The notes beneath the pieces are model-generated. The model saw only the letters and a program-made list of their open reading frames with translations, had not been told where the DNA came from and searched no databases. From a virus, in the IMG/VR virus record IMGVR_UViG_3300028025_006676, positions 1-23,182 of that record: a stretch of DNA of 23,182 nucleotides; one strand, 5' to 3'. The position numbers were made by a program, and so were the translations under genes. Positions 1 through 23,182 of the stretch are shown here, in pieces. How positions within the stretch are numbered: the first letter of the stretch is position 1; each line of letters begins with the position of its first letter.

Positions 1-90
1 ATATTATCTACTCTTATTGGAGGAATTTTTATTTCCATAGCGTTTTATTTCATTCTTTTTGGTAAATTTGTGAATACTGAAAAGAAATGA
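1..90 (+). CDS. Membrane protein, C-terminal fragment
   Basis: The first frame is open from base 1 to a TGA at 88-90 and encodes the last 29 residues of a protein that begins outside the window. The visible part holds one strongly hydrophobic stretch (LIGGIFISIAFYFILFG) followed by a short charged tail ending TEKK, which fits a C-terminal transmembrane helix. Its stop overlaps the ATG of the RNA ligase gene as ATGA, so the two are probably translationally coupled in one operon. The family cannot be named from this piece. Confidence 0.6.
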   Translation: MLSTLIGGIFISIAFYFILFGKFVNTEKK

Positions 91-1142
91 ACTTCGACTT
101 AAACTTATTGAATGATTACATTGAAAAGGGTTTGGTGGTTAAAAATGACCATCCAACCCTTCCTTTGTCTATATACAATTACACCAGGAAAACCCAATAC
201 GAAAAATTGTGGGATAATATCACAAAAAGTTGTAGGGGATTAATTTTGGACAATCAAGGTAATGTGATAGCAAAATCATTTGATAAGTTTTTCAATTTGG
301 AAGAACATTCCCCTCAAGAAATTCCCAACGAAGATTTCGAGGTATATGAAAAACTTGATGGATCTTTAGGTATTTTGTTTTGGTATCAAGGTAAATGGAT
401 TATCGCTAGTAAAGGGTCATTTACTTCTTCACAATCAATAAGAGCAAGACAAATATTAGATGAGAAGTATAATGTGGAACCTATCCCGAAAGGATATACT
501 ACTTTAGTCGAAATCATCTACCCTCAAAATAGAATTGTATGTGATTACGGTGATGACGAATCTTTAGTTGTATTATCAATGATAAGTAATGCCAATGGTA
601 AAGAACTTGAACATGATTCGTTATTGTTGATAAACAAAGAAACGGGATTACCTGTAATCAAAAAATACGACGGAATTCAAGATTACAAGGGTCTTAAATC
701 TTCTATCTCCAAAGAAAGGGAGGGTTATGTTGTTAAATTCAGAAGTGGTCTTAGAATGAAAATAAAGGGTGAAGATTACGTTTATCTTCACAGATTATTG
801 ACTGAGTTTTCAAATGTGGACATTTGGGAATATTTGAAAGACAATAAAGATTTGAATGTGTTGTTGGATAGAGTTCCTGATGAATTTGATACTTGGGTGA
901 AAACTACGGTTAAAGATTTGGTTATCAGATATGAAAATATACTCAAAGATTACACTGAGATATTCAATGAACTGAAATCAAAGAATTTAGAACAAAAGGA
1001 TTTTGCTGAGAATGCGAAAGGATATGACCACCCATCAATATTATTCAGTATGTTGAACGGGAAAGACGTTTCTCCATTTATATGGAAATTAATAAGACCA
1101 GAGTATAGTAGACCATTTTGGCAAAAAGAAATAGAATCATGA
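87..1142 (+). CDS. T4 Rnl1-type RNA ligase
   Basis: This is an ATP-dependent RNA ligase that would seal 5'-phosphate and 3'-hydroxyl RNA ends through an enzyme-AMP intermediate. All nucleotidyltransferase motifs are visible in the 351-residue product: motif I KLDGS at 89-93 with K89 as the predicted adenylylated lysine, motif Ia SKGSF at 108-112, motif III around VEIIYPQNRIV at 141-151, motif IV EGYVVKF at 212-218, and motif V MKIKGEDY at 224-231. Length is close to T4 Rnl1 (374 residues). In T4, Rnl1 works with polynucleotide kinase-phosphatase to repair tRNA cut by host anticodon nucleases. No such kinase is visible here, but a metallophosphoesterase and a cREC protein lie near 15.5-16.6 kb. 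The ATG overlaps the preceding stop, and the TGA overlaps the next ATG. Confidence in the family is high; the repair target is inferred. Confidence 0.9.
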   Translation: MNFDLNLLNDYIEKGLVVKNDHPTLPLSIYNYTRKTQYEKLWDNITKSCRGLILDNQGNVIAKSFDKFFNLEEHSPQEIPNEDFEVYEKLDGSLGILFWYQGKWIIASKGSFTSSQSIRARQILDEKYNVEPIPKGYTTLVEIIYPQNRIVCDYGDDESLVVLSMISNANGKELEHDSLLLINKETGLPVIKKYDGIQDYKGLKSSISKEREGYVVKFRSGLRMKIKGEDYVYLHRLLTEFSNVDIWEYLKDNKDLNVLLDRVPDEFDTWVKTTVKDLVIRYENILKDYTEIFNELKSKNLEQKDFAENAKGYDHPSILFSMLNGKDVSPFIWKLIRPEYSRPFWQKEIES

Positions 1143-1339
1143 AACCTAGTTTAGAAAAAATATTGAATAATCACATTGTGCATACTGGATTTTTTGATAG
1201 AAATTCGGTTGAAAAATGTATGGAACAATCTTATGATTTGGGAACTAAAGAATTCATTGAATGGTTATCAAAGCAAGATCACCTCTCAGACAACATAAAC
1301 TACATTATCGAAGAATGGGAGAACCAAAATAAATTATGA
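1139..1339 (+). CDS. Small hypothetical protein (66 aa)
   Basis: I do not recognise this 66-residue soluble-looking protein. I start it at ATG 1139, which overlaps the ligase stop as ATGA; the longer reading would need a TTG at 1118 inside the ligase. It starts MKPSLEKIL and is rich in charged residues and aromatic residues (EFIEWLSKQ, YIIEEWENQNK), which suggests a small helical protein. Its own stop overlaps the next ATG, so it is embedded in a coupled operon with the RNA ligase and a membrane protein. Confidence 0.7.
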   Translation: MKPSLEKILNNHIVHTGFFDRNSVEKCMEQSYDLGTKEFIEWLSKQDHLSDNINYIIEEWENQNKL

Positions 1340-1671
1340 AATATTATCTTTTAGTTTTGGTGTTTCAAATTATGTTCAATATCTTTAAGGTGTTGGAGAT
1401 AAAATACACTTACGAGAACAAGTTGAGCTTATTGTTGTACAATTCCATTTACATCAATCTAATCTCCTTAGCGTCAGTTTATTGGTCATTGGATCTTCTG
1501 TTTGAAGGTGATTGGTGGGTAATTCCATTTTACGTTGGTGGAAGTGTTGTTGGAAAGTGGTTTGCGATGAGACATGTAGAAAATATCAGATATAAAATAT
1601 TCAAACTCTTTGGGAAAAAAATAAGTAAATTACAAAATAAACTATCTAAACAAGATGAAGACAACTATTAA
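1336..1671 (+). CDS. Small integral membrane protein (111 aa)
   Basis: The product looks like a small inner-membrane protein with about three transmembrane segments, near residues 3-22, 33-56 and 59-78, followed by a basic cytoplasmic tail (KIFKLFGKKISKLQNK) and an acidic end. The stretch FYVGGSVVGKW at the third segment resembles small membrane proteins often seen in large Bacteroidota phages, but I cannot assign a function. Its ATG overlaps the preceding TGA, and its end overlaps the next gene by 17 bases, as expected for a packed phage operon. Confidence 0.75.
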   Translation: MKYYLLVLVFQIMFNIFKVLEIKYTYENKLSLLLYNSIYINLISLASVYWSLDLLFEGDWWVIPFYVGGSVVGKWFAMRHVENIRYKIFKLFGKKISKLQNKLSKQDEDNY

Positions 1672-2305
1672 ATTCGATACATTCAAGGACAAAAGACCTT
1701 TTGATGAGAAAGCTTTGGATTTTCTACAAAGTCTTCTATTTTGGAGAGGTAGAAAAAAAGGAATGGTTTATACCAGGGATATCACTTGGGACGATGTTCG
1801 TGCGGTATTTTTTCCAGAAAATTTTTACGAGAAGTATAAGTATTTGGGTTCTGTACCCTATAGAGAAGACGGACCTATATTCAAAGCAATGTATCCTTTG
1901 GTACTAGCAATGGATTATGAAGCAAAGCCTAAAGGATGTCCAAGATGGTTTCTTCGTTTCTTGCACTTGTTTGGGTCAGATAATTCAATCGTGAGAGTTC
2001 GTAACCTAACTTTACACAACATGGTGACGAAACTGACCAAAGGAATCATGATGTATGATTATAAAACAAAGTGGGCAGATTATGATTTGAGAATATCAAT
2101 AAGTGCGCCTGAACATCTTCAGAACCTTGCGGATGCTATAGAGAATGATTTTTATTCTCGTGGAAGACAGAAGGAGTTGGCAGAACAAATCGTACAAATC
2201 GACCCAAACGCTAACATTATTTGGGGTGATGTCAACCGACTTGTAAAACAGTATAATGATTTGAAGGGTAAAACGAACGAAGATGTTTATGACTATATCA
2301 GTTGA
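1655..2305 (+). CDS. Conserved-looking hypothetical protein (216 aa)
   Basis: I do not recognise the family. The 216-residue product appears soluble. It contains aromatic and basic patches (LLFWRGRKKG at about 27-36, CPRWFLRFLHLFG at about 95-107) and a C-terminal half with helical, charged character (ADAIENDFYSRGRQKELAEQIV). No catalytic motif is obvious. The ATG at 1655 lies inside the end of the membrane-protein gene, so the two are likely co-translated. It is followed by, and overlaps, a small single-span membrane protein gene. Confidence 0.75.
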   Translation: MKTTIKFDTFKDKRPFDEKALDFLQSLLFWRGRKKGMVYTRDITWDDVRAVFFPENFYEKYKYLGSVPYREDGPIFKAMYPLVLAMDYEAKPKGCPRWFLRFLHLFGSDNSIVRVRNLTLHNMVTKLTKGIMMYDYKTKWADYDLRISISAPEHLQNLADAIENDFYSRGRQKELAEQIVQIDPNANIIWGDVNRLVKQYNDLKGKTNEDVYDYIS

Positions 2306-2462
2306 AATATTATTGTCAATTTTGGTGATACTTTCAGTAATCCCAATTATTTCTATTCTGTGGGTAAGAGGCATAGATTACATGCATAAAAATCATCCTG
2401 ATTATAAAGGGTACGATTTATTCGATGAAGACGAAGATGAAAAAGATGATTCAAAAGATTAG
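2283..2462 (+). CDS. Small single-span membrane protein (59 aa)
   Basis: This short gene encodes 59 residues: a hydrophobic segment at about 3-28 (VEILLSILVILSVIPIISIL), then a basic and acidic tail ending in a run of Asp, Glu and Lys (DEDEDEKDDSKD). The topology suggests an N-terminal membrane anchor with a charged cytoplasmic tail. Starts at 2283 (MFM) or 2289 (MT) are both possible; both lie inside the upstream gene, which overlaps by 17 to 23 bases. Function is unknown. The clear amphipathic layout and the tight packing support it as real. Confidence 0.6.
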   Translation: MFMTISVEILLSILVILSVIPIISILWVRGIDYMHKNHPDYKGYDLFDEDEDEKDDSKD

Positions 2463-2544
2463 TTTCATTCTAAAAGAAATTTGGTTAGGATTTTCCATTT
2501 CCAATTATATTCAACAAAATCACCAACAATTTGGTAAACTATAA
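2437..2544 (+). CDS. Possible micro-protein (35 aa)
   Basis: A short open frame begins MKKMIQKISFILKEIW and ends at TAA 2542-2544, five bases before the next ATG. It has alternative in-frame starts at 2425 and 2446 and overlaps the end of the upstream small membrane-protein gene. Without it, the 86-base gap before the next gene would be unusually long for this operon. Support is only position and packing; it may be untranslated. Confidence 0.3.
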   Translation: MKKMIQKISFILKEIWLGFSISNYIQQNHQQFGKL

Positions 2545-2548
2545 AATT

Positions 2549-2836
2549 ATGACAAAACGATTGACTACAAAACAGAAACAAGAACAATTTGTTGTAGATG
2601 TAATCAACAAAATGTTTGAGATCGCAGGATACCAAGTAACCTACGATGATGTTAAGGATAGAAAAGACGATTGGTATGCCCAATGGACAATGACCATGGA
2701 ACAAAATGAAGAATGGAAAAAGTGGGGTATGGATTATATGAAACGAGTATTTCGTTGGAATAAAACCTTATGTGAAAGAGAAATGGGAATGGTTTCTTTA
2801 ATGTGGGGATTAAAATTTAGTGATTTTGATAAATAA
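2549..2836 (+). CDS. Hypothetical protein (95 aa), upstream of thyA
   Basis: A 95-residue basic and aromatic protein of unknown family. I choose ATG 2549 (MTKRLTTKQKQEQ) over an in-frame TTG at 2531. The N-terminus is a charged helix; the middle and end are rich in Trp and Met (DDWYAQWTMTMEQNEEW, EMGMVSLMWGLKF). Its TAA overlaps the thymidylate synthase ATG as TAATG, which suggests coupled translation and possibly an accessory role in nucleotide metabolism, although nothing in the sequence shows this directly. Confidence 0.7.
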   Translation: MTKRLTTKQKQEQFVVDVINKMFEIAGYQVTYDDVKDRKDDWYAQWTMTMEQNEEWKKWGMDYMKRVFRWNKTLCEREMGMVSLMWGLKFSDFDK

Positions 2837-3885
2837 TGAACATAGAAAGACAGTATCAACAACTACTCGGAGACATTTTAGAGAATGGAGTAGAAAAAAA
2901 AGATAGAACAGGAACTGGAACCCTTTCGGTTTTCGGTAGACAAATTTGTCATAAGATGAGTGAAGGGTTCCCGTTACTAACCACAAAGAAGATGGCATGG
3001 AAAACTATGGTCACGGAACTCCTGTGGTTTCTACGTGGAGATACTAATATCAAATTCTTATTGGATTACGATTGCCACATTTGGGATGGTGACACATATA
3101 AAAACTATGTTAATAGTGATGAAGTTAGGTGGCCAAAAAGCAAGGAAGATTTTATTAAAGAAATCAAAACCAATAATGAGTTTGCCGAAAAATGGGGAGA
3201 TTTAGGACCTATCTATGGTAAACAATGGAGAAAGTGGGGTGAAAGAAAACACGATTCTATAACAAACGAATACTTTATAGGAATAGACCAAATCGATAAT
3301 CTAATCAACGAACTCAAAACAAATCCTGATAGTAGACGATTGATGGTATCAGCTTGGAATGTAGGTGACTTAGACCAAATGGTTTTACCACCTTGTCATT
3401 ATGGATTCCAAGTTTATACTAGAGAGTTGAGTATCGAAGAACAAGTTAGGGTATATGAAAAGATGGGATATACAAAAAATCTTGATCCATTGGATTATGT
3501 TCCGAAGAGAGCAATCTCACTAATGTGGAATCAACGTTCGGTTGATACATTCTTAGGATTACCATTCAATATTGCATCTTATGCACTATTACTTGAAATC
3601 ATTGCTAAAGAAGTCAATATGGTTCCTGATGAACTGATTGGAAACTTAGGTGATGTTCATTTGTATTCGAACCACATTGAACAGGCGAAAGAACAATTGT
3701 ATAGGAGACCTTACGATTTGCCACAAGTTCAAATCACGGAAAGAAATTGGTACCAACATGAAAAAGTAAAAGAACATTTGGGAGAAAAAACATTCATTGA
3801 AAAAATCATGTCTTATAGACCAGAATGTTTTGAATTATTGAATTATCAGTCACATCCAACCATCAAAGCACCATTGTCAAATTGA
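2836..3885 (+). CDS. thyA: Thymidylate synthase
   Basis: ThyA-type thymidylate synthase, which methylates dUMP to dTMP using methylene-tetrahydrofolate and so supplies dTTP during phage DNA replication. Family signatures are clear: the dUMP phosphate-binding Arg region DRTGTGT at 23-29, FPLLTTKK at 45-52, ELLWFLRGDTN at 61-71, RRLMVSAWN at 167-175, the active-site loop LPPCHYGFQVY with catalytic C187, the FNIASYALLL helix at 244-253, and GDVHLYSNH at 272-280. At 349 residues it is longer than the usual 264-316. The extra length comes from insertions at about 86-120, 135-150 and 198-225, which are common in phage and some Gram-positive enzymes. It closes a tightly coupled run of genes and is followed three bases later by a small unknown gene. 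Confidence 0.95.
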   Translation: MNIERQYQQLLGDILENGVEKKDRTGTGTLSVFGRQICHKMSEGFPLLTTKKMAWKTMVTELLWFLRGDTNIKFLLDYDCHIWDGDTYKNYVNSDEVRWPKSKEDFIKEIKTNNEFAEKWGDLGPIYGKQWRKWGERKHDSITNEYFIGIDQIDNLINELKTNPDSRRLMVSAWNVGDLDQMVLPPCHYGFQVYTRELSIEEQVRVYEKMGYTKNLDPLDYVPKRAISLMWNQRSVDTFLGLPFNIASYALLLEIIAKEVNMVPDELIGNLGDVHLYSNHIEQAKEQLYRRPYDLPQVQITERNWYQHEKVKEHLGEKTFIEKIMSYRPECFELLNYQSHPTIKAPLSN

Positions 3886-3888
3886 GTT

Positions 3889-4125
3889 ATGCAAGTTGTT
3901 ATTTTACTTAGTACTGATGTCGAACCAGATATTGCAGAACTTATCCTCGAACATAAATTGGAAGGTGGATATTCATTAGATTACGCACTAAATTCTTTAG
4001 TATCTTATCATAAGGGTAAAGAAATAATAATATTCAACTTCAAAAAATACTTTGCTCTTGATAATAGATGGAGTGGATATAAAATAGATGATTACGGAAC
4101 TAAAATTGTTATAAACTTTATATAA
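3889..4125 (+). CDS. Hypothetical protein (78 aa)
   Basis: Unrecognised 78-residue protein starting MQVVILLSTDVEPDIAELIL. The N-terminal pattern suggests a short beta strand followed by helix, then an aromatic, basic C-terminal half (FNFKKYFALDNRWSGYK). No signal peptide or transmembrane span is evident. It lies three bases after thyA and one base before the next gene, so it belongs to the same operon. Confidence 0.6.
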   Translation: MQVVILLSTDVEPDIAELILEHKLEGGYSLDYALNSLVSYHKGKEIIIFNFKKYFALDNRWSGYKIDDYGTKIVINFI

Positions 4126-4126
4126 T

Positions 4127-4363
4127 ATGTTAAAGGTTACAGAAAAAATAAAAAATAGAACTTATGAAATAAGTTTGCAATCAACAGGTATTGTTGTAGG
4201 GTTATTTGTTAACTTTGATGGATTTTTTTATTATGAACCGTCAAAAGATAGGACTTGGGGTTTTTGGTCTGAAGAATTCTTGAAAAGTTTATCAAATGAG
4301 ATAGAAAAATTAAATTACCAAACAAATAAAAGTATTGACGAATACTTCCAATTACAAACATAA
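4127..4363 (+). CDS. Hypothetical protein (78 aa)
   Basis: Unrecognised 78-residue protein. It looks like alternating beta strands (TYEISLQSTGIVVGLFVNFDGFFYY) followed by an amphipathic helix (EEFLKSLSNEIEKLNYQ). The start codon sits one base after the preceding stop. No motif gives a function. It may be one of the small early host-takeover proteins typical of such operons, but that is inference from size and place only. Confidence 0.6.
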   Translation: MLKVTEKIKNRTYEISLQSTGIVVGLFVNFDGFFYYEPSKDRTWGFWSEEFLKSLSNEIEKLNYQTNKSIDEYFQLQT

Positions 4364-4372
4364 AATTATAAT

Positions 4373-4531
4373 ATGGAAGATTCGAAAGCAAATTGCAAAT
4401 GTGGTTGGCCTTGGGTATTCCATTATAATTCGAAAGGAAAAATGAACGCAATATTCAAAGCCAAACTTCCACAAAAAACTATAAACGATTATATAAACGG
4501 AGATTATTGGTTAAAAAATGAAAAAAGTTAG
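4373..4531 (+). CDS. Tiny Cys/Trp-rich protein (52 aa)
   Basis: This 52-residue frame begins MEDSKANCKCGWPWVF. It carries a CxC pair at residues 8 and 10 followed by GWPW, then a basic helix-like stretch and an aromatic end. Two cysteines alone do not make a zinc finger, so a metal site would need a partner or a dimer. It begins nine bases after the previous stop and overlaps the next gene by 14 bases, which fits the packing of this operon and supports it as a real gene. Confidence 0.5.
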   Translation: MEDSKANCKCGWPWVFHYNSKGKMNAIFKAKLPQKTINDYINGDYWLKNEKS

Positions 4532-4718
4532 AGAAGTATTTGTCATTTATAATCCATACGATAAAGGATATTATGACGGATTAGGATATTTCAAAGGAAT
4601 ATTATTTTGTAAAAAATACAGCGATAAGGAAACAGCAATTTTAGATATAGAAAAAATACTTGATAACTCAAATGGTAAAACATTTCTAAAAATAGAATCA
4701 TTTCACACATTTTCATGA
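4518..4718 (+). CDS. Hypothetical protein (66 aa)
   Basis: A 66-residue protein of unknown family starting MKKVREVFVIYNPYDKGYY. It is Tyr- and Lys-rich with an alternating strand/turn pattern (FVIYNPYDKGYYDGLGYFKG), then a helix (KETAILDIEKIL). It resembles small phage proteins that begin with a beta hairpin, but no function can be named. It overlaps the genes on both sides; its stop shares bases with the cupin ATG at 4715. Confidence 0.6.
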   Translation: MKKVREVFVIYNPYDKGYYDGLGYFKGILFCKKYSDKETAILDIEKILDNSNGKTFLKIESFHTFS

Positions 4719-5056
4719 AAGAATTAAGACCTTGGGGATTTTACGAAATCCTATTAGATGAATCGTATACAAAAGTTAAACAAATTACTGTTAATTCAGG
4801 ACAAAGATTGTCTTATCAATATCACAATCAACGAAAAGAGTATTGGACAATTGTTCAAGGATCGGCAACAATAATCTTGGATGATGAAAAAGTTTTCAGA
4901 AATCAAGGAGAATCAATTCATATTCCTTTGGGGTCAAAGCATAGGATAATGAATGAACAAGAAGAACCTCTAATTTTTATCGAGGTTCAGGTTGGTGATT
5001 ATTTTGGAGAAGATGATATCGTCAGAATAGAAGATGACTACGGGAGGGAAGATTAA
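4715..5056 (+). CDS. Cupin like type II phosphomannose isomerase C-terminal domain
   Basis: A 113-residue single-domain cupin. The opening RPWGFYEILL, the metal-site strand LSYQYHNQRKEYWTIVQG (likely ligands Q35, H37, E42), the second site IPLGSKHRI (H76) and the closing GDYFGEDDIVRIEDDYGR match the C-terminal phosphomannose isomerase domain of bifunctional mannose-6-P isomerase/mannose-1-P guanylyltransferases. That domain interconverts fructose-6-P and mannose-6-P. Here it stands alone without the guanylyltransferase half. It could feed GDP-sugar synthesis for glycan or DNA modification, or act on a different sugar. It is the last gene of the plus-strand operon, and a hairpin follows at its stop codon. 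Confidence 0.8.
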   Translation: MKELRPWGFYEILLDESYTKVKQITVNSGQRLSYQYHNQRKEYWTIVQGSATIILDDEKVFRNQGESIHIPLGSKHRIMNEQEEPLIFIEVQVGDYFGEDDIVRIEDDYGRED

Positions 5057-5064
5057 ATCTTCCC
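5046..5064. terminator. Hairpin between convergent genes
   Basis: A near-continuous palindrome, GGGAAGATT-A-AATCTTCCC, spans the cupin stop codon and lies just before the stop of the convergent gene. The stem is up to nine pairs (with a real loop of at least three bases, about eight). A strong T-run is missing on both strands, so it may be a weak bidirectional terminator or an RNA 3'-end stabiliser. Confidence 0.45.
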
Positions 5065-5068
5065 CTCG

Positions 5069-5296
5069 TTATTCACTAATTTTTTTCCAAGCATCTGTAG
5101 AACTAATCATACTTAGTTTACTTCCATTCTCCCAATCGACACCAATAATTTGTTCATCCGAATCAAACTCAAATGGGTCTTTTGAAATATTAGTAACTCT
5201 ACCTGATGTTCCTGGAGGAACTCCAAGTTCTCCTTCCATGTGATAACATATAATTTTATCTCCGACTTTTAACGGTGGATTCAACGTTCCTTTCAT
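5069..5296 (-). CDS. Small beta-rich protein (75 aa), SH3/KOW-like
   Basis: A 75-residue protein reading LKVGDKIICYHMEGELGVPPGTSGRV and then IIGVDWENGSKLSMI. The layout (hydrophobic VGDKI strand, turn, GxxGRV strand, VDWENGSK strand) resembles small SH3-like barrels of the KOW or DUF4314 kind found in phages and plasmids. Such folds bind nucleic acid or protein, but no specific role can be given. It is transcribed leftward, alone, from the 35-nt inverted repeat it shares with the divergent gene at 5330. The plus-strand frame opposite it is a shadow. Confidence 0.65.
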   Translation of the reverse strand: MKGTLNPPLKVGDKIICYHMEGELGVPPGTSGRVTNISKDPFEFDSDEQIIGVDWENGSKLSMISSTDAWKKISE

Positions 5297-5329
5297 AACA
5301 ATAAATATAAGTAATATATTTATTGTTAT
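5295..5329. promoter_or_regulatory. Perfect inverted repeat between divergent starts
   Basis: Arms ATAACAATAAATATA (5295-5309) and TATATTTATTGTTAT (5315-5329) are perfect 15-base inverted repeats around the spacer AGTAA. Both flanking genes therefore have the same upstream sequence, TATATTTATTGTTAT, ending at or next to their ATG codons. Each arm contains the ATATTTAT element seen upstream of other genes in the window. It is likely a symmetric divergent promoter, an operator, or both. The distance to the ATGs (4-6 bases after ATATTTAT) is much shorter than elsewhere, so transcripts may be leaderless. Confidence 0.6.
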
Positions 5330-5950
5330 ATGGAATTTTTAATTACAGAATCTCAACTAAGAGCACTTCTTACTGAAGAAGAAAAGTCGATGCTTGGAGG
5401 TTACATGAAGCAATTGAATGCATTTACAAAACAAATTGTAAATCGGGCATTCAAATCGTATGGTATTAATTTAAGAATGCTTCTAACTTGGGGTACTGCT
5501 GTAGGTGGAATGGTACTTCCATTAGACCAATTTTTAAGGAAACAAAATTTCGATTTAACTGAAGAGCAAAGAATGTTGGTTTTGGCGGGTTTAGCATTCG
5601 CATTATTTTTTGAATCCAAAAGACCTGCCATGAAATTATTTTCCGTAATTAAAGAAGAAGGATTGGAAGAAATTTTCAAAGTTGGACTGAGAAAAGGAAG
5701 TCAGTTGAAAGAAGCGTTCTTAAATTTTATGTCCTCTGTGGGTACTGGTTCCTCATCATTTATAGACACCATAGCATACAGTTTCATGATTCCTATTATT
5801 ACAGATATTCAATCTGTTATTATGGAAACACAAGATATCGATGAGGCGGCAATTTTGATTGCGGAAAGATTGATTGCGTCAGGTGTTGTATTGATGAGTT
5901 CTCAGGCGTTAACTGAAACAGTTAAGAAAGTTTTAGAGAAATTAAGATAA
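5330..5950 (+). CDS. Multi-span membrane protein with LITESQ-type N-terminus (206 aa)
   Basis: Unknown 206-residue protein. The N-terminus MEFLITESQLRALLTEEEK resembles an N-terminal peptide (LTES-Q/D-L) common on proteins of Bacteroidota T4-like phages. It contains ITE and LTE, matching the (L/I)xE cleavage rule of T4 prohead protease. The rest has three or four hydrophobic stretches (about 47-66, 82-93, 142-160, 173-190) separated by charged helices. It may be a capsid-internal or membrane-associated structural protein whose N-terminus targets it to the prohead; this is inference. It is the only rightward gene here, starting at the arm of the divergent inverted repeat and ending one base before a convergent gene. 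Confidence 0.7.
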   Translation: MEFLITESQLRALLTEEEKSMLGGYMKQLNAFTKQIVNRAFKSYGINLRMLLTWGTAVGGMVLPLDQFLRKQNFDLTEEQRMLVLAGLAFALFFESKRPAMKLFSVIKEEGLEEIFKVGLRKGSQLKEAFLNFMSSVGTGSSSFIDTIAYSFMIPIITDIQSVIMETQDIDEAAILIAERLIASGVVLMSSQALTETVKKVLEKLR

Positions 5951-5951
5951 G

Positions 5952-6332
5952 TTAATCTTGAAGTTCGACTAAGTTAATCACTTTTGTACAGATCACGTAT
6001 TCGTCTACTCCGAACAATTCCAAAAAATTTGTCAATAATTTATCAAGTTTATACCTAATTACTTCGTAAATAGTAGATGTGGTTGAAATATCTATTTCTT
6101 CTCCTGTGTGTTTCTTGAACATACTAAAGTATAAATCGGACTGTTTGTTGGATGGTAAGATGTACAAAGTATATTCAATAAATTTTGTTTCTTGTCCAAT
6201 CACAATATAGTTTTTGGCTCCTGTTAGTTTTATTTTGAAATCTGTGTCAAAATTATAATCCGAACCAATTTGGAATATATGATTATCCAAAAATCCGTTT
6301 ATTCTATTCCACAACTTATCTGATGGTTCCAT
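5952..6332 (-). CDS. Hypothetical protein (126 aa)
   Basis: Unrecognised 126-residue acidic protein starting MEPSDKLWNRINGFLD. It reads as a mixed alpha/beta domain: strands such as KNYIVIGQETKFIEYTLYIL, then a long helix (YEVIRYKLDKLLTNFLELFG) and a final strand. No signal peptide or transmembrane span is seen. It is the last gene of the leftward block that begins at 13394, one base after the cupin stop. No strong terminator follows; there is only a five-pair hairpin at 5944-5959 shared with the convergent gene. Confidence 0.65.
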   Translation of the reverse strand: MEPSDKLWNRINGFLDNHIFQIGSDYNFDTDFKIKLTGAKNYIVIGQETKFIEYTLYILPSNKQSDLYFSMFKKHTGEEIDISTTSTIYEVIRYKLDKLLTNFLELFGVDEYVICTKVINLVELQD

Positions 6333-6333
6333 T

Positions 6334-6603
6334 CTATTCTAATTCTTCAATTTCGACCACTAATTGGTCCGGTCCTTTTATGACTCTGTGCCAAACAAAT
6401 TTGGGTATGTGAATTTGACCGGCCTTTGACAATTTGACCGGCAATTCGTTTTCCATTTGAAACGACCATCCTCCGTCTTCGATAACTGTGACGTTTCTAT
6501 CCTTAAGGTCTTGATGCCATTTAAGTTCTTCAACTTCAACATCGGTAGTAAATGTCCTAATCAGTTTACCGTTTTTTTCAATTTGCTCAAACGGAAAATC
6601 CAT
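6334..6603 (-). CDS. Small cupin-fold protein (89 aa)
   Basis: An 89-residue cupin-like protein. It has the strand WHQD (H30, D32), the central turn EDGGWSFQM, then LSKAGQIHIPKFVWHRVIKG with H65 and H72, and an acidic last strand VVEIEELE. This matches a minimal cupin barrel with a possible metal site made by H30, H65 and H72, although the E of the classic first motif is not clear. I start it at ATG 6603, overlapping the upstream TAA as TAATG; a TTG at 6609 is the longer alternative. Small cupins of this kind occur in several phages with unknown substrates. It lies between a phage-type basic protein and an unknown protein. Confidence 0.65.
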   Translation of the reverse strand: MDFPFEQIEKNGKLIRTFTTDVEVEELKWHQDLKDRNVTVIEDGGWSFQMENELPVKLSKAGQIHIPKFVWHRVIKGPDQLVVEIEELE

Positions 6604-7226
6604 TACCAAGAATTTGATGACGATAAACCTAATTGTTTGGCGTATCTACCAACATTACAGCTCCAATACCCTGCGGTGGTTCTATCTTTCTTTTGGTCGC
6701 ATTTGTGTCTTGCTCTGAATGACTTGGCAGCACCTTTGTTAGCATTTTTAACTCTCAAGTTAGGATCACCAAAAGATACTTTTTTAATACCTCCACTTTT
6801 TGATTTTACATAAACCGCAAATTTTTTCGGCCCGCCTGAAGTTCTGAATGGTTTATTCAACTTAACATTCTTACCTCTATGTTTTGCCTCTTCCAAAACA
6901 TCCTCTTCCTCTTCATCCTCGTAGATGAATGGAGCATCAAGATAAATCAATTTACCTTTGATTGATACTTTTTTACCCAAATCTGATTCAACCATCAAAG
7001 TATCTTCTTCGTTAAGGTCAATCTTACCTTCCTCCCACAATTTTCTAACTTCATTTACCAAATCAAAATAGCTTTCAGAATATGCTCGGAAAATGTTATT
7101 AGTCAAAGTCAATTCATTATCTACATGATATTTCAATGCTTCTGACACTTCAACAGATTCTTTAATAATTAAAGATTTGTTCAAATGTTCTTCTAATGTT
7201 TCTTTGATAAGTTCTCTTAAATCCAT
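6603..7226 (-). CDS. Phage protein with conserved basic C-terminal domain (207 aa)
   Basis: The N-terminus MDLRELIKETLEEHLNKS is helical and has several (L/I)xE sites. The middle is acidic (YEDEEEEDVLEEA at 102-114). The last 75 residues form a basic domain: GGPKKFAVYVKSKSGGIKKV, SFGDPNLRVK, SFRARHKC, and GYWSCNVGRY. That RARHxC...YWSC pattern recurs in many phage proteins, sometimes attached to prohead protease or scaffold genes. C176 and C190 with the adjacent H174 might bind metal. Its function is unknown; a structural or nucleic-acid-binding role is likely. It has its own candidate promoter (GTATTTAT, 16 bases upstream), so it may be expressed separately from the envelope genes before it. 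Confidence 0.7.
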   Translation of the reverse strand: MDLRELIKETLEEHLNKSLIIKESVEVSEALKYHVDNELTLTNNIFRAYSESYFDLVNEVRKLWEEGKIDLNEEDTLMVESDLGKKVSIKGKLIYLDAPFIYEDEEEEDVLEEAKHRGKNVKLNKPFRTSGGPKKFAVYVKSKSGGIKKVSFGDPNLRVKNANKGAAKSFRARHKCDQKKDRTTAGYWSCNVGRYAKQLGLSSSNSW

Positions 7227-7242
7227 TGGTTTGATATTTCTT

Positions 7243-7250
7243 ATAAATAC
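7243..7250 (-). promoter_or_regulatory. ATATTTAT-type promoter candidate (GTATTTAT)
   Basis: Read on the minus strand, GTATTTAT lies 16 bases before the ATG of the basic-domain protein. It differs in one base from the element found before five other genes here. It could let the last three genes of the block be expressed on their own. Confidence 0.4.
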
Positions 7251-7252
7251 TC

Positions 7253-7870
7253 TTACTCTCTATTAAATTTTAACTTCCAATACACTCCTCCTGTTACATA
7301 TGGGGTAAATTTACCTGTAACACCATCAAATGTTCTATTTGCCACTCCTCCACCAAGTTGGAATATTTTATCATCTTTTGTTTTCAATAATATACTAGTT
7401 CCAAGTGAGTTGACCCAATCTTGATGGCTCAAGGCTCCGTTCAATCCCACATAAACTTGGTTTCTAACTTTTGGTGGTTCAGGTGCTGGTTCCCTAACAA
7501 TCTTGGGTTTTACATTTGCTGTAAACTTTCTTGAAACAACGTTATTTTGTGAAATGGTGTCAAACAAGTATATGACCCCCTGATTATTACTCAACATTAT
7601 TGTATCCTGTACGAAATTTTTCAAGTAAAAATTTTTGAGAATAAATGAGGTGTCGACTAGTGGAGTTGGTGCGGGCACTTCAACAATTTTTTCTACTTCA
7701 ACCTCGTATGGTACTTCGACCTCCACTTCATAAATAACCTCCTGAGGTATTGTATCATAGACCAATTTTTCTTCTATTTCGATTTGTGGAGGAACGAAAA
7801 ATTGTAAGAATATTATTATACCCACCATTAGGAGTATTACTATGTGTCTGATGTCAAATATTTTTTTCAT
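7253..7870 (-). CDS. Membrane-anchored periplasmic protein (205 aa)
   Basis: A single N-terminal hydrophobic segment at about 9-27 (IVILLMVGIIIFLQFF) after a basic start (MKKIFDIRH) predicts an inner-membrane anchor with the rest in the periplasm. It is followed by a Val/Glu-rich stretch of alternating residues (YEVEVEVPYEVEVEKIVEVP, about 47-67), a middle domain, a Pro-rich linker (REPAPEPPK), and a C-terminal part of alternating hydrophobic strands (VYVGLNGALS, PYVTGGVYWKLKF) that looks barrel-like. One possibility is a spanin-like linker from inner membrane to outer membrane; another is a periplasmic partner of the barrel protein encoded just upstream. Neither is proven. It starts four bases after the barrel gene. 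Confidence 0.65.
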   Translation of the reverse strand: MKKIFDIRHIVILLMVGIIIFLQFFVPPQIEIEEKLVYDTIPQEVIYEVEVEVPYEVEVEKIVEVPAPTPLVDTSFILKNFYLKNFVQDTIMLSNNQGVIYLFDTISQNNVVSRKFTANVKPKIVREPAPEPPKVRNQVYVGLNGALSHQDWVNSLGTSILLKTKDDKIFQLGGGVANRTFDGVTGKFTPYVTGGVYWKLKFNRE

Positions 7871-7874
7871 ATCG

Positions 7875-9143
7875 TTATAACATTAATCTTGATCCAATCA
7901 AGAAATTACTAAGTATTGGAGAACCTGATGCTCCCAATGCTCTGTAGTTTAGGCTTAATCCGAATCGTTTACTTATTTTATAGTCAAATGATGATCCGAC
8001 TAAGAAGGAAAATTGTCTATTTACTGTTGACTCACCTGTTTTGGGGTTATATGAAATTGGTGAGTTCATTAAAAATACTTGAGGAGATAATGTGAGTTTG
8101 GTATTTACAACATAAGGTTTTGTCCAAAATACAACCGCTGAGGTCGCAAGAGATACGTTGAATACTCTTTTAATTGTTCTTGTTTCAGTATTAACTTCAG
8201 TATCTTTTAACAATAAAGTTATTAAACCAACGTTATATCCGTATGTCCCATATTTTTCACTTGGTTTAATATTTGTGTATCCAAGTAATCCCATATAAGT
8301 TCCATCTAAGTAAGCCGCGGTGAATGAATAAGAGTGGATTTGACTTAATTTACCTTGTTGAAAATTCATTTTGGTATATCCTCCACCCAAAGCAAATTGG
8401 TCTAATGTACTCCAAATCATGGCGTTTACCCCCCAAGTTTCATTCCCTGCTAATGATGATTGACTAACACCAAAGGAAGCAATAGCACTGTATTTCAAAT
8501 CGGGACCTTGTACGGTTGTCAAGTCTGAGGCAACCAACATTGGGTTTACTGGCCCAACTTTCTTTTTATCACCTTTCCCTTTGCCATCTGAATTATCATC
8601 TTCACTTTCTCCCGAATCTCCACCTTCTGAACCACCTTCTTCAGAACTACCCTCAGAACTCGACTCACTTGATCCTGATTCACTACTACTTGAAGATGAT
8701 GAGGATTCTCCTGAAGAAGATTGAGATGATGTACTAGAAGAACTTGATGAAGATGCCGCAGTTGAGGAGGCTGATGAAGATGCCGCGGATGATGCTGCAG
8801 ATGAGGCAGCAGATGAGGCAGCTGACGACGCTGCGTTGGCGGCGGCTTGTGATACAGTTTGTGTGACAGTTTGGGTTACTACCGCATTTGCGGGACACGG
8901 AGTTGAAAAAATTCCATTAATCCAAATGGTTACTTCCCCTGAGGTGAATTGTTGATAAGTGAATACTTTGGATTTGTTTCTGACTATAACTAAAACACCA
9001 GTATTAGATTGTATGGGTATAGATACCACATAAGTTTTTGAATCACAGGGGTCAATGTATGTTTGTGTAACAACTTGCCCCTGTGATTCGTGGTAAATTA
9101 ATACCATGAATAATAACATTAAAAATATTTTCAAACTTTTCAA
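7875..9143 (-). CDS. Predicted outer-membrane beta-barrel with Ser/Ala linker (422 aa)
   Basis: A signal peptide (1-23, ending SQGQ) leads to a small domain at about 24-98 containing two Cys (C33, C83), then a Ser/Ala low-complexity linker (about 99-160), an acidic Gly/Ser/Glu stretch (160-185) and a basic KGKGDKKK turn. Residues from about 198 to 422 show the alternating-strand pattern and aromatic ends of an outer-membrane barrel (KYSAIASFGVSQ, SFTAAYLDGTYMGLLGY, RFGLSLNYRALGASG, FLIGSRLML). A phage-coded outer-membrane protein is unusual. The start is TTG 9143; an ATG at 9150 is out of frame by one base, so an indel in the AAAA run is possible. The next in-frame ATG (9119) would lack the basic signal-peptide start. 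It follows the CsgG-like gene by 22 bases. Confidence 0.7.
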   Translation of the reverse strand: MKSLKIFLMLLFMVLIYHESQGQVVTQTYIDPCDSKTYVVSIPIQSNTGVLVIVRNKSKVFTYQQFTSGEVTIWINGIFSTPCPANAVVTQTVTQTVSQAAANAASSAASSAASSAASSAASSSASSTAASSSSSSSTSSQSSSGESSSSSSSSESGSSESSSEGSSEEGGSEGGDSGESEDDNSDGKGKGDKKKVGPVNPMLVASDLTTVQGPDLKYSAIASFGVSQSSLAGNETWGVNAMIWSTLDQFALGGGYTKMNFQQGKLSQIHSYSFTAAYLDGTYMGLLGYTNIKPSEKYGTYGYNVGLITLLLKDTEVNTETRTIKRVFNVSLATSAVVFWTKPYVVNTKLTLSPQVFLMNSPISYNPKTGESTVNRQFSFLVGSSFDYKISKRFGLSLNYRALGASGSPILSNFLIGSRLML

Positions 9144-9165
9144 TTTTCATCGGTTTCCAAATATT

Positions 9166-9888
9166 TTATTCTGTGAATATTCCTTTTTTAATCATTCTAT
9201 CTAAGATTCTGGCACAAGCAATGTCAAGTGCTTTTTTTGTCGCGATAGATATTGTAGATTGATTAAACTTAACTGGATCGACTGTTGCGTCAGAAAGAAG
9301 GGTTAATTCTCTTGTGGTTACAGCTTCTCCAAGTCCTGATGCTCCAAATACAACACCAGTTTCCGCATTTGTAAATCTAACCTGAAGACCTATACGGGTT
9401 ACCATCATATTTTTCACACCATCTTTAAGATTTACAGTTTCATCTTCTGAAACGGAGTAATCATAACATTCAATGGTTACAAAATATTCTGCCAAATTGA
9501 TTTTACCAAAACCATCTAATTGATTTTCAGAAATTCCTGCCTGAGATGCTTGGAATTGCTTAACCATTCGGTTTTTAATTTCCGTCTTATCTTCAGTAAA
9601 TTTGAATCTATTAAGATTCTCAAGATATTCCATAGAAATGTTCGCAACACCTAATCCAACTCGTTTTTCCTTGAGTTCAGGATACATCTCATACATTTCA
9701 TCAGACATACCTGCCTTCAAGATTTGAATTGGAATTTGTTTTCCTTCATAATCCATAAATTGACTTATGTCAATTGCGGTTTCGAACGATGCCTTGTATT
9801 GCTCAGTTTTTGTACTTCCTACAGTTTGAGAAAACGCCGATATTTGTACTATTAGTGCAAATATCGACGATAAAATAAATTTTTTCAT
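9166..9888 (-). CDS. CsgG-like curli assembly/transport family protein (240 aa)
   Basis: The product has a signal peptide (MKKFILSSIFALIVQISAFSQ) and a body resembling the CsgG family, which forms the outer-membrane pore of curli (type VIII) secretion. Supporting segments are VGLGVANISMEYLENL, INLAEYFVTIECYDYS, the strand pair RIGLQVRFTNAETGVVFGAS, and the C-terminal helix FNQSTISIATKKALDIACAR. CsgG-like genes are known in cyanophages and pelagiphages, with unclear roles. Unlike E. coli CsgG there is no lipobox cysteine after the signal peptide. I use ATG 9888; a TTG at 9900 adds four residues. It sits between a small membrane protein and the barrel protein. Family call moderate to good; pore formation not shown. 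Confidence 0.65.
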   Translation of the reverse strand: MKKFILSSIFALIVQISAFSQTVGSTKTEQYKASFETAIDISQFMDYEGKQIPIQILKAGMSDEMYEMYPELKEKRVGLGVANISMEYLENLNRFKFTEDKTEIKNRMVKQFQASQAGISENQLDGFGKINLAEYFVTIECYDYSVSEDETVNLKDGVKNMMVTRIGLQVRFTNAETGVVFGASGLGEAVTTRELTLLSDATVDPVKFNQSTISIATKKALDIACARILDRMIKKGIFTE

Positions 9889-9916
9889 ATTAAACCTCAA
9901 TTGTATTACGTGTTTA

Positions 9917-10078
9917 TTAAGGTCTCTTTGGCCAAGCCCAACCCTTTTTCTTACCTCTCAACATCAAGTAAGTTGCGCCTCCGAAGAAGATTAACAAATA
10001 CAATGATGGTGAATAAAATACAAACATGGATACCATCAACAATGTGAGGAATACCATAAAACTTAAAAATTGTTCCAT
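9917..10078 (-). CDS. Small hydrophobic membrane protein (53 aa)
   Basis: A 53-residue protein, MEQFLSFMVFLTLLMVSMFV followed by FYSPSLYLLIFFGGATYLML and the basic tail RGKKKGWAWPKRP. It has two closely spaced hydrophobic segments and a strongly basic end, so a two-span inner-membrane hairpin with cytoplasmic C-terminus is likely. The size and topology would suit a holin or lysis regulator, but the same is true of many small phage proteins. Its ATG lies two bases after the stop of the upstream gene, and it precedes the CsgG-like gene by 28 bases. Confidence 0.6.
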   Translation of the reverse strand: MEQFLSFMVFLTLLMVSMFVFYSPSLYLLIFFGGATYLMLRGKKKGWAWPKRP

Positions 10079-10080
10079 AT

Positions 10081-10404
10081 TTACCATTTTGGAGCGGTTT
10101 CTTTGAACTCGTCCCCTTCTTTTTTATTAGGTTTATCCGTCGCTGCGGGTTGTGACACTGGTTGACTTGATTTTTCTCTGATGATTACAGTTTTGTCACC
10201 ACCAGATTGTTGTTGTTGATTGTTATTGTTGATGATAATTGGAGTTTGTTGTTGAACAGGTGCTGCAACTTCTTCATCACTGCCAATAAATTTATTTGTA
10301 ATAACTCCTCCGGCACCCAACACTGCCGTAGTTAACAATCCGATAATTGTCTTTTTTAATCCTGACCAAGTTCCGTCGTTATGGTCTTCTGTTTCTTCGC
10401 TCAT
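10081..10404 (-). CDS. Single-span protein with Gln/Asn-rich region (107 aa)
   Basis: An acidic N-terminus (MSEETEDHNDG) precedes a hydrophobic segment at about 16-42 (LKKTIIGLLTTAVLGAGGV), then a Gln/Asn-rich stretch (IIINNNNQQQQ, about 56-66) and a basic, Pro-rich tail. It looks like a membrane-anchored protein with a disordered domain. The function is unknown. With the neighbouring 53-residue two-span protein it forms a pair of small membrane proteins, a layout also seen for holin/antiholin pairs, but there is no family evidence. The leader (ACTAAATAATAATACC) lacks both promoter motifs, so it is probably read through from upstream. Confidence 0.6.
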   Translation of the reverse strand: MSEETEDHNDGTWSGLKKTIIGLLTTAVLGAGGVITNKFIGSDEEVAAPVQQQTPIIINNNNQQQQSGGDKTVIIREKSSQPVSQPAATDKPNKKEGDEFKETAPKW

Positions 10405-10429
10405 GGTATTATTATTTAGTTTATTTATT

Positions 10430-10792
10430 TTATTTAATAATTATTGGGTATTTTATATCTTTCCCCGAAATGTCCAAAAAAATCAAGTCATAATACCCTT
10501 TTGGTTCTTCTGTTAAATTATATACCCTTTTTGTTGTTGTGTCAACTGCCGTGAAGCCTTCTTTTTTAATTGGTGTTTCTTGACCAAAAGGTATTATTTG
10601 TACTGAATATTTTGCTCCGACAGTTGTTTCGAACTCTATAATCACTACGTTTTCATTCTGAAAAACAGATTTTATGTTTGTTGAAGTTGATTTAGTCCCT
10701 AAATTAATTTCCGGTATCTCATCATAGTAAGGGTTAAAACACCCTTGTAAGAAGAGAACTGAGAAAGTTAGTATTGATAATATTTTTTTCAT
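10430..10792 (-). CDS. Lipoprotein (120 aa)
   Basis: A type II signal peptide with lipobox LQGC (C18 predicted to be lipidated) is followed by a domain of about 100 residues with beta-sandwich character: VVIIEFETTVGAKYSVQIIP, a central turn, TKRVYNLTE, and YYDLIFLDISGKDIKYPIII. It would be attached to the inner face or surface of the outer membrane. In Bacteroidota, surface lipoproteins often act as docking points for secreted proteins. Its place one base after the large secreted cohesin-like protein gene and before the CsgG-like gene suggests it is part of that envelope module. No specific family was recognised. Confidence 0.7.
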   Translation of the reverse strand: MKKILSILTFSVLFLQGCFNPYYDEIPEINLGTKSTSTNIKSVFQNENVVIIEFETTVGAKYSVQIIPFGQETPIKKEGFTAVDTTTKRVYNLTEEPKGYYDLIFLDISGKDIKYPIIIK

Positions 10793-10793
10793 T

Positions 10794-12899
10794 TTAGAAA
10801 TTATTATATCCCGTTAATTTTATTTGAGTTGTATTCAATTTTATTCCTAATTGAGAACCCTTGATTGTGTTAGCATCCATAGTGGAAGATACTTTGATGG
10901 AAGTTAAAATATCAACTCCATTACCAATTGTTGAAAATTTCAATTTGAACGGAATTGCAGTTCCAGTTACTGGAGTTTTTTCATTTGGGTCTATTCCACC
11001 AAATTTGACTTTACCATCAACAGAATTAACAAACAAGTACCATGTATTTGGAACATTTGGAGAAAACTCCTCAAACTTTATCTTCGTTGGGTCGTAATCA
11101 AATTCAAATTGTAGTCCTGTAACTGGATTTCCATTTGTCGTTACACTTATAGGAATTTCTATATTATTCGATGTTACAGTCAAATTAGATAGATTAACAT
11201 CTATTGATGGAACATTATTTGGAGTATTAATGAATGATTCTGTCGCCATAGTTTTGAATGTTGTGTTCGACTTCAAACTATTTGGGGCTCTACTAACTAC
11301 AGATGCGACTCCATTATTACTAACAACAACTTGTGATGAATGTGAACGATTCACATCTCCCCACAAAAGATATTTCAAGTCTACAACCGTGTTAGTTCCT
11401 ATTGTTCCTGTTTTCACATAAACTTTTGGATAATCAAAATCTTTCCAATTCGTTGTGGTGATTGCTCCCCAAGAATTTGATGGTGAGTCATTAAATGTGA
11501 ATTCCGCCCTTAACCCAAAGTCCGGACCTCCATTGATATTTCTTATGTATGGAGTGTAAGTTGATGTACCTATTGAAGATATACCAGATGGTATTCTAAA
11601 TGTCGCCCAAGTTGCGTCCTTCGAAACAAATTCTACAGGTCCAACATACAAATCAAATAATTGGAGTGACTTTATTTTTTCAGGTGTATTAGTCGCGTCG
11701 AATTCTCTCATATCAACTAGTATTCTGGACACATTTTGAGAATAATGATTTGGTGTAATAATCCCCCATTCTACTTGTCCTGCGATTGTTGTAGCGTCAG
11801 TTGAGATCCATGTTGGAACATTCATATATCCACCACTTCCTGTAGTATATCCATTTGGAAGAGTCACCAATTGGTCAATACCCACAACTTGTGATAATAA
11901 TTTTGGTAAATCTCCTCCATCAATTGTTTTGTTTCTGTTGATGTCCGCTGCGTACAGAGATTGTCCTGTATTGATTGTTTGTCCTTTACTACCATCCAAT
12001 CCCATAGTTGTAAACTCTCCTTGAGCAGATGTGAAGTCCGATATTGTGATGGCATTATTGTAAATCGCATTTAATTTATCCATTTCGTGCATCACAGAAA
12101 CTTCATAAACTTTATTCTCAGATAATAACGCTTGATTAATATCGACATTACCGTTCGATAACACATCAAACATTTGTCCGGTATTTGTTACTGTATCCTT
12201 AAAGGAAATTTTTAATTTTGACAGATTGAGTAAATTAGTATTCACATCGACTTTAGCGGTAATTAATTTTCCCGTATTTTGATTCATGATTACTTCAGTT
12301 GATAATGGTGAATCCATTATCGTTGGAACCTGAGACCCTTGTCCATTCCATCCTGCGACAAAGTTTAATCTAACAGGATTGAAAGCATTTGATGTAGACG
12401 CCGCCTTTAATCTAAACCTTACAATTATTATTTGAGAAAAAGCGTTAAAGGGCATTGGGGAATTCGTTGCCCATGTTAAAGATGCTCGTATAATTGCGTT
12501 AGAACTAGCCACATTATATGAATACGATAAACCTGCCGTATATCTTGTAGTTCCGTTAGTATTAGTTGTGTTTCCAGCATAACCATATCCAGGATAGTTT
12601 TGCCAAGATAATTGTATATTTGAACCTGTAGGGAACACTCCTCCGTTTCCACCTGTGCCAGTATGATTGATTGAAACTATTTCAAAGTTTGTTTGGTCGT
12701 ATTGAAAGTCAAATAGTAATTGTCTGGTTACCGCGTCTCCATTACCATTTGCGTGAACCATAACGTCAAATTGGTCTCCTCTATCAATAACTCCCCCGCC
12801 TATATCGGTTAAAACTCTCGTATCAGGAAATTTGAATCTTATCTGCCCGAAAGAGTTAAAGGACAATAATAAAAGTGTTATTATTAGTATTTTTTTCAT
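10794..12899 (-). CDS. Large secreted protein with cohesin-like and dockerin-like domains (701 aa)
   Basis: A signal peptide (1-19, ending SFGQ) is followed by a cohesin-like beta-sandwich at about 24-185 (QFDVMVHANG, LLFDFQYDQTNFEIVSI, IIIVRFRLKA). A second cohesin-like domain occupies the end at about 565-690 (SNLTVTSNNIEIPISV, GLQFEFDYDPTKIKFEEFSP, AIPFKLKF). At 319-330, DINRNKTIDGGD fits the dockerin calcium loop (D1, N3, N5, D9, D12), with a degenerate copy GDVNRSHSS at 514-522. Cohesin-dockerin pairs form calcium-dependent protein assemblies outside cells. There is no type IX secretion C-terminal domain, so export by the neighbouring CsgG-like system is possible. It starts directly after the 164-residue gene (TAA then ATG). 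Domain calls are from hand reading. Confidence 0.7.
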   Translation of the reverse strand: MKKILIITLLLLSFNSFGQIRFKFPDTRVLTDIGGGVIDRGDQFDVMVHANGNGDAVTRQLLFDFQYDQTNFEIVSINHTGTGGNGGVFPTGSNIQLSWQNYPGYGYAGNTTNTNGTTRYTAGLSYSYNVASSNAIIRASLTWATNSPMPFNAFSQIIIVRFRLKAASTSNAFNPVRLNFVAGWNGQGSQVPTIMDSPLSTEVIMNQNTGKLITAKVDVNTNLLNLSKLKISFKDTVTNTGQMFDVLSNGNVDINQALLSENKVYEVSVMHEMDKLNAIYNNAITISDFTSAQGEFTTMGLDGSKGQTINTGQSLYAADINRNKTIDGGDLPKLLSQVVGIDQLVTLPNGYTTGSGGYMNVPTWISTDATTIAGQVEWGIITPNHYSQNVSRILVDMREFDATNTPEKIKSLQLFDLYVGPVEFVSKDATWATFRIPSGISSIGTSTYTPYIRNINGGPDFGLRAEFTFNDSPSNSWGAITTTNWKDFDYPKVYVKTGTIGTNTVVDLKYLLWGDVNRSHSSQVVVSNNGVASVVSRAPNSLKSNTTFKTMATESFINTPNNVPSIDVNLSNLTVTSNNIEIPISVTTNGNPVTGLQFEFDYDPTKIKFEEFSPNVPNTWYLFVNSVDGKVKFGGIDPNEKTPVTGTAIPFKLKFSTIGNGVDILTSIKVSSTMDANTIKGSQLGIKLNTTQIKLTGYNNF

Positions 12900-13394
12900 T
12901 TAATTTGTTTCGAATAGTTTAGACACCAAGACATCGCTCGCCTTTTTCAAGGCATTACTCAAAGATTGTTGATTGAAATTCCCTCCGTTGTCCACAATCA
13001 ATGTTGACATAGAAATTTCAGATGATTCTTCTTCGACAATGACTTCTTTGATTTTTTTTCCATCAACTTTCAAAACTCCTCTAAGACGTATTACAACAGA
13101 TTCGCTGTCTTTGTGAAATACAGAGACATTCGTCTTGGTTTTTAATACATCCAAGTAGACAATTTCAATAGATAATTTTTGTTTGGAGTCAGGGTTTAGA
13201 TCGAAATTTTTTTCTTGTAAAAATTCCTCTGTGATGTTTCTCACACCGAATTCTAAGTTTCGATTTCCTGCAAGATTTCCCACTTGAATCTTGTTTACAA
13301 CGGATTCAACCCATATTTCATCAGTAAGATTTGTGGTAATGTGAGGCATTATGTATAGCATAACGCCAGCCATAAACAGGGTTAACATTTTCAT
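12900..13394 (-). CDS. CsgG-related secreted protein (164 aa), first gene of envelope block
   Basis: The start MKMLTLFMAGVMLYI gives a signal peptide or short anchor. The rest alternates strands and helices (KIQVGNLAGNR, LSIEIVYLDVLKTKTNVSVF, SVVIRLRGVLKVDGKK) and ends NFNQQSLSNALKKASDVLVS. That last helix parallels FNQSTISIATKKALDIACAR of the 240-residue CsgG-like protein, and the preceding strand and turn layout also agrees, so the two may be distant paralogs or partners in one complex. It also looks somewhat like small LptE-type or CsgG-associated proteins. It heads the leftward operon, with an ATATTTAT element 20 bases upstream, opposite the endolysin gene. Confidence 0.55.
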   Translation of the reverse strand: MKMLTLFMAGVMLYIMPHITTNLTDEIWVESVVNKIQVGNLAGNRNLEFGVRNITEEFLQEKNFDLNPDSKQKLSIEIVYLDVLKTKTNVSVFHKDSESVVIRLRGVLKVDGKKIKEVIVEEESSEISMSTLIVDNGGNFNQQSLSNALKKASDVLVSKLFETN

Positions 13395-13414
13395 TCGATA
13401 GTATCTTGGTATTC

Positions 13415-13422
13415 ATAAATAT
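13415..13422 (-). promoter_or_regulatory. ATATTTAT promoter candidate for the envelope block
   Basis: Read on the minus strand, ATATTTAT ends 20 bases before the ATG of the first gene of the leftward envelope operon. A matching element points the other way at 13491. The divergent gap (13395-13517) holds no gene. Confidence 0.45.
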
Positions 13423-13490
13423 CGCGAAATTTAATTTTGTACTGAATTTTTAGTTTATGTTAAGGTGAATTATCTTATTGGTTTTAGATA

Positions 13491-13498
13491 ATATTTAT
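13491..13498 (+). promoter_or_regulatory. ATATTTAT promoter candidate for the endolysin
   Basis: ATATTTATTG lies with 19 bases between the element and the endolysin ATG. The same ten bases occur 24 bases before the holin-like gene on the minus strand. Sharing this element between endolysin and holin-like genes would fit joint late expression. Confidence 0.5.
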
Positions 13499-13517
13499 TG
13501 ATATAAAATAAATTACT

Positions 13518-14345
13518 ATGATACTAAAAGTTGGGTCTAAAGGAGAAGACGTAAAAAAACTCCAAGCAAAATTAGGATTAGGAGCCGATGGTGTATTCGG
13601 TTCTGGTACAGAAGCTGCGGTTAAAAAATGGCAAGCATCTAATGGATTAACCGCTGACGGTATTGTTGGTGAAGGAACATGGTCAAAAATGTTTGGTGAG
13701 AAACAACTTATCACTGAACCTTCAAAACCTATTGTATCTTCAGGTCCTTTGAAATTAGAAAATTTGAAAGGTCATATCCCTGACGCAGTAATTGCTCAGA
13801 TTCCTGAAACTGCGAAAAAATTCAATATCACAAATCCACTTAGATTGGCTCACTTTTTAGCTCAGTGTGGGCACGAGTCAGGAGGGTTCAAAGCAATTCA
13901 AGAAAATCTAAACTACTCTGCGGATGGTTTGAAAAAAATATTTCCAAAATATTTTCCAGGAAACTTGGCAGAAGGTTATGCAAGAAACCCTGAAAAAATT
14001 GCATCAAAAGTTTATGGAAGTAGAATGGGTAATGGAGATGAAACAACAAAAGAAGGTTTCAAGTTTAGAGGTCGTGGATATATCCAATTGACTGGTAAAG
14101 ACAACTATACAAAATTTGGTAAATTTATCGGTGAAGACACAGTTGCTAACCCTGATTTAGTTGCAACAAAATATCCGTTGGCATCAGCGGCATTCTTCTT
14201 TGATTCAAACAAATTATGGGAAATTTGTGATAGAGGAGCGGATGATGCGACAGTAACGGCAGTAACCAAAAGAGTTAATGGTGGTACAATCGGATTACCT
14301 GATAGAATCAAACATTTCAAAGAATATTTCGCACTTTTGAAATAA
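13518..14345 (+). CDS. Endolysin: peptidoglycan-binding domain plus GH19 glycosidase
   Basis: A 275-residue cell-wall hydrolase for release of progeny. Residues 3-60 are a PG_binding_1 repeat (LKVGSKGEDVKKLQAKLGL, GVFGSGTEAAVKKWQ, DGIVGEGTW). After a short linker, about 85-275 is a GH19 chitinase/lysozyme-type domain with AQCGHESGGF (catalytic acid E120), the FRGRGYIQLTGKDNY signature at 183-197, and VNGG near N254. It would cut the glycan strands of peptidoglycan. There is no signal peptide, so a holin or membrane-disrupting protein is needed; the holin-like gene at 16977-17228 is the best candidate here. A strong terminator follows, and an ATATTTAT element lies upstream. Confidence 0.92.
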   Translation: MILKVGSKGEDVKKLQAKLGLGADGVFGSGTEAAVKKWQASNGLTADGIVGEGTWSKMFGEKQLITEPSKPIVSSGPLKLENLKGHIPDAVIAQIPETAKKFNITNPLRLAHFLAQCGHESGGFKAIQENLNYSADGLKKIFPKYFPGNLAEGYARNPEKIASKVYGSRMGNGDETTKEGFKFRGRGYIQLTGKDNYTKFGKFIGEDTVANPDLVATKYPLASAAFFFDSNKLWEICDRGADDATVTAVTKRVNGGTIGLPDRIKHFKEYFALLK

Positions 14346-14377
14346 GTCGTATTACGATAAACAAAAAAAAATAATTA

Positions 14378-14410
14378 TTTACTCCGATAATTTTGTCGGA
14401 GTAAATTTTT
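14378..14410 (+). terminator. Rho-independent terminator after the endolysin
   Basis: TTTACTCCGA (14378-14387) pairs perfectly with TCGGAGTAAA (14396-14405) around an eight-base loop, TAATTTTG, and is followed by TTTTT. It lies 33 bases past the endolysin stop. The loop end and right arm also serve as the start of a promoter. Confidence 0.85.
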
Positions 14411-14422
14411 ATTGTATATTCG
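14392..14422 (+). promoter_or_regulatory. Bacteroidota-type promoter inside the terminator
   Basis: TTTG (14392-14395), a 19-base spacer and TATATTCG (14415-14422) match the Bacteroidota consensus TTTG-N19/21-TAnnTTTG with one mismatch. The -33 box is the end of the terminator loop; the spacer is the right arm and T-run. Transcription would begin near 14428, about ten bases before the ATG at 14439. Confidence 0.65.
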
Positions 14423-14438
14423 TTAAACAAAACTAAAC

Positions 14439-14693
14439 ATGACGACAATGAACATTTCCTCCGCAATCTCAGATTTCAAGTGGGTACTCAAAGTACTTAA
14501 ATCTTCTCAAAGCAAAGAGCATTTGAATGCCACAATGAAGTGTTTTAACCTTTGGGAAACCAAACACGTCAATGATAAACTCAGTGAATCGGATCGAGAA
14601 GTTATCAAATATTTGAGATACCAATTTTGGAGTCTATTTAGAAATAAAAATTCGAGATATGATTCACAAAATGTAAAAAAATTGTTCTGTTGA
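14439..14693 (+). CDS. Hypothetical protein (84 aa)
   Basis: Unrecognised 84-residue basic protein, helical throughout, with several Trp and Lys/Arg clusters (FKWVLKVLKSSQSKEHL, EVIKYLRYQFWSLFRNKNSR). The start is ATG 14439; an in-frame ATG at 14448 is also possible. It is a single-gene transcription unit between two terminators, with its own host-type promoter. That independent, host-polymerase control suggests early or constant expression, for example as a host-interaction protein, but no family evidence exists. Confidence 0.65.
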   Translation: MTTMNISSAISDFKWVLKVLKSSQSKEHLNATMKCFNLWETKHVNDKLSESDREVIKYLRYQFWSLFRNKNSRYDSQNVKKLFC

Positions 14694-14778
14694 TATCACA
14701 GTATGGACTTTTTTACAAATCATAATATTTATTTATACAATCGCTCACAAAGTGAGTGTTCTCATATATCCCTTTTAC

Positions 14779-14816
14779 AAGACCCACAAATTTATTTGGT
14801 GGGTCTTACTTTTTTT
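14779..14816 (+). terminator. Rho-independent terminator upstream of the 166-aa gene
   Basis: AAGACCCAC (14779-14787) pairs perfectly with GTGGGTCTT (14799-14807) around an 11-base loop, followed by AC and a run of seven T. It ends transcription of the unit before it. The loop and right arm overlap the next promoter, as in the element at 14378. Confidence 0.85.
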
Positions 14817-14826
14817 CGTATATTTG
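14795..14826 (+). promoter_or_regulatory. Exact Bacteroidota-type promoter inside the terminator
   Basis: TTTG (14795-14798), a 20-base spacer and TATATTTG (14819-14826) match the consensus TTTG-N19/21-TAnnTTTG without mismatch. The -33 box is the last four loop bases of the terminator. Transcription would begin near 14832, about 14 bases before ATG 14846. Confidence 0.75.
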
Positions 14827-14845
14827 TCTAAACCTCAAAATTATT

Positions 14846-15346
14846 ATGAACTGGCAATCTTTCACCTACCGTATCCGAAGAAAATATCAACAAATCAAAC
14901 GAGTAATCGACTTCTTGCCGATTATTTGGAATGGATTTGATTTTGATTATATGTATTCTATTGAACTTTTCAAAAAACAATTGGAAAGACAAGCAGAATT
15001 ATTTGAATCAGATAAACTGAACTCCGACAGATCAAAACAAAACGCTTCACGAATCCGAACTGCAATTAGTTTGATGGATAAAGTTTATAATGGAGATTAT
15101 GAGCTTGAATGGATGGATACCATTAGAGAAAAATATGGTAATGATGTATTTAATTGGGAGTTTGTGGATACTGGTAGGGGTGATGGGACATCTTTTATAA
15201 AATCCAAATATGAATATTGGGATAATGTTGATGAGATTGATTTGTTGAAACGTGAACTTATGCTTAAATCAAGACAAAAACAAAAGAAAGCCGAACAATT
15301 ACTATGGAAATTTATAGGTCACAACATTCGTTATTGGTGGGATTGA
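14846..15346 (+). CDS. Hypothetical phage protein (166 aa)
   Basis: I start this 166-residue protein at ATG 14846 (MNWQSFTYRIRRKYQQIKRV), because the promoter at 14795-14826 and the terminator before it exclude the longer frame from 14756. It is highly charged and helical: IELFKKQLERQAELFESDK, then an acidic middle (YELEWMDTIREKYG), and a basic tail (LLKRELMLKSRQKQKKAEQL) ending in IRYWWD. Similar proteins with a YWWD or KWWD end recur in large T4-like phages, but I know of no function. It is the first gene of an operon with the phosphoesterase and cREC genes. Confidence 0.7.
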   Translation: MNWQSFTYRIRRKYQQIKRVIDFLPIIWNGFDFDYMYSIELFKKQLERQAELFESDKLNSDRSKQNASRIRTAISLMDKVYNGDYELEWMDTIREKYGNDVFNWEFVDTGRGDGTSFIKSKYEYWDNVDEIDLLKRELMLKSRQKQKKAEQLLWKFIGHNIRYWWD

Positions 15347-15347
15347 T

Positions 15348-15479
15348 ATGAAAATATTTGAAGTATACGGACAAATCTATATTTTTCCATTTGTAAAAAT
15401 AACCCATACAAGAAAACTTAACGGTGATTTGGAACTAATTATTGGTTGGTTAAAATGGGAATTGGCAATATCATTATGA
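15348..15479 (+). CDS. Tiny hypothetical protein (43 aa)
   Basis: A 43-residue frame starting MKIFEVYGQIYIFPFVKITH, with beta-like N-terminal half and a Trp-rich end (IIGWLKWELAISL). It begins one base after the previous stop (TGATATG), and its TGA overlaps the phosphoesterase ATG as ATGA. The exact fit into the gap between two coupled genes supports translation. No function is recognisable. Confidence 0.5.
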   Translation: MKIFEVYGQIYIFPFVKITHTRKLNGDLELIIGWLKWELAISL

Positions 15480-16156
15480 AAAAGAAAATAACATTCATCT
15501 CTGACACTCACAACAAACACAAACACCTTACAAGTAAGGGAATGGGAAACATATTGGGTAGTGGAGATATTCTCGTACACGCAGGTGATTGTACAAGTAT
15601 GGGTCATAAACATGAAATCACTCAGTTTTTGGAATGGTTTTCAAACACCGAATTCGAACATAAAATTTTCATTGCCGGAAATCACGATTTTGGATTTGAA
15701 GAACAAACTGACATCGCTCAAGAATACAAAAATTTGGGGATAACCTATCTTTTTGATAATGATATTACCATTGATGGAATCAAATTTTATGGTAGTCCAT
15801 GGCAACCTGAATTTCATGATTGGGCGTTTAATCTTCCAAGAGGAGAAGAGTTGGCGGCAAAATGGGAAAAAATCCCTGATGATGTCGACATCCTAATTAC
15901 TCACGGACCAGCATACGGTATTTTGGATTACGCTCCAATTGGAGGTCATGTTGGCTGTGAAGAATTATATCGCAAAATCGTGGAGGTTAAACCAAAAATT
16001 CATGTTTGTGGTCACATCCATGATGGTTACGGTCAAAAGACAATGGGTGGAATTGAATTTCTAAACGCATCAGTTCTTAATGACAGATACGAATACGCTC
16101 ACAAACCTATAGTTGTGGAGTATGATACTGAAACAAAAGAAATTAATTATATCTGA
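15476..16156 (+). CDS. Calcineurin-like metallophosphoesterase, MPPED-like
   Basis: A 226-residue phosphoesterase with all metal-site motifs of the calcineurin-like family in order: SDTHNKH with D10 and H12, GDILVHAGDCT with D38, GNHDFG with N69 and H70, THGPAYGILD with H143, and CGHIHDGYG with H180 and H182. It should bind two metal ions and cut phosphomono- or phosphodiesters. The pattern resembles the small MPPED/UPF0046 group, some of which act on cyclic nucleotides. I use ATG 15476, overlapping the tiny upstream gene, instead of a TTG at 15446. Its next neighbour is a cREC cyclic-phosphate-processing protein, so a role in removing 2',3'-cyclic or terminal phosphates from RNA ends is a reasonable inference. 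Confidence 0.88.
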   Translation: MKKKITFISDTHNKHKHLTSKGMGNILGSGDILVHAGDCTSMGHKHEITQFLEWFSNTEFEHKIFIAGNHDFGFEEQTDIAQEYKNLGITYLFDNDITIDGIKFYGSPWQPEFHDWAFNLPRGEELAAKWEKIPDDVDILITHGPAYGILDYAPIGGHVGCEELYRKIVEVKPKIHVCGHIHDGYGQKTMGGIEFLNASVLNDRYEYAHKPIVVEYDTETKEINYI

Positions 16157-16157
16157 G

Positions 16158-16634
16158 ATGGAAAAAATGTGTAAGGTCTATTTGGATGACGTTAGGACTC
16201 CAATAGACGATAAATGGGTCGTAGCAAGAAATTATGATGAATTTGTCGATATCATTCAAAAATTTGGATTACAGAATATTGAAGTAATATCTTTGGACCA
16301 TGACTTAGGTGAAAGTGCAATGATTGAATATTATAATAACGTAAAAGATAACTATAAACTTGAATACGATAACATAGAAGAAAAAACTGGTTATGATTGT
16401 TGTAAATTTTTAGTTAATCTTAGTATGGATAGTGGTATTCCATTGCCATCAATTTACGTTCATTCGGCAAATCCAATTGGTAGTCATAATATGATGGGTT
16501 ACATTAACAATTATTTGAAGAATTGTAAACTAACTCAAAACTGTGATAGACATGAAATACCCCATAAAATAGAGGAGGTTTTTATGTTGAGTCCAGAAGC
16601 GAGAGAAGCGAAATGGAAAAGAATTAAAAATTAA
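16158..16634 (+). CDS. Cyclic-phosphate processing receiver (cREC) domain protein
   Basis: A 158-residue protein with a receiver-like fold signature but non-standard motifs: VYLDDVRTP at 7-15, VISLDHDLG at 43-51, TGYD at 77-80 and VHSANPIGSHNM at 101-112. These match the cREC family, which Burroughs and Aravind described by comparative genomics in RNA repair contexts as a predicted cyclic-phosphate processing domain. The acidic residues D10, D11, D47 and D49 and the histidines H48 and H102 could form the site. The residues after 120 are basic and helical. I start it at ATG 16158, two bases after the phosphoesterase stop; 16167 is a possible alternative. It ends the operon, followed by a bidirectional terminator. 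Confidence 0.8.
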   Translation: MEKMCKVYLDDVRTPIDDKWVVARNYDEFVDIIQKFGLQNIEVISLDHDLGESAMIEYYNNVKDNYKLEYDNIEEKTGYDCCKFLVNLSMDSGIPLPSIYVHSANPIGSHNMMGYINNYLKNCKLTQNCDRHEIPHKIEEVFMLSPEAREAKWKRIKN

Positions 16635-16652
16635 GTAAAATTCACAGCATAA

Positions 16653-16678
16653 AAAAAGATGGAGAAATCCATCTTTTT
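16653..16678. terminator. Bidirectional terminator with GAAA tetraloop
   Basis: AAAAAGATGGA pairs perfectly with TCCATCTTTTT around the stable loop GAAA. A-runs and T-runs lie on both sides, so it works on both strands. It serves the plus-strand cREC operon and the minus-strand 77-residue gene, whose stop lies at its edge. Confidence 0.85.
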
Positions 16679-16910
16679 ATTTTTTAACTCTAGTTTGTTT
16701 TCTTGCTTCTTTAGCCAATTCCCCTATAGTTTTCTTCTTTTGTTCTGAGGGGTGTTTATATCCAGTTTTGTATCTGAATTCAACCGATACTGGACCGTTC
16801 TTTGACACGTCAGTATTGTATTTGAATACTGATACACTTTCTTCATCTTCAAAAGTGACCTCCCACTTTTTCGACACAGTTTCTGACTTGGTGTTTCCTG
16901 ATATTTTCAT
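16677..16910 (-). CDS. Hypothetical protein (77 aa)
   Basis: Unrecognised 77-residue protein. The N-terminal two thirds suggests a beta sheet (KKWEVTFEDEESVSVFKYN, GPVSVEFRYKTGYK), and the tail is a basic helix (EQKKKTIGELAKEARKQTR). It lies alone between two strong terminators. On its coding strand TACATTTG sits only four bases and TATTTTCG twelve bases upstream of the ATG; the second is a weak match to the host-type -7 box, and no clear -33 TTTG is present. It may be expressed independently of the tail genes. Confidence 0.65.
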   Translation of the reverse strand: MKISGNTKSETVSKKWEVTFEDEESVSVFKYNTDVSKNGPVSVEFRYKTGYKHPSEQKKKTIGELAKEARKQTRVKK

Positions 16911-16936
16911 GAAACAAATGTACGAAAATATCTAAT

Positions 16937-16972
16937 AAAAAAAAAATCCCCACTCTTTTTAGTGGGGATTTT
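16937..16972 (-). terminator. Strong terminator after the holin-like gene
   Basis: AAAATCCCCACT (16943-16954) and AGTGGGGATTTT (16961-16972) are perfect 12-base arms around CTTTTT. On the minus strand the hairpin is followed by a run of ten T. It lies five bases past the holin-like stop and should end the leftward fibre/holin transcripts. Confidence 0.88.
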
Positions 16973-16976
16973 AAGA

Positions 16977-17228
16977 TTACTCTTCAATTTGGTCTGACTT
17001 TCCTTTGTTAATCCATTTGTCGACTGACCCGATTCCGAAAGAACCAAGAACTAACCATAGGAAGGCGTTAAAGATAAATTCGTTTATCACTAGGTCTTTA
17101 CCTAAAGTTCCTGTAACAATATCCGCAATAGCGAATCCTGTCATCATCACAAACGCCATAAACCCTACGACGCTTTTTTCATTGATTGTGTTGTTGTCAT
17201 TGAACAACTGAGATAAGAATTTTTTCAT
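16977..17228 (-). CDS. Holin-like two-span membrane protein (83 aa)
   Basis: An 83-residue protein with a short charged N-terminus (MKKFLSQLFNDNNTINEKS), two hydrophobic segments at about 20-38 (VVGFMAFVMMTGFAIADIV) and 50-68 (EFIFNAFLWLVLGSFGIGS), and a charged tail (KWINKGKSDQIEE). This layout fits class II-like holins, which make the inner-membrane lesions that release or activate endolysin. It lies next to the tail-fibre genes, a usual place for holins, and shares the ATATTTATTG element with the endolysin. A function as some other small membrane protein cannot be excluded. Strong terminator downstream; inverted repeat in the leader. Confidence 0.6.
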   Translation of the reverse strand: MKKFLSQLFNDNNTINEKSVVGFMAFVMMTGFAIADIVTGTLGKDLVINEFIFNAFLWLVLGSFGIGSVDKWINKGKSDQIEE

Positions 17229-17232
17229 AGTA

Positions 17233-17260
17233 TATTGGTAATTTACTTACCAATAAATAT
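17233..17260 (-). promoter_or_regulatory. ATATTTAT element plus inverted repeat before holin-like gene
   Basis: On the minus strand ATATTTATTG begins at 17260, with 24 bases between ATATTTAT and the ATG. TATTGGTAA and TTACCAATA (17233-17241, 17247-17255) form perfect nine-base arms around TTTAC, just inside the presumed leader. The repeat could be an operator or an RNA hairpin controlling lysis timing. Confidence 0.45.
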
Positions 17261-17282
17261 CTCAACTATGTAACTTTTATCA

Positions 17283-20200
17283 TCAAAAAGGAGTATCTGT
17301 AATTTGTAAAACTACATTTTCAGATGCTAATATTGGTGCCCCCTCAAACGTAAATTGTAATATGTCAGGTAACACAACCGAACCAAAACCATTAAAAACG
17401 CCATTTATAAAAAATTGCCAATCGATAGAACCAGTACCTGTAACATAAACACTTGGAAATGCGTTAGTTGTACCATGTATTGCTCTCAAAGTTTGTCCTT
17501 GATTTATCGGGAAACTTTGAGTTGCTCCGGTCAATGGAACTAATCCCAAATCGTCCTGGAATGCCTGAATTTCACATATTGTCGATCCATTGGTAAATGT
17601 TAAGTTATAGTTTGGTGTTACACTTGGAGTATTAGTTGGGGTAAGAGTATTAGTTGGGGTCGGTGTTACCGTACTTGTTACTGTCGGAGTCGGTGTTGGA
17701 GTTGGACACACATCAATTGAGGTACACTCAGCTTGTCCTGATCCATTATCTGTGATTGTATAAACAGTCCCACCACTAACAGATTGGAAGTAGAATGTTG
17801 TTGCCAATGTGGATGTTAAAGTTTGAAGTTCAGATATAGTATATGGATCAGTTCCCGCGTTATTTTGATAAATCAACTCATTAATATCAATTACCCCTTG
17901 AACATATATTGTTGTTGTTGGAGAAGTTCCATAACATACCGTGTCAGGTGAAGTAGAAACTTTATATAATCCTCCGTCTAACGGGTCTGTAGGAGTTGGA
18001 GATGGTGTTAAGGTTGAAGTTTGAGTTGTAGTTTGAGTAGGAGTGTTAGTGGGTGTTTCAGTTGGTGTTGAAGACGGTGTAGCAGTATTAGTTGGTGTTG
18101 GAGTTGGCGTAATAGATGGATTATTATTCACTGCGCTAATATAAACAGTTTGACCTGAAACCCAATTTGTTGAAGCAGATTGAATTATTACCGCATTTCC
18201 TGTTCCCGCAGTAAGACCAGGTACACTAATATTTGTACCGAACACAAATCCTGTTCCTGGCACACCTGGAGGTGTTCCTGTATTACCTGACCAATATTTG
18301 AATGCTTGCGTATCTCCAGAGTAAATTGCGGTACTTCCTGTTTGAGTCATTGTAATTGTAATACTTTGACCTGTAAATTGTGAGAAATAACTTGTTCTAT
18401 CTATACCGTCAGAGTCAATTGAATTGAAGAAAATTCCTCTTTGATTTAAGGACAATTGATTTGGATTTGTGGTACCTGTTTGAGCAGGGGCAGTAACATT
18501 AATAATTGTATTACCCGTTGTTGGGTAATTGTATGGTAATTGAATTAGATTGAATGAATATCCTGTTACAGGTTCAGGTGTAACACTTGGTGTTGGAGTA
18601 TTCGTTACACTTGGTGTAGGTGTTGGAGTTTCTGTATTAGTTGGTGTTACAGTATTAGTTGGTGTTACAGGAGGTGTCTCAATTGTCATTATTAGTGTAC
18701 TTGAGGCGGCCCCTGAACCCCATGCCCATGTGTAAGTTCCAGGTGTAAGTCCAAGACCATCGATTGTTTCTCCGTCGTATATTGTTGATCCACTAATAAC
18801 TGTTCCTGACACATATCCTTGAGGAACTAATACTTCTCTTGGACCACTTAGTCCTTCAGTTTGGACAACACCAAAAACACTACCTAAACTTGAAGGAGTC
18901 TTCGGAACGCTACCACCAGGACCAAAACTAGTAGGGAATGTGGTAAATGACGAACCACTATAAGTTGTGGCATTTGATGTTGAACCTACTATAAATTGTG
19001 CAAAATTTGGGTTAAATCCGGCATTAGCTGGAGATATGTTCCCACTGACTGTCAAACTTGTAAGATTAAATGATCCTGAACCTGACCATACAACATCAGG
19101 TCCTACTTGTGAAACTGATATATTAAAATTGCCAGGTACTCCCGATGTTGGAGTTGGTGTTGGTGTTTCAGTATTCGTAGGAGTAGGAGTTTGTGTTTCA
19201 GTTGGTGTTTGAGTATTAGTCACACTTGGTGTTGGTGTAAGAGTTTCTGTTGAAGTTGGTGTTGGAGTGACTGAACCTGCTCCGACTGTCATTATGATTG
19301 AACTTAAAGTTGCTCCTGATCCCCAACTCCAAGTATATGTTCCTGGTGTTGCTCCTAAAGTTGCTAATGTTGTTGAATTAAATGTTGTTGTTCCACTGAT
19401 GAATGAATTAGATGTATATCCTGATGGAACAAATAGTTGGTTATTTGATACTGCGAAAGTAACACCAAAGAAGTCACCTGTACCTGAATCACCAAGTGTT
19501 TGTCCACCTGTACCAAAATTGGCTGGTGAGTTAAATGTTGAACCTGTGTAAAGCCTACTATTGAATGGACCAGGACCAGCAAGTCCACATCCAAATTGAG
19601 AAACTTGCGGTACTATACTTGAACCTCTAAAGAATGGTTGTACATTAGTCAACGAAGTTAAATTCATAGTTCCCGCACCTGACAATACAACATCACCACC
19701 TACTTCCAATAAAGTCATATTAACCACAGAACCTACTGAAGGTGTTCCTGTTGGAGTTGGTGTATTAGTTGGTGTGCTTGTAGTTGTTGGTGTAGGAGTT
19801 ACTAAAGATGCCTCACACGCCGCACAACTAACATAGAAAAGAAGTGGATTTGAACCGTCAGTTGGAGTTGTCTCGGTCTTTTCAACAATTCTATAACATC
19901 CACTTGGTGTTCCACCTGTGAATGTTAAATTGAATACATCACCTGAAATTAAGTTTCCTGACACTAAGTTAGCGACCAAGACATTCAAGTTAGTACATCC
20001 TGAAATTGTGTAAGTTGTAATTTGTGCGTCAAGACAATCCGCACAATTAGGATATGATGATGTTGGGTTACTTCCATCGGCAGGTATTGCGTCGATTTTA
20101 TTAATAATTGTATAACATTCAGATGCGGTTGAACCTGTAAAATCTAAATAGAATGTATCATTAGGAGCAAGATTTGGAGTCAACAAATTAGCAACAATCA

Positions 20201-21158
20201 CGTTTGAACTACTACATCCTGAGATGGTATAAGTAGTAATTTCACTTAAATCAGTAGGTGTTGGAGATTGTGTTAGTGTTGGTGTAGGTGTACTTGTCGG
20301 TGTTTCATTTGGCGTTTCTGTATTAGTAGGTGTTGGAGTAGGAGTATTAGTCGGTGTTTCACTTGGAGTGTTAGTTGGCGTTTCCGTATTTGTTGGAGTG
20401 TTTGCCGGTGTCTCAGTTGGAGTGTTAGTTGGCGTTTCCGTATTTGTTGGAGTGTTTGCCGGTGTCTCAGTTGGAGTATTAGTTGGTGTTTCACTAGGAG
20501 TATTAGAAGGTGTTTCAGTATTGGTTGGTGTAGGAGTAGTCGTAACTGATGTTGACGTTGGAGTTGGAGTAGGTTGAGGAGCAGGGTTAACAAACATCAA
20601 ATACTCATCAGTCCCAACTGAAATGTACTCATCATTTTCCGTGATGATAGGGTCTATCAATATTTGTATAATAGGTGTTACGCTTGGTGTTGGAGTGTTG
20701 GTTGGAGTTACTGTAGGAGTAACAGTATTACTTGGAGTAGGAGTAACAGTATTACTTGGTGTTGGAGTAGGAGTAACACTACTATAACTTGTATAAAATC
20801 CGTTCGCATTCAACCATATAACAGCATCATCGGCATTTGCAAATGGTGGTTGACCATTTTTGGCTCCAACATAATTCGCTAAATTTAAGAATGCCGCTTC
20901 AGTTTTATTTCCCAAAGGTGTTCCCCAAAATCCAACGTAAGCTGTTTCAGTAACTCCTGAAGGAACTGGTTGTCCACCAGGCCTAACATTACCAATAATG
21001 TATCTTAAATCTTCATTAGGACCTCCCCACCATACAACTCCACCATATCTTGCACCGTAAGGTGCTTCAATATTTCCAACAACTAAGTCGTCATATTGTG
21101 TTGTTCCCGATATCGGTGAACCTGTGTCGTTATATGCAAAAGGTCTTGAAAGTGCCAT
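17283..21158 (-). CDS. Large modular tail-fibre/adhesin protein with Thr-Pro linkers (1291 aa)
   Basis: I start this 1291-residue protein at ATG 21158 ([11 protein letters not shown]), because the longer frame runs into the upstream gene. Residues 1-125 are an attachment module shared with the next fibre protein. Then globular domains are strung on Thr-Pro-rich linkers ([11 protein letters not shown]-like): two tandem Cys-containing repeats at about 306-450 (each opening ITTYTISGC and containing DGSNP), two copies of a sandwich domain at about 474-624 and 677-826 (ending [11 protein letters not shown] / [11 protein letters not shown]) that resemble domains of PEP-CTERM exported proteins, another beta-rich domain at about 870-1010, and two C-terminal domains. 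It probably forms part of the tail fibre or baseplate decoration that binds host surface. No chaperone or trimerisation motif was recognised. Confidence 0.75.
20363..20470. repeat. 54-bp perfect tandem duplication in the fibre linker
   Basis: Bases 20363-20416 and 20417-20470 are identical and encode two 18-residue Thr-Pro-rich units in frame. Being exact over 54 bases, the duplication is recent or kept uniform. It is flanked by further, less exact, copies of the same pattern. Confidence 0.9.
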
Positions 21159-21172
21159 TTTTTTGTTTTTAT

Positions 21173-21180
21173 ATAAATAT
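21173..21180 (-). promoter_or_regulatory. ATATTTAT promoter candidate for the large fibre gene
   Basis: Read on the minus strand, ATATTTAT lies in the 23-base gap between two fibre genes, 14 bases before the ATG (leader ATAAAAACAAAAAA). It could give the large fibre gene its own transcript. Confidence 0.4.
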
Positions 21181-21181
21181 G

Positions 21182-21985
21182 TTAAGAGTATTCTTCGGTA
21201 CATGATACTCCTGGCCCGCCACCAAACGCAAGTCCCGCATCTTGTGTTCCTGCTCCTCCTAAACCAGATCTTGCAGTTATTAAAAATCCAACTGTGGTCC
21301 ATGATAAACCATTATATTCTTCTGTACATGATAATTGTGTAAAATAACTACCAAATCCACCAAAAGCAAGTCCAGCGTTTTGTGTTCCCGCACCTCCTAA
21401 ATCCCCTCTTGCGGTTATTAAAGCTCCACCTACGGACCAGGATATTCCATTATATTTTTCGGTGCATGTAAATATAGTAGTAAGGACTCCATTAGTACCA
21501 CCAAAAGCAAGTCCTGCATTTTGTGTTCCCGCTCCTGCTAAACTATATCTTGCGGTTGATAAAGATCCTCCTACGGACCATGATGTTCCGTTATATTCTT
21601 CGGTACAGGACATAATAAAAAATAATTGACCCCCAAAAGTTAAACCGGCATTTTGTGTTCCTGCGCTTCCCGAATCTGCTCTTGAAGTAATTAAAGCCCC
21701 ACCAGCAGACCAACTAGAACCATCATATTCTTCGGTACATGAGACCACTCCTGCGGGTGTTTGTCCACCAAAAGCAAGTCCTGCATGTTGTGATCCTGCT
21801 CCTGCCAAAGCACTTCTTGCATTTATTAAAGCACCACCTGCGGACCATGACGAACCATTATATTCTTCGGTACATGATACTCTAGCGGATGGTACACTAC
21901 CACCAAAAGCAAGTCCAGCATTTTGTGTTCCAGCACCTGCTAAAAGACTTCTTCCAGTTATTAAAGCTCCACCTGCGGACCATGT
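21182..21985. repeat. Six ~135-bp coding repeats (propeller blades)
   Basis: Units of about 132-141 bp carry near-identical blocks, such as the plus-strand text CCACCAAAAGCAAGTCC and TCTTCGGTACATGA. They encode the kelch-like repeats above. Sequence similarity is strong enough to allow recombination between units. Confidence 0.85.
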
Positions 21986-22363
21986 TCGATATGAATTCCA
22001 ATAACCATTATTTGTTAACCAGTTACTTGCTTCAGTTGCATTTGCGAATGGTGGTTGATTATTTAGGGCACCAATATAGTTTGCCAAATTTAAGAATCCC
22101 TCATTAGTTTTATCACCTAATTCTGTTCCCCAAAATCCAACATTAGCAGTTTCGGTTACTCCTGAAGGAACTGGTTGTCCACCAGGTCTGAAATTGCCAA
22201 TGGCATATCTTAAATCTTCATCAGGACCTCCCCACCATGTAACTCCACCATAATTGGCGCCGTAAGGTGCTTCAATATTGCCGACTACTAAATCTCCATA
22301 TTGTGTTGTTCCCGATATCGGTGAACCTGTGTTGTTATATGCGAAAGGTCTTGAAAGTGCCAT
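21182..22363 (-). CDS. Tail-fibre paralog with six kelch-like propeller repeats (393 aa)
   Basis: Residues 1-125 match the N-terminus of the large fibre protein (about 80 percent identical by hand count). From about 128 to the end there are six repeats of 44-47 residues, each beginning WSxGGxLxxxR, continuing GAGTQNAGLAFGG, and ending SCTEEYNG. The W positions are about 128, 173, 218, 262, 309 and 355. This pattern occurs in kelch-like or propeller domains of phage and environmental proteins; six units would make a six-bladed beta propeller that binds glycans or protein at the host surface. The last repeat stops right after CTEEYS, as expected for closure with the first strand. The gene starts at ATG 22363, 39 bases after the discoidin-type gene stop. 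Confidence 0.75.
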   Translation of the reverse strand: MALSRPFAYNNTGSPISGTTQYGDLVVGNIEAPYGANYGGVTWWGGPDEDLRYAIGNFRPGGQPVPSGVTETANVGFWGTELGDKTNEGFLNLANYIGALNNQPPFANATEASNWLTNNGYWNSYRTWSAGGALITGRSLLAGAGTQNAGLAFGGSVPSARVSCTEEYNGSSWSAGGALINARSALAGAGSQHAGLAFGGQTPAGVVSCTEEYDGSSWSAGGALITSRADSGSAGTQNAGLTFGGQLFFIMSCTEEYNGTSWSVGGSLSTARYSLAGAGTQNAGLAFGGTNGVLTTIFTCTEKYNGISWSVGGALITARGDLGGAGTQNAGLAFGGFGSYFTQLSCTEEYNGLSWTTVGFLITARSGLGGAGTQDAGLAFGGGPGVSCTEEYS

Positions 22364-22402
22364 TGTTATTAAATAGTTATAAATTATAAATTATGTGAAA
22401 TT

Positions 22403-23182
22403 TTAATATGTTTGTGCCGTTTGCCACGTATCTCTTGCAACAGTTGCCGTAAAGTTAGAAACAGTAGATAATGTAGTCCATGTTGTTCCGTTATTACTTC
22501 CCGCAATTGTCCAAGTTCTAGGGTCTCTATCATCAAAGTCATTAGCAGTTGCCCATCTATATCCATTAAATGATCTAGCACTACTAAATTGGAATATGAA
22601 GTTAGATACGTTACCATTTGAAACGAAATTCAAATCGACCACTTTTGTAGTCAAATTATTATCTACCAAGTTTGAAGGAGTTTCTCCACTAGGGTTACTA
22701 CCACCTGGATTAGTTACAGTAACACCTGCCATACTTTGATCGACGCCACCAATTTGGAATACAAATTCAGACGCTTGAAGAGCGTTTGCGTTAGGAGGAG
22801 TTACCTTGGTTTGGGTTATTTGCCATCTATAATAAAGATATGCTGGTCTTGTTGGTGTAGGAGTATTAGTTGGCGTTTGTGTATTAGTCGGTGTCTGAGT
22901 TGCAGTAATACTTGGCGTAGGTGTTACAGTATTAGTTGGAGTCGATGTTAAAGTTGTTGTAGGTGTAGGAGTAGTTGTTGGTGTTTGAGTATTAGTCGGA
23001 GTTGGAGTATTAGTTTCTGTTGGGGTTACACTTGGTGTTGGAGTATTAGTTTCTGTTGGGGTTACACTTGGTGTAGGGGTATTAGTTTGTGTTGTAGTTA
23101 CACTCGGTGTTGGAGTGTTAGTTTCTGTTGGGGTTACACTTGGTGTTGGAGTATTAGTTTCTGTTGGGGTTACACTTGGTGT
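22403..23182 (-). CDS. Fibre protein, 3' part: Thr-Pro repeats then F5/8-type (discoidin) domain
   Basis: The frame is open from the window edge to TAA 22403-22405, giving 259 residues of a longer protein; the ATG at 22732 is internal. The first 110 or so residues are Thr-Pro repeats, including five 12-residue units of the [12 protein letters not shown] type. After [10 protein letters not shown], a discoidin-like galactose-binding fold follows: [70 protein letters not shown]. Such domains bind cell-surface sugars. Its beginning, possibly the same [10 protein letters not shown] module as the next two genes, is outside the window. This makes three repeat-rich, host-binding proteins in a row. 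Confidence 0.75.
23001..23180. repeat. Five tandem 36-bp repeats in fibre gene
   Basis: Five units of 36 bp begin at 23001, 23037, 23073, 23109 and 23145. The first, second and fifth are identical; the fourth differs at one base and the third at several. Each encodes twelve in-frame residues ([12 protein letters not shown]-like). The array reaches the end of the window, so its full copy number is unknown. Confidence 0.9.

What the first reader, a model, noticed from the sequence alone, without database searches (positions are those of the whole stretch)
7253..13394. Phage-coded envelope/secretion cassette: CsgG-like pair, barrel, lipoprotein and cohesin-type exoprotein
In one leftward unit there are a CsgG-related protein, a 701-residue secreted cohesin/dockerin-like protein, a lipoprotein, two small membrane proteins, a CsgG-like protein, a predicted outer-membrane barrel and a membrane-anchored periplasmic protein. 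Single CsgG-like genes are known in some marine phages. A set that seems to cover outer-membrane passage, surface anchoring and a large calcium-binding exoprotein is not something I know as a described phage system. It could coat infected cells, block other phages, or open the outer membrane at lysis (it is divergent from the endolysin).
Basis: partly seen in the sequence, partly recalled or inferred. Interest (0 to 1): 0.78.

Follow-up and report, generated by a model that had tools for sequence, protein, structure and literature searches.

The report
Transferable phage cassette for cell-surface proteins
Many large viruses of freshwater Bacteroidota bacteria share a compact set of exported proteins (a curli-pore-like ring protein, its short relative, an outer-membrane barrel, a membrane linker and a fast-changing surface protein) that passes between unrelated viruses as one unit and probably remodels the surface of the infected cell.

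Summary
Window 7253-13394 is one tight leftward gene unit, and its core recurs in order across viral contigs; at least 552 encode a relative of C. The core is G (exoprotein), E (membrane linker), C (CsgG-like), B (barrel) and H. C has a CsgG-like fold (Foldseek E 2.8e-7) but is not a Pfam CsgG, and it probably lacks the membrane hairpins. H is homologous to C. B is predicted to be a 12-stranded barrel; its best PDB matches include the amyloid exporter FapF. In the second branch G carries a type IX secretion sorting domain. In the window's branch that domain is missing, and a lipoprotein, F, has a related fold. C, B and H diverge together but not with the terminase, and trees reject a shared history, so the block moves between phage lineages. 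It often lies near the endolysin, not always. A and D are only local. Best explanation: a module displaying proteins on the infected cell's surface; function inferred, not shown. Phage curli operons and one phage with type IX cargo are precedents; this combination was not found described.

The parts
12900..13394 (-). H: 164-aa exported protein (N-terminal hydrophobic signal), short homologue of C; core member
   Evidence: hhalign C profile vs H profile prob 95, E 3.6e-8; kept in both branches
10794..12899 (-). G: 701-aa secreted exoprotein, cohesin-type domain near the C-terminus; fastest-changing core member; relatives carry lectin or type IX sorting domains
   Evidence: Pfam cohesin 21.8 bits here, 36-37 bits plus TIGR04183 in relatives; N-terminal half hypervariable among close relatives
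10430..10792 (-). F: 120-aa lipoprotein (LQGC lipobox) with a fold related to type IX sorting domains; clade I only, often two copies
   Evidence: hhalign F vs clade II G tails prob 92, E 7e-7; copies listed
10081..10404 (-). E: 107-aa single membrane-anchor protein, Q/N-rich linker, conserved C-terminal tryptophan; core member
   Evidence: sequences; present in both branches
9917..10087 (-). D: 56-aa small membrane protein, found in 37 clade I loci; not core
   Evidence: 37 loci; none in clade II
9166..9888 (-). C: CsgG-fold exported protein (signal peptidase I type, no lipobox), most conserved member
   Evidence: AlphaFold2 pLDDT 76.5; Foldseek PDB top 18 hits CsgG, best E 2.8e-7; 85-99% identity in clade I with about half of fourfold sites changed at distance
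7875..9143 (-). B: exported protein with N-terminal two-cysteine domain, long Ser/Ala and Lys/Glu linker and C-terminal 12-stranded outer-membrane barrel (predicted strands 202-421)
   Evidence: AlphaFold2 barrel pLDDT mostly 75-89; Foldseek NanC 3.1e-7, FapF 4.4e-7
7253..7870 (-). A: N-terminally anchored periplasmic protein, only in close relatives; not core
   Evidence: 38 loci in clade I, none in clade II; no significant Pfam or PHROG match
13518..14345 (+). Endolysin (peptidoglycan-binding + GH19), divergent neighbour; linked but not part of the core
   Evidence: PHROG 181 E 5e-68; within 10 kb of C in 19 of 29 long contigs
16977..17228 (-). Small two-helix membrane protein (holin-like by shape only; family c10), which lies between E and C in many distant relatives
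   Evidence: tblastn synteny, cluster c10; no PHROG match

Best explanation
The cassette is a transferable surface-display module of large Bacteroidota phages. During infection its products are exported through the host Sec system. B inserts in the outer membrane as a 12-stranded barrel, with its N-terminal domain and long linker in the periplasm. C and its short relative H form periplasmic assemblies of CsgG-like fold under it, and E links this to the inner membrane. Together they export, anchor or gate the fast-evolving exoprotein G on the surface of the infected cell. In clade II G is routed by a type IX sorting domain, so by the host's own secretion system. In the window's clade G has no such tail, and one or two lipoproteins (F) with a related fold take a comparable place. 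The most likely benefit is remodelling or masking of the cell surface against competing phages. Shown: co-inheritance, exchange between phage lineages, export signals, predicted folds, the sorting domain of relatives. Inferred: surface location in the window's clade, the complex, and the benefit.
For: Conserved core in two deep branches. Pairwise identities of C, B and H correlate at 0.82-0.85 with each other but at 0.20-0.25 with TerL. AU tests reject lineage Y as a clade on the C tree (p 1e-31) and module type I as a clade on the TerL tree (p 2e-8). Export signals run through the families: H 85/85, G 124/127, C 114/114, B 144/145 with a hydrophobic N-terminal core, F lipobox in 56/76. CsgG-like fold of C, 12-strand barrel with FapF among the best matches. 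Cohesin plus TIGR04183 above cut-off in clade II G, and a matching tail in nearly all clade II G proteins found. G is the most variable member while C is nearly frozen. The Flavobacterium MAG whose bin holds one copy carries about 19 type IX cargo tails above cut-off.
Against: No experiment shows location or phenotype. In clade II the type IX tail would bring G out without C and B, so their job may be another one. The window's own G lacks the tail, and its cohesin score is below cut-off. The complex of C, H, B and E is inferred from co-inheritance only. Linkage to endolysin in two thirds of long contigs would also fit a lysis role.
Confidence: 0.45

Rival explanations
1. Lysis module: E (inner membrane), H/C (periplasm) and B (outer-membrane barrel with a long periplasmic linker) bridge or open the outer membrane after holin and endolysin have acted, replacing spanins; G and F are passengers.
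For: Endolysin within 10 kb of C in 19 of 29 long contigs against 3.9 expected, in both module types; small two-helix membrane proteins (c6, c10, c49) lie inside or near the block; a survey of spanins names outer-membrane proteins as possible o-spanins in spanin-less phages, among them Bacteroides and Croceibacter phages (PMC6139136); a lysis role was proposed for Melnitz csgGF (PMC9004378).
Against: The block is 23-48 kb from the endolysin in 10 of 29, including the only cultured phage. It does not explain a large, variable exoprotein with a type IX tail or lectin domain. The holin-like proteins match no holin family.
Confidence: 0.2
2. Adhesion or aggregation cassette: G (cohesin, lectin domains) makes infected cells stick to siblings or particles, raising the chance that progeny meet new hosts ('sibling capture' as proposed for pelagiphages).
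For: Lectin_C and cohesin domains in G relatives; B resembles the amyloid exporter FapF and C the curli protein CsgG in fold; proposed for the pelagiphage curli operon (PMC7029224).
Against: No amyloid repeat family was matched in the cassette proteins scanned with Pfam. No clumping was seen for Melnitz, which carries csgGF (PMC9004378).
Confidence: 0.15
3. Uptake cassette: the outer-membrane proteins help the infected cell take up nutrients for the phage.
For: Some relatives carry a TonB-dependent-receptor-like protein and a lipoprotein inside the block.
Against: The receptor is in a minority of loci; G with a type IX tail and the conserved C/H pair are not explained by uptake.
Confidence: 0.08
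4. Virion proteins: the products are tail or head decorations that happen to have hydrophobic N-termini.
For: The block lies near PTP-rich fibre-like genes in the window.
Against: Signal peptides and lipoboxes across families, an outer-membrane barrel and a type IX sorting domain are not expected in virion parts; the block moves independently of TerL.
Confidence: 0.07

Closest known systems
Pelagiphage / OM43-phage curli operons (HTVC008M gp14-gp18; Melnitz csgGF)
   Same: Phage-encoded set with a CsgG-fold protein and further exported proteins, without a known host counterpart
   Different: Those have true CsgG (PF03783 E 4.8e-53), CsgF and a curlin-repeat/PA14 protein. Here there is no PF03783 match in three relatives' whole records and no CsgF; instead a separate barrel, a CsgG-like pair, E and cohesin-type G. 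No detectable sequence relation of C to HTVC008M CsgG.
CsgG (curli secretion channel)
   Same: Predicted fold; Foldseek top hits, E 2.8e-7
   Different: No Pfam match, no lipobox in the window protein, TM scores at or below 0.5, the two hairpin segments shorter or more charged; PelC, LptE and other ring or lipoprotein folds also match.
FapF (Pseudomonas functional amyloid exporter)
   Same: 12-stranded barrel preceded by a periplasmic N-terminal part and a disordered linker
   Different: Fold-level match only (TM 0.50-0.57 to the target); NanC and autotransporter barrels match as well; no fap-like operon around it.
Type IX secretion cargo encoded by phages ('Cryophage', PMC7468147)
   Same: Phage genes with type A sorting domain
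   Different: There, single variable cargo genes; here the tail is on G of a conserved, co-inherited five-gene core, and is absent in the window's branch.
Spanins
   Same: Possible envelope-bridging topology and frequent nearness to endolysin
   Different: No lambda-type i-/o-spanin pair recognised; a cohesin or lectin exoprotein is part of the core.

Membership tests
CsgG family (PF03783) | Pfam CsgG profile match | tested here: not met
   No match for window C at E<=1; none in three relatives' records; positive control HTVC008M CsgG 4.8e-53
CsgG family (PF03783) | CsgG fold | tested here: met
   Foldseek PDB, 18 best hits all CsgG, E 2.8e-7 to 2.1e-5; TM about 0.36-0.49
CsgG family (PF03783) | Lipoprotein signal (lipobox) | tested here: not met
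   C ends its signal in ...ISAFSQ, no Cys; lipobox-like pattern in 10 of 114 family members
CsgG family (PF03783) | Two membrane-spanning hairpins per subunit | tested here: inconclusive
   First hairpin segment charged 0.33 and aromatic 0.10 against 0.19 and 0.15; second 32-34 against 44 residues; no model of an oligomer
CsgG family (PF03783) | CsgF / curlin partners | tested here: not met
   No CsgF or curlin match in any cassette protein of the window or the sampled relatives
FapF | 12-stranded outer-membrane barrel with periplasmic N-terminal part and linker | tested here: met
   AlphaFold2, Foldseek E 4.4e-7, description of FapF
FapF | Trimer, coiled coil and plug helix; fap operon | tested here: inconclusive
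   N-terminal part predicted as a mixed alpha/beta domain plus one helix 87-124; no fap genes recognised among the window's cassette genes
Type IX secretion type A cargo | C-terminal sorting domain TIGR04183 / PF18962 | tested here: not met
   Window G no match; met in clade II relatives L164, L133, L083
Type IX secretion type A cargo | Sec signal peptide | tested here: met
   G 124 of 127 with a hydrophobic N-terminal core, 119 signal peptidase I-like; heuristic, not SignalP
Cohesin domain (PF00963) | Profile match over the curated cut-off | tested here: inconclusive
   Window G 21.8 against 24.1 bits; homologous relatives 36.5-36.8 bits
Two-component spanin | Linked type II inner-membrane protein and small outer-membrane lipoprotein | tested here: inconclusive
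   E and F are adjacent and could fit by topology, but F is absent from clade II while E is kept
Pelagiphage curli operon | csgF-csgG order with curlin-type gene | tested here: not met
   HTVC008M gp14-gp18 read and scanned; no counterpart here; C not detectably related

The most novel reading that the evidence does not exclude
A phage-specific outer-membrane export machine: a CsgG-fold periplasmic ring (C with its short relative H), a separate gated 12-stranded FapF-like barrel (B) and an inner-membrane linker (E) form a conduit of a kind not described in cells, dedicated to a diversifying exoprotein; one branch has coupled that exoprotein to the host's type IX system, the other to its own lipoproteins.
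Probability: 0.25. Interest if true: 0.88.

Novelty: new variant of a known kind. Interest (0 to 1): 0.7.

Why it matters
Lytic phages are usually described by replication, virion and lysis genes. Here a whole outer-membrane set is conserved, exchanged between phage lineages whose terminases share about 30% identity, and holds one nearly frozen protein (C) beside a fast-changing one (G). That pattern points to strong selection at the surface of the infected cell, in phages that are widespread in fresh water. If confirmed it would be a concrete system for how large phages of Bacteroidota remodel the host surface, possibly using the host's type IX secretion system, and a cultured phage (immuto on Flavobacterium sp. 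LMO8) makes it testable now.

Tried and rejected
Direct Pfam, PHROG, NCBIfam and PDB profile searches with the window's C, H, B, E and F gave nothing useful; the PDB hits of the H profile (PP2A scaffold) and the first hit of the B profile (low-complexity linker) are judged spurious. Profile comparison of C with a single CsgG sequence failed, so the CsgG relation rests on predicted fold. A first C-H comparison with shallow alignments was weak (16.6%) and became strong only with diverse ones (95%). The idea that C's near identity reflects recent transfer alone was rejected: about half of the fourfold sites differ. Host origin of C was sought: two MAG contigs in GTDB genomes, both judged to be phage contigs, and 1 of 199 genomes of the same family as the Flavobacterium MAG, that one being the MAG itself. 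Linkage to the endolysin was first thought universal from the 20-kb loci and was corrected with whole contigs. A literature search for this combination found only the precedents cited.
Full report
Observation. The window is an IMG/VR virus record of 23,182 bases. On the minus strand eight ORFs run from 13394 down to 7253 with gaps of at most 26 bases: H (164 aa), G (701), F (120), E (107), D (56), C (about 240), B (422), A (205). A GH19 / peptidoglycan-binding endolysin diverges at 13518-14345. Single-sequence searches name none of the eight except a sub-threshold cohesin domain in G (21.8 bits against a cut-off of 24.1).

How widespread. Scans of viral contigs found at least 552 that encode a relative of C (476 and 113 in two narrower scans). 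The one cultured phage species among 50,697 phage records is Flavobacterium phage immuto (host Flavobacterium sp. LMO8), 51% identical over C, with gp15 cohesin-domain protein, gp16 = E, gp17 = C, gp18 = B, gp19 = H. A scan of 84,980 prokaryote species genomes gave only two contigs, a Flavobacterium MAG and a Bacteroidetes MAG; 198 other genomes of the same family as the Flavobacterium MAG had none. So C is, as far as tested, a phage family with Bacteroidota hosts. The 326-kb contig closest to the window (L003) fits in size with the 293-331 kb freshwater Bacteroidetes phages of PMC9723584, though identity with them was not tested.

The core. Profile searches of all ORFs in the relatives show two branches. 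Clade I (window-like): H-G-(second G)-(B-like)-F-(F)-E-small membrane proteins-C-...-B. Clade II (immuto-like): G-E-C-(c6)-B-H. The common core is G, E, C, B, H. A and D occur only in clade I (38 and 37 loci), F only in clade I apart from a few marginal short hits. Small two-helix membrane proteins (c6, c10, c49) sit inside or near the block; their holin nature is a guess from shape, since no PHROG holin matched.

What the parts are. C: AlphaFold2 (37 sequences, pLDDT 76.5, pTM 0.68); the 18 best PDB matches are all CsgG chains (E 2.8e-7 to 2.1e-5) at TM about 0.36-0.49, followed by HpaA-type proteins, GNA1162, FlgT, PelC and LptE. C lacks a Pfam CsgG match and a lipobox, and its hairpin segments are shorter or more charged than those of CsgG, so it is more likely a periplasmic or membrane-associated ring than a pore of its own (inference). 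H: profile comparison with C gives 95% probability, E 3.6e-8 over 123 columns, so C and H are taken as homologous. B: predicted N-terminal domain (24-79), helix (87-124), disordered linker (112-197) and twelve C-terminal strands (202-421, pLDDT mostly 75-89); best PDB matches NanC (3.1e-7), FapF (4.4e-7) and autotransporter barrels. FapF is a trimer of 12-stranded barrels gated by a plug and joined by a disordered linker to a periplasmic coiled coil (PMC5557850); the likeness is in architecture, not in family. E: short N-terminal segment, one weakly hydrophobic helix, Q/N-rich linker, conserved acidic end with a final Trp. F: lipoprotein (lipobox in 56 of 76) whose domain resembles the type IX sorting tail (hhalign 92%, E 7e-7). 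G: clade II members have cohesin (36-37 bits) and the type A sorting domain TIGR04183 over its cut-off, the latter confirmed at the G gene in whole records; a second G in clade I has a C-type lectin domain.

Module as a unit. For 25 contigs with a terminase (24 with all genes), pairwise identities of C, B and H correlate with each other at 0.82-0.85 but with TerL at only 0.20-0.25. TerL forms two large lineages plus one single contig; both large lineages carry both module types. The 326-kb contig G002 and the 202-kb contig G007 share 31% TerL identity but 90% C, 51% B and 59% H identity; G002 and G005 share 71% TerL but 55% C. Trees: lineage Y as a clade is rejected on the C tree (AU p 1e-31) and module type I as a clade on the TerL tree (AU p 2e-8); C needs one change of module type but four of TerL lineage, TerL the reverse. 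Several contigs are near relatives, and transfer of TerL rather than of the block is not excluded in each case, but the genes of the block stay together.

Selection. At large distance within clade I, C keeps 85-91% identity while about 44-61% of fourfold sites differ; in the same pairs G drops to 24-63%, B to 28-54%, H to 42-63%. So C is held by purifying selection, not by recent spread alone. Among close relatives G, F and (in L003 and L008) E are more diverged than H, C, B and A, and in L007 and L010 the N-terminal half of G is the variable part (77-87% in bins that sit between stretches of 92-98%). The best-80 cut of the search favours loci with conserved C, so C's rank is partly a choice of sample; the contrast within the same loci is not.

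Link to lysis. The endolysin family lies within 10 kb of C in 19 of 29 long contigs (3.9 expected by uniform placement, not corrected for relatedness) and 23-48 kb away in the other ten, immuto included. The link is real but not obligate.

Mechanism. Best reading: a surface-display module. The products are exported, B sits in the outer membrane, C/H and E link it to the periplasm and inner membrane, and G is displayed: through the host type IX system in clade II, by an unknown route with F in clade I. The Flavobacterium MAG bin that holds one copy encodes about 19 type IX cargo tails above cut-off, so such a host system is available. The benefit most in line with a variable exoprotein and a constant machine is protection of the infected cell against competing phages; this is inference. 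Rivals: lysis, adhesion, uptake, virion, with the evidence in their sections.

Known work. Pelagiphages and OM43 phage Melnitz encode true CsgG and CsgF, with proposed roles in uptake, sibling capture or lysis timing (PMC7029224, PMC9004378). HTVC008M's operon was read and scanned for comparison. A cryoconite phage encodes type IX cargo (PMC7468147). I found no description of the present combination in the library searched; most subscription papers are not in it.

Noticed in passing
L066 12657-15131, L050 8408-9601, also L027, L060, L065: Some relatives carry, inside the block, a TonB-dependent-receptor-like protein (Plug 5.7e-8, OMP_b-brl_3 2.6e-26) and a lipoprotein of about 398 aa; a phage-encoded receptor pair could be a decoy or an uptake system.
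   Followed up: partly
L165 9560-11960 (HTVC008M gp17-gp18): Pelagiphage HTVC008M gp18 matches curlin repeats (PF07012, 5.2e-8, three stretches) and PA14, and gp17 matches FecR; PMC7029224 and PMC9004378 say that curli subunit genes are lacking.
   Followed up: partly
window 17283-23182: Consecutive large proteins with TPTPTNT-type low-complexity repeats; two share a [10 protein letters not shown]... domain; they look like paralogous fibre or adhesin genes.
   Followed up: no
window 10794-12899 against L007, L010: The N-terminal half of G is 77-87% identical in DNA between close relatives whose flanking stretches are 92-98%, as if swapped or diversifying.
   Followed up: partly
window 6603-7226: Neighbour downstream of A matches PHROG 7595 of unknown function (E 2.5e-13) and is syntenic with A in close relatives.
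   Followed up: no
L035 6989-7876 and other clade I loci: An extra ORF of about 297 aa that the B profile matches lies between G and F in many clade I loci; no PHROG match.
   Followed up: no
L082 10527-12689: Immuto gp13 (annotated lectin C-type) and gp14 lie directly upstream of the core and cluster with the G family, so the exoprotein part may be larger in immuto.
   Followed up: no
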